From the NCBI RefSeq assembly GCF_019112525.1, contig NZ_CP077800.1:2108001-2172000 (forward strand): DNA of 64,000 bases, given 5' to 3'. Source of the stretch: Modestobacter sp. L9-4. GTDB taxonomy: Bacteria; Actinomycetota; Actinomycetes; Mycobacteriales; Geodermatophilaceae. Of the stretch, positions 1-64,000 are shown piece after piece. The notes under the pieces are model-generated. The model worked only from the letters and a program-made list of their open reading frames with translations, did no database searches and was not told the origin of the DNA. The position numbers and the translations under genes were made by a program. The first letter of the stretch is position 1. Each line of letters begins with the position of its first letter.

Positions 1-135
1 GGCCTCGGGCTGGAGGGCGCGCACGTCACGGCCCGTGAGGTGCCCGACACCGACCACGACTCGGTGCTCTGGAGCCCCCAGGGCGTGGCGGCCGTGGCCG
101 CCGCCGTGCGGGAGGCCGCGACCCGCCTCGACTGA
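1..135 (+). CDS. C-terminal fragment, probable alpha/beta hydrolase
   Basis: The window opens inside this gene; only the last 44 codons are present, read in frame from base 1 to a TGA at 133-135. The fragment contains PDTDHDSVLWSPQGVAAVA. A His embedded in such a D-x-DH-S segment followed by an Ala-rich helix is how many alpha/beta-hydrolase (esterase or lipase-like) proteins end, with the His serving as the catalytic base. That family call rests on this short motif only. It converges with the phosphatase gene that ends a few bases downstream on the other strand. Confidence 0.5.
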   Translation, partial: GLGLEGAHVTAREVPDTDHDSVLWSPQGVAAVAAAVREAATRLD

Positions 136-142
136 GCGCGGG

Positions 143-1870
143 TCAGCGCTGCTCGGGGTGCGCCCGCACCACGAGCAGCGCGACGTCGTCCTCGGCGCCG
201 TCGGCGAGCATCTCGACCAGCAGGCCGTCGCACAGGTCCTGGACCGGTGCGCCCGCCAGGCCGGCGGCGACGGCCCGCAGCCGGGCCCGCCCGGTGTCCA
301 GGTCGCCGGTCCGGCGCTCGAACAGCCCGTCGGTGAACAGCAGCAGCGTGGCGCCGGGCAGCAGGTCGGCGACCCCGTCGGTGCGCTCCCCCGCCCAGTC
401 GATGCCCAGCGGCGGGCCGACCGGTGCGGCCAGGTCGACCACGGTGCCGTCGGGCTGCAACAGCAGCGGCACCGGGTGGCCGGCCGACGCCCACCGCAGC
501 CGGCGCAGCCCCGCCGCGCGGGCCACCTCGTCCTGCTCGATCCGGCCGACCAGGGCGGTGGCCAGCGTGGCGACGCCCAGCCCGGCGACGGCCCGGTCGG
601 CCCGGGCCAGCACCTGCGCGGGCCGCTCCTGCCGGTCGTAGGCGATCGCCCGGACCGTGGTCTTGAGCTGCCCCATCGTGGCGGCGGCCTCGAGGTCGTG
701 GCCCACCACGTCGCCGATGACCAGCACCGTGTCGCCGTCGGGCTGCTGGAAGGAGTCGTACCAGTCGCCGCCGATGGCGATGCCCCGGGTGGCCGGCCGG
801 TAGCGGACGGCGATCTCCAGGTGGTCGGGCTGCACCGGGTCCGACAGCAGGCTGTGCTGCAGCCGTTCGGCCACCCGCAGCTGCGCGCCGGCCAGCCGGG
901 CGTTGTCCAGCGCCAGCGCCGCCCGGAAGGACGCGACGGCGGCGGTGCGCAGCTCCAGGTCGGTGAACGGACCGCGCTCGGGACCGTTGACCAGCGTCAG
1001 CGCGCCGAACAGCTCCTCCCGGGCGATGAGCGGGTGGACCGCCACCGCGCTGGGCCGCAGCTCCCGGACCGCCTCGAGCGCCCGGGGGTCACCGACCATC
1101 GCGGCCAGCGCGTCGTCGGTGAGGTGCTGGACGACCACCGGCTGGCCCTCACGCAGCGAGGTGGGCACCGGGGCGTTGGGCCGGTTGGAGCGCACCCGCT
1201 GGTCGGCGTAGCGGTCGACCTGCGGCATCAGCGCCGGGTCCCGGTGGGCGCGGCCGACGTCGCGGCGGACGCCGTCCTCCACCACGCTGACCAGGCACCA
1301 GTCGGCGAGGGTGGGCACGACCCGGTCGGCGAAGCGGTGCACCGCCTCCTCGACGTCCAGGGTGGAGGTCATCGCCTGGCTGATGTCGCCGAGCAGCATC
1401 AGGTGCCGGCCGGCCAGCGCGGCCTCGGCGGCTGCCTCCGCGGCGCGGGCGGCCTCCTCCTCGCGGGCCGCGGCGGCCTCGGCACGGGCCAGCTCGCCCT
1501 GCCGGCGGCCGGTGACGTCGTCGTAGGTGACCACGAGGCCGCCGTCCGTGCGGAAGGCGCCGACCTGGAAGAGGAGGCCCAGGGGGGCGGACCAGGCCTC
1601 GAAGCTCGCCGGCTCACCGGTCTCGGCGACGTGCCGGTAGCTGCGCTCGACGTCGGTGTCGAGGGCCTCGGGGAACTCCGCCCACACGACCCGGCCGACC
1701 AGCTCCTCGACGGTGCGGCCCAGCAGGGCGGCGCCGGAGGGGTTGACGTAGCTGAACCGCCAGGTGTCGTCCAGCACGAAGAGCGGACGCGCCATCCCGT
1801 GCACCGCCCGCACCAGCAGGTCGGAGGGCGCCGGGACGCCGAGGGCGGTCATCCGGACACTGTGCACCAT
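143..1870 (-). CDS. PAS-GAF-PP2C (SpoIIE-type) serine phosphatase
   Basis: This is a cytoplasmic signalling phosphatase of about 575 residues. An N-terminal PAS domain (around FVLDDTWRFSYVNPSG) is followed by a short Ala/Glu-rich coiled coil, a GAF domain and a C-terminal PPM/SpoIIE catalytic domain. The metal-binding acidic motifs are visible as GGDWYDSF, IGDVVGHD, FTDGLFE and EDDVALLVV. Such proteins dephosphorylate anti-anti-sigma factors and thereby switch on partner-switching stress or developmental responses; the actual partner is not in this window. The reading frame stays open further upstream, but that part overlaps the end of dctA, so I favour a start at 1870 or 1852, just before the PAS domain. 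It is one of three PP2C-type phosphatases here. Confidence 0.85.
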   Translation of the reverse strand: MVHSVRMTALGVPAPSDLLVRAVHGMARPLFVLDDTWRFSYVNPSGAALLGRTVEELVGRVVWAEFPEALDTDVERSYRHVAETGEPASFEAWSAPLGLLFQVGAFRTDGGLVVTYDDVTGRRQGELARAEAAAAREEEAARAAEAAAEAALAGRHLMLLGDISQAMTSTLDVEEAVHRFADRVVPTLADWCLVSVVEDGVRRDVGRAHRDPALMPQVDRYADQRVRSNRPNAPVPTSLREGQPVVVQHLTDDALAAMVGDPRALEAVRELRPSAVAVHPLIAREELFGALTLVNGPERGPFTDLELRTAAVASFRAALALDNARLAGAQLRVAERLQHSLLSDPVQPDHLEIAVRYRPATRGIAIGGDWYDSFQQPDGDTVLVIGDVVGHDLEAAATMGQLKTTVRAIAYDRQERPAQVLARADRAVAGLGVATLATALVGRIEQDEVARAAGLRRLRWASAGHPVPLLLQPDGTVVDLAAPVGPPLGIDWAGERTDGVADLLPGATLLLFTDGLFERRTGDLDTGRARLRAVAAGLAGAPVQDLCDGLLVEMLADGAEDDVALLVVRAHPEQR

Positions 1871-1952
1871 CACGGGGCCGCCGACGGCCATCGCCGCCCC
1901 GGGGGGCCGCCGACGGCCACCCGACCGGGTGACCGCCGCGGCGCCGCCGGGT

Positions 1953-3365
1953 TCAGCGCGGGGAGGGTGTCTCGCCGGTGCCCGGTGCCCCGCTGGCCGC
2001 GGCCAGCCCGTGGTCGCCGCCGTGCCCGTCACCGGCCATGGTCGCCTCGTCGAAGGGCCGCCGGCCGGCCAGCACCTCGTCGAGCTGCTCGCGGTCCAGC
2101 TCCTTGGTCCAGCTCGCCACCAGCACCGTGGCGATGGCGTTGCCGGCGAAGTTGGTGACCGCGCGCGCCTCGGACATGAAGCGGTCGATGCCCACGATCA
2201 GGCCCACGCCGTCCAGCAGCTCCGGGCGGTGCGAGGACAGGCCACCGGCCAGCGTCGCCAGGCCCGCGCCGGTGACGCCGGCGGCCCCCTTCGAGGCGAT
2301 GATCATGAAGACCAGCAGGCCGATCTGCTCGTGCAGCGACAGCGGGTCGCCGAGGGCCTCGGCGATGAAGAGCGAGGCCATCGTGAGGTAGATGGCCGTG
2401 CCGTCGAGGTTGAACGAGTAACCGGTCGGCACCACGATGCCGGCCACCGGCTTGGACACCCCGACGTGCTCCATCTTGGCGATCAGCCGGGGCAGCGCGG
2501 TCTCCGACGACGACGTGGAGACGATGAGCAGGAACTCCCGGCCCAGGTACTTCAGCAGCTTCCACACGTTGATCCGGGTGAAGGCCCACAGCACGGTGCC
2601 CAGGACGCCGAACACGAAGATCAGGCAGGTCGCGTAGAAGCCGAGCATGAGGACGGCCAGGCTCTTCAGCGCGTCGATCCCGGTCGCCCCGACCACGGCC
2701 GCGATCGCCCCGAAGGCACCGATCGGCGCGACCCACATGACCATCGACAGGACCTTGAACACCAGCCGCTGGAAGTGCCCGATCCCGCGCAGGATGGGCT
2801 CGCCGCTGGTGCCCATCGACTGGATCGCGAACCCGACCAGCAGCGCCACCAGCAGGGCCTGCAGCACCGACCCCTCGGTGAGGGAGGAGACCAGCGTCTT
2901 CGGGATCAGCCCGAGGATGAAGCCGGTCGTGCCGCCCGCTCCCTCGGCCGTCTCGGCCAGGGCCTGCCCGCGCTGGCGCAGCGCGTCGGAGAGCTGCAGC
3001 CCGTCGCCGGGGTGCAGCAGGTTGCCCACGACCAGGCCGATGGCCAGGGCGAAGGTGGACATCACGATGAAGTAGCCCAGCGCCAGGCCACCGACCCGGC
3101 CGACCTGGGCGGCCTTCCGGATGGAGCCGATGCCCAGCACGATCGTGCAGAAGATGACCGGGGCGATGAGCATCTTGATCAGGTTGACGAACGCGTCACC
3201 CAGCCACTTGAGGCTGACGGCGAAGTCGGGGAACACGAACCCGACCAGGATGCCGAGGGCGACCGCGGCGATCACCGACAGGTAGAGCCAGTGCGTGCGG
3301 TCCCGCCGGCGGCTGGGCGTGCCGGTGTCCGCGCCGCCGTCCCCGGACGTGCTGCCTGTCGCCAT
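1953..3365 (-). CDS. dctA: DctA-type C4-dicarboxylate/cation symporter
   Basis: This 470-residue integral membrane protein belongs to the dicarboxylate/amino-acid:cation symporter family. It imports succinate, fumarate, malate or related acids with protons or sodium. The N-terminus is hydrophilic for about 25 residues and the rest is membrane segments. The hallmark C-terminal half is intact: the DxxGTA motif (LDGTAIYLT), the Ser/Gly-rich re-entrant loop (SKGAAGVTGAG) and GIDRFMSEARAVTNFAGNAIATV. That last segment matches DctA more closely than the glutamate carriers GltP or GltT. The start is an ATG. It is a single gene; the next upstream gene is almost 200 bases away. A substrate other than C4-dicarboxylates cannot be excluded from sequence. 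Confidence 0.9.
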   Translation of the reverse strand: MATGSTSGDGGADTGTPSRRRDRTHWLYLSVIAAVALGILVGFVFPDFAVSLKWLGDAFVNLIKMLIAPVIFCTIVLGIGSIRKAAQVGRVGGLALGYFIVMSTFALAIGLVVGNLLHPGDGLQLSDALRQRGQALAETAEGAGGTTGFILGLIPKTLVSSLTEGSVLQALLVALLVGFAIQSMGTSGEPILRGIGHFQRLVFKVLSMVMWVAPIGAFGAIAAVVGATGIDALKSLAVLMLGFYATCLIFVFGVLGTVLWAFTRINVWKLLKYLGREFLLIVSTSSSETALPRLIAKMEHVGVSKPVAGIVVPTGYSFNLDGTAIYLTMASLFIAEALGDPLSLHEQIGLLVFMIIASKGAAGVTGAGLATLAGGLSSHRPELLDGVGLIVGIDRFMSEARAVTNFAGNAIATVLVASWTKELDREQLDEVLAGRRPFDEATMAGDGHGGDHGLAAASGAPGTGETPSPR

Positions 3366-3557
3366 GACCGCCGCTCTCCCCTGCCCTGGATCGGATGTGC
3401 CGGGAGATCATCGCGCGGACCGGCCGGGCCGCTGCAGCCGGGGTGTGACGGCGGACACCCCCGGCGTCCGACCCCTGGGACGACGCAGGACCGGGGGAGC
3501 TGGGCGGTGGCCCTGCTCCCCCGGTCCCGGGGTCGTGCGGTGCTGCGGGTGCTGCGG

Positions 3558-4046
3558 TCAGTGCGCCAGCACGATGGACAGCGAGCCCTTGCCGTAGCCG
3601 GCCACGTCGACGGTGAGGTCGATGCGGTTGAAGGCGGCGGCCAGGCCGGCGATGTCACCGGGGAGCGCCTCGCCGGGGGCGTAGAGCTTGTAGAGCTTGG
3701 AGTGGGTGATGCCGCCGCCGTTGAACAGCGCCGCCATCACGTTGACCACCTCGTACAGCACCTCCAGGTGCATGTCCGAGAGCTCGCCCTCGTCGATGGC
3801 GTCCTCGAGCCCGCCCTTGGGCAGCAGCGCGAAGGCACCGGCGCACCAGGCGGCCAGCGGGACGTCCACCAGGGTCAGGGCCGTGGTGTTCAGCTGCGGG
3901 TCGACGTAGACGGCCACGGCCGGCTTGTCGTTGAGCGAGATCGGCTCGCCCGTGCCGACCGTGACGTCCTTGCCGATCAGGCCCTCGATGAGGTCCCGGA
4001 CGTCCTTCGGGTTCGGCAGCAGCGCGGGAGCGGTCGGGGCGGTCAC
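3558..4046 (-). CDS. CheC/CheX-like protein, last gene of che operon
   Basis: This 162-residue soluble protein starts with GTG at 4046. The start overlaps the TGA of the preceding cheY in a GTGA, so translation is probably coupled. I do not recognise it by overall similarity. Around residues 95-102 it has E-x3-E-x2-N inside an amphipathic helix (EVLYEVVNV), which looks like a degenerate version of the D/S-x3-E-x2-N signature of the CheC/CheX CheY-P phosphatases. A role in CheY dephosphorylation or in a related adaptation step would fit its place behind cheX and two cheY genes. The first acidic or Ser residue being Glu makes phosphatase activity uncertain. Confidence 0.75.
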   Translation of the reverse strand: MTAPTAPALLPNPKDVRDLIEGLIGKDVTVGTGEPISLNDKPAVAVYVDPQLNTTALTLVDVPLAAWCAGAFALLPKGGLEDAIDEGELSDMHLEVLYEVVNVMAALFNGGGITHSKLYKLYAPGEALPGDIAGLAAAFNRIDLTVDVAGYGKGSLSIVLAH

Positions 4047-4405
4047 GCGATGACCCCGTCCAGCGCCTCGCGGAAGGTGTCCTCGGTGAAGGGCTTGGCG
4101 ATGAGGAACAGGGCGCCGGCGCTGGCCGCCTTGTCCCGCATCTCCGGCGAGCCCTCCGAGGTCACGAAGCCGAAGGGCACCTGGGAGCCCGACGCGCGCA
4201 GCGCCTCGAGGCACTCGATGCCGGTCATCTCCGGCATGTTCCAGTCCGAGAGCACCAGGTCCGGCTGCTCGGCCGCGACCATGTCGAAGGCCTCCTTGCC
4301 GTCGGCGGCCTGGATGATGTCGTGGTCGTCGTACCCCGCCTGGCGCAGGGTGCGGATCACGATCTGCCGCATGACACGGCTGTCGTCGGTCACCAGGATC
4401 TTCAT
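4043..4405 (-). CDS. cheY: CheY-like single-domain response regulator (second)
   Basis: This is a 120-residue stand-alone receiver domain. The acidic pocket is TDDS near the N-terminus, the phospho-acceptor Asp lies in LVLSDWNMPEMTG, the switch Thr is in FVTSEG and the conserved Lys is in IAKPFTED. It has no output domain, so it should act by protein contact, either on the flagellar switch as CheY or as a phosphate sink for CheA. It overlaps cheX by ATGA at its start and the following gene by GTGA at its end, so it is a core member of the operon. Which of the two CheY proteins drives the motor cannot be told from sequence. Confidence 0.93.
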   Translation of the reverse strand: MKILVTDDSRVMRQIVIRTLRQAGYDDHDIIQAADGKEAFDMVAAEQPDLVLSDWNMPEMTGIECLEALRASGSQVPFGFVTSEGSPEMRDKAASAGALFLIAKPFTEDTFREALDGVIA

Positions 4406-4905
4406 GGCTGCGGCACCTCGTTCCGCTCGGTGTGCGGCGCCCCGGTGGCGCCCTGCACGGTGATGGTCAGGTACTGCCCTCGCCACTGACCGACGAGGGA
4501 GCGGACGTCGTCCAGCCGCCCGGTGAGGGGCGCGGACCCGATCTGGGGGAGTCCCAGGGCCGAGGGCCCCGGGAGGACGGACTTGATGTTGCCGCCGAGC
4601 ACGTTGGCCAGTTCGCCCAGCGCATCGGCGACGTCCTCGTCGTCCACGACCGTGGGCGGCCGGGTCATCAGGACGCACTCGGTGAGCGCCGCGGCGGTGG
4701 CCGGGGCGCAGGTGACGACGACGGCGCCGTTCCACGGGCCGGAGATGGTCACCCAGGCGCTGACGACCTCGGCCGGCGGCGCGACGGGCACCGGCACGAA
4801 GGCCTCACCGTCGCCCACCAGCGAGGGCCAGACCTCGTCGGCGATGCTCTGCACCGTCTCGACGTCGAGCAGCTCGGAGATCGGCTGAGCGTGGGACAGG
4901 GTCAT
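4402..4905 (-). CDS. cheX: CheX-type CheY-P phosphatase
   Basis: This 167-residue protein has the full phosphatase signature D-x3-E-x2-N at residues 94-101 (DALGELAN), followed by VLGGNIKSVLPG, as in CheX/CheC proteins. In that family the Glu and Asn position the water that removes phosphate from CheY-P, ending the signal. The gene sits between two cheY genes with 4-bp overlaps on both sides, so stoichiometric, coupled production with its substrates is likely. No CheZ gene is seen in the window, and this protein is the natural candidate for signal termination. The start is the ATG at 4905. Confidence 0.85.
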   Translation of the reverse strand: MTLSHAQPISELLDVETVQSIADEVWPSLVGDGEAFVPVPVAPPAEVVSAWVTISGPWNGAVVVTCAPATAAALTECVLMTRPPTVVDDEDVADALGELANVLGGNIKSVLPGPSALGLPQIGSAPLTGRLDDVRSLVGQWRGQYLTITVQGATGAPHTERNEVPQP

Positions 4906-5285
4906 GCGGACACCTCCTCGGGGAGCAGGCCGAGCAGCGCGAGCTTGTCCCGCATCGCGTCGGCGGTGAAGGGCTTGATCAGGTACTCGTGGGCACCGGC
5001 GGCCAGCGCCTTGACGATCTGGCCGGTCTCGCTCTCGGTGGTGACCATCATCAGCGTCACCTGCCGGTACGCCGGGTTGGCCCGCACCGACATGACGAAC
5101 TGCAGCCCGTCCATCACCGGCATGTTCCAGTCGATGCAGCAGAGGTCGGGCACGAAGCCCTCCTCGAGCACGTCGAGGGCCAGGCGGCCGTCGCCGGCCT
5201 CGCGGACCTCGTAGCCGAAGTCCTTGAGGATCGTGCCGACGATGCGCCGCATGGCGCGCGAGTCGTCGATCACCAGAGCACGCAT
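4902..5285 (-). CDS. cheY: CheY-like single-domain response regulator (first)
   Basis: This is a 127-residue receiver domain: VIDDSRAMRRIV with the acidic pair, CCIDWNMPVMDG with the phospho-acceptor Asp, MMVTTES with the switch Thr and YLIKPFTADAM with the conserved Lys. There is no output domain. The gene starts 2 bases after the stop of cheR and its end overlaps cheX. It differs clearly from the second cheY of the operon, for example in the region after the Asp (LQFVMSVRANPAYR versus IECLEALRASG). The two are therefore old paralogues and probably have separate roles such as motor output and phosphate sink. Confidence 0.93.
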   Translation of the reverse strand: MRALVIDDSRAMRRIVGTILKDFGYEVREAGDGRLALDVLEEGFVPDLCCIDWNMPVMDGLQFVMSVRANPAYRQVTLMMVTTESETGQIVKALAAGAHEYLIKPFTADAMRDKLALLGLLPEEVSA

Positions 5286-5287
5286 GG

Positions 5288-6112
5288 TCAGGCTCCCTTC
5301 CGGGGGCGGTAGGCGGAGCCGCGGCCGAGGACGACCCGCTCCCAGTTGTCGTCGACCCCGAGGGTCGTCTCGGCGGCGCCGAGGAAGAGCCAGCCGTCCG
5401 GCCGCATGATCTGCCGGACGCGGCCGAGGATCTGCTGCTTGGTGGCCAGGTCGAAGTAGATGAGGACGTTGCGCAGGTACACGACGTCGAAGGGGCCGAG
5501 CCGGGGCAGCGGGGCCGCGAGGTTGCACTCGCTGGCCGTCACCATCCGGCGCAGCGCCGGGGCGATCTCCCACTCGTTGCCGGCGCGGGTGAAGTGCCGC
5601 ACCAGCATCGATGCGGGCAGTCCGCGGTTGATCTCCAGCTGGCTGAAGCGGCCGGCGCGGGTGCGCTCGACCATCTGCCGGGACAGGTCGGTGGCGGTGA
5701 TCGACACCCGGGTCGCCGCGTTGGGCAGCGCGTCGGACAGCAGCATCGCCAGCGTGTAGGCCTCCTGCCCGCTGGAGCAGGCCGCGGACCAGATCTGCAG
5801 CCGCTCGTCGGGGCGGCGGGCGGCCAGCAGCTGCGGCAGCACCGTGCCGGTGAAGGAGGTGAACGGGTCACCGTCCCGGAACCACGACGTCTCGTTCGTG
5901 GTCAGGGCCTCCACGATCCGGCGGGTGACCGCCGGGTCGGGGTGGTTGCGGACGCTCTCGACCAGCTCGCTCACGCCGGACAGGCCGCGCTGCTGGGCCA
6001 TCGGGAGCAGTCGGGCCTCGACCAGGTACTCCTTGCCCGGCTGGAGCACGATCGCGCTCTCGCGGTGCACCAGCTGGCGCACCCAGTCGAAGCTCGTGGT
6101 GGTCAGGGTCAT
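5288..6112 (-). CDS. cheR: CheR chemoreceptor methyltransferase
   Basis: This 274-residue protein transfers methyl groups from S-adenosylmethionine to Glu side chains of chemoreceptors, resetting their sensitivity. The small N-terminal helical domain is followed by the motif TNETSWFRD, the SAM-binding loop IWSAACSSGQEAYTLAM and FDVVYLRNVLIYFD, all typical of CheR. The ATG at 6112 overlaps the stop of cheB in an ATGA, so the antagonistic pair CheB/CheR is made from coupled cistrons. The family's usual length is 270-290 residues, so it is complete. Confidence 0.95.
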   Translation of the reverse strand: MTLTTTSFDWVRQLVHRESAIVLQPGKEYLVEARLLPMAQQRGLSGVSELVESVRNHPDPAVTRRIVEALTTNETSWFRDGDPFTSFTGTVLPQLLAARRPDERLQIWSAACSSGQEAYTLAMLLSDALPNAATRVSITATDLSRQMVERTRAGRFSQLEINRGLPASMLVRHFTRAGNEWEIAPALRRMVTASECNLAAPLPRLGPFDVVYLRNVLIYFDLATKQQILGRVRQIMRPDGWLFLGAAETTLGVDDNWERVVLGRGSAYRPRKGA

Positions 6113-7233
6113 CGGGTGCCTCCCATCGGAACGGCGGCGCGGCCGGCCGCGGAGAACGCAGCGGGTCGCGGGGTGGGCAGGAGCCGGGTGATCGCCTCGG
6201 CGACCCGCCCCAGCGGCAGGACCTCGTCGGCGAACCCGGCCTGGGTGACGGCACCGGGCATGCCCCAGACGACCGAGGTGGCCTGGTCCTGGGCGACGAC
6301 GCTGCCGCCGGCGTCCCGGATCAGGCCGGCGCCGATGCGCCCGTCGGAGCCCATGCCGGTGAGCACGACCCCGAGGACGGCGCCGTCGTAGGCGGCGACC
6401 GCAGAACGGAAGAGCACGTCGACGGCCGGGCGGCAGAAGTTCTCCGGCGGGGCCTGGTTCAGCGCGGTGCGCCGGTTGGCCCCGCTGGTGCCCACGGTGA
6501 GGTGGAAGTCGCCGGGCGCGATGTGCACGGTGCCCGGGGCCAGCAGGGTGCCGTCGACGGCCTCGACCACGTCCAGCGCGCAGAGGCGGTCCAGCCGCTG
6601 GGCGAACTGACGGGTGAAGACCGGCGGCATGTGCTGGACCAGCAGCACCGGGACGGGCAGGTTGGCCGGCAGCAGCGGCAGCACCTTGGTCAGCGCCTCG
6701 GGCCCACCGGTGGAGGAGCCGATGACCAGCACGGCGGGGGGCTTGGGGGCACGGGTGCGGGCGACCGGCGGGCGGACCGCGACCGGCGCGGCGGCCGCGG
6801 GTGCGGCGGCGCTCGCGGTCTGCGGGCGGCCGGTGAGGGCCTTGATCTTGGGGATGAGCTGCTGGCGGACGCTCTCCATCGACTGCGCGACGCTGCCGAC
6901 GTTGGCCGGCTTGGTGACGTAGTCGTTGGCGCCGGCGCTGAGCGCGTCCAGGGTGGCGGAGGCGCCGCGCTCGGTGAGCGTGCTGAACATGATGATCGGC
7001 ACCCGGTTGCGCAGGCCACGGATGGCCCGGACCGCCTCGATGCCGTTCATGTCCGGCATCTCGATGTCCATCGTGATCAGGTCCGGCTTGAGCTGCTCCA
7101 GCTTCGCCACGGCCACGCGGCCGTTGACGGCGGTGCCGACGACGTTGATGATCGGGTCGGCGGAGAGCACGTCGGTCACGATCTTGCGGACGACGACGGA
7201 GTCGTCGACGACCATCACCCTGATCTGTTCCAC
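6109..7233 (-). CDS. cheB: CheB receiver-methylesterase
   Basis: This 374-residue protein combines an N-terminal receiver domain (VDDSVVVRKIV; acceptor Asp in LITMDIEMPDMNG; Lys in YVTKPANVG) with a C-terminal methylesterase/deamidase domain. The catalytic Ser is in IGSSTGGPEAL, the His in LVQHMPPVF and the Asp in TGMGSDGRIGA. An Ala/Pro-rich linker joins them. It removes the methyl groups that CheR adds and is activated by phosphorylation from CheA. The start is a GTG at 7233. It is the first gene of a six-gene overlapping operon, and a sigma-28-like promoter lies about 50 bases upstream. Confidence 0.95.
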   Translation of the reverse strand: MEQIRVMVVDDSVVVRKIVTDVLSADPIINVVGTAVNGRVAVAKLEQLKPDLITMDIEMPDMNGIEAVRAIRGLRNRVPIIMFSTLTERGASATLDALSAGANDYVTKPANVGSVAQSMESVRQQLIPKIKALTGRPQTASAAAPAAAAPVAVRPPVARTRAPKPPAVLVIGSSTGGPEALTKVLPLLPANLPVPVLLVQHMPPVFTRQFAQRLDRLCALDVVEAVDGTLLAPGTVHIAPGDFHLTVGTSGANRRTALNQAPPENFCRPAVDVLFRSAVAAYDGAVLGVVLTGMGSDGRIGAGLIRDAGGSVVAQDQATSVVWGMPGAVTQAGFADEVLPLGRVAEAITRLLPTPRPAAFSAAGRAAVPMGGTR

Positions 7234-7281
7234 GCGTTCCCCCGCAGCCGTAGGTACCGGCCGGTGGGCCGCTCCCTCCCT

Positions 7282-7309
7282 GTATCGGCACGGGGTGGCG
7301 GGGCTTGAG
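7282..7309 (-). promoter_or_regulatory. Sigma-28 (FliA/WhiG)-like promoter of cheB operon
   Basis: On the minus strand I read CTCAA, then exactly 15 bases, then GCCGATAC. This closely follows the FliA/WhiG class consensus (TAAA, N15, GCCGATAA). It ends about 49 bases before the cheB start. Known biology links this sigma class to motility and chemotaxis genes, so the call fits the operon. I infer the promoter from pattern alone. Confidence 0.65.
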
Positions 7310-7359
7310 CGGATTCGGACGTGTCCTGCGGATCCGGGGCGGGGGCACCCCCCGAGGGG

Positions 7360-8274
7360 TCAGTCCCCGAGCGGGAGGGCCCGTCCGGTGACCATCGCCC
7401 ACGGGGAGCCCAGCACGGTGAGCGACTCCTCGTCGAGCAGGTCGGCCATCGCCAGCCCCTGCACGCAGCCGGACAGGGCGTTCCACACGCCCTCGGCACC
7501 GTCGCGCGGGGAGAAGCCGCCCTCGACGAACGCCGCGACGCTCATCAGCTGCGCGGCGGCCAGCGTGCGGGTGCGCCCGGAGACGTGCGCGGCCCAGGCG
7601 GCGCCGTGCATGGCCGCGGCCCACGGGCGGCGCTGTGCGCGACCGGCGTCCACGGCGGCCCGCCAGCGGCGGCGGTCGACCTCGTCGGCCCCGCGGACGG
7701 CGTCGAGCAGCTCGGCCAACCCGGTGGCCATCGGCCCGAGGTCGGGCCGCGGGCCGCGCTCCCAGGCGGTGGCGGTGGCGTGGGGGCCGGTCAGCTCGCG
7801 CCGGGTGGCGGCGTCCAGGGCGTCGGAGGCCCACCAGCCGGTGGCGGCGTCGGCCAGCACGTCGGCGGCCAGGGCGGCGACCGCGGGGTCGCAGTCGGCG
7901 ACGACGGCGTGCTCGGGGCCCAGGACGTCGTCGCGGACGAGACGCTCCAGGGCCGGGGTGTTGCCGATGGTGCTGCGCTCGAGCAGGGCGACCAGCGCCG
8001 CCGAGCGGTCCCCGGCGCCCTCGGCCGGGCCGGTCACGTCGCGCAGCTGCGGGACACCGGTCGCGGCGAGCTCGTGCGCACGGCGGGCCCGCACGGCCAG
8101 GGCGGCGCGCTCGGACTCGGAGCGGCCCGCGGCGGGGTGGGCCGCGGCGAGCCGGCGGAGGGTGTCGGCGTCCGCACCGAGGCCGGTCAGCAGGACGTCG
8201 GCCACCTGCGCCCCGCCGGGGAGTCGGACCAGGTCGAAGCCGAGCGTCGCTGCGCTGACCAGGGAGTAGGGCAC
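7360..8274 (-). CDS. Unknown 304-residue soluble protein
   Basis: I do not recognise this protein. The start is a GTG at 8274, chosen because GGAGG lies 7 bases before it; the frame is open for 60 bases further upstream but without a ribosome site. The product is rich in Ala, Leu, Asp and Arg, predicted soluble and mostly helical, with no membrane segment or signal peptide. It has Trp-containing stretches such as TGWWASDALD and GAAWAAHVSG. It is transcribed toward cheB, but 126 bases and the cheB promoter separate them, so it is not clearly part of the chemotaxis operon. Its codon use is like that of its neighbours. Confidence 0.8.
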   Translation of the reverse strand: MPYSLVSAATLGFDLVRLPGGAQVADVLLTGLGADADTLRRLAAAHPAAGRSESERAALAVRARRAHELAATGVPQLRDVTGPAEGAGDRSAALVALLERSTIGNTPALERLVRDDVLGPEHAVVADCDPAVAALAADVLADAATGWWASDALDAATRRELTGPHATATAWERGPRPDLGPMATGLAELLDAVRGADEVDRRRWRAAVDAGRAQRRPWAAAMHGAAWAAHVSGRTRTLAAAQLMSVAAFVEGGFSPRDGAEGVWNALSGCVQGLAMADLLDEESLTVLGSPWAMVTGRALPLGD

Positions 8275-8476
8275 GTCGTCGCCTCCAGGGGTGTGGTGCG
8301 GCAAGCGTGCGGGGCTCCCGCGACGCACCGCCACGCGCTGCTCACCCGCTCGCGGGACAGCGAGGAGGGAGGGCGGCGCGTTCCTGCCCGAGGGTCAGTG
8401 CCCGGTGACAGCGTGTTCTAACCCGTGTCACCCGGTCGGTGCCGTTGCAGACCGGTGCCCGGCCGGCGGGGGCCGC

Positions 8477-8863
8477 TCAGGCGGGGGTGGAGCTCCGCGC
8501 GGCGTCGGCCAGCGCCACGGCGTCGTCCGCGCCGTCGAGGGCCGCCAGCAGCGCCTGCCCCTGCCGCAGGTGGGCGGTGAGCATCCGCCGCGCCACCGCG
8601 AGCAGCTCGGCCGTCTGCGGGTCGCACAGCGAGCAGATGACGTTGCTGCCCGACCGCCGGCTGTCCACGACACCCGCCCGCCGCAGCACGCTGACCTGCT
8701 GCGACAGGTGCGACAGCTCCAGACCCGTGCCCGCGGCCAGCTCACCGATGGTGCGGTCGGACTCGGCCAGCAGCTCGAGCACCCGGATGCGGGCGGGGTG
8801 GGCCAGGGCCTTGAAGAGGTCGGCCTTGGCCTCCGCGAGCGGCCGGCCGGGCGTGAACGGCAT
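8477..8863 (-). CDS. ArsR/SmtB-family winged-helix repressor
   Basis: This 128-residue regulator has the ArsR winged helix: KALAHPARIRVLELL, the recognition helix region LELSHLSQQVSVLRRAGVV and the beta-wing SRRSGSNVICSLCD. The family binds DNA as a dimer and releases it on metal, redox or other signals. The only two Cys (in ICSLCD, spaced by two residues) lie in and after the wing. They could form a metal or thiol sensor, but the classical ELCVCD metal-box of ArsR itself is absent. It is divergent from a PP2C phosphatase, with a 20-bp palindrome between the two genes that is probably its operator. Autoregulation is therefore likely. Confidence 0.88.
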   Translation of the reverse strand: MPFTPGRPLAEAKADLFKALAHPARIRVLELLAESDRTIGELAAGTGLELSHLSQQVSVLRRAGVVDSRRSGSNVICSLCDPQTAELLAVARRMLTAHLRQGQALLAALDGADDAVALADAARSSTPA

Positions 8864-8900
8864 GAGCCGAGCATAGAGCCGGGAGGTAGCGTCTCGAATG

Positions 8901-8920
8901 ACTTGACGATGTCGTCAAGT
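8901..8920. promoter_or_regulatory. Palindromic operator between arsR-type gene and phosphatase
   Basis: The 20 bases form arms ACTTGACGA and TCGTCAAGT around a central TG, a near-perfect inverted repeat. It begins 37 bases upstream of the ArsR-type start and ends 32 bases upstream of the phosphatase start. ArsR-family proteins typically bind such 2-fold symmetric sites overlapping their own promoter. The site also contains TTGACG, which may be a -35 box toward the phosphatase. Confidence 0.7.
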
Positions 8921-8952
8921 GATCGAACTGACCAACGACGTGAGGACGGTGC

Positions 8953-10659
8953 ATGGCCCGCTGGTGGCGGACGGACGGCGACGAGGCGGACGCCGACGCG
9001 CAGACGCTGGAGACGATGCCGATCGGTCTGATCGAGCTGGACACCGAGTGGACGATCCGGTTCCTCAACGCCGCCGCAGAGCTCCAGCTCGGCATGCCCC
9101 GCGAGGAGCTGCTCGGCCGCTCCTACTGGGACGTGTTCCCGGCCAACGTGGACAACGACTTCGGCCGCGCCTACCGCGCCGCGGTCGCCCAGCGGCAGCC
9201 GCAGACGGTCGAGGCCTTCTACCCCGAGCCGTTCAACCAGTGGTTCGAGGTGCACGCGGTGCCCACCGCGCAGGGGCTGTGGCTCTACTTCACCGAGGTG
9301 ACCGCACGCCGGGCGGCCGTCGAACGGCTGGCCCTGCTCGCCCGCGTCAGCGACGAGCTGGTCGGGACCCTCGACGCCCCGACCGCCGTCGGGCGCATCA
9401 GCCGGCTGCTCGTCCCGGCGCTGGCCAGCTGGGCCACGGTCACCCTGCTCGGCGAGGACGGCACCCTGACCGACGCCGGGGGCTGGCACGCCGACCCCGG
9501 CCGGACCCCGCTGGTGCGCCGGCACGCGGCCGCCGCCCTGGAGTCCTCCCCCGCCACCGCGCCGTTGCTGCGGGCGGTCACCACCGGCGCCCCGGTCACG
9601 GTCTCCGGCCCCGAGCTGACCGGCCCGGCGCTGGGCGCCGTGGCCACCGGCGTCGCGCGGGAGATGCTGCGGCTGCTGGACCCCGAGACGCTCACGGTGC
9701 TGCCGATCCGGGGCCCCGACCACGTACTGGGCGCGCTGACGCTGGGCCACGACCGGCACCGCGCCGTCGACCCGGCCGACGTCGCGACCGCGGCCGAGGT
9801 CGCCGACCGGGCCGGCCTGGCACTGGACAACGCCCGGCTGTACGAGCAGCAGCGCCGGCTGGCCGAGGAGCTGCAGCGCAGCATGCTCACCGCCCCGCCG
9901 GAGCCCGACCACGCCCAGATCGTGGTGCGCTACCTGCCCGCGGCCCAGGCTGCCCGGGTGGGCGGCGACTGGTACGACGCCTTCGTGCAGCCCGACGGCG
10001 CGACCACCCTGGTGATCGGGGACGTCGTCGGGCACGACACCGCGGCGGCCGCCTCCATGGGCCAGCTGCGCAGCATGCTGCGCGGCATCGCTGTGACCGG
10101 CAACGCCGGTCCCGCGGCGCTCCTCGGTCAGCTCGACGCGGCGATGACCCAGCTGCAGCTGCACACCTACGCCACGGTCGCCCTGGCCCGCTTCGAGCAG
10201 AACGCGGACGACCTCGCCCGCGGCGTCACCCGGATGCGCTGGGCCAACGCCGGGCACCCGCCACCGCTGGTGATCCACCCCGACGGCACGGTCGCCGAGC
10301 TGGCCACCTGGCGGGGCGACCTCATGCTGGGCGTCGACGCCACCGCGCACCGCACCGAGTCGGTGATCAGCCTGGACCGCGAGACCACCGTGCTGCTCTA
10401 CACCGACGGGCTGATCGAGCGTCGCGGCTCGGTCCTCGACGACGGCATGGACCAGCTCCGGGCAGCCGCGGCCCGGCTGGCCGACCGGCCGCTGGACGAG
10501 CTGTGCGACCGGCTCATCGACCAGCTGGTCGACACCACGCCGGAGGACGACGTCGCCCTCGTCGCCATCCGGCTGCACCGCCAGGACCGCCCGCGCCCGG
10601 CCGTGGCCGGCCCCCGCGTCGTGCCCCCGACCGTCGGCCCGGACCCCGCCGACGGCTGA
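8953..10659 (+). CDS. PAS-GAF-PP2C (SpoIIE-type) phosphatase, ArsR-linked
   Basis: This 568-residue protein has the same order as the phosphatase at the left edge of the window: a PAS domain near residues 20-115 (IGLIELDTEWTIRFLNAAAE), a GAF domain (about 125-300) and a C-terminal PPM phosphatase. The phosphatase motifs GGDWYDAF, IGDVVGHD, YTDGLIE and EDDVALVAI are intact. It should dephosphorylate a Ser/Thr-phosphorylated anti-sigma antagonist, with PAS/GAF sensing the signal. Its start codon lies 32 bases downstream of the ArsR-type operator, so its amount is probably controlled by that repressor. The C-terminus extends about 30 residues past the catalytic domain in a Pro/Arg-rich tail. Confidence 0.88.
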   Translation: MARWWRTDGDEADADAQTLETMPIGLIELDTEWTIRFLNAAAELQLGMPREELLGRSYWDVFPANVDNDFGRAYRAAVAQRQPQTVEAFYPEPFNQWFEVHAVPTAQGLWLYFTEVTARRAAVERLALLARVSDELVGTLDAPTAVGRISRLLVPALASWATVTLLGEDGTLTDAGGWHADPGRTPLVRRHAAAALESSPATAPLLRAVTTGAPVTVSGPELTGPALGAVATGVAREMLRLLDPETLTVLPIRGPDHVLGALTLGHDRHRAVDPADVATAAEVADRAGLALDNARLYEQQRRLAEELQRSMLTAPPEPDHAQIVVRYLPAAQAARVGGDWYDAFVQPDGATTLVIGDVVGHDTAAAASMGQLRSMLRGIAVTGNAGPAALLGQLDAAMTQLQLHTYATVALARFEQNADDLARGVTRMRWANAGHPPPLVIHPDGTVAELATWRGDLMLGVDATAHRTESVISLDRETTVLLYTDGLIERRGSVLDDGMDQLRAAAARLADRPLDELCDRLIDQLVDTTPEDDVALVAIRLHRQDRPRPAVAGPRVVPPTVGPDPADG

Positions 10660-10661
10660 GC

Positions 10662-11093
10662 TCAGCGGGGGCGGCCACCCGCGGTCAGGGTCAGGACGAC
10701 GCCGCCCCGCTCGTCCTCGGCCACCGTCTCGCCGGGCTCGGTCACCACGACCAGGCCCAGCCGCGCGGCGGCCCGGTCGAGCGCGGCGCGTGCCCGGTCG
10801 CGGACCATGCCGCGCTCGCCGGCGGACACCTGCCAGACGCTGGGCGGGACGACCAGCCCGACGGTGACCGTCTGCAGCGCCACCAGCTGGTCGCCGGGGA
10901 CGCCGAGCAGGGCCACGATCTCCTCCTGCAGTGCGAGCACCCGACCGGCCCGGGCCCGCAGCGGGTCGGGGCCGGGCTGCAGCTGCAGGGGCACCCCGGG
11001 CACGTCCTGACCGGCGCGCCTCGCGGCGTCGTTCAGCTCGTCGACGGCGTCCCCGAAGTCGGAGGTCAGCCGCGCGAGCTCGTCCAGGTCCAC
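10662..11093 (-). CDS. Unknown 143-residue protein
   Basis: I do not recognise a family. The protein starts with GTG at 11093 and is predicted soluble: an N-terminal helical, acidic stretch (DELARLTSDFGDAVDELNDAARRA), a middle segment ALQEEIVALLGVPGDQLVALQTVTVGLVVPPSVW and a C-terminal beta-rich end (RLGLVVVTEPGETVAEDERGGVVLTL). It converges with the phosphatase gene with a 2-base gap. An AT-rich palindrome sits 25 bases before its start, suggesting that it is individually regulated. Confidence 0.7.
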   Translation of the reverse strand: MDLDELARLTSDFGDAVDELNDAARRAGQDVPGVPLQLQPGPDPLRARAGRVLALQEEIVALLGVPGDQLVALQTVTVGLVVPPSVWQVSAGERGMVRDRARAALDRAAARLGLVVVTEPGETVAEDERGGVVLTLTAGGRPR

Positions 11094-11117
11094 GGCCGGG
11101 AAGCCTAGACCCTCTCT

Positions 11118-11132
11118 GTTTACAACGTAAAC
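11118..11132. promoter_or_regulatory. AT-rich palindrome GTTTAC-AAC-GTAAAC upstream of unknown gene
   Basis: A perfect 6-bp inverted repeat around a 3-base centre stands out by its A/T content from the surrounding very GC-rich DNA. It ends 25 bases upstream of the GTG start of the 143-residue gene, in a promoter position. TetR- and MerR-type regulators often bind sites of this form. No obvious cognate regulator gene is adjacent. Confidence 0.5.
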
Positions 11133-11187
11133 CGGTCGGGTGACGTCCGTGTCCGAGCTGGACCGGGAGCTCGTCCCCCGGCCCGTG

Positions 11188-11221
11188 GCCCCCGCCGCCC
11201 GGTCCGGGGGACGGCGGGGGC
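11188..11221 (-). terminator. Hairpin downstream of MCP gene
   Basis: Arms GCCCCCGCCG and CGGCGGGGGC form a 10-bp GC stem over a 14-base loop, directly after the stop of the MCP gene ending at 11228. No U-tract follows, which is usual in actinomycetes. Confidence 0.6.
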
Positions 11222-11227
11222 GCTGCC

Positions 11228-12832
11228 TCAGAAGGTGAACCGGGTGACGCTCCCCCGCAGGTCGCTGGCCATCCGGGACAGCTCGTCGACTGCCATCCGG
11301 GTCTGCCCCAGCGCCGAGGTGGTCGCCGAGGCCGCCGTCGAGACGCCGGTGATGTTGGTGGCGATCTCGGTGGACCCGCTGGCCGCCTCCTGCACCGACC
11401 GGGACATCTCGCTGGTGGTCGCCGTCTGCTCCTCGACCGCGCTGGCGATGGTCAGCTGGAAGTCGTTGATCTGCCCGATGACCCCGGAGATGCCGCCGAT
11501 GGCCGCGATGGCCCGGCCGGTGTCGGCCTGGATCGCCTCCACCCGGCGGGCGATGTCCTCGGTCGCCTTGGCGGTCTCCTGCGCCAGCTCCTTGACCTCG
11601 TTGGCGACGACGGCGAACCCCTTGCCGGCCTCCCCGGCCCGCGCGGCCTCGATGGTGGCGTTGAGCGCCAGCAGGTTGGTCTGCTCGGCGATGCTGGTGA
11701 TGGTCTTGACCACCGCGCCGATCTCCTTGGAGCTGGCCCCCAGCTGGGTGATGGTGGCCGTGGTGCTCTCGGCCTCCCCCACCGCCTGGGCGGCGACCCG
11801 GGCGGCCTCGTTGGCGTTCTGGCTGATCTCCCGGATGGAGGCGCCCATCTCCTCCGCACCGGCGGCCACCGTCGCGACGTTGCGGGAGACCTCCTCGGCA
11901 GCAGCCGACACCACCCCGGACTGGGCCGAGGTCTCCTGCGCCGACCCGGAGATCTGCGCGGCGGACGCCGACAGCTCCTCCGCGGAGGCCGCGACCGCGT
12001 CGGCGGAGGCGACCACCGAGGTCATGACCGACCGCAGCTCGGTCATCGCGCCGTCCAGCGCCGCGGCCGTCGCGCCCACCTCGTCCCGGGAGCGGACGTC
12101 GGCGGTGCGGGTCAGGTCGCCGGTGGCCAGGCCCTCGGCGGCGTGCTGGACGCGGCGCAGGCCGGCGGTGATCCGGCGGGCGATGAGGACCCCGACGGTC
12201 AGGGCGATCGCGGCACCGGCCAGGACCGCGCCGAGCAGGACCCAGCGGGTGTGGTCGTAGGCGGCGCTGGCCGCGGCGGCGCTGGCCGCGGCGTTGTCCT
12301 GGCGCAGCGTGGCCAGCTGGTCCAGGTCGGTGACGATGTCGGCGGCGATCGGGGCCACCACCGTGTCGCGCATGGCCGCCCAGGCCACGAGGTCGCCGCC
12401 GTCGGCCAGCTTGTCGAGTGCCGGGAGGGCCGCCTTGTACTGGTTGACGCCCGCCAGCGCGCTGTCGATCAGCTCCCGGCTCTGCGCCTTCGGGTGGGTG
12501 GCGAGGTAGTGCGAGGCGGCGCGGGCCAGCAGGTTGAAGGCCTGCTGCCGGTCGCCCATGTACTGCTGCCGGTCGGCGGAGTCGGTGGCGACCGCGTAGT
12601 TCACCGCGGACAGGCGCAGCGCGTAGAGCTCGGCCCGCACGGCCTCCACGTCGGCGGTGCCGACCAGCTCGTCGCGGTACATGCTCTCGGTCGCGTCGGC
12701 CGACGAGCGGAGGCTGGTGAGCCCGACGAGGCCCACCCCCACGGCGACGAGGACCGCCACGGCCACGGCCGACAGGATCTTCCCCAGGATGCCGCGGACG
12801 CGGAGCCGGGCGAGAAGGGATCGTGCGCTCAC
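11228..12832 (-). CDS. Methyl-accepting chemotaxis protein 1 (tandem array)
   Basis: This transmembrane chemoreceptor of 534 residues has TM1 near residues 15-35, a four-helix-bundle ligand domain of about 150 residues, TM2 near 195-215, a HAMP domain ([18 protein letters not shown]) and the cytoplasmic signalling hairpin. The tip that contacts CheA/CheW is intact ([27 protein letters not shown]). I chose the GTG at 12832 because AGGAGG lies 7 bases before it; the frame runs 174 bases further upstream without a better start. The ligand domain differs from those of the neighbours while the signalling half is nearly identical, so ligand specificity has diverged after duplication. The ligand is unknown. 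Confidence 0.92.
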
Positions 12833-12943
12833 GGTGCTGCCTCCTGGGCGGGTGGTGCCGGGCTGGCCGGCGAGAGAGGGGAATCGTCGGGCAGCAGGCC
12901 CGCCGCCGAACCGTTCCGCGTCGGCGTGTCGCCGCCTGGACCT

Positions 12944-12987
12944 GCAGAAAGACCGGTCACCGTCCGGCCGGGACGACGTGTCGACAC
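12944..12987 (-). promoter_or_regulatory. Shared chemotaxis upstream element, MCP1 copy
   Basis: Read on the minus strand, the palindrome GTGTCGACAC (12978-12987) is followed after 26 bases by CTTTCTGC. The same layout precedes MCP2 and MCP3. This copy differs at the outer palindrome bases and in one base of the box. It lies about 115-155 bases upstream of the MCP1 start. Confidence 0.45.
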
Positions 12988-12992
12988 ACGGC

Positions 12993-13028
12993 AGCGGCCG
13001 CCGCACCCCGCAGGGTGCGACGGCCGCT
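12993..13028 (-). terminator. Hairpin downstream of MCP2
   Basis: A 16-bp stem with one C/A mismatch (arms starting AGCGGCCG and ending CGGCCGCT) and a 4-base loop lies about 47 bases past the MCP2 stop codon. It separates MCP2 from the promoter region of MCP1. Confidence 0.7.
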
Positions 13029-13074
13029 GGTCAGCACCTCCCGCCGGCCCGTCCCGGGCTCGCAGAGGTGTCCG

Positions 13075-14682
13075 TCAGTAGGTGAAGCGGGCCACGCTCC
13101 CCCGCAGGTCGCTGGCCATCCGGGACAGCTCGTCCACGGCCAGCCGGGTCTGCCCCAGGGCCTGGGTGGTGGAGGCGGCGGCCGTGGAGACGCCGGTGAT
13201 GGTGGTGGCGATCTCGGTGGAGCCGCCGGCGGCCTCCTGGACCGACCGGGACATCTCGCTGGTGGTCGCCGTCTGCTCCTCGACCGCGCTGGCGATGGTC
13301 AGCTGGAAGTCGTTGATCTGCCCGATCACCCCGGAGATCCCACCGATCGCGGCCACCGCCCGCGTCGTGTCGGCCTGGATCGCCTCCACCCGCCGGGCGA
13401 TGTCCTCCGTCGCCCGCGCCGTCTCCTGCGCCAGCTCCTTGACCTCGTTGGCCACCACCGCGAAGCCCTTGCCCGCCTCACCGGCCCGCGCGGCCTCGAT
13501 CGTGGCGTTCAGGGCCAGCAGGTTCGTCTGCTCCGCGATCGAGGTGATGGTCTTGACCACCGCGCCGATCTCCTGGCTCGAGGTGCCCAGCGCCTGGATG
13601 GTCGCCGTCGTCGTCTGCGCCTCGGTCACCGCCTGGGAGGCCACCCGGGTGGCCTCGTTGACGCTCTGGCTGATCTCCCGGATCGCCGAGCCCATCTCGT
13701 CGGCCCCGGCGGCCACCGTGGCGACGTTCCGGGAGACCTCCTCGGCAGCGGTGGAGACGACCCCGGACTGCGTGGAGGTCTCCTCGGCCGAGGCCGAGAT
13801 CTGCGCGGCGGAGGCCGACAGCTCCTCCGAGGCCGCGGCGACCGCGTCGGAGGAGGCAGCGACCGCGCTCATCACCGTCCGGAGCTCACCGACCGCGGTG
13901 TCCAGCGCCTGGCCCATCTCGCCGAGCTCGTCGCGGGTGGTCAGCCCGCTGCTGCGGGTGAGGTCACCGGCGGCCAGCCCGTCGACGACGTCCTTGACCC
14001 GGCGCGTGGCGCGGGCGATGCCGGCGGCCACGAACCAGCCCAGGCCCAGCGAGGTGCCGATCCCGGCGACCATGAGCAGGATGGCGACCGTGCGCTGGGT
14101 GCGGTAGCTGCTGCGCGTCTCGGCGACCGCCTGCTCGCCCTCGGCCTGCTCCTGGTCCCGCAACGCCTGGATGTCGGCGTCCACCTTCTCGACGATCGGC
14201 GCGGACTGGGTGCTGTTGGTGGCGATCCAGCCGGCGAGGTCCTGTCGCTGGGCCAGCGGGACCAGCACGTTCTTCTGCAGCGCGACGTAGGCCTCCATCG
14301 AGGTCGTGATCTCGTCCAGCGTGGCCCGGGTGTCGGGGCTGGCCGTCTCGGCGCGGTAGGTGTCGGTGGCGGCGGCGAAGTCGGCGGCCAGCGCGTCGAT
14401 CCTCGCGACCGCAGCCGCGGGGTCCGCGCCCAGGATGGTGTCGCGGATGTTGACCCGCAGGTCGCCGACCAGGCCGTCGAGGTCCGCGGCCGCGGCGACC
14501 CCCTGCAGGTTGTCGTCGTAGAGCTCGTCGGCGGCCCCGGCCGCGTCGCCCAGGGCCATCAGGCCGCTCAGCCCGATGCCGGCCGCCACGAGGCCGGCCA
14601 CCCCCGCCGAGGCGAGCACCTTCGTCCGCACGGAGCGGTCACCCCACCAGGAGACGGGGCGTGCGTTCGGGGTCAGGGACAT
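13075..14682 (-). CDS. Methyl-accepting chemotaxis protein 2 (tandem array)
   Basis: This 535-residue chemoreceptor starts with ATG at 14682, with a GGAGA ribosome site. TM1 lies near residues 20-45, the ligand domain is helical (about 45-190), TM2 is near 195-215 ([20 protein letters not shown]), then come HAMP and the signalling hairpin with the conserved tip [21 protein letters not shown]. Over long stretches its signalling region is identical at the DNA level to that of MCP1 and MCP3, while the periplasmic part is unrelated. It ends in VARFTY. It has its own upstream element and its own downstream hairpin, so it is probably transcribed as a single gene. The ligand is unknown. Confidence 0.93.
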
Positions 14683-14831
14683 GGGTCTCTCCAGGGTCGT
14701 TCGGGTGGGTGGGGTGACCGGGACCGGCCGAGATGCTGTTCCCGCCGTTACCGGAATGGATCGTGTCCGATCGCAGGACCGCCTGTGCGGTTGCTGTGCG
14801 CGTGTCGGAGAAAGGGGACGGAAAGGGGGCT

Positions 14832-14872
14832 GAATGGCGGGCCACCGGTCCCGATGGCGTCCTTGTCGACAA
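14832..14872 (-). promoter_or_regulatory. Shared chemotaxis upstream element, MCP2 copy
   Basis: On the minus strand the perfect palindrome TTGTCGACAA (14863-14872) is followed after exactly 26 bases by CATTC (14832-14836). It lies 150-190 bases upstream of the MCP2 start. A further CCATTCCGGTAACG stretch occurs downstream of it; CCGGTAACG also recurs upstream of MCP3. Confidence 0.6.
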
Positions 14873-14897
14873 GTCCGGGAATGGTCGACGACGTCGG

Positions 14898-16493
14898 TCA
14901 GTACGTGAAGGTCGCGATGCTGCCGCGGAGGTCGCTGGCCATCCGGGACAGCTCGTCGACGGCGAGCCGGGTCTGGCCCAGCGCCGAGGTGGTCGCCGAC
15001 GCGGCCGCGGAGACGCCGGTGATGGTGGTGGCGATCTCCACCGAGCCGCCGGCGGCCTCCTGCACCGACCGGGACATCTCGCTGGTGGTGGCCGTCTGCT
15101 CCTCCACGGCGCTGGCGATGGTGAGCTGGAAGTCGTTGATCTGCCCGATCACCCCGGAGATCCCACCGATGGCCGCGACCGCACGGGACGTGTCGGCCTG
15201 GATCGCCTCCACCCGGCGGGCGATGTCCTCCGTCGCCCGGGCGGTCTCCTGGGCCAGCTCCTTGACCTCGTTGGCGACGACCGCGAAGCCCTTGCCCGCC
15301 TCACCGGCCCGCGCCGCCTCGATCGTGGCGTTCAGCGCCAGCAGGTTGGTCTGCTCGGCGATGCTGGTGATGGCCTTGACCACCGCGCCGATCTCCTTGC
15401 TGGAGGTGCCCAGCTGCTCGATGGTCGCGGTCGTGGCCTCCGCGTCGGTGACGGCCTGCGCCGCGACCCGGGTGGCCTCGTTGACGCTCTGGCTGATCTC
15501 CCGGATCGCCGAGCCCATCTCGTCGGCGCCCGCCGCCACCGTCGCCACGTTCCGGGACACCTCCTCGGCTGCGGTGGCGACGACCCCGGACTGCGTGGAG
15601 GTCTCGTCCGCCGAGGCGGAGATCTCCGCCGCCGAGGCCGACAGCTCCTCCGACGCCGCGGCGACCGCCTCGGAGGACGCCGCGACAGCGGCGACCACGG
15701 CGCGCAGGTGCTGCTGTGCGGTGCGCAGCTCGGCGGCCATCCGGCCCACCTCGTCGCCGGCGGTCACCTGCGAGTCCACCGTGAGGTCACCGGTGGCCAT
15801 CGCGGCCAGCGCGGCCTGCACGCGACCGATCGGGCGGGCCAGCGACCGGTGGGTGAGCAGGCAGATGCCGGCGACGACCAGCAGGCCCGCGGCGGCGGTG
15901 AGCAGCCCGAGGCGGGTCGCGCGGTCGATCGCGGCCCCCACCTCGAGGTCCGCGGCGGCGGAGGCGGCGTCCAGGACGTCCTTGGCGGTGCTCACCGCGG
16001 CGTCGGAGACGTCGTTGGCGGCCTGGACGTCCTGCGCGCGCAGCCGGGCGGTGGCCTGGTCGGCGACCGCGGAGTCGACGAACGCGCCGATCGCGGCGGT
16101 GTAGGTGGCGAAGGAGCCGTCCAGGGCGCCGGCCGCGGTGGCGGCGTCGCCGGTGAGCGGCACGGCGGCGAGCTCCTCGAGGAGGCCGTCGGTGGTTGCG
16201 ACGTCGTCCTGCACGTCGGCCCGCAGGGCGGCCGGGTCGGGGCCGACCAGCGACTTGAGGGCGTCCACCTTGAGCTCGCTGGCCCGGGTGTCCAGCTGCA
16301 GGACGGCGGCCTCGGCCGCGCCGACGGCCGAGCGGGCGGCGCTCGCCTCGCGCACGGTCGCGTTGGCGGTCAGCAGGCTGGCGAGCAGCGCGCCGAAGGC
16401 GAGGACGACGACGCCGAGCAGGACGCCGAACTTGACGGCGAGTCGACGCCCGGCGAACCAGGCGAGCGGACCGGACGGTGCAGAGGAGCTCAT
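14898..16493 (-). CDS. Methyl-accepting chemotaxis protein 3 (tandem array)
   Basis: This is a 531-residue chemoreceptor; the start is the ATG at 16493, with GGAGA seven bases before it. The frame remains open far upstream but that part overlaps non-coding DNA and the end of MCP4. TM1 is near residues 22-42 ([20 protein letters not shown]), followed by a helical ligand domain, TM2 ([22 protein letters not shown]), HAMP and the signalling hairpin ending in IATFTY. The signalling half matches MCP2 almost throughout. It is monocistronic by layout, with an upstream element like that of MCP2. Confidence 0.93.
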
Positions 16494-16665
16494 GGCGGTT
16501 CTCCAGGACGACGACGTGCCCGGGTCCGCGGTGGACCTCGGGGGAGTGCGGGAGTGCTGTCGTCCGTCGTTCACCGCACGGTCGCCAGGTCTCTCCCCGG
16601 CACCAGGGTGGAGCATGCGAGAACAGGCGTTACCGGTTTCCCGACCGTGTCGCGGACCACATCCA

Positions 16666-16706
16666 GAATGGTCGGGGACCGGCTCGGTGGACCCCTTTGT
16701 CGACAA
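16666..16706 (-). promoter_or_regulatory. Shared chemotaxis upstream element, MCP3 copy
   Basis: On the minus strand the palindrome TTGTCGACAA (16697-16706) is followed after exactly 26 bases by CATTCTGG. Spacing and both boxes equal those of the MCP2 copy, although the intervening bases differ. It lies about 175-215 bases upstream of the MCP3 start codon. Confidence 0.6.
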
Positions 16707-16746
16707 TCCCGTCGACCATTCCGACCAGTGCGCTGTACACACGACC

Positions 16747-16790
16747 GCGGCCGCCACTCCGCCCGGGGAAGGGGACGGAGTGACGGCCGC
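16747..16790 (-). terminator. Hairpin downstream of MCP4
   Basis: A 15-bp stem with one mismatch (arms GCGGCCG-C-CACTCCG and CGGAGTG-A-CGGCCGC) over a 14-base loop, extended by flanking CGACC/GGTCG pairing, begins 23 bases after the MCP4 stop. The same C/A mismatch in a similar stem occurs after MCP2. Confidence 0.7.
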
Positions 16791-16812
16791 AGGGGTCGTC
16801 CGGGGTCGTTCG

Positions 16813-18420
16813 TCAGTACGAGAAGCGGGACACCGTGGTGCGCAGGTCGCTGGCCATCCGGGACAGCTCGTCGACGGCCTGCCGGGTCTGCCCCAGGGCC
16901 TCGGTGGTGGAGGCGGCGGCCGTGGAGACGCCGGTGATGTTGGTGGCGATCTCCGTCGAACCGCCGGCGGCCTCCTGGACCGACCGGGACATCTCGTTGG
17001 TGGTGGCCGTCTGCTCCTCGACCGCGCTGGCGATGGTGAGCTGGAAGTCGTTGATCGAGCCGATGATCTCCGAGATCCGGCCGATCGCGGTGACGGCGCC
17101 GCTGGTGTCGCCCTGGATGGTCTCGACCCGGCGGGTGATGTCCTCGGTGGCCCGGGCGGTGGCCTGGGCCAGCTCCTTGACCTCGTTGGCGACCACGGCG
17201 AAGCCCTTGCCGGCCTCACCCGCCCGGGCGGCCTCGATGGTGGCGTTGAGCGCCAGCAGGTTCGTCTGCTCCGCGATCGAGGTGATCACCTTGACGACGT
17301 TGCCGATCTCGCGGGAGGAGTCGCCCAGCTTCACGACGGTGGCGTTGGTGGTCTCGGCCTCGGCGACGGCCTGGGCGGCGACCCGGGCGGCCTCGTTGGC
17401 GTTCTGGCTGATCTCCCGGATGGAGGCGCCCATCTCCTCGGCACCCGCGGCGACGGTGGCGACGTTGCGGGAGACCTCGTCGGCAGCGGCCGAGACGACC
17501 CCGGACTGGGCGGAGGTCTCCTGGGCCGAGGAGGAGATCTGGGCCGAGGTGGCCGACAGCTGCTCGGAGGCGGCGGCGACCGCGTCGGAGGAGGCGACGA
17601 CCGAGGCCATCACCGAGCGCAGGCTGCCCTGGGCGTCGGCCAGCGAGGCGGCCATCTGGCCGATCTCGTCCTGGTCGCGGACCTGGGGCACCACGGTCAG
17701 GTCGCCGGTGGCCATCGCCTGGACCGACGCCTGCACCGAGCGGACGGTGCCCAGCATCCGGCGGATCACGAACAGGCCCAGCAGACCGGCGAGGAGCACG
17801 CCGACGACCGCCGTGAGCACGACGAGGAACACGGCACGGTCGACGGCCGCAGCCGCCTCGTCGTTGCGGGTCTGGGCCTGCGCGGCCTGTGCCACGCCCT
17901 CGTCCTCGAGCGCCTGGGAGAAGTCGCTGACGACCGGGGCGGCGACGTCCTTGTAGACGCGCCCGAAGGTGAGCAGGTCACCGGCGTCGGCGGCCGGCAC
18001 GAGCTGGGTCCGGTTGATCTCGACCAGCTGCTGGAAGGCGGTCTGGAACGTCGCGGCGGCGGTCTGGTCGACGATGAAGGGGGTGTACTCGGCGGACGCG
18101 GCCTTCAGGTCGTCGAGCTTGCCCTGCGCCTCCTGGGTGATCTTGGGCCGGTCGGCGACGGTGTAGACCGGGTACTGGAGCACCCGCGAGCGGTAGGCCG
18201 AGACGGCCCGCTGCATGGCGGCCAGGGAGTTCAGCGGCCGCAGGTTCTCGTCGAAGATCTCCTCCTGGACGGCGTTCATCGACCGCATCCTGGAGATCGA
18301 CAGCACGTTGGTGCCGGCCACGACCACGATCAGCAGGGCCAGGACCGCGCCGATCTTGACGCCCAGGGGGCGGTCGAGGAACCACCCGGACCGCCGGGAG
18401 GGGGATGCGGCGTTGCTCAT
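16813..18420 (-). CDS. Methyl-accepting chemotaxis protein 4, linked to cheA-cheW
   Basis: This 535-residue chemoreceptor starts with ATG at 18420. TM1 ([20 protein letters not shown]) is followed by a helical ligand domain of about 150 residues containing several Tyr ([14 protein letters not shown]), TM2 ([19 protein letters not shown]), HAMP and a conserved signalling hairpin ending in VSRFSY. It lies 198 bases downstream of cheW and lacks the TGTCGACA element found before the other three tandem MCPs. It may therefore be expressed from the cheA-cheW promoter, although a hairpin follows cheW. Its signalling domain is a little more diverged from the other three. Confidence 0.93.
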
Positions 18421-18559
18421 GGTCGGGCTCCTGGCTGGCTGGGTGGCTCGTACGGCCGCTGTCGGGTCGGGGGGACGTGCGCCCCCGGTGCCGGTCGCGG
18501 CAGCGGGGGAGTGGTGCAGGGGTGGTGCGCCGGGGCCGGCGGTCCCGGCCCCGGTCCGG

Positions 18560-18611
18560 CCCCCTCGCAGGGCCCCGCGCCGCGCGGAGCGTGGCGTGGG
18601 GGGCGAGGGGG
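18560..18611 (-). terminator. Possible hairpin downstream of cheW
   Basis: CCCCCTCGC (18560-18568) can pair with GCGAGGGGG (18603-18611), with a further GC-rich inner fold between them, directly after the cheW stop at 18619. It could be a terminator or attenuator between cheW and MCP4; the stem is short relative to the loop. Confidence 0.4.
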
Positions 18612-18618
18612 TCCTTCG

Positions 18619-19071
18619 TCAGGTGCCGACGGCCCGGTTGACGTCCAGGGACAGCAGCAGCTGGCCGGAGAGCTTGTAGGCGCCGCGGATCAGGTCGCGG
18701 GCCGAGCCGTCGAGGGTGTCCGGCGGCGCCTCGAAGTCCCGCACGTTGACGTCGACGACGTCGGCGATGCTGTCGACGAGCAGGCTCACGGCCTCCCCGT
18801 GCAGCCGGACGACGATCACGACGGGCTGCTCGCCGGCCGGGCGGGCCGGGCGGCCCAGCCGCTCGCGCAGCTCGATCGCGGTGACGACCTGGCCGCGCAG
18901 GTTGATCAGCCCGGCGACGGCCGGCGGGGCCAGCGGCACCCGGGTGATGCTCTGGCTGCGCAGCACCTCCTGGACGTGCTCGACCTCCACGCCGTAGAGG
19001 TCGCCGTCGAGCCAGAAGGTGGCCAGCTGGCTGGTGACGGGCACGGTGCGTGCGTCGGTGGCGGTGCTCAC
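18619..19071 (-). CDS. cheW: CheW coupling protein
   Basis: This 150-residue single-domain CheW couples receptors to CheA in the array. The typical beta-barrel motifs are present: LATFWLDGDLYGVEVEHVQEVL, RVPLAPPAVAGLINLRGQVVTAIELRERLG and VSLLVDSIADVVDV. The start is a GTG at 19071, one base after the cheA stop, so the two are co-transcribed and probably coupled. The length is normal for the family. It is the only stand-alone cheW in the window, serving at least six receptor genes. Confidence 0.95.
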   Translation of the reverse strand: MSTATDARTVPVTSQLATFWLDGDLYGVEVEHVQEVLRSQSITRVPLAPPAVAGLINLRGQVVTAIELRERLGRPARPAGEQPVVIVVRLHGEAVSLLVDSIADVVDVNVRDFEAPPDTLDGSARDLIRGAYKLSGQLLLSLDVNRAVGT

Positions 19072-19072
19072 G

Positions 19073-21520
19073 TCAGACCTCCATCAGGTGGGAGCCGGCG
19101 CCGTCGAGGGCGGCGAAGGCGTCGGGGCCGGGCATGCCGGGCACCGGGTTGTAGAAGGCGGGGTCGGCGGCGAGGATCGCGGCCCGCACGTCGAGCAGCT
19201 CGGTGACCCGGTCGCCGATGACGGCCGAGCCCAGCAGGCCCAGGTCGTCGATGTCGCTGTGCACCGAGGCCTCGCCGTCGACGATGTCGAGGATCTCCTC
19301 GACCACGATGGCCACGCTGCGGCCGTGGTCGGCGTAGACGATGACCTCGAGGGTCTCCCGGTCGTCGGCGCCGAAGGCGCCCAGGTGCCGGTCGAGCCGG
19401 ACGATCGGCAGGATCGCGCCGCGGTACTGCACGACCTCCCGCGACCCGACCCGCTCGACGGTCTCGCTGCGCACCTGCTCGAGGCGGGTGACGGTGTCCA
19501 GCGGGATGGCGACCCGGCGGCCGCCACCGATGGCGGCCAGCAGCATCCGCTGCCGCTCCTGGGTCGCGACGGCCGCGGTGATCGCGGCGCGGGTCTCCTG
19601 CCGGTCGGCCGACTCGGCCCGCAGCGCCCGGCGGGCCAGCGCCTGGACGTCGAGGATGAGCGCCACGGCGCCGTCACCGAGCACGGTGGCCCCGGAGTAC
19701 AGGCCGATCGCCTTGAGCTGGCTGCTGACCGCCTTGACGACGATCTCCTCGGTGTTGATGACGCGGTCGACCACCAGGCCGAAGCGGCGCCCCTCCGAGC
19801 GGAGGACGGCGATGACGACGTGGCCGTCGTGCCGGTCCGAGGGCAGGCCCAGGACGTCGGCCAGCCGGACGAGGGGGAGCAGCTCGCCGCGGAGCCGGTA
19901 GACCGACGCGCCGCCGACCTCCTCGACCGCGGCGGAGGCCTTCTCGGCGTCCAGGGCGACGAGCTCCTGCAGGCTGATCTGCGGGATGGCGTAGCGGTCG
20001 CCGGCGCACTCGATGGTCAGCGCCGGGACGATCGCGAGGGTCAGCGGGATGCGCAGCCGCATGCAGGTGCCCCTGCCCACGACCGACTCGACCTCGATGG
20101 TGCCGCCGATGCCCTCGATGTTGGTCTTGACCACGTCCATGCCGACCCCGCGGCCGGAGACGTTGGTGACGGCGGCAGCGGTGGAGAAGCCGGGGGCGAA
20201 GATCATGTTCAGCAGGTCCTGCGGGCTCATCCGGGCCACGGCCTCGGGCGTGAGGAGGCCCTTGTTCACCGCACTCCGGCCGATCTTGGCCGGGTCGATG
20301 CCCGCGCCGTCGTCGGCGACCTCGACCACGACCTGGCCGCTCTCGTGCCGCGAGCGCAGCGTCAGCACGCCCTCGGGGGACTTGCCGGCGGCGATCCGGT
20401 CGGCGGTGGACTCGATGCCGTGGTCGACGGAGTTGCGCACCAGGTGGGTCAAGGGGTCCTTGACCGCCTCGAGCAGGGTCTTGTCGAGCTCGGTGTCCTT
20501 GCCCTCCATCTCCAGCCGGATGTTCTTCGACAACTGGAGACCGAGGTCGCGGACGACGCGGGGGAGCTTGGACCAGATGTGGTCGATGGGCTGCATGCGC
20601 GTCTTCATCGCGCTCTCCTGCAGCTCGCTGGCGATGAGGTTGAGCCGCTGCGAGGCGCGGACCAGGTCCTGGTCGTTCTGCCGGCCCACGTACTGGACGA
20701 TCTGGTTGCGGGTGAGCACCAGCTCCCCGACGAGCAGCATCAGGTTGTCCAGCAGGTCGACGTCGACCCGGATGGTGCTGTCGGCGACGCCGCGGGCCTT
20801 GGGGCCGGCCTCGGGCGTGCCCGGCTCGGGGGCGAGGGAGGCGGCCGGCGCTGCGGCAGCCGGGGGCGGCGTGACGGCGACGGCAGCGGCGGGGGCCGGG
20901 GCGACCGGGGCCGGGGCTGCCTGCGGCGCCTCGACCACGGGGGCGGCGACGGTCTCCAGGGCGGGGACCGGCGCCGGGGACGGGACGGCTGCCTTGGCGC
21001 GGGAGGCGCGCTTGGCCGGTGCCCGCTTGGCGGGCTTCGCCGGGGCGGGCGCCTCGGCGGCCTCGACCACGGCCTCGGCGGCCACGACGGCCTCCGCCTC
21101 GGCGACGACGGCGGTCTCGACCGCGGGGGTGGGGACGTCCTCGAGGGCTGCGGCGAGCACCACGACGGTCTCGGCGACCTCGACGGTGCCCTCACCGCCG
21201 GTGGCCTCGATGGCGGCCAGCAGCGCCCGGATGATGTCGGTCATCATCAGCAGCGCGCTGGTGCGCGAGGGGGTCAGGTCCAGCGCACCGTCGCGGAGCC
21301 GGGACAGCAGGTTCTCCCCGACGTGCGCGACCTCCTCGAGCCGGTTGAAGGCGAGGAAGCCGCTGGTGCCCTTGATGGTGTGGATCGTGCGGAAGATGCT
21401 CGAGAGCCGGTCCCGCGACCGTGGGTCCTGCTCCAGGGCGACGAGGTCCTGGTCCAGCTGGTCCAGGTTCTCGTGGCTCTCCACGAGGAACTCCTCGACG
21501 ATGTCGTCCAGACCTTCCAC
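19073..21520 (-). CDS. cheA: CheA chemotaxis histidine kinase with two CheW-like domains
   Basis: This kinase of about 815 residues autophosphorylates on a His of its N-terminal Hpt (P1) domain (His47 in IFRTIHTIKGTSGF) and passes phosphate to CheY and CheB. After P1 comes a long Ala/Pro/Lys-rich linker without a recognisable P2 domain. Then follow the P3 dimerisation helices (LLDNLMLLVGELVLTRNQIV), the P4 ATPase (HLVRNSVDHGIE; DDGAGID; GRGVGMDVV) and two successive CheW-like P5 domains, the second being about 150 residues at the C-terminus. I place the start at GTG 21520, with GAGG five bases before it; an upstream GTG at 21595 is possible. cheW follows immediately. Confidence 0.93.
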   Translation of the reverse strand: MEGLDDIVEEFLVESHENLDQLDQDLVALEQDPRSRDRLSSIFRTIHTIKGTSGFLAFNRLEEVAHVGENLLSRLRDGALDLTPSRTSALLMMTDIIRALLAAIEATGGEGTVEVAETVVVLAAALEDVPTPAVETAVVAEAEAVVAAEAVVEAAEAPAPAKPAKRAPAKRASRAKAAVPSPAPVPALETVAAPVVEAPQAAPAPVAPAPAAAVAVTPPPAAAAPAASLAPEPGTPEAGPKARGVADSTIRVDVDLLDNLMLLVGELVLTRNQIVQYVGRQNDQDLVRASQRLNLIASELQESAMKTRMQPIDHIWSKLPRVVRDLGLQLSKNIRLEMEGKDTELDKTLLEAVKDPLTHLVRNSVDHGIESTADRIAAGKSPEGVLTLRSRHESGQVVVEVADDGAGIDPAKIGRSAVNKGLLTPEAVARMSPQDLLNMIFAPGFSTAAAVTNVSGRGVGMDVVKTNIEGIGGTIEVESVVGRGTCMRLRIPLTLAIVPALTIECAGDRYAIPQISLQELVALDAEKASAAVEEVGGASVYRLRGELLPLVRLADVLGLPSDRHDGHVVIAVLRSEGRRFGLVVDRVINTEEIVVKAVSSQLKAIGLYSGATVLGDGAVALILDVQALARRALRAESADRQETRAAITAAVATQERQRMLLAAIGGGRRVAIPLDTVTRLEQVRSETVERVGSREVVQYRGAILPIVRLDRHLGAFGADDRETLEVIVYADHGRSVAIVVEEILDIVDGEASVHSDIDDLGLLGSAVIGDRVTELLDVRAAILAADPAFYNPVPGMPGPDAFAALDGAGSHLMEV

Positions 21521-21632
21521 GCCTGCCTCTTCCCTTGGTGCGCCGTGCGGGCCTGCCCCGTCCGGTGATGGCTGTTTCGGCGCCCTCCGGTCCACCTGTA
21601 GGTGAGTGGAACGGAATTCGCCCGCCTTTCCA

Positions 21633-21682
21633 GAATGGTTCGACGAGGCATGGAGAATGGCTCTTCATGCCCTTGTCGACAA
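21633..21682 (-). promoter_or_regulatory. Shared chemotaxis upstream element, cheA copy
   Basis: TTGTCGACAA (21673-21682) is identical to the MCP2 and MCP3 palindromes. In minus orientation two CATTC boxes follow, after 13 and after 35 bases; the second reads CATTCTGG as at MCP3. The spacing thus differs from the 26 bases at the MCP genes. The element lies 115-160 bases upstream of the cheA start. Confidence 0.55.
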
Positions 21683-21758
21683 TTCGGTGCAGGAACCGTC
21701 TGCCCTGGTCAGCAGCGGAACTGCGGCGTACCAGGTGGCATCGGCAGACCCCGGGACG

Positions 21759-21796
21759 ACCGTGACCGCCGTCCCGGGAGGAACGGCGGTCACGGT
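21759..21796 (-). terminator. Hairpin ending the tct-usp operon
   Basis: Arms ACCGTGACCGCCGT and ACGGCGGTCACGGT form a perfect 14-bp stem with a 10-base loop, about 50 bases past the stop of the universal stress gene. There is no U-tract. Confidence 0.8.
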
Positions 21797-21847
21797 GGGG
21801 GAGCAGGGTCTGGACGGACCCGGTGGGGCAGGTGGGACGGGGGCGGC

Positions 21848-22270
21848 TCAGCCCTCCCGGGGCGGGCTCTTGACGGCCAGGACCGGGCACTCGACCTCGA
21901 GCAGGATCCGCTGGGCGGCGCTGCCCATGAGCAGCTTCCCGACCGCGGAGCGGCGCCGCAGCCCGATCACCAGCAGCTCGGCGGAGGTCTCCTCGACCAC
22001 CGCGGACAGCTCCTCGGCGACGTCCCGGCCGTGCACCGGCTGGCGCACCTCGAAGGTGACCCCCGACCCGGTCAGCTCCTCGTGCAGCCGGGTGAGCGCC
22101 TCGCCCTGGAGGTAGTCCTCGTCGACGAGGGAGTCACCGCGGGAGGCGTTGACCACCACGAGCCGGGCGCCGCGCTGCCGGCTCTCCCGCAGCCCGTGCG
22201 CCAGGGCGGCCTGGCCCCGGGGGTTGGGCACGTGGCCCACGACCACGACGGGCTGCTGCTGCTCGGTCAT
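21848..22270 (-). CDS. Universal stress protein (UspA family)
   Basis: This 140-residue single Usp domain starts at ATG 22270, overlapping the stop of tctA in an ATGA. It has the N-terminal strand [18 protein letters not shown] and the C-terminal nucleotide-loop region [35 protein letters not shown]. The G-2x-G-9x-G(S/T)-type ATP-binding loop is only partly met ([18 protein letters not shown]), so ATP binding is possible. Usp proteins modulate stress responses or bind transporters. Its coupling to a tricarboxylate transporter suggests a regulatory or sensing role for that transporter, which is inference. Confidence 0.88.
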
Positions 22271-23805
22271 CGTGCGGTCCTCTCCTCGATCTCGGCATCT
22301 GCGTGCTGCAGGTCGTGCGGCGTGGTGCGGGGGCCGCGCACGGCGCGGAGCACGATCGGCACCACGAGGGCCAGCAGCGCCAGCAGGAGCACGATCCTGC
22401 TGAACCAGGTGTCGACCAGCACGCCCAGGTCGCCGTCGCTGATCGCCAGCGCCCGGCGCAGGTTGGCCTCCGCGATCGGGCCGAGGATCAGCCCGATCAC
22501 CGCGGGGGCCACCGGCCAGCCGTACCGTCGCATGACGAAACCGAGCAGGCCGAGCACCAGCAGCAGGATGAGGTCCAGCGGGTCGGCGTTGACCGCATAG
22601 GAGCCCAGCGAGGCGAAGGCCAGGATGCCGGCGTACAGGTAGGGCCGGGGGATCCGCAGCAGCTTCACCCACACCCCCACCAGCGGCAGGTTCAGCACCA
22701 GCAGCATCGCGTTGCCGATCAGCAGCGAGGCGATGAGCGTCCAGACCAGCGGGCCCTCGGTGGTCAGCAGGGTGGGCCCGGGCTGGATGCCGTAGCCCTG
22801 GAAGGCGGCCAGGATGATCGCCGCGGTGGCCGAGGTGGGGATGCCCAGGGTGAGCAGCGGGACGAGCACGCCGGCGGCCGCGGCGTTGTTGGCCGCCTCC
22901 GGCCCGGCGACGCCCTCGATGGCGCCCTTGCCGAACTCCTCGGGGTGCTTGGTCAGCTTCCGCTCGGTGGCGTAGGACAGGAACGTCGGGATCTCCGCGC
23001 CACCGGCCGGCAGCGCGCCGAACGGGAAGCCGAAGGCGGTCCCGCGCAGCCACGGCTTCCAGGACCGGCGGAAGTCCTCCCGGGTCATCCAGTTGCCCTT
23101 GTGGTCGATGACGTGCACCGCCCCACGGCGGAGCCGGGAGGCGACGTAGAGCGCCTCGCCGACGGCGAACAGCGCGACCGCGACGACCACGACGTCGATG
23201 CCGTCGGACAGCTGGGGGACCCCGAGGGTGAACCGCTCCTGGCCGGTGATGACGTCGGTGCCCACCAGCCCGAGGTACAGCCCCAGGCACAGCGAGGCCA
23301 GCCCGCGCAGCGGCGAGGAGCCCAGCACGGTGGCCACCGCGACGAAGGCGATGACGGTGAGGGCGAAGTAGTCGGCGGCGGTGACGCCGATGGCCAGGTC
23401 GACCACGGTGGGCGCGACGAGGGCCAGCAGCAGCGTGGCGATCGTGCCGGCGACGAAGGAGCCGATGGCCGCGGTGGCCAGCGCGGCGGACCCGCGGCCG
23501 GCCTTGGCCATCTTGTTGCCCTCGAGCGCGGTCATGATCGAGCTGGACTCACCGGGGGTGTTGAGCAGGATCGACGTGGTCGACCCGCCGTACATCCCGC
23601 CGTAGTAGATGCCGGCGAACATGATCAGGGCGCTGGTGGGCTCCAGCACGTAGGTGGCCGGGAGCAGCAGCGCCACCGTCATCGCCGGCCCGATGCCCGG
23701 GAGCACGCCGACGGCGGTGCCCAGCAGCACCCCGAGCAGGGCGAAGAGCAGGTTGAGCGGCGTGATCGCGTCGGCGAACCCGCCCAGCAGGTCGTCGAGG
23801 GCCAT
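22267..23805 (-). CDS. tctA: Tripartite tricarboxylate transporter, large membrane subunit TctA
   Basis: This 512-residue integral membrane protein with about 12 hydrophobic segments is the large permease of the TTT family, which imports citrate or other carboxylates with a binding protein. Family motifs include [21 protein letters not shown] near the N-terminus, [23 protein letters not shown], and the repeated PGP-like and [12 protein letters not shown] segments in the second half. Its start overlaps the stop of tctB (TGATG) and its stop overlaps the usp start, so all are translated from one message. A C-terminal hydrophilic tail of about 25 residues precedes the stop. Confidence 0.93.
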
Positions 23806-24353
23806 CAGAACCAGCCCGTCAGGAACTCGAGGACCGTGCCGCCGGGCAGCGCCACGTTCAGGGCCTTGACGAAGACGATCCAGGCGACGCAGCCCAGCGC
23901 CAGGCCGATGAGGAAGGGCCGGACGACACCCACGGCGCCGAGCGCCCAGGACACCGCGGCGAACATCAGCGCCACGGCCAGCGGCCAGCCGATCACGTTG
24001 ATCAGCAGCGCGTGTGCGCCGAACGCGACCGCGATGACCGCGACCGCGCGCCAGTCGGTGGGGGCGTCGGGGTCGACGTCCTCGCTGTCGTCGGCCGGGC
24101 CCCGGTCGCCGCGCAGGACGCGGAACGCCAGCCCCACCCCGGTGACCAGGGTGAGCGCGCCGACGGCGTAGGGGAAGAACCGCGGGCCGACCGTGTTGCT
24201 GGAGCCCGGGATGGCGATGGCGCCGGCGTCGATGAGCAGGTAGACGCCCAGTGCCGCCAGCAGCACCGCCATCACCAGCTCACCGGAGGGCCGCCCGGTG
24301 CGCCCGGTGCGCCCGGACGTGTCCGTCCCCGGGGGAGTGACCGCGGTGCTCAC
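23805..24353 (-). CDS. tctB: Tripartite tricarboxylate transporter, small membrane subunit TctB
   Basis: This 182-residue protein with four membrane segments ([74 protein letters not shown]; and a C-terminal pair) is the small subunit of the TTT transporter. The hydrophilic N-terminus is Gly/Thr/Arg-rich. The start is a GTG at 24353. It lies between tctC (73-base gap) and tctA (overlap), the usual tctCBA order. Confidence 0.9.
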
Positions 24354-24426
24354 GAGACCTCCTCGCCGGCGCTCGTCGGCCGCGTCCGCGGAGCTGCTGC
24401 ACCCGTGGGTGGACCCACCCGCTCGT

Positions 24427-25413
24427 TCACTGGTCGATCAACCCGATCTCGATCAGCACCTGTCGCACGCGCGTCTCCTCCGCGGCGAGGAACTCGCCGT
24501 AGTCGTCTCCGGTCTGGAAGGTGTCCAACCAGCCCCGGTTGGCCAGGGCCTCGGCCCACTCGTCGGTGTCGTGCGCCTGCTGGACCAGCCCGATGAGGTC
24601 CTCGCGGGCGCCGTCGCTCATCCCCGGTCGGGCCATCAGGCCGCGCCAGTTGGTCACCTCGACGTCGAAGCCGCTCTCCTTGATGGTGGGGACGTCGGGC
24701 ACCTGACCCGACCGCTCGGCGGTCGAGACCGCCAGCCCCTTGAGCGTCCCGCCGGTGACCTGCGAGCCGTAGTCGGCCGTCCCGGAGATGCCGGCGGCGA
24801 CCTGGTTGCCCAGCAGCGCCGACAGCGACTCGCCGCCGCCGGAGTAGGGGATGTAGTTGACCTCGCGCGGGTCGATGTCGGCGGCCTGGGCGAGCAGCCC
24901 GGCCAGGATCTGGTCGGTGCCGCCGGCCGAGCCGCCGGCGATCGGGGTGCCGCGCGGGTCGGCCTTCCAGGCCTCCACGAACGAGGCCAGGTCGTCGTAG
25001 GGGGACTCCGCCGGGACGACGATCAGCTCCGTCTCACCGATCAGCTGGGCGATCGGGGTGACGTCGGTGAGCCGGGTGGCGGAGTCGTTGGTGTCGACGG
25101 CGCCCACCATGACCAGGCCCATCATCATCAGCAGGGCGTCGTCGTCCTGGCGGGCCAGCTGGCCCAGGCCGATGGTGCCGCCGGCGCCCTCGACGTTGAA
25201 CACCTGGACGTTGCGGGCGACGCCGCTGGACTGGATGACGCGCTGCAGCGTGCGGGCGGTGGTGTCCCACCCGCCGCCCGGGCTGGCGGGCACCATCATC
25301 CGCAGCCGGGAGAGGTCGCCGGGCTGCACGACGGTGCCGGCACAGCCGGCCAGCACCCCGAGCGCGGGGGCGGCGAGCGCGCCGGCGAGGAACGACCTGC
25401 GGGTCAGCGGCAC
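24427..25413 (-). CDS. tctC: TctC-type extracytoplasmic carboxylate-binding lipoprotein
   Basis: This 328-residue solute-binding protein has a signal peptide carrying both a twin-arginine motif (LTRRSFLAGALAAP) and a lipobox (VLAGC). It is therefore probably exported folded by Tat and lipid-anchored. The mature part shows the Bug/TctC fold motifs: MMVPASPGGGWDTTARTL, NVEGAGGTIGLGQLA and VTNWRGLMARPGM. It captures a carboxylate for TctAB. The start is a GTG at 25413. It is the first gene of the tctCBA-usp operon; no regulator lies next to it. Confidence 0.9.
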   Translation of the reverse strand: MPLTRRSFLAGALAAPALGVLAGCAGTVVQPGDLSRLRMMVPASPGGGWDTTARTLQRVIQSSGVARNVQVFNVEGAGGTIGLGQLARQDDDALLMMMGLVMVGAVDTNDSATRLTDVTPIAQLIGETELIVVPAESPYDDLASFVEAWKADPRGTPIAGGSAGGTDQILAGLLAQAADIDPREVNYIPYSGGGESLSALLGNQVAAGISGTADYGSQVTGGTLKGLAVSTAERSGQVPDVPTIKESGFDVEVTNWRGLMARPGMSDGAREDLIGLVQQAHDTDEWAEALANRGWLDTFQTGDDYGEFLAAEETRVRQVLIEIGLIDQ

Positions 25414-25500
25414 GGGTGGGGGACCTCCGGGGCGGCGGTGACGGTCATCACACAGCTGACGCTAGGGCACCGCACTGTTCCGAGTCACCCCCGGCCCGGA

Positions 25501-26241
25501 TCAGGGGGCGAGCAGCTCCGCCAGCCGCGCCAGCAGGTCACGCACGCCGTCCAGGTCGGGCACCCGGTGCCGGGCCGCCGTGTCGCCGTCGCCGACCTTG
25601 ACGCTCAGCCCGTCGGGCGCGATCGCGGTGAAGCCGTCCTCGTCGGTGACGTCGTCGCCGAGGTAGAGGACGCCGGTGGCGCCCAGCTCGTCGCGCAGCC
25701 GGAGCAGCGCAGAGCCCTTGTCGGCGTCGGTGACGGCCAGCTCCAGCACGTCCTTGCCGGGCTTGGCGGTCAGCGACGGGTCGGCGCCGGGGCCGGCGGC
25801 GGCGTCGGCGAGCAGGCGGGCGGCGGCGTCCCGGTCGGTCACCGTGCGCACGTGCACCGCCGCACCGGCCGGCTTGACCTCCAGCCGGGCGCCCGGCACC
25901 GCGGCCACCAGCGGGGCCAGTGCGGCCACCAGCTCGTCGCGCCGGACGGCGAGGTCACCGCTGAGCGGGCCGTCGAACTCCGCGCCGTGGCTGCCCACCC
26001 AGCGGAACGGGCCGGTCAGCCCGCTGGTGGCCTGCAGGTCGGCGACCCCGCGCCCGCTGACCAGGGCCACGGTGACGCCCTCGACCGCGGCCAGCCGGGT
26101 GAGCAGGTCGGCGACCCCGGGCTCGGGGACGGCGCTGCCGGGGTCGTCGCGCAGCCGGGCGAGCACCCCGTCGTAGTCGCTGGCCACCAGCAGCGGCCGC
26201 TGCCGGGCGAGGTCGGCGAGGGCCCCGCCGAGGTCGGTCAC
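25501..26241 (-). CDS. otsB: Trehalose-6-phosphate phosphatase
   Basis: This 246-residue HAD-superfamily phosphatase removes phosphate from trehalose-6-phosphate, the second step of trehalose synthesis. The nucleophile motif is SDYDGVLARL (DxD), motif II is VALVSGR, the Lys is in KPGKDVLELA and the acidic motif is YLGDDVTDEDGF. The cap region matches TrePP (GSHGAEFDG). The start is a GTG at 26241 overlapping the otsA stop (GTGA). Trehalose serves desiccation and osmotic protection, common in this group. Confidence 0.93.
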   Translation of the reverse strand: MTDLGGALADLARQRPLLVASDYDGVLARLRDDPGSAVPEPGVADLLTRLAAVEGVTVALVSGRGVADLQATSGLTGPFRWVGSHGAEFDGPLSGDLAVRRDELVAALAPLVAAVPGARLEVKPAGAAVHVRTVTDRDAAARLLADAAAGPGADPSLTAKPGKDVLELAVTDADKGSALLRLRDELGATGVLYLGDDVTDEDGFTAIAPDGLSVKVGDGDTAARHRVPDLDGVRDLLARLAELLAP

Positions 26242-27656
26242 ACCTGGGCCTGGAGCTGCTCGATGAAGGAGTTCGCCCAGTGGTCGAGGTCGTGCTCGGC
26301 GATGTGCGCGCGCATCGCCCGCATCCGGTCGGCCGCCTCGGCCGGGTCCATCCGCAGCGCCCGCAGCAGCTGGTGCTTCAGGCCGTCGATGTCGTGCGGG
26401 TTCACCAGCAGCGCCTGGGTGAGCTCGGCGGCGGCCCCGGCGAACTCGCTGAGCACCAGCACGCCCTGGTCGTCGCCGCGAGCGGCCACGTACTCCTTGG
26501 CGACCAGGTTCATGCCGTCGCGGTAGGGGGTCACCAGCATGACGTCGGCGGCCCGGTAGAGGGCGGCGAGCTCCTCGCGCGGCATCGACTGGTTGAAGTA
26601 CTGCACCGCCGGGCCCGCGGTCGACCCGTGCAGGCCGTTGATGTGCCCGACCTGCTGCTCGATCGTCTCGCGCATGGTCACGTAGTGCTCGACCCGCTCG
26701 CGGCTGGGCGTGGCCACCTGCACCAGGACGGTGTTCGGCGCCTCGACCGCACCGTCGTCCAACAGCTCGCCGAAGGCCTCCAGCCGGACGCCGATGCCCT
26801 TGGTGTAGTCCAGCCGGTCGACCCCGAGCACGATCTTGTCCGGCCGGCCCAGCTCCTGGCGGATCTCCGCGGCCCGGGCGAGCACCTCGGGGGAGCGGGC
26901 GAGCTCGTCGAAGGAGGCGACGTCGATCGAGATCGGGAACGACCTCGCGGTCACCGTGCGGCCCTCGTAGCTGACCGTGTCGCCGTCGGTGGGCAGGTCG
27001 TGCAGCCGGTGGGCCAGGTCGATGAAGTTGACCGCCCCGGCGGGCTGCTGGAAGCCGATCAGGTCCGCGCCCAGCAGGCCCTCGATGATCGCCGAGCGCC
27101 AGGGGAGCTGGGTGAACAGCTCGTAGGGCGGGAAGGGGATGTGCAGGAAGAAGCCGATGGTCAGGTCGGGCCGGCGCTGGCGCAGCAGTGCCGGCACCAG
27201 CTGCAGCTGGTAGTCGTGCACCCACACGACCGCGCCCTCGGCGGCCACCTCGGCGGCCCGGTCGGCGAAGCGCTTGTTGACCTCGACGTAGCTGTTCCAC
27301 CAGCTGCGCTGGTACTCCGGCTTCTCGACGACGTCGTGGTAGAGCGGCCACAGCGAGGCGTTGGAGAAGCCCTCGTAGTAGCGGTCGACCTCCTCGGCCG
27401 ACAGCGGCACCGGTACCAGCTGCATGCCGCCGGACTCGAAGGGCTCCGGGGCGTCGCCGGCCGCACCCGACCAGCCGACCCAGGCCCCGCCGCGGCCGGC
27501 GACGAAGGGCTCCAGCGCGGTCACCAGGCCACCGGGGCTGCGCTGGTAGCGCGTCGTCCCGTCCGCGTCGGTGACCTGGTCGACGGGGAGGCGGTTCGCG
27601 ACCACCACCACCGGACTGTTGGCGTCGGACCCGGGACCCTGCGCTTCGGCTGCCAT
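26238..27656 (-). CDS. otsA: Trehalose-6-phosphate synthase
   Basis: This 472-residue GT20 glycosyltransferase joins a nucleotide-activated glucose to glucose-6-phosphate. Signature segments are VANRLPVD at the N-terminus, VWVHDYQLQLVPALLR, FFLHIPFPPYELF, LGVDRLDYTKGIGVRLEAF and VTPYRDGMNLVAKEYVAAR. The length is standard for bacterial OtsA. It is followed by otsB with a GTGA overlap, forming a two-gene operon. The ATG start codon is at 27656. Confidence 0.95.
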   Translation of the reverse strand: MAAEAQGPGSDANSPVVVVANRLPVDQVTDADGTTRYQRSPGGLVTALEPFVAGRGGAWVGWSGAAGDAPEPFESGGMQLVPVPLSAEEVDRYYEGFSNASLWPLYHDVVEKPEYQRSWWNSYVEVNKRFADRAAEVAAEGAVVWVHDYQLQLVPALLRQRRPDLTIGFFLHIPFPPYELFTQLPWRSAIIEGLLGADLIGFQQPAGAVNFIDLAHRLHDLPTDGDTVSYEGRTVTARSFPISIDVASFDELARSPEVLARAAEIRQELGRPDKIVLGVDRLDYTKGIGVRLEAFGELLDDGAVEAPNTVLVQVATPSRERVEHYVTMRETIEQQVGHINGLHGSTAGPAVQYFNQSMPREELAALYRAADVMLVTPYRDGMNLVAKEYVAARGDDQGVLVLSEFAGAAAELTQALLVNPHDIDGLKHQLLRALRMDPAEAADRMRAMRAHIAEHDLDHWANSFIEQLQAQV

Positions 27657-27725
27657 CGGGACCCGACCTTACTGACCGGCCAGGTCGGCCGCGACGCCGT
27701 GCGACCGACCGGGCGGGGAGAGGGG

Positions 27726-29321
27726 TCAGAGGCGGAACTGGGCGGCCAGCGACTGCAGCCGGCCGGAGACCTGCGCGAGGTCGGCGGCCGCGCGCTGGGA
27801 CTCCTCGGCCGAGGCCGCGGTGGAGCGGGCGGCGGTGGCGACCCCGGCGATGTTGGTCGCGATGTCCCCGGACCCGCTGGCGGCATCGGTGACGTTGCGG
27901 TCCATCTCCGCCGTCGTCGCCGTCTGCTCCTCCACGGCCGCCGCGATGGTGAGCTGGTGGTCGTTGATCCGGCTGATGATCGAGGCCACCTCCTCGATGG
28001 CGCCCACCGCGCTGCCGGTGTCGGTCTGGATCGTCTCCACGCGCCGGGCGATGTCCTCGGTGGCCCTGGCCGTCTCCTGCGCGAGCTCCTTGACCTCGTT
28101 GGCCACGACCGCGAAGCCCTTGCCGGCCTCCCCGGCCCGCGCCGCCTCGATGGTGGCGTTGAGGGCCAGCAGGTTGGTCTGCTCGGCGATGGAGGAGATC
28201 AGCTTCACCACGTCGCCGATCTGGCGGGAGGACTCGCCCAGCCGGGTGACCGTGGCGGTGGTGGTGCCGGCCGCGGCGACGGCCCGGCTGGCCACCTGCG
28301 CGGCCTCGTTCGCGCTCTGGGCGATCTCCCGGATGGACACGCCCATCTCCTGGCTGCCCGCGGCGACGGTCTGCACGTTGCGGGACACCTCGTCGGCGGC
28401 ACCGGCCACCACCCCGGCCTGGGCGGAGGACTCGCGGGCGTCCTCGGCGATCCGGGCGGACACCGTCCCGATCCGGTCGCTGGCGGCGCCCAGCTCGGCG
28501 GCACTGCCGGCCACGGCGCCCATCGCGTCGGAGACCCGGGTCAGCGCGCGGTTGGCGTGCGCCCCGAGCTCACCGAGCCCACCGGCCGAGGAGACGTCCA
28601 GGCGCCGGGTGAGGTCCCCGTCGGCCACGGCCACGAAGACCTCGACCGCGCCCGCCATGGGCCGGGTGATGCTGCGGGCCACGCCCCAGGCGATGGCGGA
28701 GGCCAGCACCACGGCCAGCCCGCAGAGCAGCGCCATCGTCACCGGGTAGCCGTCGGCGGTCTCGCGCGCCGCGGCCCCCTCGGCCTGGTTCTTGGCCTCC
28801 TCCAGGTCGATGAGCGTGTTGATCGAGGCCAGCCACTGGACGAACAGCGGCTTGGCCTGGGTCATCAGCACGCCGAGGGCGGCCGGGTCCCCGGCGGTCT
28901 GCAGCGCGATCACCTGGTCGACCACCGGCAGCGTCGCCTTCTCGATGCGCTCGATCTCGGCGTGGTCGGCCCGCTCCTCGTCATCGGTCAGCTCGGGATC
29001 GGCGATGATCTCCGACATCGGGCCCGCCGAGGCGGCGTAGACCTCGGCCAGCCGCTTGATCTCCGCGATCGCCGCCTGCTGGTCGGCCGGGGTGGTGGCC
29101 AGCACGACGTCCCGCAGGTTGATCGCCCGGTCGTGGACGCTCCCGCGGAAGTTGATCGCGTAGCGCTGCTTGACGCTGTTGACGTCGTTGATGACGGTGA
29201 GACCGTTGCTGACCTCCTTGATCCGCACCACCCCCAGCCCGGTCACCGCGATCATGGCCAGGACGACGAGGACGAACCCCGCCACCAGCCGTTGCCCGAC
29301 GCCCAGACGCTGCAGTCCCAC
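27726..29321 (-). CDS. Methyl-accepting chemotaxis protein 5 (separate locus)
   Basis: This 531-residue chemoreceptor has TM1 near residues 12-32 ([21 protein letters not shown]), a four-helix-bundle-like ligand domain ([19 protein letters not shown] is typical of the 4HB_MCP type), TM2 ([19 protein letters not shown]), HAMP and the signalling hairpin with the standard tip. I chose GTG 29321, with GAGGAG six bases before it. Its signalling domain is more diverged from those of the tandem four, and it ends in AAQFRL rather than RFTY-like residues. It stands alone between otsA and the fluC pair, so it is an independent chemotaxis unit. Confidence 0.92.
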
Positions 29322-29450
29322 GGTGTTCTCCTCGCGCACGTGCCCCCTGAGCTCGACTGCCGAGGTGGTCCCCCCGACCATCGGCGGGCCCGGACCCGAT
29401 CGACAACGGTCGCGGGCAACGGAACGGGGGAGTCCTGGTGTCCGGTGAGG

Positions 29451-29807
29451 TCAGCCGCGGGCGAGCAGGTACCCGAGCGCCGCGACACCCAGCCCGAGCA
29501 CCAGCGAGGCGGTGACGTAGCCGGCCGCCCGCAGCACGACCCGCTGCTCCACCAGCCGGACGACGTCGGTGCCGAAGGTGGAGAACGTGGTCAGCGAGCC
29601 GCAGAAGCCGGTGCCCACCAGCGCGACGACGGCGGGGGAGACGTCGCGCAGGCCCAGCAGCACACCGAGCACCGCGCTGCCGACGACGTTGACCGTGAGC
29701 GTGCCGAGCACGCTGGGCCCGCCCCGGCGGGCGGTGGCCACGCGGTCGGCGAACAGCCGCAGCGGCGCGCCGACGAGCGCTCCCAGCACCACCAGCAGCG
29801 CGGTCAC
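29451..29807 (-). CDS. fluC: Fluoride channel FluC/CrcB (second of pair)
   Basis: This 118-residue protein with four membrane helices is a Fluc fluoride channel subunit. Motifs: [15 protein letters not shown], the TM2 Asn in [12 protein letters not shown], and [21 protein letters not shown], whose Phe/Thr/Ser residues line the fluoride path. It lowers cytoplasmic fluoride passively. The GTG start overlaps the stop of the preceding fluC (GTGA). Many Gram-positive bacteria carry such pairs, and the two products may form a heterodimer. Confidence 0.92.
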
Positions 29808-30199
29808 CGGCGCGGTTCCCGCGGGACGCCCAGCACCCGGCCGAGCCGGACGCCGGCCGCCGCGGCCAGCACCCCGCCCACCACCGAGGCCAGCACGTAG
29901 CCGACGGCGGCGGCGCCCCGGCCGGCGTCGGCCAGCTGGACGGTGTCGACGGCGAAGGTGGAGAACGTCGTCCAGCCACCGAGGACGCCGGTGCCGAGGA
30001 AGGGGCGCAGCCAGGGCGAGCGGGGATGCCGGGTGAACAGCGCGACGGCCAGCACACCGAGCACCAGGCAGCCGCTGAGGTTGATCAGCAGCGTCGCCGT
30101 GGGCCAGGCGCCGACCGGGTGGGGGAGTGCCCGGCCCAGGCCCCAGCGGGCCAGCGAGCCCAGCGCGCCCCCGAGGGCGGCGGCGAGGTAGCCGATCAG
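29804..30199 (-). CDS. fluC: Fluoride channel FluC/CrcB (first of pair)
   Basis: This Fluc subunit of about 131 residues has [17 protein letters not shown], the TM2 Asn in [12 protein letters not shown], and [21 protein letters not shown]. The start is uncertain: no ATG, GTG or TTG lies in frame near the expected N-terminus. The best fit is a CTG at 30199 preceded by GGAGG four bases away. The next in-frame ATG (30310) would add 37 unlikely residues and cross the palindrome at 30259. It is the first gene of the fluC pair, translationally coupled to the second. I looked for a fluoride riboswitch upstream and did not find one. Confidence 0.85.
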
Positions 30200-30258
30200 C
30201 GGTCCTCCCCGGGCCCCGGCCGCGCCGGTCGCGACCGGGGCAGCATCCCACCGGCACC

Positions 30259-30274
30259 TGTTCCACGTGGAACA
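30259..30274. promoter_or_regulatory. parS-like perfect palindrome
   Basis: TGTTCCACGTGGAACA is a perfect 16-bp palindrome in the intergenic region between the fluC pair and the divergent aldo/keto reductase. It differs from the widespread ParB-binding parS consensus (TGTTTCACGTGAAACA) only at one symmetric position per half. ParB nucleates on such sites to organise the origin region. An operator for a local regulator is the alternative. Confidence 0.6.
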
Positions 30275-30328
30275 GCCACGGGCGCTCCCGACTGGTTGGC
30301 CCGTGCACATCCAGGGCACGGACCCCTC

Positions 30329-31321
30329 ATGCAGATGCGACAGCTCCGCGACCTCACCGTCTCCGCCCAGGGCCTGGGCTGCATGGGGATGAGCGAGTTC
30401 TACGGCACCGGCGACCAGGCGGAGGCCGAGCGCACGATCCACCGCGCCCTGGACCTCGGCGTCACCTTCCTCGACACGGCCGACATGTACGGCCCCTTCA
30501 CCAACGAGCGCCTCGTCGGGCAGGCGATCGCCGGCCGCCGCGAGGAGGTCACCCTGGCCACCAAGTTCGGCAACGAGCGCGGCGAGGACGGTTCCTTCCT
30601 CGGCATCAACGGCCGCCCCGAGTACGTGCACGCCGCCTGCGACGCCTCGCTGCAGCGCCTCGGCGTCGACGTCATCGACCTCTACTACCAGCACCGGGTC
30701 GACACCACGGTGCCGATCGAGGACACCTGGGGCGCGATGAAGGAGCTCGTCGAGGCCGGGAAGATCCGGTACGCCGGCATCTCCGAGGCCGCCCCGGACA
30801 CGATCCGCCGCGCCCACGCCGTCCAGCCGGTCACGGCGCTGCAGACGGAGTACTCGCTGTGGTCCCGCGACCCCGAGGACGACGGCGCGCTGGCCGTCTG
30901 CGCCGAGCTGGGCATCGGCTTCGTCGCCTACTCCCCGATCGGCCGCGGCTTCCTCTCCGGGCAGATCCGCAGCATCGACGACCTGGCCCCCGACGACTTC
31001 CGCCGGCACAACCCCCGCTTCCAGGGCGAGGCCTTCGCGGCGAACCTCGAGCTGGTCGACCGGGTGCGGGAGATCGCCCAGGCCAAGGGCGTCACCGCCA
31101 CCCAGCTCGCCCTGGCCTGGGTGATGGCGCAGTCCGGACGCGACGGCAAGCCGGCGATCGTGCCGATCCCGGGCACCAAGCGCACCTCCTACCTGGAGGA
31201 GAACGCAGCGGCCGCCGACGTCGAGCTGACCGAGGAGGACCTGCGTGCACTGGACCAGGCCGCCCCGGCCGGGTCCACCGCCGGCGACCGCTACCCGGAC
31301 ATGTCCTCCGTCAACCGCTGA
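30329..31321 (+). CDS. Aldo/keto reductase
   Basis: This 330-residue NADPH-dependent oxidoreductase has the AKR barrel. The catalytic tetrad is visible: Asp and Tyr in LDTADMYGP, Lys in LATKFG and His in LYYQHRVD. Cofactor-binding residues lie in [14 protein letters not shown] near the C-terminus. N-terminal [12 protein letters not shown] is typical of the AKR13/YajO-like group. The substrate is unknown; such enzymes reduce reactive aldehydes or ketones. The start is ATG 30329 (a second ATG follows at 30335). It is a single gene divergent from fluC, with the parS-like palindrome between them. Confidence 0.93.
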
Positions 31322-31458
31322 AAGGAGGGCCACCGTTCCCCCCACGCCTCGCGAGCCCGGCGCGGGCCCCTGGACGGTGGCCGGACCGCGGTGACGGACG
31401 ATCGCCGGCCGGCGCGGGAGGATGGGGGCGTGCAGCCCCCTCCTCCCGGCCGGCGCCG

Positions 31459-31824
31459 GTGAACACGCCCCTCGTCGCGGTGACCACCGTCGTCGCCGTC
31501 CTGCTCGCCGGCATCGGCGCGCTGAGCACGGTGCTGCGCCGGCGGATCGGCACCGCTCACCTGGCCGCGGCCGGGGTGCTGGAGCTGCTGCTGGTCGTCC
31601 AGGGCGTGCTCGCCGTGGTCGGGCTGGCCGACGGGCACCGCCCGGTCGAGCTGACCACGTTCCTCGCCTACCTGGGCAGCGTCGTGCTGCTGCCGGTGGC
31701 CGGCCTGCTCTGGGCGCGCACCGAGCCCACCCGCTGGGCCGGCACGGTGCTCGGCGTCGCCGCCCTCACCGTCGCGGTGATGCTGTGGCGGCTGGTCGAC
31801 CTGTGGGCGGTGACCCGTGGCTGA
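31459..31824 (+). CDS. Small membrane protein, four helices
   Basis: This 121-residue protein starts with GTG at 31459 and consists of four predicted membrane segments: VAVTTVVAVLLAGIGALSTVL; AAAGVLELLLVVQGVLAVVGLA; FLAYLGSVVLLPVAGLLWA; and VLGVAALTVAVMLWRLVDLW. I do not recognise a family with a known function. It overlaps the next gene by 8 bases, and the pair probably works together in the membrane. Confidence 0.85.
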   Translation: MNTPLVAVTTVVAVLLAGIGALSTVLRRRIGTAHLAAAGVLELLLVVQGVLAVVGLADGHRPVELTTFLAYLGSVVLLPVAGLLWARTEPTRWAGTVLGVAALTVAVMLWRLVDLWAVTRG

Positions 31825-32281
31825 CTCACCGCTGGGCTCCCCGCTGGGCGGGCCGGCGCCCGAGCCGACCGGCATCGACACCGCCCGTGGTCCGGGCCGG
31901 GTGCTCGTGGCCGTCTACGGCGTCTTCGCCCTCGCCGCCGGTGCGCGGGCCGCCGTGCAGCTCGCGGTCCAGTTCGACGAGGCCCCGGTCGCCTACCTGC
32001 TGTCCGCGCTCGCCGCGGTCGTCTACGTGGTGGCCACCGTCGGGCTGGCCCGGGGCGGACGCACCGGACGGCGCACCGCGCTGGCCGCCTGCGCGGTCGA
32101 GCTCACCGGCGTGCTGGTCGTCGGGACCCTCTCCCTCGCCGACCCCGAGGCCTTCCCCGACGCCACCGTCTGGTCGGGCTACGGGCAGGGCTACGGCTTC
32201 ATCCCGCTGGCGCTGCCGGTCCTCGGTCTGCTGTGGCTGCGCCACCTGTCGCAGGCCGACGAGGAGGCAGGCGGGCGGTAG
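31817..32281 (+). CDS. Small membrane protein, partner of preceding gene
   Basis: This 154-residue protein starts with GTG at 31817 inside the end of the previous gene. A hydrophilic N-terminus (Pro/Gly/Ser-rich, about 30 residues) is followed by four predicted membrane helices (VLVAVYGVFALAAGARAA; YLLSALAAVVYVVATVGLA; TALAACAVELTGVLVVGTL; FIPLALPVLGLLWL) and a short charged tail. No function can be assigned. The stop codon TAG is the first part of a strong hairpin. Confidence 0.85.
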   Translation: MADSPLGSPLGGPAPEPTGIDTARGPGRVLVAVYGVFALAAGARAAVQLAVQFDEAPVAYLLSALAAVVYVVATVGLARGGRTGRRTALAACAVELTGVLVVGTLSLADPEAFPDATVWSGYGQGYGFIPLALPVLGLLWLRHLSQADEEAGGR

Positions 32282-32307
32282 GCCCGGCCCCTGGGAGGGG
32301 CCGGGCC
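32281..32307. terminator. Bidirectional terminator between convergent genes
   Basis: Arms GGCCCGGCCCCT and AGGGGCCGGGCC form a perfect 12-bp stem with a 3-base loop, between the small membrane gene on the plus strand and the Gly-rich gene on the minus strand. It starts on the last base of the stop codon. Confidence 0.8.
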
Positions 32308-32312
32308 CGGCG

Positions 32313-33146
32313 TCAGAAGTCGCCGCCGCCGAAGTCGCCCCCGCCGTCGAAGTCGCCGCCGCCGCCGTCGAACCCGCCGCCGTCCTCGTAGCCGCCGGCG
32401 TCGTAGTCGGCCCCGCCACCGTCGCCGCCGTCGTTGCCGCCGTCGTTGCCGTTGTCGTTGTCGTTGTCGTTGTCGTCGGCCCGCTCGCCGTCCTGGTAGC
32501 CGTCGGCGTAGGCCTCCTCGTCGCCGCCGCCGAACAGGCCGCCGTCACCCATGCCGGTGTCGAACAGCGCGTCGGCCACCGCCGAGCCGACGACGAGGCC
32601 GCCGATCGTGCCCAGCATGCTGCCGCCGATCATGGAGCCCATCCCCATGCCGCCGCCCATGCCGAAGCCGCCGCCCCGGCCGTAGCCACCGCCCCCGTAG
32701 CCCGGGCCGTAGCCGCCCCCGCCGTAGCCGGGGCCGTAGCCGCCGCCACCACCACCGAAGACGCGCTCCAGGGTGCCGGGCTGGCGGATCTCGGCGCGGG
32801 TGGCAGCGCGGGCCAGGCTCTGCGCGTCGTCCCCGCGAGGACGCTCGGAGGCCGGGCCGGCGGCGGCGAGCTGCTCGAGCACCTGCTTGCGCTGCTCGGG
32901 GGTGAGCTTGCCGAACGCCTCGGCGTGCGCGGCCTCGACCTGGTCCGGCGGCGCGGTGCGCAGCAGGTACCGGTAGCGCTCGATCGCCTGCTCGTCGGCC
33001 GAGCGGGCCGGCTGCTGCCCGCCTGCCGGTGCCGTGGGGGCGGGCTGCTGACGGGCGTACCCGTAGCCGCCCTCGGTCTGCTGCCCGGGGCCGTAGGGCG
33101 AGCTGCTGCGCTGGCCCCGCCCGAAGAGCCGGTCCAGGAGTCCCAT
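32313..33146 (-). CDS. Gly-rich low-complexity protein with conserved N-terminal part
   Basis: This is a 277-residue protein; the start ATG at 33146 has AGAGGA upstream. The N-terminal 130 residues are ordinary (MGLLDRLFGRG; SADEQAIERYRYLLRTAPPDQVEAAHAEAFGKLTPEQRKQVLEQLAAAG). The rest is Gly/Tyr repeats (GYGPGYGGGG), a short hydrophobic stretch (SMIGGSMLGTIGGLVVGSAVADALF) and an acidic Asp/Asn/Gly tail. Similar actinobacterial proteins are often annotated without evidence as cation-ATPase related; I see no ATPase motif. Function unknown; the glycine zipper-like segment may insert into membrane. Confidence 0.8.
   Translation of the reverse strand: MGLLDRLFGRGQRSSSPYGPGQQTEGGYGYARQQPAPTAPAGGQQPARSADEQAIERYRYLLRTAPPDQVEAAHAEAFGKLTPEQRKQVLEQLAAAGPASERPRGDDAQSLARAATRAEIRQPGTLERVFGGGGGGYGPGYGGGGYGPGYGGGGYGRGGGFGMGGGMGMGSMIGGSMLGTIGGLVVGSAVADALFDTGMGDGGLFGGGDEEAYADGYQDGERADDNDNDNDNGNDGGNDGGDGGGADYDAGGYEDGGGFDGGGGDFDGGGDFGGGDF
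32451..32474 (-). repeat. Hexanucleotide tandem repeat coding Asp-Asn
   Basis: Four perfect copies of GTTGTC (plus strand), preceded by one GTTGCC, encode an alternating Asp-Asn run in the acidic tail of the Gly-rich protein. Such a run is prone to slippage in steps of two residues without a frameshift. Confidence 0.85.
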
Positions 33147-33306
33147 GGCGCGTCCTCTCTCGTGTCCTCGACCCAGCACGAGCGGTCTCGCGCACCAGGC
33201 GTCGAGACCCCTACCCAGCCCGACTGCCGACGACGCACCGCCCGAAAGCGCCGCTCAAGGGCGTGGTCGGTGGTACGCAACGCAAAGGGCTCGGTACGCT
33301 GGGGCC

Positions 33307-35637
33307 GTGCCGTCCGACAGACGTCCGGGGGAGTCTGTCCCCGGCCAGGTCCCCCCCGAGGCCGCCGCCGTGCTGGCGAGCGGCCTGCCCGTGGGGTCCG
33401 ACCCCGCCGAGCGCGACCGGCAGACGTCCCTCGTGGGCGCGGCCGAGGCGGTCGTCACCGGCAGCGACTCCGACCGTGGTGCCCGAGCGGCCCTGCCGGG
33501 GGTGCTCTCCGACGTCCCGGTCGCCGTGCTGGTCATCGACCAGACGGCCGGCACCGTCACCTACGCCAACACCGCCGCGATCGAGCTCGCCGGCAACGTG
33601 GGCCTCCCCGTCCCGGTCGACGCCTGGGGTGCCGCCGCGGGGCTCACCGACCTGAGCTCGGCCCCGCTGGCCGAGAGCAGCAGCCCGTTGTCGCTGGTGG
33701 CCGCCGGGCGCCCGGTGATCGGCGAGGCGGTCCGGCTCTCCCCCCGGCGCAGCTCCGACGAGGGGCGGGCGGCCGCCGCGGCCGAGGAACCCGACCAGGT
33801 GCTGTGGGTGACCGGTTTCCCGCTCTCGCAGGACGGCAGCGAGCAGCGCCTGTCGCTGGTGGTCTTCCTGCAGATCGACGAGCCGAACGCCGACGACGAC
33901 CCCGAGGCCCAGCTGCAGGCGCTGCGGGAGCGTGCCGTCGTCGCCACCGACATCGCGTTCACGATCACCGACCCGCGTCGGGAGGACGACCCCCTGGTCT
34001 GGGTCAACCCCTCGTTCAGCCGGATCAGCGGCTACTCCTACGAGGAGAGCGTCGGGCGCAACTGCCGGTTCCTGCAGGGCCCGGCGACCGACCCGGACAG
34101 TGTCGACCAGCTGCGCAAGGCGCTGCAGGGCCAGCAGCCGGTCACCACGACGCTGCTGAACTACCGCAAGGACGGCACGGCCTTCTGGAACCAGCTGTCC
34201 ATCACGCCGGTCTTCGACGGCGAGGGCGAGCTGGTCAGCTTCGTCGGGGTGCAGACCGACGTCACCGAGCGGGTGCGGGTCGAGGACGACCGTCGAGCGG
34301 CGTTCGCCGCCGAGCAGGCCGCCCGCCGGGACGCCGAGCAGGCGCACGCCGCCGCCGACGCCGCCCGGGTGCAGGCCGAGCGGGCGCAGAGCCGGCTGGC
34401 CCTGATGGCCGAGGCGACCAGCACGCTGAGCGCCACCCTGGACATGGACGACCTGCTGGGCCGGCTGGCCTCGCTGTGCGTGCCGCTGCTGGCCGACTGG
34501 GTGTTCGTGACGCTGGTCGACGAGCACGGGGTCGTCTACGGCACCGAGTCCCGGCACCGGGACGGCCGGGCGGCCGAGCTGCAGGAGCTGGCCGAGCTGC
34601 ACGTGGGCAACCTGCCGGAGACCTCACCGACGCGCCGGTCGCTGACCAGCAGCGAGCCGGTGCTCCAGGCCGAGGTCACCGACGAGTGGACCGCACGGGT
34701 CTTCCCGACCGAGCGCACCTCCGAGCTGTTCCGCTCCCTCGGGGGCGCCTCGGTGCTGACCGTGCCGCTGGTCGCGCGGCGCCGGATGCTGGGCGCGATG
34801 GCCATGGTCAAGGCCGACCAGCGCAGCCCGTTCAGCACCGAGGACGTCGAGCTCGCCCGCGACCTGTCCCGGCGGGCGGCGATGGCCATGGACAACGTGC
34901 GGCTCTACCAGCAGGAGCACTCGGTCGCCGAGACGCTGCAGCGGTCCCTGCTGCCGGAGCTCCCGACCATCCCGGGCATCACCGCGGCGGCCCAGTACCT
35001 GAGCGCGTCCAGCAGCGCCGACGTGGGCGGCGACTTCTACGACATGCTGCAGCTGCCCGACGGCAGCGTCGGCATCGCGATCGGCGACGTCGTCGGCCAC
35101 GACGTCACGGCGGCCGCGGCGATGGGCCACCTGCGCGGGCTGCTGCGTGCCTGCGCCTGGGACGCCGGCGAGGGCGACCCGGGCGAGATCCTGGGCCGGG
35201 TCGACCGGCTGGTGCAGGGCCTGCACGTCGCGCCGATGGCGACCATGGTCTACGGCCGCGTGGTGCGGCCGACCGGCCCCGGGGAGCCGTGGCAGATGCA
35301 GTTGGCCAACGCCGGCCACCCGCCGCTGCTGCTGCGGCACGTCGACGGCACCGTCGAGGTGCTCGACGGCATCACCGGGCTGCTGATCGGCGTGGACGCC
35401 ACGCACGCCCGGGCCTCCCGCTCGGTGGGGCTGCCGCCCGGGTCGACGCTGGTCGCCTACACCGACGGGCTGATCGAGCGACCGGGCGAGGACCTCGACC
35501 AGGGCCTCGCCTCGCTCGTCACCCGGCTGTCGGTCGCACCGGTCGACGCCTCACCGGTCGAGCTGTGCGTGCACGCCGTCGGCCCGCACCCCGACCGCCG
35601 CGACGACGTGGCCGTCATCGCCGTCCGCTTCGCCTGA
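33307..35637 (+). CDS. LOV-domain blue-light-type PP2C phosphatase (PAS-LOV-GAF-PP2C)
   Basis: This 776-residue signalling protein starts at GTG 33307. A first PAS-like domain (about 65-190) is followed by a LOV domain (about 210-330) that carries the flavin-adduct motif GRNCRFLQG with the photoactive Cys at residue 253. Next come a coiled coil (EQAARRDAEQAHAAADAARVQ), a GAF domain (about 395-560) and a SpoIIE/PPM phosphatase with GGDFYDML, IGDVVGHD, YTDGLIE and RRDDVAVIAV. By family knowledge, blue light forms a Cys-FMN adduct that changes the output; here the output should be dephosphorylation of an anti-sigma antagonist, linking light to a stress sigma factor. The last codons lie in an 80-bp tandem duplication. 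Confidence 0.92.
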   Translation: MPSDRRPGESVPGQVPPEAAAVLASGLPVGSDPAERDRQTSLVGAAEAVVTGSDSDRGARAALPGVLSDVPVAVLVIDQTAGTVTYANTAAIELAGNVGLPVPVDAWGAAAGLTDLSSAPLAESSSPLSLVAAGRPVIGEAVRLSPRRSSDEGRAAAAAEEPDQVLWVTGFPLSQDGSEQRLSLVVFLQIDEPNADDDPEAQLQALRERAVVATDIAFTITDPRREDDPLVWVNPSFSRISGYSYEESVGRNCRFLQGPATDPDSVDQLRKALQGQQPVTTTLLNYRKDGTAFWNQLSITPVFDGEGELVSFVGVQTDVTERVRVEDDRRAAFAAEQAARRDAEQAHAAADAARVQAERAQSRLALMAEATSTLSATLDMDDLLGRLASLCVPLLADWVFVTLVDEHGVVYGTESRHRDGRAAELQELAELHVGNLPETSPTRRSLTSSEPVLQAEVTDEWTARVFPTERTSELFRSLGGASVLTVPLVARRRMLGAMAMVKADQRSPFSTEDVELARDLSRRAAMAMDNVRLYQQEHSVAETLQRSLLPELPTIPGITAAAQYLSASSSADVGGDFYDMLQLPDGSVGIAIGDVVGHDVTAAAAMGHLRGLLRACAWDAGEGDPGEILGRVDRLVQGLHVAPMATMVYGRVVRPTGPGEPWQMQLANAGHPPLLLRHVDGTVEVLDGITGLLIGVDATHARASRSVGLPPGSTLVAYTDGLIERPGEDLDQGLASLVTRLSVAPVDASPVELCVHAVGPHPDRRDDVAVIAVRFA

Positions 35638-35780
35638 CGGCCCCGCTGCAGGCGCTCGCCGCGAGCTCGCGCAGGGGGGGCGGCGGGGTCCTCGTCACCG
35701 CCGTCCGCTTCGCCTGACGGCCCCGCTGCAGGGGCCCGCCGCGAGCTCGCGGGCGGTGGGGCAGCGGGTCCTCCGTCAGG
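35621..35780. repeat. 80-bp imperfect tandem duplication of gene end and terminator
   Basis: Positions 35621-35700 and 35701-35780 align with a period of 80. The first 30 bases are identical and include the last codons and TGA of the LOV phosphatase gene. The rest includes a conserved GCGAGCTCGC core and a GTCCTC...GTCA end, with scattered changes. The second copy thus carries a non-functional relic of the gene end and runs into the stop codon of the flavin reductase gene. Each unit contains a GC-rich inverted repeat centred on GAGCTC that can act as a terminator in both directions. Confidence 0.85.
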
Positions 35781-36297
35781 CGCCCGGGTCGAGCAGCGCG
35801 GACCGGACGCCGTAGCCGCCGCGGTGGAACAGCAGCGGGGAGCGCGCGGCGTCGGCGCCCAGGCCGAGGACCCGGGCCACCACGATCGTGTGGTCGCCGC
35901 CCTCGTACTCGGCCCACAGCTCGCCGTCGATCCAGGCCACGACCCCGTCGAGCACCGGTGAGCCCTGGGCGCTGGGTGCCCAGCCCACCCCGGCGAACTT
36001 GTCGGTGCCGGAGCGGGCGAACTGCCCGGACAGCGCCTGCTGGTCGTCGGCCAGCACGTTGACGCAGAACCGGCCGGCCCGGCGCAGCAGTGGCCAGGTG
36101 GTCGAGGTGCGCGCGGGGGCGAAGGTGACCAGCGGCGGGTCCAGCGACAGCGAGCTGAACGACTGGCAGGTGAACCCGACCGGCCCGTCGGCGCCGATCG
36201 CCGTCACCACGGTCACGCCGGAGGCGAAGTGCCCGAGCACGTCGCGCATCACCCGGGGGTCGATCACCTGGGCGGGGACGTCCGGTTCGGCGGTCAC
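35776..36297 (-). CDS. Flavin reductase-like FMN-binding protein
   Basis: This 173-residue protein of the flavin reductase (HpaC/RutF/HsaB-like) domain family has FASGVTVVTAIGADGPVGFTCQSFSSLSLDPPLVTF near the N-terminus, RFCVNVLADDQQALSGQFA, DHTIVVARVLGL and a C-terminal LLFHRGGYG. Members use NAD(P)H to reduce FMN or FAD for a two-component monooxygenase. No monooxygenase gene is adjacent. The start is a GTG at 36297. It is 69 bases downstream of the TenA-like gene on the same strand and may be the last gene of that cluster. Confidence 0.9.
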   Translation of the reverse strand: MTAEPDVPAQVIDPRVMRDVLGHFASGVTVVTAIGADGPVGFTCQSFSSLSLDPPLVTFAPARTSTTWPLLRRAGRFCVNVLADDQQALSGQFARSGTDKFAGVGWAPSAQGSPVLDGVVAWIDGELWAEYEGGDHTIVVARVLGLGADAARSPLLFHRGGYGVRSALLDPGA

Positions 36298-36366
36298 CCG
36301 CTGATCCCACCACGCGGCCCGGGCTCCCGCGCCGCCGGCCGCCGGGTGCCGGCCGGCACCCGGCGG

Positions 36367-36999
36367 TCAGGCGTGCACCGCGTCGTGGAAGGCGATCTCC
36401 GCCTCGAGGACGGCGGTGAACCAGCGGTCCAGGTCGGCGTCGTCCACGGCACCGGGATCCAGGACGTCGACGTCGCGCCGCAGTGCGTCGACCTGGCCCA
36501 GGAAGACCGGCTCGGCGTGCAGCTGCACCCACGCCTGCAGGTCCGGGTCGCGGGGCGCCGGCTGCGCCGCCGCAGCGGTGCACCAGCGCGCGTACATGGT
36601 CTCGGCCGCGAGCATCCCGGTCAGCGCGGCCGGGCGCCCGCCGTCGGCGACCTGCTGCAGGACGACGTCCGAGAGCACCTGGGCCCGCGCGAGCGCGGCC
36701 TCCCCGCCGGTCGCCGGGTGCCTCTCCCGCACCCCGGCGAAGTAGTCCCGCTGCTCGGTGACGAGGTTGGTCAGCGAGCGGGCGGAGGGCAGCAGGTCCG
36801 ACCAGGTGGTCGACTCCCAGACCACCCGGCCGAGCACCCGGGAGGCGGTCAGCACGAACGCCTCCTCCACCAGCAGGTACCGGGCGAGGTCGCCGGCGCC
36901 GAGCGTGCCGTCGGTGGCCTCGCGGACGAACCGGATGCCGCAGGCCCGGTCCAGCAGCGCGGCGTTCCGGTCGACCAGGGCCGCGGACCGGGAGGTCAC
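36367..36999 (-). CDS. TenA-like (thiaminase II fold) protein
   Basis: This 210-residue all-helical protein matches the TenA/THI-4 family: FVREATDGTLGAGDLARYLLVEEAFVL at the N-terminus, MLAAETMYARWC in the middle, and LEAEIAFHDAVHA at the C-terminus with the family's terminal Glu. TenA enzymes hydrolyse aminopyrimidine precursors in thiamin salvage. The usual active-site Cys of TenA-C is replaced by AAETMY with Glu, so it resembles the TenA-E type. The GTG start overlaps the stop of the GATase1-like gene (GTGA). Its presence inside a sugar-type catabolic operon is unusual; the substrate is probably not classical thiamin. Confidence 0.8.
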   Translation of the reverse strand: MTSRSAALVDRNAALLDRACGIRFVREATDGTLGAGDLARYLLVEEAFVLTASRVLGRVVWESTTWSDLLPSARSLTNLVTEQRDYFAGVRERHPATGGEAALARAQVLSDVVLQQVADGGRPAALTGMLAAETMYARWCTAAAAQPAPRDPDLQAWVQLHAEPVFLGQVDALRRDVDVLDPGAVDDADLDRWFTAVLEAEIAFHDAVHA

Positions 37000-37745
37000 C
37001 CGCGCACCAGCCAGCGCACCAGCCCGTCGAACAGGTCGGCGTAGCCCGGCCACTCCTCGCAGAAGGCCGGCGGTGCCCAGTGCGGGGAGCAGTCGGACGT
37101 GAACGCCCCGGCCCGCCCGCTGCCGAAGGTGCCCAGCGCGACCAACGGGTCCGCGCCCACCAGGACCGGCACCTCGGCCCCGGCCTTGGCGACCACCCGG
37201 TTGTAGCCCAGCAGCGCGGGCCACTGCGCCCCGGCGCCACCCAGGGCCGCGTGGTCCGGGTCGGCGACGGTCGGCAGCACGCCCGCGGGGGCCTCCACCC
37301 GGTCGTCCTCGGCGAGCATCTCCACCGGCAGCACGTCGGCCAGCACCGTCTGCCGGAACGCCGCCCGGGCCTGGAACCCGCTGAAGGACAGGTAGCCGCC
37401 GATCATGAGCAGCGCACCGCCGTCGCCGACCCAGGTCCGCAGCGCGGCCAGCCGGTCCTCCCCGGGCTGGAAGCGCTCGAACACCTGCGGGGACAGCTGG
37501 ATCGAGTTGGCGCCGATGTCGGAGAGGACGACGAGGTCGTAGGCCGACAGCGCGGCGGCGTCCCCGGGGAACTGCGTGGGCACCAGGTGCGCCGGCAGGT
37601 GGACGACGTCGTGCCCGCGGGCGGTGAGCGCGTCGCGCAGCGGCCCGACGCCCTCGACGTAGGAGTGGACGGAGAACTCGTCCACTCCCTTCACGTGGGT
37701 GGAGGTGGTCATCCAGCTCTCGCCGGCGATCAGGATGCGGGCCAC
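36996..37745 (-). CDS. GATase1-like (COG5426-type) putative glutamine amidotransferase
   Basis: This 249-residue protein has a flavodoxin-like amidotransferase fold: ARILIAGESW at the start, GHDVVHLPAHLVPTQFP, YDLVVLSDIGANSIQLSP, LRTWVGDGGALLMIGGYLSFSGFQA and FGSGRAGAFTSDCSPHWAP near the end. It resembles the uncharacterised class often called putative glutamine amidotransferase. I see no Cys at the usual nucleophile elbow after GGY (it reads GGYLSF), so amidotransferase activity is doubtful and a binding or hydrolase role is possible. It ends in a GTGA overlap with the TenA-like gene and follows the phosphotriesterase-like gene by one base. Confidence 0.75.
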   Translation of the reverse strand: MARILIAGESWMTTSTHVKGVDEFSVHSYVEGVGPLRDALTARGHDVVHLPAHLVPTQFPGDAAALSAYDLVVLSDIGANSIQLSPQVFERFQPGEDRLAALRTWVGDGGALLMIGGYLSFSGFQARAAFRQTVLADVLPVEMLAEDDRVEAPAGVLPTVADPDHAALGGAGAQWPALLGYNRVVAKAGAEVPVLVGADPLVALGTFGSGRAGAFTSDCSPHWAPPAFCEEWPGYADLFDGLVRWLVRG

Positions 37746-37746
37746 G

Positions 37747-38781
37747 TCAGAGTCCTCTCGAGGCGCGCTCGAACAGCGCGCGCGGGTTGGTGGTCATCAG
37801 GTCGGTCACCGCGTCCCCGTCGAGCCCGCTGCGGCGCAGCCGGTCGGCGAAGACGACGGGGACGTAGGCGAGCCCGTTGCCGCCGAAGCGGCTGAGCATC
37901 GCCTTGAGGAACAGGTCGTGGGAGAGCAGCAGCCGGTCGCCGTGACCGGCCGCGACCAGGGCGGCGACGGCGGCCGCCGTCTCGGCCGGTGCGGGGGACT
38001 GGCCCTCGCCGGGGTAGTCGAACGGCATGCCGACCATGTCGAACTCGCAGACGACGCCCCGCTCGGCGACGGACCGCTGGTAGTCCCGGTCGGCTCCGGA
38101 GGGGTCCATGTGGCAGAGCACGACGGCCCCGGGGTCGACCCCCTCCTCGTCCACCACGAGGTCCAGCACCTCGTGCGCGCGGCGCTGCCAGCCGGGCAGG
38201 TGCACGAACAGCGGCACCCCGACCTCCCGCTGGGCCCGGCAGGCGGCCCGCAGCGCCCGGCGCTCGTCGTCGGTGAACGCGGGGGAGACCCCGATCTCCC
38301 CGATGACACCGGGCCGCAGCTCGTGCGCCGGGTCGAACTCGGCGACCAGCTCGGCCGCGAGCTGGTCGGCCGTCGACGTGGCCACCTGCGGCGGGTGGGT
38401 GGCCTGCAGGTACCAGCCCGACCCCATCACCACCTGGACGCCGGTGGCCAGGGACAGCTCGCGGAGCCGCTCGGGGTCACGGCCGATGCCCGGCGGGGTC
38501 AGGTCGACGACGGTCCGCCCGCCGACGGCGGCGAACGTGCGCAGGTCCGCCGCCATCGCCTCGGCGTCGTCCAGCCGGCAGTTGTCCGCGTTCTCGTAGG
38601 GGTGGTCGGACAGCAGCCAGGCCAGGTCCGCCGACACGGGGGCGTCCAGCAGTGCCCGCAGCCGCGGGTCCGGCGCCGGGCGGAAGGCGACCGCGTTGTC
38701 GTTGACCAGGTGCTCGTGCGGGAGCACCAGTCCCAGGGCCGCCGCGTCGACGTCCCCGGTGACGGTGCGGACGGCGGTCAC
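37747..38781 (-). CDS. Phosphotriesterase-family metal-dependent hydrolase
   Basis: This 344-residue amidohydrolase-superfamily TIM barrel has the complete binuclear metal site: HEH in LVLPHEHLVND, Glu in GEIGVSP (where classical phosphotriesterase has a carboxylated Lys; E. coli Php also has Glu), His in FVHLPGW, His in LCHMDPSG and Asp in LLSHDLFLKAML. Natural substrates of such proteins are lactones or phosphorylated sugars rather than organophosphates. The start is a GTG overlapping the permease stop. Its place behind a ribose-type importer suggests hydrolysis of an imported sugar lactone or ester, which is inference. Confidence 0.9.
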   Translation of the reverse strand: MTAVRTVTGDVDAAALGLVLPHEHLVNDNAVAFRPAPDPRLRALLDAPVSADLAWLLSDHPYENADNCRLDDAEAMAADLRTFAAVGGRTVVDLTPPGIGRDPERLRELSLATGVQVVMGSGWYLQATHPPQVATSTADQLAAELVAEFDPAHELRPGVIGEIGVSPAFTDDERRALRAACRAQREVGVPLFVHLPGWQRRAHEVLDLVVDEEGVDPGAVVLCHMDPSGADRDYQRSVAERGVVCEFDMVGMPFDYPGEGQSPAPAETAAAVAALVAAGHGDRLLLSHDLFLKAMLSRFGGNGLAYVPVVFADRLRRSGLDGDAVTDLMTTNPRALFERASRGL

Positions 38782-39809
38782 CGGCCGGAGGTGAGCCGTC
38801 GGAGGAACCAGCCGAGGTCCTTGCCGCGCAGGTTGATCCAGACCACCAGCACCAGCACCGCGCCGGTGATGATCGGGGTCAGGTACGGGCTGACCGACAG
38901 CAGGGTGAGCCCGTTGGCGATGACCTGCGTGAGCAGGGCCCCGATCAGCGTGCCGACGATGGTGCCGCGACCGCCGAGCAGGCTGGTGCCGCCGAGCACG
39001 ACCGCGGCGATGACGGTCAGCTCGAAGCCCTGCGCGCTGTTGGCCGACCCCGAGCCCAGGCGGGCGGCGATGAGCAGCCCGGCCAGGCCTGCGGCCAGCC
39101 CGGAGAAGCCGAGCGCGCACATCGTGACCAGCTTGACGTTCACCCCGGCCCGGCGGACGGACTCCTGGGCCGACCCGATGCCGATCACGTACTGACCGAA
39201 GCGGGTGGCGTGCAGCAGCACGAAGCCCAGCACCACGACGACCAGCGCGATCCAGGCCGTCGCCGAGAACCCCAGGAAGCGCGCCGTGCCGAGCTTCGCC
39301 ACGAGGGTGTAGGAGGCGATCGGCACCGAGAAGCCCTCGGTCTGGAACAGCGCGATGCCGCGGACCACCGACAGCGTCGCCAGCGTGACGATGAAGGCCG
39401 GGATGCCCTGGTAGGCGGTGAACCAGCCGTTGACCAGGCCCCAGCCCAGGCCCATGAGCAGCGCGGCCACGATCACCAGCGAGGAGTCCCAGCCCGCCAC
39501 CAGCAGCTGCGCGGAGATCGCCGCCGTGAAGGCCACGATCGAGCCGACCGACAGGTCGATCTGCCCGGCGGTGATGACGAAGGTCATCGCCACGGCGACG
39601 ATGAGCACCGGCCCCACCTGGGTGGCCAGGTTGGACAGGTTGGCGAAGGTCAGGAAGTTCGGGTCGGCGACGGCGAAGAACACGAAGACGGCCAGGGTGA
39701 CCCCGGCCATCACCAGGGTGGCCTTGTTGGTGCGCTGCCAGAACGACTGCTGCTGGGACAGCCGGGCCACGGTGGGCTCGGGCGCGGTGGTGGTCTCGGT
39801 GGTGGTCAT
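38778..39809 (-). CDS. Ribose/monosaccharide-type ABC transporter permease
   Basis: This 343-residue permease of the BPD_transp_2 (RbsC) family has about eight to ten membrane helices. The family motifs TFVITAGQIDLSVGSIVAF, NGWFTAYQGIPAFIVTLATL and IAAVVLGGTSLLGGRGTIVGTLIGAL are clear. It starts at ATG 39809, overlapping the ATPase stop (ATGA), and ends in a GTGA overlap with the hydrolase gene. Together with the preceding ATPase and binding protein it forms a complete importer; the substrate is probably a pentose-like sugar, sugar derivative or nucleoside. Confidence 0.93.
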   Translation of the reverse strand: MTTTETTTAPEPTVARLSQQQSFWQRTNKATLVMAGVTLAVFVFFAVADPNFLTFANLSNLATQVGPVLIVAVAMTFVITAGQIDLSVGSIVAFTAAISAQLLVAGWDSSLVIVAALLMGLGWGLVNGWFTAYQGIPAFIVTLATLSVVRGIALFQTEGFSVPIASYTLVAKLGTARFLGFSATAWIALVVVVLGFVLLHATRFGQYVIGIGSAQESVRRAGVNVKLVTMCALGFSGLAAGLAGLLIAARLGSGSANSAQGFELTVIAAVVLGGTSLLGGRGTIVGTLIGALLTQVIANGLTLLSVSPYLTPIITGAVLVLVVWINLRGKDLGWFLRRLTSGR

Positions 39810-40582
39810 GCCCGGGTCCCCTCGGTACGCGGCTGCGCAGGCGTTCGCGTGATGAGGCCGACCAGGGTCTCGATGTCCAGGTCGGCGATGGCCGCGTCGT
39901 CGACGCTGCGCCCCTCGTACATGACGGTGATCCGGTCGCACACCCGGAACAGGTCCTGCAGCCGGTGGGTGATCAGGATGACCCCGACCCCCTGGGCTGC
40001 GACCTCGCCGATGAGCCGGAGCACCGACTCCACCTCGGCGACCGCCAGGGCCGCCGTCGGCTCGTCGAGGATGAGCACGTCCGGGGCGAAGGACACGGCC
40101 CGGGCGATGGCCACGGTCTGCCGCTGCCCGCCGGACAGCGTGCCGATCTCCTGGTGGGTGCTCGTCACCTTGACGTGCAGGTCGGCCAGGATCCGGGCTG
40201 CGTCCCGGTGCATCCGGCCCCGGTCGATGAACGGCCCCCGCTTGGGCTCGCGGCCGAGGAAGAGGTTGCTGGCCACGTCCAGGGTGTCGCACAGCGCGAG
40301 GTCCTGGTAGACGATGCCGATCTTCTCCGCCTGGGCGTCCGCTGGGTTGGCGAAGCGCACCGGGCTGCCGTGCACCCGGATCTCGCCGTCGTCGTGCTGC
40401 ACCGCTCCGGCCAGCACCTTCATCAGGGTCGACTTGCCGGCGCCGTTGTCGCCGACCAGGCCGAGGACCTCGCCGCGCCGGAGGGTCAGGTCCACCCCCT
40501 GCAGCGACTTCACCGGCCCGTAGGACTTGGTGATCCCGGCGAGTTCGACGAGGAGGTCGCTGCTCGTGTCGGGCAGGCTCAC
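39806..40582 (-). CDS. Sugar ABC transporter ATP-binding protein (single domain)
   Basis: This 258-residue ATPase has Walker A GDNGAGKST, Q-loop VYQDLALCDTLDV, signature LSGGQRQTVAIARAV, Walker B VLILDEPTAAL and switch His ILITHRLQD. It resembles the N-terminal half of RbsA-type proteins. RbsA itself carries two such domains, whereas this one is a single domain, as in the FrcA-like subgroup, and should dimerise. The GTG start lies 3 bases after the binding-protein stop. Confidence 0.93.
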   Translation of the reverse strand: MSLPDTSSDLLVELAGITKSYGPVKSLQGVDLTLRRGEVLGLVGDNGAGKSTLMKVLAGAVQHDDGEIRVHGSPVRFANPADAQAEKIGIVYQDLALCDTLDVASNLFLGREPKRGPFIDRGRMHRDAARILADLHVKVTSTHQEIGTLSGGQRQTVAIARAVSFAPDVLILDEPTAALAVAEVESVLRLIGEVAAQGVGVILITHRLQDLFRVCDRITVMYEGRSVDDAAIADLDIETLVGLITRTPAQPRTEGTRA

Positions 40583-40585
40583 CGC

Positions 40586-41608
40586 TCAGCCCGCCAGGTA
40601 GAACGTGAAGTCGTCCACGTTGTCCGGGGTGACGATCTCCGTGGGCACCGGCTGGTCGCGCTCGACCGGGTTGCCGCAGGAGAGGTCGATCGCCGCGGCC
40701 ATCGCCCGGTAGCCGAACTCGAAGGTCTGCTGCTGCACGACACCGGTGATCCAGCCGTCCCGCAGCCCCTGGACGGCCGGGTCGGAGAGGTCCCAGCCGA
40801 CGACGTCGACGCGGTCCTGGGCGCCCTGGCCGCGGACGGCGGCCGCCAGGCCGATCAGCGCCGGCTCACCGGTGGCGTAGACGTACTCCAGGCCCGGGTT
40901 GCCGGTGAGCAGGTTCTCCGCCGCCGACTGGGCGGTCTCCTGGACGTTCTTGCCGTCGACGACCGTGCCGACGGTCATGCCGCCACCGGTGACGGTGTCC
41001 TCGAAGCCCTTCTGGCGCTCCAGCTGGATGGTCGAGTTCAGGGCCCCGACGATGCCGACCTCGCCCTGTCCGCCGGACTGCTCGAGCAGCGCCTTGCCCA
41101 TGGCCGCACCCCCGTCGGCGTTGGCCGTGCCGACCTGGGCCTTCACCGCCGGGTCGTCGACGATGGCGTCCACGGCGACCACCGGGATGCCGGCGGCGTC
41201 GGCGGCCTGCACCGAGGGCTTGATGCCCTCGGTGTCGATGGCGTCGACGATGATCGCGTCCACGCCGCTGGCGACCAGGGTGTCGATCGCGTTGGCCTGG
41301 GTCACCGAGTCGTCGTTGCCGCTGATGATCTGCAGCTGGACGCCCTGGTCGTCGGCCATCGCCTGCGCGGCCCGGTTGATCTGGTTGAAGAACAGCGCCT
41401 GCAGGTTGATCGTGACCAGCCCGACCTTCATCGGGCCGTCGGTGGGCGTGCAGCCGACCGGCTGGGCCGACGGCTCGGGGAGCGAGCCGGACGCCGAGCT
41501 GCCCGAGGCGGGCGCCGCGGCCGGGCCGGCGGACGGGGCCGGGGCGCTGTCGCAGGCGGCGAGCGCGAACAGGCAGGCGCCTGCGGCGAGGGCGAGGGAG
41601 CGGTTCAT
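40586..41608 (-). CDS. Sugar-binding lipoprotein of ribose-type ABC importer
   Basis: This 340-residue periplasmic-binding-protein type 1 has a lipoprotein signal (SLALAAGACLFALAAC, cleavage before Cys). A Pro/Ala/Ser-rich tether of about 40 residues leads to the RbsB-like domain: KVGLVTINLQALFFNQINRAAQ, GVDAIIVDAIDTEGIKPSVQAADAAGIPVVAVDA, and VVGWDLSDPAVQGLRDGWITGVV. The ATG start is at 41608. Upstream there are 120 bases to the kinase gene, mostly tandem 17-bp repeats, so this may be a point of internal regulation in the operon. Confidence 0.93.
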   Translation of the reverse strand: MNRSLALAAGACLFALAACDSAPAPSAGPAAAPASGSSASGSLPEPSAQPVGCTPTDGPMKVGLVTINLQALFFNQINRAAQAMADDQGVQLQIISGNDDSVTQANAIDTLVASGVDAIIVDAIDTEGIKPSVQAADAAGIPVVAVDAIVDDPAVKAQVGTANADGGAAMGKALLEQSGGQGEVGIVGALNSTIQLERQKGFEDTVTGGGMTVGTVVDGKNVQETAQSAAENLLTGNPGLEYVYATGEPALIGLAAAVRGQGAQDRVDVVGWDLSDPAVQGLRDGWITGVVQQQTFEFGYRAMAAAIDLSCGNPVERDQPVPTEIVTPDNVDDFTFYLAG

Positions 41609-41666
41609 GGGTCCTCCAGGTTGCGGTGCCGGGTCGGTGCGGATCGCGGTGCGGGGGAGCGGTGGT

Positions 41667-41727
41667 GCGGCGGGACGGGTGGAGCGGCGGGACGGGTGCT
41701 GCGGCGGGACGGGTGGAGCGGCGGGAG
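41667..41727. repeat. 17-bp tandem repeat, 3.6 copies
   Basis: The unit GCGGCGGGACGGGTG plus two bases (GA or CT) is present three times in full (41667-41683, 41684-41700, 41701-41717), with a fourth partial copy ending just at the stop codon of the kinase gene. It fills half of the leader of the sugar-binding protein gene. On the transcript it gives repeated CCCGTCCCGCCGC blocks. Confidence 0.9.
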
Positions 41728-41728
41728 G

Positions 41729-42622
41729 TCAGGCGGGCGGCGCGGGGACCGAGGGGCCACCCAGCGCGGCGTCGACGAGCGCGGGCGCGGGGGCGCCGCG
41801 GGCGCCCGGCACGGTGCAGGACAGGCTGGCGGCGATCCCGGCGCGGGTGGCCGCAGCCACGGGACCCGCCCCGCCGGCCACCCCGGCCAGGTAGGTGCCC
41901 GCGAAGCAGTCGCCGGCACCGGTGTCGTCGACGACGTCCACGGCCAGCGCGCTGCCCTGCGAGAACGACCCGTCGGCACCGTGCAGCGTCCAGCCGCGGG
42001 CTCCGTCGGTGACGACCAGCACGGTCCCGGCCGCGCGCGCCAGCTCCGCCCACCCGGTGGCCGGGACGCCCAGCTGCCCGGTGAGCCGGCCCCGTCCGAC
42101 GACGACGTGGTCGGCCAGCCGGACGGCCTCCAGCGCGGTCGCCGGGTCGTCGCAGCCGTCCAGGTCGACGGCGAGCGGGACACCGGGGCGCACGGCGGCG
42201 CCGAGCTCCGCGGCGCGGTAGCCGTCGAGGTAGAGCAGCCCGCCGCCGGCAGCGGCCAGCCGGTCGGCGACCGAGGAGACGTGAGCGCCACCCAGCGCGT
42301 CGTCCTCGCTGACCACCGACCGCCGGCCGGCGCCGTCGACCAGCACGATCGCGGTCGAGAGGAAGCCACCGCGGTCGGTCCAGCCGGTGTCCACCCCCTC
42401 GGTGGCGAGCTGCGCCAGGAACCGGTCGGACAGCGGGTCGTCGCCGACCACGCCGGCGAAGGCGACCGCCGCACCGGCCCGTGCGGCCGCGACGGCGGCG
42501 TTGGCCGCCATGCCGCCGGGCAGGTGCTCGACCGCGGTGGCGTGCACGCGCTCGTCGGGCTGCGGGAAGCGGGGCACCCGGCCGACCACGTCCAGGTTGG
42601 CGTACCCGCAGAAGACGATCAC
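41729..42622 (-). CDS. PfkB-family carbohydrate kinase
   Basis: This 297-residue ribokinase-family enzyme phosphorylates a sugar, nucleoside or similar alcohol with ATP. The N-terminal pattern is CGYANLDVVGRVPRFPQPDERVHA and GGMAANAAVAAARAGAAVAFAGVVGDD. The C-terminal PfkB signature VDDTGAGDCFAGTYLAG carries the catalytic Asp and the anion hole. The start is a GTG at 42622 overlapping the BtpA-like stop (GTGA). It lies between the BtpA-like barrel and the importer genes, so it probably phosphorylates the imported compound. Confidence 0.93.
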   Translation of the reverse strand: MIVFCGYANLDVVGRVPRFPQPDERVHATAVEHLPGGMAANAAVAAARAGAAVAFAGVVGDDPLSDRFLAQLATEGVDTGWTDRGGFLSTAIVLVDGAGRRSVVSEDDALGGAHVSSVADRLAAAGGGLLYLDGYRAAELGAAVRPGVPLAVDLDGCDDPATALEAVRLADHVVVGRGRLTGQLGVPATGWAELARAAGTVLVVTDGARGWTLHGADGSFSQGSALAVDVVDDTGAGDCFAGTYLAGVAGGAGPVAAATRAGIAASLSCTVPGARGAPAPALVDAALGGPSVPAPPA

Positions 42623-43464
42623 TTCCCGGCGGCCCGGGCCACGGCGCGCACCTTCTCCGCGTCCGCGCGGCCCCACCAGCGGCCGTTCTCCTTGGCCGAG
42701 GACGCCACGATCGCGCCGTCGCACTCCGCCAGCAGCGCGGCCACGTTGCCCGGGTCGATGCCGCTGCCGATGATCACCGGCAGCTGCGTGTGGTCCCGGA
42801 TCCCCACGACCTCCTCGACCGAGGTGGCGTGACCGGTGCGCGAGCCGGTGGCGATGAGCACGTCGGCGTCGAAGAACTCCGCGTCCTCGGTCTGCTCGGC
42901 GAGCGTCCGGTCGGCGACGATGGCGTGGGCACCGTGCTTGACGTGGACGTCGGCGAAGACCTTCACCGGGTCGGCTCCGATCTCGTGCCGGTACCGCGTC
43001 GTGCGGGCGGCCTGACCCTCGATGAACCCCTCGTTGGCCACGTAGGCGTTGGCCCACTGGTTGACCCGGACCCACCCGGCACCGGCGGCCCAGGCGGCGG
43101 CGACCGAGCAGGTGCCCGCGTTGGACAGCACGCTCACGCCGACCCGGGAGCCCAGCTCGGCGACCACCGCCGCGGTGATCACGCCCATCGAGGCCGCGAC
43201 CTCGTAGCCGTGCTCGCCGGGCTTGAGGAAGGGCAGGTCCCAGTGGTTCTCCACGATCACCGAGTCGAAGCCGTTGCCCACGTAGGTGGCCGACTCCTCC
43301 ACCGCGAAGCGGCAGATCTCGGCCACGGACTGCCCGCGGTAGGACGGGCTCCCGGGCAGCGCGGGCAGGTGCACGGCGCCGATGAGCGTCTTCTCCGTGG
43401 CGAAGAGCTCGGCCATGGCGGAGGGCTTGCGGGGGTACACACCCAGCGGAGCTGACACGTCCAC
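42619..43464 (-). CDS. BtpA/SgcQ-family TIM-barrel protein
   Basis: This protein of up to 281 residues belongs to the BtpA family (LIGAVHLPALPGSPSYRG; FDSVIVENHWDLPF; GWVRVNQWANAYVANEG; FADVHVKHGAHAI; VIIGSGIDPGNVAALL). BtpA was named for photosystem I biogenesis in cyanobacteria, but relatives such as SgcQ occur in sugar operons and are probably lyases or aldolases for sugar phosphates. The longest frame starts at GTG 43464, only 10 bases from a LacI-type operator. ATG 43416 (MAELFATEKTLIG) matches the usual family N-terminus better and may be the true start. It is the first gene of the operon. Confidence 0.88.
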   Translation of the reverse strand: MDVSAPLGVYPRKPSAMAELFATEKTLIGAVHLPALPGSPSYRGQSVAEICRFAVEESATYVGNGFDSVIVENHWDLPFLKPGEHGYEVAASMGVITAAVVAELGSRVGVSVLSNAGTCSVAAAWAAGAGWVRVNQWANAYVANEGFIEGQAARTTRYRHEIGADPVKVFADVHVKHGAHAIVADRTLAEQTEDAEFFDADVLIATGSRTGHATSVEEVVGIRDHTQLPVIIGSGIDPGNVAALLAECDGAIVASSAKENGRWWGRADAEKVRAVARAAGK

Positions 43465-43473
43465 ACCCGTTCA

Positions 43474-43487
43474 TGTAATCGATTGCA
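43474..43487. promoter_or_regulatory. LacI-family operator O1
   Basis: TGTAATCGATTGCA fits the LacI/PurR-type consensus TGNAANCGNTTNCA at every fixed position and is centred on the CG typical for this family. It lies immediately before the BtpA-like gene, where binding would block transcription of the catabolic operon. Confidence 0.8.
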
Positions 43488-43531
43488 AGACCTGTCGAAC
43501 GCTAGCGGGCCAGCCCCGGTGTCCGTCAAGA

Positions 43532-43545
43532 GGCAATCGTTTACA
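43532..43545. promoter_or_regulatory. LacI-family operator O2
   Basis: GGCAATCGTTTACA fits the same consensus except for the first base. Its centre is 58 bases from that of O1, between O1 and the divergent lacI-type gene. Two sites allow looping or separate control of the two directions. Confidence 0.75.
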
Positions 43546-43683
43546 TTCGTGTTTCCGGTGGTCAGCGCCTCGACATCCCGCGGACATCCGTCCGGTGGAG
43601 GCTCGCGCCCGCGCCCGGCCCACCCGGACCAGACAGGATGGGGACGTGTCCCGCCGGGACCGACGACGGGGAGGACGGTGAGC

Positions 43684-44682
43684 GTGGCGAGGGTGACCAT
43701 CCGGGACGTCGCCGAGCGGGCGCAGGTCTCCACGGCCACCGTCTCGCGGGCGCTGTCCGGCGCCAAGCCGGTGTCGCCGGCGGTCGCCGAGCAGGTCCGC
43801 CGCGCCGCCGACGAGCTGGGCTACGCCGGCAACGGCATCGCCAGCGCGCTACGGCGCAGCCGGACCGACACGGTCGGCATGGTGGTCCCCAGCATCACCA
43901 ACCCGTTCTTCACCGGACTGGTCGAGCACGTCGAGCACGCACTCCAGGAGGCAGGCCGCCAGCTCTTCCTCTGCTCGTCCCGGTCCGACCCCGGGCTGGA
44001 GGCCCAGCGGCTGCGCAGCCTGGTGGCCCGGCAGGTGGACGGGATCATCATCAGCCCCGCCCACGGCAGCCTCAGCACCCCCGCCGTCCACCGGGCCGCG
44101 CAGGAGCTGCCCCTGGTGCAGGTCGACCGGTACGTCACCGGCGTCGACAGCGACTGGGTGGGGGTGGACGACGACGCGGCGCTGGGCCTGGTCGCGGAGC
44201 ACCTGTCCGCCCGCGGGGTCCGGTCGGCCGCCTTCGTCAGCTCACGGCTCACCAACTCCTCGACGGAGCTCCGGGTCGCCGGCTTCCGCCGGCACGCCGA
44301 CCGGCTGGGCATCGCCGTGACCGGGGTGCACCTCGGGGAGTACTCGATCGCCTGGGGCCGGCAGGCCGCCGAGCAGCTGCTCCGCGAGGGCCCGCGACCG
44401 GACGCGGTGGTCTGCGCCGACGACCTCATCGCCTTCGGCGTCCTGCAGGCGTGCACCGCTGCCGGCGTCCGGGTGCCCGGGGACGTGCTCGTCACCGGCT
44501 TCGACGACGTCCCCTTCGCCGCGCTGTCCAACCCCCCGCTGACCACCGTGCACCAGCCGCAGCGTGAGATCGCCGCCGAGGCGGTGCGCCTGCTGTCGCG
44601 TGTGCTGGGCGACGAGCACGCCGCGCCGTCCCGGACGGCGCTGACCCCCTCGCTCACCGTGCGGGAGAGCACCGGGCGCTGA
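43684..44682 (+). CDS. LacI-family repressor of the adjacent catabolic operon
   Basis: This 332-residue regulator has an N-terminal LacI helix-turn-helix (VTIRDVAERAQVSTATVSRALSGAKPVSPAVAEQVRRAADELGY), the hinge (IASALRRSRTDTVGMVVP) and a periplasmic-binding-like effector domain (GFDDVPFAALSNPPLTTVHQP). I chose GTG 43684, which has GGAGG nine bases before it; GTG 43678 is too close to it. The gene diverges from the BtpA-kinase-importer operon, and two operators of the LacI class lie between them. It should repress the operon and itself until it binds a sugar-like inducer. Confidence 0.93.
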   Translation: MARVTIRDVAERAQVSTATVSRALSGAKPVSPAVAEQVRRAADELGYAGNGIASALRRSRTDTVGMVVPSITNPFFTGLVEHVEHALQEAGRQLFLCSSRSDPGLEAQRLRSLVARQVDGIIISPAHGSLSTPAVHRAAQELPLVQVDRYVTGVDSDWVGVDDDAALGLVAEHLSARGVRSAAFVSSRLTNSSTELRVAGFRRHADRLGIAVTGVHLGEYSIAWGRQAAEQLLREGPRPDAVVCADDLIAFGVLQACTAAGVRVPGDVLVTGFDDVPFAALSNPPLTTVHQPQREIAAEAVRLLSRVLGDEHAAPSRTALTPSLTVRESTGR

Positions 44683-44702
44683 GCCGGCCCAGGACGCGCA
44701 CC

Positions 44703-45791
44703 TCAGGCGGGCCAGCGGCGGAGCACCTCGGTGAAGGCGGCGGCGGCCTGCTGCAGCTCCGCGACCTCGACGTGCTCGTCGACCGCGTGCATCGCCGACG
44801 GCGTCCCGGGCCCCCAGACGACGACCGGGGCCCGGCCGACCACCGGCTGCAGGACCGACGCGTCGGTGAAGTAGGTGGCCGGGGCGGACTCGACCGGGAC
44901 GGGGAGCCCGGCGACCCACGGGTCGCCGGCGGGCGTGCGCACCGAGGGCAGGTCCACGAGGACGTCGACCCCCGCGACCTCCGGCTGCGCCCGCCACCAG
45001 GCGAGCAGGGCCGCGCCGTCCCCGACGGTCCGGTGGTCGACCACCACCTCCGCGGAGTCGGGCACCACGTTCGGGACCGTGCCGCTGCGCATCACCCCGG
45101 GGTTCCACGTCTCCCGGCCGAGGAAGGGCTCCTCGGCCAGCGGGAGCACGCCGCCGGCCCGGCCCAGGACGGCGACGAGGTCCAGCAGCGCGTTGTGCCC
45201 CCGCTCCGGCGTGCTGCCGTGCGCCGCGCGGCCCTGGGCACGGACCGCCAGCCACAGGGCGCCGCGGTGGCCGAGCACCACCCGGTTGCCGGTCGCCTCG
45301 GGCACCACGACCGCGCCGACCTCGAGCTCGGACACGGCGGCAGCGGCGGCGGCGGCCCCGCGCGAGCCGATCTCCTCGTCGCTGGTGAGCAGCAGCGCCA
45401 CCGGCGTCCCGGCCGGGGCGGTGGCCAGCGCGGCGACCGCGGCGACCAGCCCGGCCTTCATGTCCGAGCCCCCACGCCCCCAGACCCGGCCGCCGTCCAG
45501 GTCGGCCCCGAAGGGGTCCCGCTGCCACGAGCCGGGGTCCGCGGCCGGCACGGTGTCGACGTGGCAGGCCAGCAGCAGCCGCGGCCGCCCCGGGTCCGTG
45601 GGTGAGGTGAGCAGGGTCCACGGCTGGTCCCGGTCGGTCCCGTCCCGGCGGTGCAGGTGGGGGGAGGCGGCGGTGAGCACGTCGGTGACGATGCCGAGCA
45701 CCTCCCGCTGCGGGCCGGCGTCCCCGGAGACGGTGGGCCGGCGCACCAGCTCGCGCACGAGGTCGACGACGTCGGTGGTGGGGGCGCTCAT
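44703..45791 (-). CDS. M20-family metallopeptidase/deacylase (ArgE/DapE-like)
   Basis: This 362-residue zinc hydrolase has the full ligand set: His in LLACHVDTVPA, bridging Asp in WGRGGSDMKAG, catalytic Glu-Glu in LLTSDEEIGS, Glu in VVVPEATGNRV and His near the end in SAMHAVDEHVEV. The dimerisation (lid) domain lies in the middle (LWLAVRAQGRAAHGSTPERGHNALLDLV). Substrates of close families are N-acyl amino acids such as acetylornithine or succinyl-diaminopimelate; which one applies here is unclear. It converges with the lacI-type gene and follows the MMPL gene after a palindromic spacer. Confidence 0.9.
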   Translation of the reverse strand: MSAPTTDVVDLVRELVRRPTVSGDAGPQREVLGIVTDVLTAASPHLHRRDGTDRDQPWTLLTSPTDPGRPRLLLACHVDTVPAADPGSWQRDPFGADLDGGRVWGRGGSDMKAGLVAAVAALATAPAGTPVALLLTSDEEIGSRGAAAAAAAVSELEVGAVVVPEATGNRVVLGHRGALWLAVRAQGRAAHGSTPERGHNALLDLVAVLGRAGGVLPLAEEPFLGRETWNPGVMRSGTVPNVVPDSAEVVVDHRTVGDGAALLAWWRAQPEVAGVDVLVDLPSVRTPAGDPWVAGLPVPVESAPATYFTDASVLQPVVGRAPVVVWGPGTPSAMHAVDEHVEVAELQQAAAAFTEVLRRWPA

Positions 45792-45807
45792 GGCCCGAGC
45801 ATGGCCT

Positions 45808-45837
45808 GCCCGCCGGTTCCACGTGGAACCGGCGGGC
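45808..45837. promoter_or_regulatory. 30-bp perfect palindrome with parS-like core
   Basis: The two 15-base halves are exactly complementary, with the core GTTCCACGTGGAAC shared with the 30259 site and flanks GCCCGCCG/CGGCGGGC. It lies between the MMPL stop and the M20 start. The core resembles parS; the long stem without loop also could act as a cruciform or transcript terminator for the MMPL gene. Confidence 0.55.
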
Positions 45838-45840
45838 TCG

Positions 45841-48072
45841 TCAGCCCCGCCCGGCGAGCGCCGGCTCGCGGGCGGCGTCGAGCTTCGCGCCCTCGACGTC
45901 CAGGTCGGGCAGGGCGCGGTCCAGCCAGCGCGGCAGCCACCAGGCCGACCGCCCCAGCAGCGCCAGCACGGCGGGCACCAGGGTCATCCGGACGACGAAC
46001 GCGTCGACCAGCACACCGACGGCGAGGCCGAAGGCGATCGCCTTCACCGTCACGTCGTCGATGTGCACGAAGCTGGCGAAGACCGAGAACATGATCAGCG
46101 CGGCGGCGACGACGACCCGCGAGGCGTGCCGCATGCCGGCCACGACCGACTCCTGCGGACCCCCACCGTGCACGAACTCCTCGCGCATCCGGGAGACCAG
46201 GAAGACCTCGTAGTCCATGGCCAGGCCGAAGAGCACGGCCATCAGCAGGATCGGCATGAAGCTGATCACCGGGCCGGTCGCCGGCACGCCGAACACGTCC
46301 ATCAGCCAGCCCCACTGGAACACCGCGACGACGGCACCGAACGAGGCGCCCACCGACAGCAGGAAGCCCAGCGCCGCCTTGACCGGCACGAGCACCGAGC
46401 GGAACACCAGCAGCAGCAGGACCAGCGCCAGCCCGACGACGACCAGCGTGAACGGCAGCAGCGCCCGCGTGAGCCGGGTGGAGACGTCGATGGCGACCGC
46501 CGTCTGGCCGGTGACCGCCACCTGCGCACCGGTGCTGGCCTCCAGCTCGCGGCCGGTGTCCCGCAGCGCGGTGACCAGGTCGGTGGTGGCCTCCTCCTGC
46601 GGGCCGCTCTCCGGGACCACCTGCACGATGGCGTCGGTGCCGGTGGGGAGGAGCCGGGGCGCGGCGTAGACGACGTCGGCCAGTCCGCCGGTGAACTGCC
46701 CGGGCGTCCCGGTGGGGGTGCCGCCGATGGTCGCCGCCGCCTCGTTCGCGGTCTGCTCGGCGGTGGCGGGGTCGAGGTCGCTGAGGAAGACCAGGATCGG
46801 CCCGTTGGCGCCGGGGCCGAAGTACCGGCTGACCGCGTCGTAGGCCTGCCGCTCGGTGGACTCGGCCGGCGCGGTGCCGGCGTCGGGCAGGGACAACCGC
46901 AGCTGCAGCGCCGGGACCGCCATGACCAGCAGACCGACCACGCAGACCGCCGCGGTGAGCGCCGGGCGCCGGGTGACCAGGGCGGCCCAGCGGGCACCGC
47001 CGGTGCGGGCCGGCGCCCCGGCGTGCTCGGCCAGTGCCTGCTCGCGGCGGGCGGCCCGCGACCCGGGCGCCGGGGTGAGCCGGGCGCCGGCGAAGCCCAG
47101 CAAGGCGGGCAGCAGGGTGAGCGCGACCAGGACGGCGACCAGCACGGTGCCGGCGGCGCCCAGGCCCATGACGGTGAGAAAGGGGATGCCCACGACGGCC
47201 AGCCCGGAGAGCGCGATGATCACCGTGAGCCCGGCGAAGACGACGGCCGAGCCGGCGGTGCCGGTGGCCCGGGCGGCCGACTCCTCGGGCGCCATGCCGG
47301 CGGCCAGCTGGGAGCGGTGCCGGGACAGGATGAACAGCGTGTAGTCGATGCCCACGGCCAGGCCGATCATCAGGGCCAGGGTCGGGGCGGTCGAGGACAG
47401 CGTGATGACGCCGGACAGCGCGACGAGCCCGATCAGACCGATGGCCACGCCGACCAGCGCGGTCAGCAGGTTCATGCCCGCCGCGAGCAGCGACCCGAAG
47501 GTCAGCACGAGCACCAGGACGGCGACGACCACGCCGACGAGCTCGGTGGGGCCGACGGTGACCGCCCCGGTGTTGAACGCGTTGCCGCCCACCTCGACCT
47601 GCATGCCGGCGTCCGTGGCCGCCGTCGACGCCTGCTGGAGCTGCTCGAGGGCGTCACCGGAGAGCCGGTCGGCGCTCACGCCGTACTGCACCGAGGCCAG
47701 CGCCGCCCGGCCGTCGGGGCTGACCGCCATCGCGGCGAAGGGGTCCTGCACGGCGGCGACGTCGGGCACCTGCCCGGCCGCGGCGACGACCTGGCCGATG
47801 GCCGCGGCGAACTGCGGGTCGGCCACGGTGGCGCCCTCGGGGGCGATGAAGACCAGGTCCGCGCCGGCACCGGCGGCAGCGGGGGACGCCTGCGCGAGCC
47901 GGTCGAGCGCGGCCTGGGACTCCGAGCCGGGGATGGTGAACTCGTCGTCGAACTCCCCGCCGATGGTCAGGAGCGCGGCGACGACCGCGCCGAGCACCAC
48001 CACCCACGCCGCGGAGAAGAGCACGCGGTGGCGGAAGGCGGCACGTCCCAGCCGGTACAGCAGGGTGGACAT
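45841..48072 (-). CDS. MMPL-family RND-type transporter
   Basis: This 743-residue membrane protein has two MMPL repeats: an N-terminal helix (VLFSAAWVVVLGAVVAALLTI), an extracellular loop domain, helices 2-6 with GLAVGIDYTLFILSRHRSQLAAG, a second loop domain and helices 8-12 with FGLAMDYEVFLVSRMREEF. The Asp-Tyr pairs in the two GxxxDY motifs are the proton-relay residues of the family. Members export lipids or hydrophobic compounds or give drug resistance. Its upstream neighbour on the same strand is a TetR regulator (13-base gap), so the two form an operon probably derepressed by a toxic ligand. Confidence 0.93.
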   Translation of the reverse strand: MSTLLYRLGRAAFRHRVLFSAAWVVVLGAVVAALLTIGGEFDDEFTIPGSESQAALDRLAQASPAAAGAGADLVFIAPEGATVADPQFAAAIGQVVAAAGQVPDVAAVQDPFAAMAVSPDGRAALASVQYGVSADRLSGDALEQLQQASTAATDAGMQVEVGGNAFNTGAVTVGPTELVGVVVAVLVLVLTFGSLLAAGMNLLTALVGVAIGLIGLVALSGVITLSSTAPTLALMIGLAVGIDYTLFILSRHRSQLAAGMAPEESAARATGTAGSAVVFAGLTVIIALSGLAVVGIPFLTVMGLGAAGTVLVAVLVALTLLPALLGFAGARLTPAPGSRAARREQALAEHAGAPARTGGARWAALVTRRPALTAAVCVVGLLVMAVPALQLRLSLPDAGTAPAESTERQAYDAVSRYFGPGANGPILVFLSDLDPATAEQTANEAAATIGGTPTGTPGQFTGGLADVVYAAPRLLPTGTDAIVQVVPESGPQEEATTDLVTALRDTGRELEASTGAQVAVTGQTAVAIDVSTRLTRALLPFTLVVVGLALVLLLLVFRSVLVPVKAALGFLLSVGASFGAVVAVFQWGWLMDVFGVPATGPVISFMPILLMAVLFGLAMDYEVFLVSRMREEFVHGGGPQESVVAGMRHASRVVVAAALIMFSVFASFVHIDDVTVKAIAFGLAVGVLVDAFVVRMTLVPAVLALLGRSAWWLPRWLDRALPDLDVEGAKLDAAREPALAGRG

Positions 48073-48085
48073 CGGTTCTCCTGGA

Positions 48086-48721
48086 TCAGCCGGGTCGGGA
48101 GGTGGGGGGAGTGGTGGTGACGGCGCCGCGGACGAGCATGAGCAGCGCGTCGCGTCGCAGCCCGTCGGCCTCGGCCGGGTCGGTGAGGGACAGCACGGTC
48201 ATGCCGGCGTGCAGGGCGAAGACCGCCCGCATCAGCTCCTCGGCCGGCACCCGCAGGTGCAGGCCGGCCTCGGCGAGGGCGGGGGTGATCAGCTCCACCA
48301 GGCTGGCCTGCAGCTGCCGCCGGTACCGACGGAGCACCTCGGCGGCCTCGGGGTGCCGGGCGGCGTGCAGCACGTACTCGGTGGTGACCAGCGTCCAGAC
48401 CCGGCCGACCCGGAACAGGGCCAGGCTGCGGTCGACGGCGGAGGTGACCGGGTCGGCCTCGTCGCCCAGACCGGTGAGCATGTCGGTCGCCCGGGCCAGG
48501 TCGCGCTCGACCTCGCGGTGCATGAGCGCGGCGAACAGCTCGTCCTTGCTGGAGAAGCTGGAGTAGAAGGCGCCCCGGGTGAACCCGCCGCGGCGGCAGA
48601 CGTCCTCGACGCTGGCCGCGGCGAACCCCCGCTCGGCGAACGTCTCCAGCGCGGCGTCCAGCAGCCGTTCCACGGTGGCCGCACGGCGCCGTCCGGGGCG
48701 CTCGGCCCCCGGGTCGGTCAC
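48086..48721 (-). CDS. TetR-family repressor of the MMPL exporter
   Basis: This 211-residue regulator has the TetR helix-turn-helix at the N-terminus (VERLLDAALETFAERGFAAASVEDVCRRGGFTRGAFYSSFSSKDELFAALM) and a helical ligand domain. The start is a GTG at 48721. It is first in the operon with the MMPL transporter gene, so it probably represses both. A short inverted repeat lies just upstream of its start. Confidence 0.92.
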   Translation of the reverse strand: MTDPGAERPGRRRAATVERLLDAALETFAERGFAAASVEDVCRRGGFTRGAFYSSFSSKDELFAALMHREVERDLARATDMLTGLGDEADPVTSAVDRSLALFRVGRVWTLVTTEYVLHAARHPEAAEVLRRYRRQLQASLVELITPALAEAGLHLRVPAEELMRAVFALHAGMTVLSLTDPAEADGLRRDALLMLVRGAVTTTPPTSRPG

Positions 48722-48738
48722 GATGCAGGACTGTATTG

Positions 48739-48754
48739 GATGCAGCGGTGCATC
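48739..48754. promoter_or_regulatory. Possible TetR operator
   Basis: Arms GATGCA and TGCATC around GCGG lie 18 bases upstream of the TetR-type start codon, near a TGTATT that could be a -10 box. The symmetry is short, so this is a weak call. Confidence 0.4.
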
Positions 48755-48803
48755 GAGTCCGCGGGACCCCGGACCCCCACCGCGCCGCGGTCCCGGACGA
48801 GGA

Positions 48804-48847
48804 GAGGCCGCCCACCCGCACCGGTGTCGGTGCGGGTGGGCGGCCTC
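48804..48847 (-). terminator. Strong terminator of glpD
   Basis: A perfect 19-bp stem (arms beginning GAGGCCGCCC and ending GGGCGGCCTC) with a 6-base loop lies 45 bases beyond the glpD stop. It isolates glpD from the tetR-MMPL operon. Confidence 0.9.
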
Positions 48848-48891
48848 TGCTCAGCTCACCCCGTGCCGGGCCCCGCCACGGGGGTCCTGCG

Positions 48892-50622
48892 TCAGGCCAG
48901 GGCGCGGCCGACGGCGACGGCGCGGGTGTCGGGGGCGGCGAGCCGGACGGCGTCGGCCGCCAGGTCGTCGGCGGCCTCCTGCGACCGCCGCTCGGCCTCG
49001 ACCCGGGCCCGGTAGCTGTCGACCTCGCTGGCGATGCGCTCGGCGTCCCAGCCGAGCACCCCGGCCACGGCGCGGGCCACCGGCTCGGCCGACTCCACAC
49101 CGCGGTGCGGGGTCTCGATGGAGATCCGGGTGCGCCGGGCGAGCAGGTCGTCCAGGTGCAGGGCGCCCTCGTTCGCGGCGGCGTAGACCATCTCGACCAT
49201 CAGGTACTCCTCGGCACCCGGCACCGGCTGCAGGAGCGCCTTGTCGGCGTCGGCCAGGGCCAGCACCTCCGGCGTGAGCGACCCGAACCGGTTGAGCAGG
49301 TGCTCGGCGGCGAAGTGCGGGATGCCCCAGCGCTCGCTGAGCGTGTCGAGGGAGTTGACCATCGCCTTGTAGCCCTCGGCACCGACCAGCGGGATGTCCT
49401 CGGTGACGCTCGGCGGCACCCGCCGGGTGACGTCCTCGGCCACGGCGTCCACCGCGTCGGCGGCCATCGGCCGGTAGGTCGTGTACTTGCCGCCGGCCAC
49501 GGCGATCACGCCGGGCATCGGCCGGGCGACGGCGTGCTCGCGGGAGAGCTGGCTGGTCGACTCCTCCTCACCCGACAGCAGCGGGCGCAGGCCGGCGTAG
49601 ACGCCGGTGATGTCGGCGTGCGAGATCGGCACCGAGAGCACCTCGTTGACGTGCTCGAGGATGTAGTCGATGTCGGCCTTCGACGCCGCCGGGTGCGCCT
49701 TGTCCAGCGACCAGTCGGTGTCGGTGGTGCCGATGATCCAGTGGCTGCCCCACGGGATCACGAACAGCACGGACTTCTCGGTGCGCAGGATCAGCCCGGC
49801 CTCGCCGTTGATCCGGTCGCGCGGGACGACGATGTGCACGCCCTTGCTGGCCCGCACGTGGAACCGGCCGCGGCCGCCGACCAGGGTCTGCAGGTCGTCG
49901 GTCCAGACGCCGGTGGCGTTGACGACGACCTCGCTGCGGACGTCGACCTCCTGGCCGGTCTCCACGTCGCGCACCCGGGCACCGACGACGCGGCCGCCGG
50001 CGTGGGTGAAGGAGACGACCTCGGCGGAGTTCAGCACGGTCGCGCCGTAGGCGGCCGCGGTGCGGGCCACGGTCAGGGTGTGCCGGGCGTCGTCGGCCTG
50101 GGCGTCGTAGTAGCGCACCGCGCCGACGAACGCGTGCTCCTTGAGCGCGGGGAACATCCGGCGGGCGCCGGTGCGGGTCAGGTGCTTCTGCCCGGGCATG
50201 GGCTCCGACAGCGCACCGAAGCGGGCCAGGCCGTCGTACAGCGCCAGGCCGGCGGTGACGTAGGGCCGCTCCCAGCCGCGGTGGGTCAGCGGGTAGAGGA
50301 AGGGCACCGGCTTGACCAGGTGCGGGGCGATCCGGTTCACCGACAGGTCGCGCTCGTGCAGCGCCTCGCGGACCAGGCCGAAGTCGAACTGCTCCAGGTA
50401 GCGCAGGCCACCGTGGAAGAGCTTGGACGACCGCGACGACGTGCCGCTGGCGAAGTCGCGGGCCTCCACCATCGCCGTCCGCAGACCGCGGGTGGCGGCG
50501 TCCAGCGCGACACCCGCGCCGGTCACCCCGCCGCCGACGACGAGGACCTCGAACTCGCCTCGGGCCAGCTCGGCCCAGGCCTCGGCGCGCTGCTGCGGGC
50601 CGAGCGGGGGGACTGCGGTCAT
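48892..50622 (-). CDS. glpD: Aerobic glycerol-3-phosphate dehydrogenase
   Basis: This 576-residue FAD enzyme oxidises sn-glycerol-3-phosphate to dihydroxyacetone phosphate at the membrane, feeding the quinone pool. The N-terminal dinucleotide-binding motif is VLVVGGGVTGAGVALDAATRG. FASGTSSRSSKLFHGGLRYLEQ, GVWTDDLQTLVGG and VAGGKYTTYRPMA are typical GlpD signatures, and a C-terminal DAO_C helical domain follows (about 410-540). It diverges from the iclR-type gene. The 18-bp motif in their shared promoter region recurs before glpF, so the regulon is co-controlled. Confidence 0.95.
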   Translation of the reverse strand: MTAVPPLGPQQRAEAWAELARGEFEVLVVGGGVTGAGVALDAATRGLRTAMVEARDFASGTSSRSSKLFHGGLRYLEQFDFGLVREALHERDLSVNRIAPHLVKPVPFLYPLTHRGWERPYVTAGLALYDGLARFGALSEPMPGQKHLTRTGARRMFPALKEHAFVGAVRYYDAQADDARHTLTVARTAAAYGATVLNSAEVVSFTHAGGRVVGARVRDVETGQEVDVRSEVVVNATGVWTDDLQTLVGGRGRFHVRASKGVHIVVPRDRINGEAGLILRTEKSVLFVIPWGSHWIIGTTDTDWSLDKAHPAASKADIDYILEHVNEVLSVPISHADITGVYAGLRPLLSGEEESTSQLSREHAVARPMPGVIAVAGGKYTTYRPMAADAVDAVAEDVTRRVPPSVTEDIPLVGAEGYKAMVNSLDTLSERWGIPHFAAEHLLNRFGSLTPEVLALADADKALLQPVPGAEEYLMVEMVYAAANEGALHLDDLLARRTRISIETPHRGVESAEPVARAVAGVLGWDAERIASEVDSYRARVEAERRSQEAADDLAADAVRLAAPDTRAVAVGRALA

Positions 50623-50714
50623 CTGGGATGCTCCTCATGGCGGACCCGGGACACGTCGGTGTGGCCTCTTGCACTCCACGGTAGGTCGGTGTCCGGGCCC
50701 GCGCCGAGGCCTCC

Positions 50715-50732
50715 CGTCCGACGATGTCGCAC
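50715..50732. promoter_or_regulatory. Shared 18-bp motif, glpD/iclR promoter copy
   Basis: CGTCCGACGATGTCGCAC lies between divergent glpD and iclR and is repeated without change upstream of glpF (53007-53024). Its core CGAC-GAT-GTCG is an inverted repeat. A TCCGGGT stretch follows in both places. It is the best candidate for the binding site of the IclR-type regulator. Confidence 0.7.
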
Positions 50733-50760
50733 AGTCCGGGTGACTCCACGGGGCCGCGGG

Positions 50761-51507
50761 ATGGCCTACGGTCGCGCCGTGCCCGGGAGCGTGCAGTCCA
50801 TCGAGCGGGCCGCGGCGATCCTGCACGTGGTGGCCGGCTCCGGCGGCACGCTGGGGGTCACCGACATCGCCGAGGCCGTGGGGCTGGCGAAGACCACCGC
50901 GCACAGCCTGCTGCGCACCCTGCTGCTGGTCGGCTTCGTGGAGCAGGACCCGGGCACCGGCCGGTACTCCCTGGGCTCGGCGCTGCTCCGGCTGGGCTCC
51001 TCCCTCGACGCCAACGAGCTGCGCGCCCGGGCGTCGAACTGGGCCGACGCGCTGGCCGCGCGCAGCGGGCACGCCGTCCGGCTGGCCACCCTGGCCGACG
51101 ACCAGGTGGTCGTCGTCCACCACGTCTTCCGCCCCGACGACTCCGCCCAGCTGCTGGAGGTGGGCACCGCGCTGCCGCCCAGCAGCGCGCTGGGCAAGGT
51201 GCTGCTGGCGCACAGCCACCCGCACACCGGCTCCCGGACGTCGTCCCGGCCCCCGGCCGCCGTCGCGGAGCTGGCCGAGGTGCGTGCCCGCGGCTGGGCC
51301 GCCGGCCGGCTCGAGCACCAGCCCGGCACCGGCGGCATCGCCGCACCGGTGCGCGGGGCCGGTGGGCTGGTGGTGGCCGCACTCGGCATCAGCGGGGCGC
51401 ACAGCGCGCTGTTCGACGCCCGCGGCGTCCCGCGGCCCCTGGTGCTGGCGATGGTCACCGACGCCGCCCACGCCGTCTCCCGCGAGCTCGGCTCCCCCGG
51501 TGCCTGA
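50761..51507 (+). CDS. IclR-family regulator of glycerol genes (GylR-like)
   Basis: This 248-residue regulator has an N-terminal winged helix (SIERAAAILHVVAGSGGTLGVTDIAEAVGLAKTTAHSLLRTLLLVGFVEQD) and a C-terminal effector domain (RSGHAVRLATLADDQVVVVHHVF; GTALPPSSALGKVLLA; APVRGAGGLVVAALGISG). In Streptomyces an IclR-type protein, GylR, represses the glycerol operon, and the location among glpD, glpK and glpF suggests the same role here. The start is ATG 50761; GTG 50779 is possible. Its stop overlaps the start of the first glpK by 8 bases, so repressor and kinase are co-expressed. Confidence 0.92.
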   Translation: MAYGRAVPGSVQSIERAAAILHVVAGSGGTLGVTDIAEAVGLAKTTAHSLLRTLLLVGFVEQDPGTGRYSLGSALLRLGSSLDANELRARASNWADALAARSGHAVRLATLADDQVVVVHHVFRPDDSAQLLEVGTALPPSSALGKVLLAHSHPHTGSRTSSRPPAAVAELAEVRARGWAAGRLEHQPGTGGIAAPVRGAGGLVVAALGISGAHSALFDARGVPRPLVLAMVTDAAHAVSRELGSPGA

Positions 51508-53002
51508 GCGGTACGTGCTCGCCGTCGACCAGGGGACGACGTCGACGCGGTCATTGGTCTTCGACCGGGGCGGGCGGATGGTGGCGGTGCGCCAGCGGGA
51601 GCACCGCCAGTACTTCCCGCGCCCGGGCTGGGTCGAGCACGACCCGATGGAGATCTGGGCGAACACGCAGCGCACCGCCGCCCAGGTGCTGGCCGACGTG
51701 CCGGGGACCGGCGAGGTGATGGCCCTGGGCATCGCCAACCAGCGTGAGACCACCGTCGTCTGGGACCGGGACACCGGCCGGCCGGTGACCCGCGCCCTGG
51801 TCTGGCAGGACACCCGCACCGACGAGCTGGTCACCGCCCTCGCCGCGCGCCCGGACGCCGGGCTGGTGGCCGAGCGCAGCGGCATGGCGATCGCCGGCTA
51901 CTTCTCCGGGCCCCGGCTGCGCTGGATCCTCGACCACGTGCCGCGCGCCCGCGAGCGGGCCGAGGCCGGGCAGCTGCTGTTCGGCACGATGGAGACCTGG
52001 CTGATCTGGAACCTCACCGGCGGCACCGACGGCGGCGTGCACGTCACCGACGTGACCAACGCCAGCCGCACGCTGCTGATGGACGTGCGCACCTGCCGCT
52101 GGGACCCCGACCTGCTGGCCTTCTTCGACGTCCCGGCCGCGATGCTGCCGGAGATCCGGCCCTCGGTCGGCCTGCTGGGGACGGCGACCGCGCTGTCGCC
52201 GGCGCTGCCCATCACCGGCGCACTCGGCGACCAGCAGGCCGCGCTGTTCGGGCAGACCTGCTTCGCCCCGGGCGAGGCCAAGTGCACCTACGGGACGGGG
52301 AGCTTCCTGCTCCAGAACACCGGCACCGAGCTGGTGCGCACCCGCTCGGGGTCGATCAGCACGGTGGCCTACCAGCTGGCCGGCGAGCCGGTGCACTACG
52401 CGCTGGAGGGGTCGGTCGCGGTGGCCGGCGCCCTGGTGCAGTGGCTGCGTGACGGGCTGGGGCTCATCGCCTCGGCCGCGGAGGTCGAGACGCTGGCGCG
52501 CACCGTCACCGACAACGGCGGCTGCTACGTCGTCCCGGCGTTCTCCGGGCTGCTGGCCCCGCACTGGCGCGGCGAGGCCCGCGGGCTGGTCGCCGGGCTG
52601 ACCTCCTACGTCACCAAGGGCCACCTGGCGCGGGCCGTGCTGGAGGCGACCGGCTGGCAGACCCGGGACGTCGTCCGGGCGATGGCCGCGGACTCCGGCC
52701 TGTCCCTGCCGGCGCTGCGGGTCGACGGCGGGATGACCACCAACAACCTGCTGATGCAGTTCGTCGCCGACGCCCTCGACACCCCGGTGGTGCGGCCGAT
52801 GGTGGGGGAGACGGTCTCGCTGGGCGCCGCCTACGCCGCAGGGCTGGCCGTGGGGCTGTGGTCGGACGTCGAGGCGCTGCGCCGCAACTGGCACCGAGCC
52901 GCCCAGTGGTCGCCGGCGCCGGCCCGGGTGGCCGCCGTGACCGCCGAGTACCCGCGGTGGGAGCGGGCGGTGCAGCTCAGCATCGCCTGGGGCGCCCCCT
53001 GA
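51500..53002 (+). CDS. glpK: Glycerol kinase 1, coupled to iclR-type gene
   Basis: This 500-residue FGGY-family kinase phosphorylates glycerol to glycerol-3-phosphate. Motifs: [16 protein letters not shown] (phosphate 1), PGWVEHDPMEIW, NQRETTVVWDRDTGRP, WQDTRTDE, GDQQAALFGQ, YGTGSFLLQNTG, and the C-terminal VDGGMTTNNLLMQFVAD and [13 protein letters not shown]. The start is a GTG at 51500 within the end of the iclR-type gene. A second glycerol kinase lies 1 kb downstream; the two are clearly diverged in sequence, which argues against recent duplication. Either may act on another polyol. Confidence 0.93.
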   Translation: MPERYVLAVDQGTTSTRSLVFDRGGRMVAVRQREHRQYFPRPGWVEHDPMEIWANTQRTAAQVLADVPGTGEVMALGIANQRETTVVWDRDTGRPVTRALVWQDTRTDELVTALAARPDAGLVAERSGMAIAGYFSGPRLRWILDHVPRARERAEAGQLLFGTMETWLIWNLTGGTDGGVHVTDVTNASRTLLMDVRTCRWDPDLLAFFDVPAAMLPEIRPSVGLLGTATALSPALPITGALGDQQAALFGQTCFAPGEAKCTYGTGSFLLQNTGTELVRTRSGSISTVAYQLAGEPVHYALEGSVAVAGALVQWLRDGLGLIASAAEVETLARTVTDNGGCYVVPAFSGLLAPHWRGEARGLVAGLTSYVTKGHLARAVLEATGWQTRDVVRAMAADSGLSLPALRVDGGMTTNNLLMQFVADALDTPVVRPMVGETVSLGAAYAAGLAVGLWSDVEALRRNWHRAAQWSPAPARVAAVTAEYPRWERAVQLSIAWGAP

Positions 53003-53006
53003 GCCT

Positions 53007-53024
53007 CGTCCGACGATGTCGCAC
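53007..53024. promoter_or_regulatory. Shared 18-bp motif, glpF promoter copy
   Basis: This copy is identical to 50715-50732 and is placed directly after the first glpK and about 130 bases upstream of glpF. A GTCCGGGTCAC stretch follows ten bases later. It would let the IclR-type regulator control the glpF-glpK transcript separately. Confidence 0.7.
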
Positions 53025-53057
53025 CGGGCGTGTTGTCCGGGTCACATGATCACTCCT

Positions 53058-53121
53058 ACGGTCCGCAGCACGACCTGGTGACGGCCATCACCGTGCCAGG
53101 TCGGACATCCACGGTCCGCAG
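53058..53121 (+). promoter_or_regulatory. Repeats in glpF leader
   Basis: ACGGTCCGCAG occurs at 53058-53068 and 53111-53121. Between the copies, GACCTGG (53072-53078) and CCAGGTC (53096-53102) form an inverted repeat enclosing a second, mutually exclusive pair GGTGA/TCACC. This may be an operator or an RNA structure in the glpF leader; no known riboswitch is recognised. Confidence 0.4.
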
Positions 53122-53153
53122 TGCAGCGGACCCGTTGTGAGGAGCGCCTACGC

Positions 53154-53894
53154 GTGGACACCGTCAGTCTGCTGACCGTCTTCGGCAGTGAAGTCACCGG
53201 AACCGCCATCCTGATCCTGCTGGGCGTGGGCGTGGTCGCCAACGTCCTGCTGGCGAAGTCCGGCGCCCTGGGTGGCGGGTACATCGTCATCATCTTCGGC
53301 TGGGGGCTCGCCGTCTTCGCCGGCGTCTACGCCGCCGCCTCGTCCGGAGCCCACCTGAACCCCGCGGTCACCGTCGGGCTGTGGGCGAGCGGGACGTCGG
53401 ACTACGCCCCGGGCGTGCCGATCACCATCGGCTCGACCCTGACCTACTTCGCCGGTGAGCTGGTCGGCGCCATGCTGGGCGCGGTGCTCGCCTGGCTGGC
53501 CTTCCGCAAGCACTACGAGGCCGAGACCGACCCCGGCACCATCCTCGGCACCTTCTCCACCGGCCCGGCGATCAAGAGCACCCCGGACAACATCATCACC
53601 GAGGTCATCGGCACCTTCGTGCTGGTCTACGTCATCCTGCGGTTCGGGGACAGCCCCGCCCAGCTCGGTGCACTCCCGGTGGCGCTGCTGGTCGTCGGCA
53701 TCGGCGCCAGCCTCGGCGGGCCGACCGGCTACGCCATCAACCCGGTCCGCGACCTCGGCCCGCGCATCGTGCACTCGCTGCTGCCCATCAAGAACAAGAG
53801 CGGCAGCAACTGGGCCTACTCCTGGGTGCCGGTCGTCGGCCCGCTCATCGGTGGCGCGCTCGCCGGCCTGTTCGCCCAGTTCGTCCACATCTGA
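53154..53894 (+). CDS. glpF: Glycerol facilitator (aquaglyceroporin)
   Basis: This 246-residue MIP-family channel with six membrane helices and two half-helices carries glycerol inward. The first pore motif is [13 protein letters not shown] (NPA). The second is [14 protein letters not shown], where NPV stands in place of the usual NPA, while the Asp and Arg of the glycerol-selective filter (RDLGPR) are kept. The start is a GTG at 53154 with AGGAG about ten bases upstream. The gene is followed by the second glycerol kinase, the common glpF-glpK pairing. Confidence 0.93.
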
Positions 53895-53959
53895 CCTCCC
53901 CCACCCCACCAGGGGGCGGGGGTGGCCACTCCCGCCCTCCTCAGCAAGGAGGAACCGCC

Positions 53960-55477
53960 ATGCCGCAGTACGTAGCAGCCATCGACCAGGGCACCACCAG
54001 CACCCGGTGCATGCTCTTCGACCACGACGGGGCCGTCGTCTCCGTCGGGCAGAAGGAGCACGAGCAGATCTTCCCGCGGGCCGGGTGGGTCGAGCACGAC
54101 GCCAAGGAGATCTGGGCCAACACCCGCGAGGTCGTCGGCCAGGCCCTCGCCCGCGGCAACGCGAGCAACTCCGACATCGTCGCCGTCGGCATCACCAACC
54201 AGCGCGAGACCGCCGTCGTCTGGGACCGCACCACCGGCGAGCCGGTCTACAACGCCATCGTCTGGCAGGACACCCGCACCGCGGGCATCGTCGAGCAGCT
54301 CGGCGCCCTGGGCGGCGGCGCCGACCGGTACAAGGACAAGGTCGGCCTCCCGCTGGCCACCTACTTCGCCGGCCCCAAGGTCCGCTGGATCCTGGACAAC
54401 GTCGAGGGCACCCGGGAGCGCGCCGAGCGCGGCGACCTCCTGATGGGCACCATCGACTCCTGGCTGATCTGGAACATGACCGGCGGCGTCGACGGCGGCA
54501 AGCACCTCACCGACGTCTCCAACGCCTCCCGCACGATGCTGATGGACTACCGCACGCTGGCCTGGGACCCCGAGATCGCCACCGAGATGGGCATCCCGAT
54601 GTCCATGCTCCCGGAGATCCGGTCCAACTCCGAGGAGTACGGGGTCGGCCGCAAGTCCGGCTTCCTCGCCGGGGTGCCTATCGCCGGCTCGCTCGGTGAC
54701 CAGCAGGCGGCCACGTTCGGGCAGGTCTGCTTCACCAAGGGCATGGCCAAGAACACCTACGGCACCGGCAACTTCATGCTGCTCAACACCGGCGAGGAGG
54801 CCGTCCCGAGCAAGAACGGGCTGCTCACGACCCTGTGCTACCAGCTCGGCGACGCCAAGCCGGTGTACGCGCTGGAGGGGTCGATCGCGGTCACCGGCTC
54901 GCTGGTGCAGTGGGTGCGCGACAACCTGAAGATGATCTCCAGCGCACCGGAGATCGAGACCCTGGCCCGCGAGGTCGAGGACAACGGCGGCTCCTACTTC
55001 GTGCCGGCGTTCTCCGGGCTCTTCGCGCCGCACTGGCGCTCCGACGCCCGCGGCGCCGTCGTCGGCCTCACCCGCTTCGTCAACCGCGGCCACCTGGCCC
55101 GCGCCGTCCTGGAGGCCACGGCCTACCAGACCCGCGAGGTGCTCGACGCGATGAACGCCGACTCCGGGGTCGACCTGACCGAGCTGCGGGTGGACGGCGG
55201 GATGGTCGGCAACGAGCTGCTCATGCAGTTCCAGGCCGACATCCTCGACGTCCCGGTGATCCGGCCGAAGATCGCCGAGACCACGGCGCTGGGTGCCGCC
55301 TACGCCGCCGGCCTGGCCGTCGGCTTCTGGTCCGACCTGGACGAGCTGACCGCCAAGTGGGCCGAGGACAAGCGCTGGGAGCCCGCGATGCCCACCGAGG
55401 AGCGCGAGCGGCTGTACCGCAACTGGCAGAAGGCGGTCACCAAGTCCCTGGACTGGGTCGACGCCGACGTCAGCTGA
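53960..55477 (+). CDS. glpK: Glycerol kinase 2, paired with glpF
   Basis: This 505-residue glycerol kinase has all FGGY motifs: [90 protein letters not shown] and [18 protein letters not shown] perfect AAGGAGG lies 7 bases before the ATG, the strongest ribosome site noticed in the window, suggesting high expression. It is probably the main glycerol kinase, made with GlpF so that glycerol is trapped on entry. A 27-bp hairpin ends the transcript. Confidence 0.95.
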
Positions 55478-55508
55478 GCGAGGACCCCGCCACAGGGCCG
55501 CGCTGATC

Positions 55509-55568
55509 GCACGCCGTCCGCCCGCTCTGCACGTGCTGCGGCACGTGCAGAGCGGGCGGACGGCGTGC
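55509..55568 (+). terminator. 27-bp perfect-stem terminator after glpK
   Basis: Two perfectly complementary 27-base arms (outer GCACGCCGTCC, inner GCACGTG) flank the 6-base loop CTGCGG. It begins 32 bases after the glpK stop. It is the longest uninterrupted stem in the window. Confidence 0.92.
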
Positions 55569-55725
55569 AGTGCAGGCTCGGACGATCGCGCCGGGCCGCT
55601 GACGTGCGGAGTTGTTCACCGCAACGTCACGAGGTCCGGCTGCAGACCCGGTTGCGCACTGCCGATCCGGAGGGTGCGGGCACGCGTCCGACCCCGGACG
55701 CGCCCAGGGCACGAGGGGTCGTGAG

Positions 55726-56751
55726 GTGCCGGAGAGAGTCGTCGCGCTGGCCGGGAAGGTGCAGGCGCAGTCGTCGTCCCGGCTCCAGGAGCTGGACACC
55801 ATCGCCCGGCTGACCCGGATGCTGGCGCTCAACGCCCTCGTCGAGGCCGCCCGGGCCGGTGAGGCCGGCCGCGGGTTCGCCGTCGTGGCCGAGGAGGTCA
55901 AGCAGATCGCCGAGCGGGCGGCGGCCATCAGCACCGGGCTGACCGAGGAGCTGGGCCCCACGGTCGCCGAGCTGCAGCAGCTGGGCGCCGAGCTGGTGTC
56001 CCAGGTGCGCGGGCAGCGGCTGGCCGACCTGGCGCTCACCGCGATCGAGCTGGTCGACCGCAACCTGTACGAGCGCACCTGCGACGTCCGCTGGTGGGCC
56101 ACCGACGCCGCCGTCGTCGACGCCGCCACCGCGGCCGCCCCGGCCGGCCCCGAGGCGCGGACGGCGTCCCGGCGGCTGGCGGTCATCCTGCGCAACTACA
56201 CCGTCTACCTGGACCTGTGGATCACCGACCGGTCCGGGCGGGTGCTGGCCAACGCCGCGCCCGACCGCTGGCCCGGCGTCGTCGGCAGCGACGTGAGCGG
56301 GGAGCGCTGGTTCACCGACGCGATGGCCACCGCCGACGGCGACGCCTACGCGGTCGAGGACGTCACCGCCTCGGCGGCGCTCGGCTCGACGGTGGCCACC
56401 TACGCCACCGCCGTCCGCCGCGGCGGGGAGACGGACGGCGAGGTGGTCGGTGCGCTGGGCGTCTTCTTCGACTGGGCGCCGCAGACCGCGGCCATCCTGG
56501 CCGGGCTCCGGCTGGACGACGACGAGCGGGCCCGCACGCGCGCCCTGCTCCTGGACGCCGACGGGCTGGTGCTCGCCGCCTCCGACGGTGCCGGGGTGCT
56601 CAGCGAGCGGGTCGAGCTGCGCACCGGGGGAGCGGCGTCCGGCCACCACCCGGACGGCGCCCGGACGGTCGGCTTCGCCCGCACCCCGGGGTACGAGACC
56701 TACGCCGGCCTGGGCTGGTACGGCGCGCTGGTGCAGTCGCCGGCCGGTTGA
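55726..56751 (+). CDS. Soluble MCP-like protein with C-terminal Cache-type sensor
   Basis: This 341-residue protein has no membrane segment. Its first 100 residues are a shortened MCP signalling hairpin ([41 protein letters not shown]). After YERTCDVRWWATDAAVVDAA comes a C-terminal Cache/PAS-like sensor (VYLDLWITDRSGRVLANAAPDRWPGVVGSDVSGERWFTDAM; GALGVFFDWAPQTAAILAGL). Thus the usual sensor-then-signal order is reversed. I chose GTG 55726, with GAGGGG seven bases upstream; the frame continues upstream without plausible coding. It may couple to CheA from the cytoplasm or act on another kinase. It is an isolated gene behind the glycerol terminator. Confidence 0.82.
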   Translation: MPERVVALAGKVQAQSSSRLQELDTIARLTRMLALNALVEAARAGEAGRGFAVVAEEVKQIAERAAAISTGLTEELGPTVAELQQLGAELVSQVRGQRLADLALTAIELVDRNLYERTCDVRWWATDAAVVDAATAAAPAGPEARTASRRLAVILRNYTVYLDLWITDRSGRVLANAAPDRWPGVVGSDVSGERWFTDAMATADGDAYAVEDVTASAALGSTVATYATAVRRGGETDGEVVGALGVFFDWAPQTAAILAGLRLDDDERARTRALLLDADGLVLAASDGAGVLSERVELRTGGAASGHHPDGARTVGFARTPGYETYAGLGWYGALVQSPAG

Positions 56752-56755
56752 CCCA

Positions 56756-57409
56756 TCAGCTCTTGGCGGACGCCCACTCGCGCACGACGCCCCGTGAGCT
56801 CATCGAGGCCGTGACGATCGGCAGCACCGAGGCGAACACGGTGAAGAACAGCAGGCCGATCGCGCCGTCGCCGTCGAGGGTGAGTGCGCCACCGAGCAGG
56901 GCCAGCACGAGCACCGCGACCGCGGCCAGCGACGACCACAGCACCCAGTCGGCCCGGCGCCGGCCGAGCAGCCAGATGCCGCTGGCGAGCAGGACGCCGC
57001 CCACCGGCAGGCCGAGCGCCAGCACCCAGGTGGGCAGGTCGCCGTCCCCGGTCAGCGCCGCGATGAGCATGAGGAGCCCGCCGAGCGCGGTCAGGCTGCC
57101 GGTGACGATGGCGAGCACGGCCGAGGCCGTGGCCAGCCCGGGGCGCCCCGGGCCGTACGGCCCGACGCCGGGCTGCTGCCAGCCGGGCGCCTGACCGGCC
57201 GGGCCCCAGGACGGCGCGTACGGCTGCTGCCCGTACGGCTGGCCGTAGGGGGCCTGTCCGTAGGGCTGCTGCGGGTACGGCTGCTGGCCGTACGGCTGCT
57301 GCGGGTACTGGGGCTGCGGGTACGGCTGCTGGCCGTACGGCTGCCCGGGCGGCTGAGCGCCCTGCGACTGCTGCCCGTCGTCCGGTCGGCCCTGCTCCCA
57401 TGCGGTCAC
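56756..57409 (-). CDS. Membrane protein with Gln/Tyr/Pro repeat N-terminus
   Basis: This 217-residue protein starts with GTG at 57409. About 80 residues of PYGQQPY-type repeats are followed by four membrane helices (ASAVLAIVTGSLTALGGLLMLIAAL; WVLALGLPVGGVLLASGIWLL; WVLWSSLAAVAVLVLALLGGAL; IGLLFFTVFASVLPIVTASM). Such N-terminal repeats in actinomycete membrane proteins are disordered and may mediate assembly; function unknown. The GTG start codon lies within the hairpin that follows pgm. Confidence 0.82.
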   Translation of the reverse strand: MTAWEQGRPDDGQQSQGAQPPGQPYGQQPYPQPQYPQQPYGQQPYPQQPYGQAPYGQPYGQQPYAPSWGPAGQAPGWQQPGVGPYGPGRPGLATASAVLAIVTGSLTALGGLLMLIAALTGDGDLPTWVLALGLPVGGVLLASGIWLLGRRRADWVLWSSLAAVAVLVLALLGGALTLDGDGAIGLLFFTVFASVLPIVTASMSSRGVVREWASAKS

Positions 57410-57438
57410 GGCCGGGAGTCTGCCAACGCCCGGCCGTG
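57407..57438 (-). terminator. Hairpin after pgm overlapping next start codon
   Basis: CACGGCCGGG (57407-57416) pairs with CCCGGCCGTG (57429-57438) around a 12-base loop, 14 bases past the pgm stop. The lower arm contains the GTG start of the repeat-rich membrane gene, so on a read-through transcript the start would be sequestered. Confidence 0.6.
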
Positions 57439-57452
57439 CCGCACAGTGCGAC

Positions 57453-59087
57453 TCACCCCTTCAGGGCGGCGCTGACCACCTCGCGGGCCTCGACCTGCAC
57501 CTGGGCCAGGTGGTCGGGGCCCTTGAAGGACTCGGCGTAGACCTTGTAGACGTCCTCGGTGCCGGACGGGCGGGCGGCGAACCAGGCGTTCTCGGTGACG
57601 ACCTTGAGCCCGCCGATGGCGGCGTCGTTGCCCGGGGCGCGGGTGAGCTTGGCGGTGATCGGCTCACCGGCCAGCTCGGTGGCGGTGACGGCGTCGGGGG
57701 AGAGCTTGCCGAGCGCCGCCTTCTGCTCGCGGGTGGCCGCTGCGTCGATGCGCGCGTAGGCCGACTCGCCGAACCGTTCCGTCAGTGACGAGTGGAGCTG
57801 GGAGGGCGAGCTGCCGGTGACCGCCTGGATCTCCGAGGCCAGCAGGGCGAGCAGGATGCCGTCCTTGTCCGTCGTCCACACGCCGCCGTCCCGGCGGAGG
57901 AACGAGGCACCGGCGGACTCCTCGCCGCCGAAGCCGACCGACCCGTCGAGCAGACCGGGCACGAACCACTTGAAGCCGACCGGCACCTCGACGAGCTTCC
58001 GGCCCATGTCGGCGACGACCCGGTCGATCAGTGAGGACGAGACGAGCGTCTTGCCGACCGCCGTGCCGGCGCCCCACTCGGGGCGGTGGGCGAAGAGGTA
58101 GGAGATCGCGACGGCGAGGAAGTGGTTGGGGTTCATCAGCCCGCCGTCGGGGGTGACGATGCCGTGCCGGTCGGCGTCGGCGTCGTTGCCGGTGGCGATC
58201 TGGTAGTCGTCCTTGGCACTGATCAGCGAGGCCATGGCGGCCGGCGACGAGCAGTCCATCCGGATCTTGCCGTCCCAGTCCAGCGTCATGAAGCGCCAGG
58301 TCGGATCGACCAGCGGGTTGACGACGGTGAGGTCCAGGCCGTGCCGCTCGGCGATGGCACCCCAGTAGTCGACGCTGGCGCCACCGAGCGGGTCGGCGCC
58401 GATGCGCACGCCGGCGCTCTTGACCGCGGCCAGGTCGAGCACGTTGGGCAGGTCGTCGACGTAGGTGCCCATGAAGTCGTAGGACTGCGCGGCGGCGCGG
58501 GCCCGGGCGAACGGGATCCGCTTCACCCCGCCGAGCCCGGCGACCAGCAGCTCGTTGGCCCGGCGGGCGATCCACCCCGTCGCGTCGGTGTCGGCCGGGC
58601 CACCGGAGGGCGGGTTGTACTTGAAGCCGCCGTCGCGGGGCGGGTTGTGCGAGGGGGTGACGACGATGCCGTCGGCCAGCCCGGTGGTCTTCCCGCGGTT
58701 GGCGGTGAGGATGGCGTGGCTGACCGCCGGGGTGGGGGTGTACCGGTCGGCGGAGTCGACCAGCACGGTGACGTCGTTGGCGGCCAGCACCTCCAGCGCG
58801 CTCACCCAGGCGGGCTCGCTCAGCCCGTGGGTGTCGCGGCCGACGAACAGCGGGCCGTCGTACCCCTGCTGGGCGCGGTACTCGCAGATCGCCTGGGTGG
58901 TGGCCAGGATGTGCGCCTCGTTGAACGCGCCGTCCAGGGAGGACCCGCGGTGCCCGGAGGTGCCGAAGACGACCTGCTGGGCGACGTCGGCCGGATCGGG
59001 CTCCACCGAGTAGTACGACGTCACCAGGTGGGGGACGTCGACCAGGTCGGAGGGCTGGGCGGGCTGGCCGGCGCGGTCGGAGCTCAT
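57453..59087 (-). CDS. pgm: Phosphoglucomutase (alpha-D-glucose specific)
   Basis: This 544-residue enzyme interconverts glucose-1-phosphate and glucose-6-phosphate, linking glycolysis with glycogen, trehalose and cell-wall precursors. The N-terminal [17 protein letters not shown], the active-site Ser loop [17 protein letters not shown], the metal loop [12 protein letters not shown], the sugar-binding [13 protein letters not shown] and the phosphate-binding [18 protein letters not shown] are all intact. The length fits the actinobacterial Pgm group of about 545 residues. It is a single gene divergent from the helicase gene. Its product glucose-6-phosphate is a substrate of OtsA. Confidence 0.95.
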
Positions 59088-59185
59088 GGGTGCGATCCTC
59101 TCGCCGGGGGACCGTTCTGCGCGACCCGGGTCACTCTCCCTGGCGACCGGGCCGATCTGTCAGCGCGGCGCCGTAGCCTGGCCGG

Positions 59186-62100
59186 GTGCTCGGGGACTGG
59201 CGGGAGATGGTCACCGACGCAGCACTCTCGGACGCGGTCGGGCCGGAGGTGCTCGAGCGTGCCCGGCGGTACGTCGCCCGCGCGGTGCTCGACGTCCGGG
59301 TCGCCGAGGACGCCCGCCGGGTCAGCGGCCTGGTGCAGGGCGGCGCCGAGGCGCCGTACCGGACGACGGTCGTGCGCACCGACGGCAGCCGGGTCGGCTG
59401 GGCGGGTGCGTGCACCTGCCCGGTGGGCGACGACTGCAAGCACGCGGTGGCCGTGCTGCTCTACCTGCGCCCCCAGGTGCAGCGCGCGCCCGGCGGCCCG
59501 CTGTCCCGCGCCGGCCGCAGCTGGGAGGCCGAGCTCGAGGAGCTGGTGACCGCGGCGGCCGAGCGCGCGCCGCGCACCTCGGTGCCACTGGGCCTGCAGT
59601 TCGAGCTGGTCGAGCAGGAGCCCGGGCGTGGGCGGGCCTCGGTCGGCGCCCCGGGCACCCGGCAGCGGCTGGTGCGGCTGCGGCCGGTCACCCCCGGTCA
59701 GCGGGGGCAGTGGGTGCGCAGCGGGGTGTCGTGGAAGCAGCTGCAGTACGACAGCGTGCAGGCCGGCTGGGACCGCGCGCAGCTCGCGGCGCTGCGGGCC
59801 CTGCACGCCACCCACCAGGCCGCGCGCGGGCAGTACTACTCCTACGCCCCGGTCGACGTGTACCTGCACGAGTTCGGCCCGGGCCTGTGGCGGCTGCTGG
59901 CCGAGGCGGTGTCCGACGGCGTCACCCTGATGACCGCCGACCGCCCGCCGCGCCCGGTCGTGCTCGCCGCCGCCGACGCCGACGTCGCCGTCGACCTGCG
60001 CCAGGGGGAGGGCCACACCGAGCTGTCCGCGCTGCTGCGCGTCGACGGGCGCCCGGTCGACCCGGCGGCGCTGTCCTTCCTCGGCGTCCCGCCGCACGGG
60101 GTGACCGTCGACGGGCCGCGCCGCGACCAGGCCGCCGAGGGCGCCCCGGGTCTGGTGCTGGCCCGGCTGGACTCCCCGGTGCCGCCGGCGATGGCGGGGC
60201 TGGTCGCCCGGGGCGGTGCCATCAGCATCCCGGCCGCCGACGTGGACCGGTTCCTGCGCGACTGGTACCCGGGCCTGGCCCAAACGGTGCCGGTGGTCTC
60301 CGTCGACGGCTCGGTCGACCTGCCCGACGTCGTCCCGCCCCGGCTGTCCGCGGAGGTCCGCTACCCCGGCGACGGCACGGTCTGCCTCACGTGGGCGGTG
60401 CAGTACGGGCCCGACCGCGCGCACCCGCCGGGCCACCCGTCGACCCCGGGCGACGGCCGCGACCCGGCCGCCGAGCAGGCACTGGTCGAGGCGCTGCCCG
60501 GCCCGGTCGGCGGGCTGCCGGAGCTGTGGACGACCGAGCGCGAGCTGGCCGCCTCGGTCGAGCTGGCCGGGGTCGAGGCGCTCGAGTTCACCACCGAGGT
60601 GCTGCCCGCGCTGCGTGCCGACCCGGACGTCGACGTCAGCGTGGTGGGCACACCGCCGGACTACCGGCAGAACACCTCCGCGCCGCAGATCAGCTTCACC
60701 GCACGCGACACCCGGGAGTCCGACTGGTTCGACCTGGGCGTCAGCGTGACCGTCGACGGCCAGAGCGTGCCGTTCGAGACGCTCTACAAGGCGCTCGCCG
60801 CCGGCCGCACCCGGCTGGTGCTGATCAGCGGCACGCACTTCTCTCTGATGCGGCCGGAGTTCGAGCAGCTGCGCCTGCTGATCGAGGAGGCCAAGGAGCT
60901 GCGGGACGTCCCGGGGGAGGGCGTGCAGGTCAGCCGCTACGCCGCCAGCGTCTGGGAGCAGCTGCTGGGGCTGGGCGTGGTCGAGGCGCAGAGCGAGCGC
61001 TGGCACCGCGAGGTCCGCGGGCTGATCGACGCCGAGCACGCCACGCCTCCGCCGGTGCCCGCCGGGCTGGCCGCGGAGCTGCGGCCCTACCAGCACGAGG
61101 GCTACGGCTGGCTGTCCTTCCTCTGGGACCACCAGCTGGGCGGGGTCCTGGCCGACGACATGGGGCTGGGCAAGACGCTGCAGACGCTGGCGCTGCTGGT
61201 GCGCGCGCACGAGGCCGGTGAGCTCGACGACGCCCCGGTGCTGGTGGTGGCCCCGACCAGCGTGATGTCGACCTGGTCGCGCGAGGCGGCCCGGTTCGCC
61301 CCCGGCCTGCGGGTGGTGACGGTCGCCGAGACCGAGCGCCGGGCCAGCGCCCCCCTGCGCCGGCAGGTGGCCGGCGCCCACGTGGTCATCACCTCCTACG
61401 CGCTGTTCCGGATCGACGCCGACGCCTGGACCCACCTGCCGTGGCGGGCGCTGGTGCTCGACGAGGCGCAGTTCGTGAAGAACCACCAGTCGCGCACCTA
61501 CCAGTGCGCGCGGCAGCTGTCGGCGCCGGTGAAGTTCGCGCTCACCGGCACGCCGCTGGAGAACAGCGTGATGGACCTGTGGGCACTGACCTCGATCGTG
61601 GCGCCCGGCCTGTTCCCCGACCCGTCGCGGTTCACCGAGTACTACCGGGTGCCGATCGAGCGGGACGGCGACGCGGACAAGCTGGCGCAGCTGCGCCGGC
61701 GGATCCGGCCGCTGGTGCGCCGGCGCACGAAGGAGATGGTCGCCGCCGACCTGCCGCCCAAGCAGGAGCAGGTGCTGGAGGTGGTGCTCAACCCCGAGCA
61801 CGAGAAGCTCTACCAGACCCACCTGCAGCGGGAGCGGAGCAAGGTCCTCGGCCTGGTCGAGGACATGTCGAAGAACCGGATGACGATCTTCCGGTCGCTG
61901 ACCCTGCTGCGGCAGCTGAGCCTGGACCCGGCGCTGATCGACCCGGCCTACGCCGACGTGCGGTCCAGCAAGGCCGACGCCTTCCTCGACCACGTGCGCG
62001 AGGTGGTCGCCGAGGGCCACCGGGTGCTGGTGTTCAGCCAGTTCACCCGGTTCCTGCGCAGCGTCCGCGACCGGCTGGGCGACGAGGGCATCGACTGGGT

Positions 62101-62467
62101 GTACCTCGACGGCACCACCCGCGACCGGGACGCCGCCGTGCAGGACTTCCGCACCGGCACCGCGCCGGTCTTCCTGATCAGCCTCAAGGCCGGCGGCTTC
62201 GGGCTCACGCTCACCGAGGCCGACTACGTGTTCGTGCTCGACCCGTGGTGGAACCCGGCGGCCGAGGCGCAGGCCGTCGACCGGGCGCACCGGATCGGCC
62301 AGGACAAGACGGTGATCGTCTACCGGCTGGTGGCGGTGGGCACCATCGAGGAGAAGGTCATGGAGCTCAAGGCCCGCAAGCAGGCGCTGTTCTCCCAGGT
62401 CGTGGACGACGGCGCGCTGGCCTCCGGTGCGCTGACCGCCGACGACGTGCGCGGCCTCTTCAGCTGA
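59186..62467 (+). CDS. SWIM zinc-finger SNF2-family helicase
   Basis: This 1093-residue protein has an N-terminal SWIM zinc finger (C76-x-C78, C84-x-H86 in CTCPVGDDCKHAVAV), a long middle region typical of bacterial SNF2 proteins, and two RecA-like helicase lobes. The helicase has Walker A DDMGLGKTLQT, VLDEAQFVKN (DEAQ box), ALTGTPLENSVMDLWALTSI, LVFSQFTRFLRSV and DRAHRIGQDKTVIVYRL. It should be an ATP-driven DNA translocase acting on protein-DNA complexes, perhaps in repair or transcription; the exact role of this bacterial group is not established. The start is a GTG at 59186. It overlaps the convergent small membrane gene by 8 bases. Confidence 0.93.
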   Translation: MLGDWREMVTDAALSDAVGPEVLERARRYVARAVLDVRVAEDARRVSGLVQGGAEAPYRTTVVRTDGSRVGWAGACTCPVGDDCKHAVAVLLYLRPQVQRAPGGPLSRAGRSWEAELEELVTAAAERAPRTSVPLGLQFELVEQEPGRGRASVGAPGTRQRLVRLRPVTPGQRGQWVRSGVSWKQLQYDSVQAGWDRAQLAALRALHATHQAARGQYYSYAPVDVYLHEFGPGLWRLLAEAVSDGVTLMTADRPPRPVVLAAADADVAVDLRQGEGHTELSALLRVDGRPVDPAALSFLGVPPHGVTVDGPRRDQAAEGAPGLVLARLDSPVPPAMAGLVARGGAISIPAADVDRFLRDWYPGLAQTVPVVSVDGSVDLPDVVPPRLSAEVRYPGDGTVCLTWAVQYGPDRAHPPGHPSTPGDGRDPAAEQALVEALPGPVGGLPELWTTERELAASVELAGVEALEFTTEVLPALRADPDVDVSVVGTPPDYRQNTSAPQISFTARDTRESDWFDLGVSVTVDGQSVPFETLYKALAAGRTRLVLISGTHFSLMRPEFEQLRLLIEEAKELRDVPGEGVQVSRYAASVWEQLLGLGVVEAQSERWHREVRGLIDAEHATPPPVPAGLAAELRPYQHEGYGWLSFLWDHQLGGVLADDMGLGKTLQTLALLVRAHEAGELDDAPVLVVAPTSVMSTWSREAARFAPGLRVVTVAETERRASAPLRRQVAGAHVVITSYALFRIDADAWTHLPWRALVLDEAQFVKNHQSRTYQCARQLSAPVKFALTGTPLENSVMDLWALTSIVAPGLFPDPSRFTEYYRVPIERDGDADKLAQLRRRIRPLVRRRTKEMVAADLPPKQEQVLEVVLNPEHEKLYQTHLQRERSKVLGLVEDMSKNRMTIFRSLTLLRQLSLDPALIDPAYADVRSSKADAFLDHVREVVAEGHRVLVFSQFTRFLRSVRDRLGDEGIDWVYLDGTTRDRDAAVQDFRTGTAPVFLISLKAGGFGLTLTEADYVFVLDPWWNPAAEAQAVDRAHRIGQDKTVIVYRLVAVGTIEEKVMELKARKQALFSQVVDDGALASGALTADDVRGLFS

Positions 62468-62939
62468 CCGGGGGCAGGCCCGCCCACCGGCGGAGGGCCC
62501 CGGCCTGCGCGTCGGCGACGGAGAACCGAGGGGCGGTGGACACCAGCCGGATCGGCTCCTCCTGGGCCGTGGTCAGTTCCAGGCCGTAGCCACCGGTGTG
62601 GACCGCTTGCACGCCGAGGAGCTCCGCCCGGCCGATCGAACGGCTGCGGACCCCACGCCGGACCAGCAGGGCGTCGGCGGTGACGGCAGCGAGGTGTGGC
62701 CTCGGGTCGAACCACCACTGTCCTGCCCAGCAGAGCGCCAGCGACCCGTACAGGAACCCCTGGACGTGATCGTCGGCGAGCAGGCTCCCGACTGCGAGCG
62801 CCAGCCACAGCACCGCGAAGACGGCCTTCCAGACCGGACGGCGATGCCGGCCGAGACCGGCCAGCAGCTCCTCGTCGCCGGCAGCCGCCTGGTCCCTCGT
62901 CGCGTCGGCGGCCCGGACGGGGTACGGCTCGCCCGTCAG
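62460..62939 (-). CDS. Small two-helix membrane protein, probable CTG start
   Basis: From the upstream frame I read about 159 codons with normal GC-rich third positions. An acidic N-terminus ([27 protein letters not shown]) is followed by two membrane helices ([39 protein letters not shown]) and a PH-like cytoplasmic domain ([23 protein letters not shown]). The only GTG (62813) would cut into the first helix. A CTG at 62939 overlaps the stop of the upstream gene (CTGA), with GGTGGGG before it, so I propose a CTG start with coupled translation. Function unknown. Confidence 0.65.
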
Positions 62940-63433
62940 CTGGACCCCACCCCGACGGCGACGCCGAACACGAGGAAGACGACCAGGAAGCCGACCCCGA
63001 CCCAGCCGAGCACGATGCCCGCGGTCGCCATGCCGCCGCCGCTCTCACCGCGCTCCCGGATCTGCCGCTTGGCCACGTAGCCGAAGACGAGGGCCAGGAT
63101 GCTGCCGATCCAGTAGATCCAGAGGATGCCGAGCACCATCGAGGCGATGGCCATCCCGTTGGTGCGCGGCGGCGGGTAGCCGTACCCGTACGGCGGCGGG
63201 GCGTAGGGCGGGTGGTCGTAGGGCGGCTGCCCGTACGGCGGCTGGCCGTAGGGCTGGGGTGGCTGGCCGTACGGCTGCTGCCCGTAGGGCTGAGGCGGCT
63301 GGCCGTAGGGCTGGGGCTGCTGGCCGTACTGCGGCGCCTGCCCGTACGGCTGCGGGCCCTGGCCGTACCCGGGCTGGTCGAAGGGCTCCGTGGGGTGCCG
63401 CTTCGAGAAGTCGTGGTCGTCCTGCTCGCTCAT
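62936..63433 (-). CDS. DUF4190-type membrane protein with PYGQ repeats
   Basis: This is a 165-residue protein from ATG 63433. The first 95 residues are [16 protein letters not shown] repeats after an acidic start ([22 protein letters not shown]). The C-terminal part has two membrane helices in the DUF4190 pattern ([37 protein letters not shown] and [26 protein letters not shown]). The function of this widespread actinobacterial family is unknown. It is coupled to the next small membrane gene by overlap. Confidence 0.88.
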
Positions 63434-63579
63434 CTGCTCGTCCCCCGCGTCCGGGTGCCGCCCGGCGGGCCGGATCACCGTGGGTCCGGACTGTAGGAGG
63501 CAGACGGGCCACCCACCACCCGCGACGCACCAGCGGGTGACCGACGCGCCCGCCCGGTCGGCGGGTGCAGCCGATCGGG

Positions 63580-64000
63580 TCAGCGGTCGACGCGGGCGGC
63601 GGTCCGGCGGACGGCGAGGCCCTGCAGCAGCAGGCTGGCGGCCAGTGCGGCCCCGACGCCCTCGCCGGCCCGCAGCCGCAGGTCCAGCAGGGGCTCGCAG
63701 CCCAGTGCCTGCAGCACCAGCTCGTGCCCGCGCTCCCGGCTGCGCTGCCCGGCGACCAGGCACGCCTGGACGGCGGTTTCGAGCTGGACGGCGGCCAGCG
63801 CGGCCAGCGACGCGGCGAACCCGTCGACGACGACCACCGCCCGCGCCTCCGCCGCCCCGAGGGCGACCCCGGCCAGCACCGCCAGCTCCGGGCCGCCGAG
63901 CTCGGCCAGCGCGGTGAGCGGGTCCTCGATGCGGCCGGCCCGGGCGAGGGCGGCGGTGACGACGGCCGCCTTGCGGGCCAGCATCGCCGAGTCCGCGCCC
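63580..64000 (-). CDS. cobT: CobT, nicotinate-nucleotide:dimethylbenzimidazole phosphoribosyltransferase (partial)
   Basis: Only the C-terminal 139 codons are in the window; the gene continues past the right edge. The segment [92 protein letters not shown] matches the end of CobT, including the Glu/Gly-rich GEGxGAALA region and the conserved ExGH. The enzyme makes alpha-ribazole phosphate for the lower ligand of cobalamin. Other cobalamin genes would be expected to the right. Confidence 0.9.

Follow-up and report, generated by a model that had tools for sequence, protein, structure and literature searches.

A Modestobacter gene cluster, apparently under LacI control, for the probable uptake and breakdown of an unusual nucleoside-like compound

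In the PsuK/PsuG pathway, a PfkB-family kinase phosphorylates pseudouridine and a glycosidase then splits the base from ribose-5-phosphate. Salvage of base-degraded thiamin in Bacillus employs ThiXYZ, YlmB, and TenA, and a cysteine-less TenA is active on formylaminopyrimidine. We know of no chemistry assigned to the GATase1_like proteins (PF07090) and of no reaction assigned to BtpA (PF03437), a widespread family. One report (PMC13432705, 2026) suggests that the related four-gene core STM3547 (RikA)-STM3548-STM3549-STM3550 of Salmonella could serve in the use of a carbon source yet to be identified. Searches of the open-access literature returned nothing joining BtpA, PfkB, phosphotriesterase, and an ABC transporter, and nothing joining phosphotriesterase, nucleoside hydrolase, ribokinase, and an ABC transporter; papers naming BtpA together with TenA or with ribokinase appear to concern other subjects. 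Here, we describe a gene cluster in a 64,000-nt window of the Modestobacter sp. L9-4 genome (NZ_CP077800.1, positions 2,108,001 to 2,172,000) that resembles each of these systems in parts or in logic.

Reading of the ORFs together with Pfam searches revealed a run of minus-strand genes with a divergent LacI gene. The operon's first gene (42619-43464) encodes a BtpA/SgcQ-family protein that scored above the curated cut-offs of Pfam PF03437 (208 bits; cut-off 30) and TIGR00259 (186 bits; cut-off 153). It is followed by genes for a PfkB-family kinase with a GGMAANAA motif (41729-42622; Pfam PfkB, 101 bits), a ribose-type solute-binding protein (SBP; 40586-41608; Peripla_BP_4, 170 bits) whose nearest solved chain is 5hsg (236 bits), a one-domain ABC ATPase (39806-40582) and a BPD_transp_2 permease (38778-39809), both recognized by profile matches as parts of a ribose-type importer, a phosphotriesterase (PTE)-family amidohydrolase (PF02126; 37747-38781; 154 bits), a GATase1_like protein (PF07090; 36996-37745; 287 bits), and a TenA-like protein (36367-36999). 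The LacI-family regulator gene, identified by profile match, lies on the plus strand (43681-44682) and adjoins the operon in related loci too; a minus-strand M20 metallohydrolase gene (44703-45791; 155 bits against an ArgE/DapE deacylase model with a cut-off of 218) converges with it. This arrangement agrees with the initial annotation, except that 4-bp overlaps, said to occur at nearly all gene junctions, were found at four of eight; two gaps measure 1 and 3 bp, and larger ones separate the kinase and SBP genes (120 bp) and the TenA-like gene from an HsaB-like flavin reductase gene (69 bp). The cluster had been drawn at 35776-44682, and its boundaries required revision at both ends. The M20 gene, judged by its conservation beside LacI, is a member of the system. 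The flavin reductase (35776-36297, minus strand; profile match and locus comparison), which had been included, lay no more than 8 kb from GATase1_like in just 9 of the 67 loci described below (eight from Geodermatophilaceae, plus L036 with a weak match), so it is regarded as a non-conserved neighbor outside the cluster; in those eight Geodermatophilaceae loci it lay at least 1 kb from TenA.

The gap between the LacI and BtpA genes contains both of the matching operators noted previously, O1 (TGTAATCGATTGCA, 43474-43487) and O2 (GGCAATCGTTTACA, 43532-43545). A putative promoter on the minus strand (43499-43529), consisting of TTGACG (43529-43524) and TAGCGT (43504-43499) spaced 19 bp apart, has an operator on each side: O1 follows the -10-like element at a distance of 11 bp, and O2 precedes the -35-like element by 2 bp. 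When 4,224,113 bases of the genome were scanned for the pattern GYAAWCGWTTRC with zero mismatches, only these two places were found, and the backwards control of the pattern gave no fits in the same bases. Among 19 intergenic regions read, that of the window counted, 17 carried two such sites (up to four mismatches to TGTAATCGATTACA); there was one in L032 and none in L030. The cluster is real and conserved, and its regulation appears to be local, which supports the earlier description of a single, locally controlled catabolic or salvage unit built around an importer and a kinase.

In order to find the cluster elsewhere, GATase1_like was used as the marker gene, and 67 PF07090 loci were compared. 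These were made up of 28 of 29 loci from a first set (L037 scored below 100 bits), 19 of 23 plasmid regions (no GATase1_like match in L077 and L079-L081), and 20 of 24 further regions (no match in L093-L096, which are BtpA contexts), with 22 short or duplicate loci standing outside the count. Among the 67, which are related to each other and include hand-picked plasmid regions, the SBP was found near GATase1_like in 54, PTE in 54, the PfkB kinase in 59, and BtpA in 36, the sequences of L011, L014, and L015 stopping before BtpA and that of L111 in the permease. The order M20-LacI-BtpA-PfkB-SBP-ATPase-permease-PTE-GATase1_like-TenA was seen again in several actinobacterial genera, and the hosts include bacteria from soil, from plants, and from other settings. 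The spread is patchy: a TenA match was present in 8 of 59 relatives searched (two of the eight weak), and a sample of 396 genomes from the phylum gave a close GATase1_like match in 8. TenA, BtpA, M20, PTE, and the kinase are each absent from some loci, as in Frigoribacterium L032, which has importer, PTE, GATase1_like, and TenA and lacks kinase and BtpA, or Streptomyces L058, which lacks the kinase. Such absences would be expected if two or more unrelated units were kept together by chance or by a shared promoter, with no single pathway, but we consider this most improbable given that the same gene set recurs in other orders and orientations across Actinomycetota, Alpha-, and Gammaproteobacteria.

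The comparison separated two versions of the cluster. A nucleoside hydrolase (IUNH), nearest to the pyrimidine-type RihA, was found near GATase1_like in 15 of the 67 loci, and in none of the 67 did it share a locus with BtpA. In these sister loci, the hydrolase and a near-ribokinase stand in place of BtpA and the divergent PfkB kinase; the Modestobacter cluster itself has no nucleoside hydrolase. Hydrolase, ribokinase, and GATase1_like form one same-strand run in 13 loci. Thirteen of the 15 hydrolase loci come from one class, and the other two carry a weaker hydrolase (139 and 169 bits); in L112 it shares the strand at a distance of two genes, and in L114 it is encoded on the opposite strand. 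For the class to which G187 belongs, 14 of 15 genomes with PF07090 were read, all but G681. The kinases differ accordingly: against the ribokinase model TIGR02152, BtpA-partner kinases scored 95-202 bits (n = 16) and the others 227-296 bits (n = 12), with no overlap, in a sample that omits L065, L077, and most actinobacterial loci. The window kinase, at 95 bits, falls below the cut-off of 299.65 and is not classed as a ribokinase. Of 12 Pseudomonadota kinases read beside BtpA, 11 keep GGKGxNQ, a ribokinase-like motif, so it is the scores of whole proteins that carry the kinase argument. We regard TenA as a branch-specific part outside the core because it occurs in 29 of the 36 BtpA loci and in 0 of the 15 nucleoside-hydrolase loci. 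As to whether the GATase1_like and TenA-like genes stay with the importer elsewhere, on which the initial annotation had staked its reading, the outcome is mixed: GATase1_like does in most loci compared (see the SBP and PTE counts above), and TenA does so in most BtpA loci and in no nucleoside-hydrolase locus.

The simplest reading of this double exchange is that the substrate is an N-riboside. We infer this identity, together with the reaction order and the activity of BtpA, from the gene comparisons, and on balance we lean toward LacI-controlled uptake and catabolism of an N-ribosylated pyrimidine-like compound, i.e., a non-canonical nucleoside. Weighing against it are the concentration of hydrolase loci in one class, the relatedness of the loci, the GGKGxNQ motif of the Pseudomonadota kinases, the clusters short of kinase or BtpA (L032, L058), and the BtpA genes found in other contexts. 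The sister loci thereby lend independent support to the glycosylated N-heterocycle suggested at the outset; no evidence was found for the amino-sugar suggested beside it. In a competing reading, the compound handled is a sugar, either free or O-linked (a pentose, a furanose lactone, or an Amadori-like compound): importer and kinase would yield a sugar phosphate, BtpA would act as aldolase or isomerase and PTE as lactonase, and the nucleoside hydrolase of the other loci would serve a parallel purpose. The importer, kinase, and LacI do belong to sugar-type families, and PTE reaches a weak 56 bits against a model for phospho-furanose lactonase (cut-off 630). Monoglobus L061 lacks PTE but encodes an MBL-fold protein with a lactonase annotation, and a distant PF07090 gene of pTiChry5 adjoins fructoselysine kinase and hydantoinase/oxoprolinase genes. 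Further distant BtpA genes lie beside FGGY kinases (L080, L081), which fits a general sugar-phosphate role. We nevertheless think a sugar pathway unlikely, as it leaves unexplained the 13 same-strand runs, the mutual exclusion of BtpA and nucleoside hydrolase in the 67 loci, and the presence of TenA with amidase/carbamoylase-type M20 enzymes.

BtpA of the window scored 158 bits against NF045918, the photosystem I biogenesis equivalog, whose cut-off is 400. Its predicted fold is a (β/α)8 barrel of the phosphate-binding type, in a model that is poor at residues 138-148 and 177-182 and whose top structural matches are nearly level. Residues K258, D201, R133, and H32 were invariant in all 17 aligned proteins. 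Among 20 BtpA genomes, the neighborhoods read were the window's own and five others (G590 left out); neither the BtpA gene of G599 (L093; 52% identity) nor three distant BtpA genes (L094-L096) had a match to the window's kinase, GATase1_like, or PTE nearby. The replacement pattern leads us to propose BtpA as an N-riboside splitter. It is possible, and we offer it tentatively, that BtpA of this branch is a new kind of riboside-splitting enzyme that cuts the base from a 5′-phosphorylated non-canonical pyrimidine-type nucleoside made by the adjoining PfkB kinase. The pathway would then break down modified or damaged nucleosides, dihydrouridine for example, by hydrolysis throughout, and PF07090 proteins would perform an undescribed step in it. 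The comparison of loci supports the earlier suggestion that BtpA acts on the phosphorylated compound.

The remaining enzymes were compared with solved and predicted structures. PTE is nearest to chains 3k2g and 3rhg (Pmi1525), and its H22, H24, E162, H194, H224, and D289, invariant in 11 of 11 aligned proteins, are presumably the binuclear metal ligands (HxH, Glu/Lys, His, His, Asp). GATase1_like is homologous to Salmonella STM1381 (3soz) and to 2gk3; GGYxS replaces the nucleophile cysteine at the putative elbow in 14 of 14 aligned PF07090 proteins, so the protein lacks the feature of class I glutamine amidotransferases. The TenA-like protein had no Pfam match at E ≤ 1e-3 and was placed with TenA by profile search and by AlphaFold2 with VIA-align, which gave a TenA fold with active-site acids. 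E45 and E201 occupy the TenA Asp/Glu positions, and E133, H161, and H205 were also invariant (15/15). An invariant alanine (Ala132; 15/15) at the TenA_C cysteine position sets the protein apart from TenA_C, as the initial annotation had stated. In some rhizobia and their kin, a Zn-hydrolase of the allantoate-amidohydrolase/carbamoylase type stands in the place of M20. The TenA fold and an ArgE/DapE-like M20 together in the window recall the TenA/YlmB pathway, and the cluster could be read as salvage of the thiamin pyrimidine or a glycosylated relative, with PfkB as an HMP-type kinase. We consider this improbable: TenA is missing from every nucleoside-hydrolase locus and from the Salmonella-type cluster of E. 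albertii, the window has no Rfam match and hence no TPP riboswitch, TenA is the sole thiamin gene among the annotated neighbors listed, and at E ≤ 0.01 the models matched by the window kinase include those of ribokinase but none for an HMP kinase.

Under the nucleoside reading, the importer would take in the riboside, the PfkB kinase would phosphorylate its 5′-hydroxyl, and BtpA would then break the phosphoribose-base bond to release ribose-5-phosphate. In the other branch the order would be reversed, the nucleoside hydrolase splitting the riboside first and ribokinase then phosphorylating the ribose. The base would be broken down by hydrolysis, PTE opening or deacylating it, M20 (or the Zn-hydrolase) and TenA cleaving amide, formamide, or carbamoyl groups, and GATase1_like carrying out some further step. 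In the clusters read, no conserved gene codes for an oxidoreductase, and the base ring is therefore expected to be open to hydrolysis from the start; candidates are dihydrouridine and hydantoin-, barbiturate-, or formamidopyrimidine-type ribosides. The two cluster versions, set side by side, point to a role for BtpA that can be tested, and the proposal would bring BtpA and GATase1_like, both widespread families, and the so far unexplained RikA locus of Salmonella into one biochemical framework accessible to experiment. If true, it means that phosphorylated ribosides can be cut in one more way, and it indicates a route by which bacteria of soils and plants may draw on unusual nucleosides such as those set free by RNA turnover.

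Several known systems come close to the cluster. The initial annotation, which had included neither the M20 gene nor the nucleoside-hydrolase variant, had also made no link to the Salmonella relatives. STM3547-3550 (PMC13432705) combines a PfkB kinase, a PF07090 protein, and a PTE-like protein, all three of which are present in the window; it uses a DMT transporter, whereas the importer here is an ABC system, and its four-gene set is without BtpA, TenA, and M20, all found here. The Salmonella-type kinase is near ribokinase (283 bits for the E. albertii relative, compared with 95 for the window kinase). That RikA relative matches the pseudouridine kinase model weakly (74 bits; cut-off 540), and the model was absent among the window kinase's matches at E ≤ 0.01. 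Bacillus thiamin salvage shares the TenA fold, an ArgE/DapE-like amidohydrolase, and an importer with the cluster, but the window TenA lacks the cysteine, the importer is of the ribose type, and PTE, PF07090, BtpA, and LacI have no counterpart there. The RihA/UriH-type route of nucleoside hydrolase and ribokinase is similar in its importer, LacI regulator, and ribose salvage and differs in that the window lacks the hydrolase and the kinase would act first, followed by BtpA. That proposed order resembles the logic of PsuK/PsuG, where the nucleoside is phosphorylated and a partner then splits off the base, although BtpA is not PsuG.

The cluster is a conserved and, it appears, locally regulated catabolic unit; its gene content, gene order, operator sites and predicted folds are shown by the sequence analysis. 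In the host genome, which is a single contig of 4.22 Mb, nine minus-strand genes run from BtpA (42619-43464) to an HsaB-like flavin reductase (35776-36297; 204 bits, cut-off 230) placed directly after the TenA-like gene (36367-36999), and lacI (43681-44682, plus strand) is divergent. The initial annotation placed 4-bp overlaps at nearly all junctions; four such overlaps were found, but gaps of 1 and 3 bp, 120 bp (PfkB-SBP) and 69 bp (TenA-flavin reductase) occur elsewhere. A GC-rich tandem repeat of 4.7 copies of a 17-bp unit (41648-41726) occupies most of the 120-bp gap. The lacI-BtpA gap contains two operator-like palindromes with a promoter-like pair between them, and paired operator-like sites were present in 17 of the 19 intergenic regions read (window counted). 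Since the exact pattern GYAAWCGWTTRC has no further match anywhere in the 4.22-Mb genome beyond this gap, the regulator appears to be local. For the binding protein (SBP, 40586-41608), the closest solved chain, 5hsg, scored 236 bits and the second-best 85 bits, so 5hsg may be usable as a template for ligand work.

Boundaries were checked by tblastn of the window's proteins against loci of close relatives of its GATase1-like protein (GAT, PF07090), the nearest of which belong to Modestobacter and other Geodermatophilaceae. The order M20-LacI-BtpA-PfkB-SBP-ATP-Perm-PTE-GAT-TenA was found in Modestobacter, Klenkia, Geodermatophilus, Blastococcus and Rhodococcus/Rhodococcoides, and was complete in actinobacterium G615 (L092); in Pseudonocardia and Amycolatopsis the same run starts at LacI. 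The M20 gene (44703-45791, minus strand) is a member of the cluster, since in the nucleoside-hydrolase branch M20 comes after lacI on the same strand. A flavin reductase lay within 8 kb of GAT in 9/67 PF07090 loci, eight of them from Geodermatophilaceae, where its distance from TenA was at least 1 kb. The spread is patchy, with a TenA match in 8/59 relatives and a close PF07090 match in 8/396 genomes of the phylum sample. One Frigoribacterium locus (L032:4718-11409) reads LacI-importer-PTE-GAT-TenA, without kinase or BtpA.

The 67 loci are mutually related and partly hand-picked, so the following counts carry no probability. PTE occurred in 54 and PfkB in 59; BtpA was present in 36 and a nucleoside hydrolase in 15, never both in one locus. 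TenA (32 loci) occurred together with BtpA in 29 and with the hydrolase in none, and M20 (37 loci) in 23 and 12, respectively. The class of genome G187 had a close PF07090 protein in 15 of 296 sampled genomes, and 14 of these regions were read (G681 left out). Thirteen (L083, L085, L101-L111) carried an importer-PTE-GAT-nucleoside hydrolase-ribokinase run, with LacI and M20 on the opposite strand wherever the contig extends that far. The hydrolase belongs to PF01156 (332 and 340 bits for the two scanned); its nearest model was RihA, at 357.6 bits, under the 433 cut-off. The fourteenth region (L112, 2274-9800) has a compact, single-strand arrangement of LacI, ribokinase, a putative transporter, nucleoside hydrolase, a choloylglycine/penicillin-amidase-like hydrolase, a DMT transporter and PF07090. 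A phylum-sample locus (L114) has a nucleoside hydrolase near GAT and kinase, on the opposite strand. Two other loci were observed. In L061:5678-14540 (Monoglobus pectinilyticus), PF07090 is accompanied by ribokinase, an importer of the ribose type, an MBL-fold protein and a pair of LacI genes, without PTE. In L113:4591-11305, PF07090 (59% identity) lies with LacI, a ribose-type importer and a kinase close to ribokinase (293 bits), and PTE, BtpA and nucleoside hydrolase had no matches.

Against the ribokinase model TIGR02152, 16 kinases beside BtpA scored 95-202 bits. The range was 227-296 bits for 12 others, of which 11 came from BtpA-less loci and one is the second kinase of Arthrobacter L030; none of the 28 reached the 299.65 cut-off. 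The two sets of scores are fully separated (Mann-Whitney p 7e-8, relatedness ignored), and the two kinases of L030 scored 109.5 and 249.3 bits. Kinase type co-varies with the presence of BtpA. A point against this is that, of 12 Pseudomonadota kinases neighbouring BtpA, 11 retain the GGKGxNQ motif.

Annotated plasmids carry the same genes in different orders: LacI-SBP-ATP-Perm-PTE-GAT-BtpA-TenA-kinase on pRL9 of Rhizobium johnstonii 3841, LacI-importer-PTE-GAT-kinase-BtpA-TenA in Paracoccus and Ponticoccus, and TenA-BtpA, kinase, SBP, LacI, ATP-Perm-PTE-GAT-M20 in Pantoea. Four Hyphomicrobiales records (L059, L062, L063, L065) have a "Zn-dependent hydrolase" after BtpA, in the position that TenA takes in other records; the one scanned (L059) is of the allantoate-amidohydrolase/carbamoylase type (TIGR01879, 383 bits, cut-off 204). 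A Sagittula stellata plasmid (L077:4111-11460) has a kinase-BtpA-hypothetical-hypothetical-BtpA-TenA run, with ureidoglycine aminohydrolase and allantoate-amidohydrolase-like genes nearby; neither Pfam nor NCBIfam gave a match at E <= 1e-3 for its hypothetical proteins (246 and 109 aa). On pTiChry5 (L070:9001-16581) a distant PF07090 gene (35% identity) adjoins hydantoinase/oxoprolinase, SIS and fructoselysine 6-kinase genes, a group possibly for opine catabolism. A Raoultella plasmid (L069:4402-10665) has, under LacI, a PF07090 gene together with an M24 peptidase, a nitrilase-family amidase and a different ABC importer.

In the papers searched, no description was found of the enlarged set of genes, of replacement by a nucleoside hydrolase, of the divergence of the BtpA-linked kinase or of a concrete role for BtpA; the cluster's substrate, reaction order and BtpA chemistry are what we infer here. 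An Escherichia albertii plasmid has the order kinase-GAT-DMT-PTE, which is the arrangement of Salmonella STM3547-3550. A 2026 paper (PMC13432705) suggests that this Salmonella cluster may be a pathway for a carbon source not yet known. The window's cluster is related to it but differs in having a BtpA-kinase module and an importer of the ABC type.
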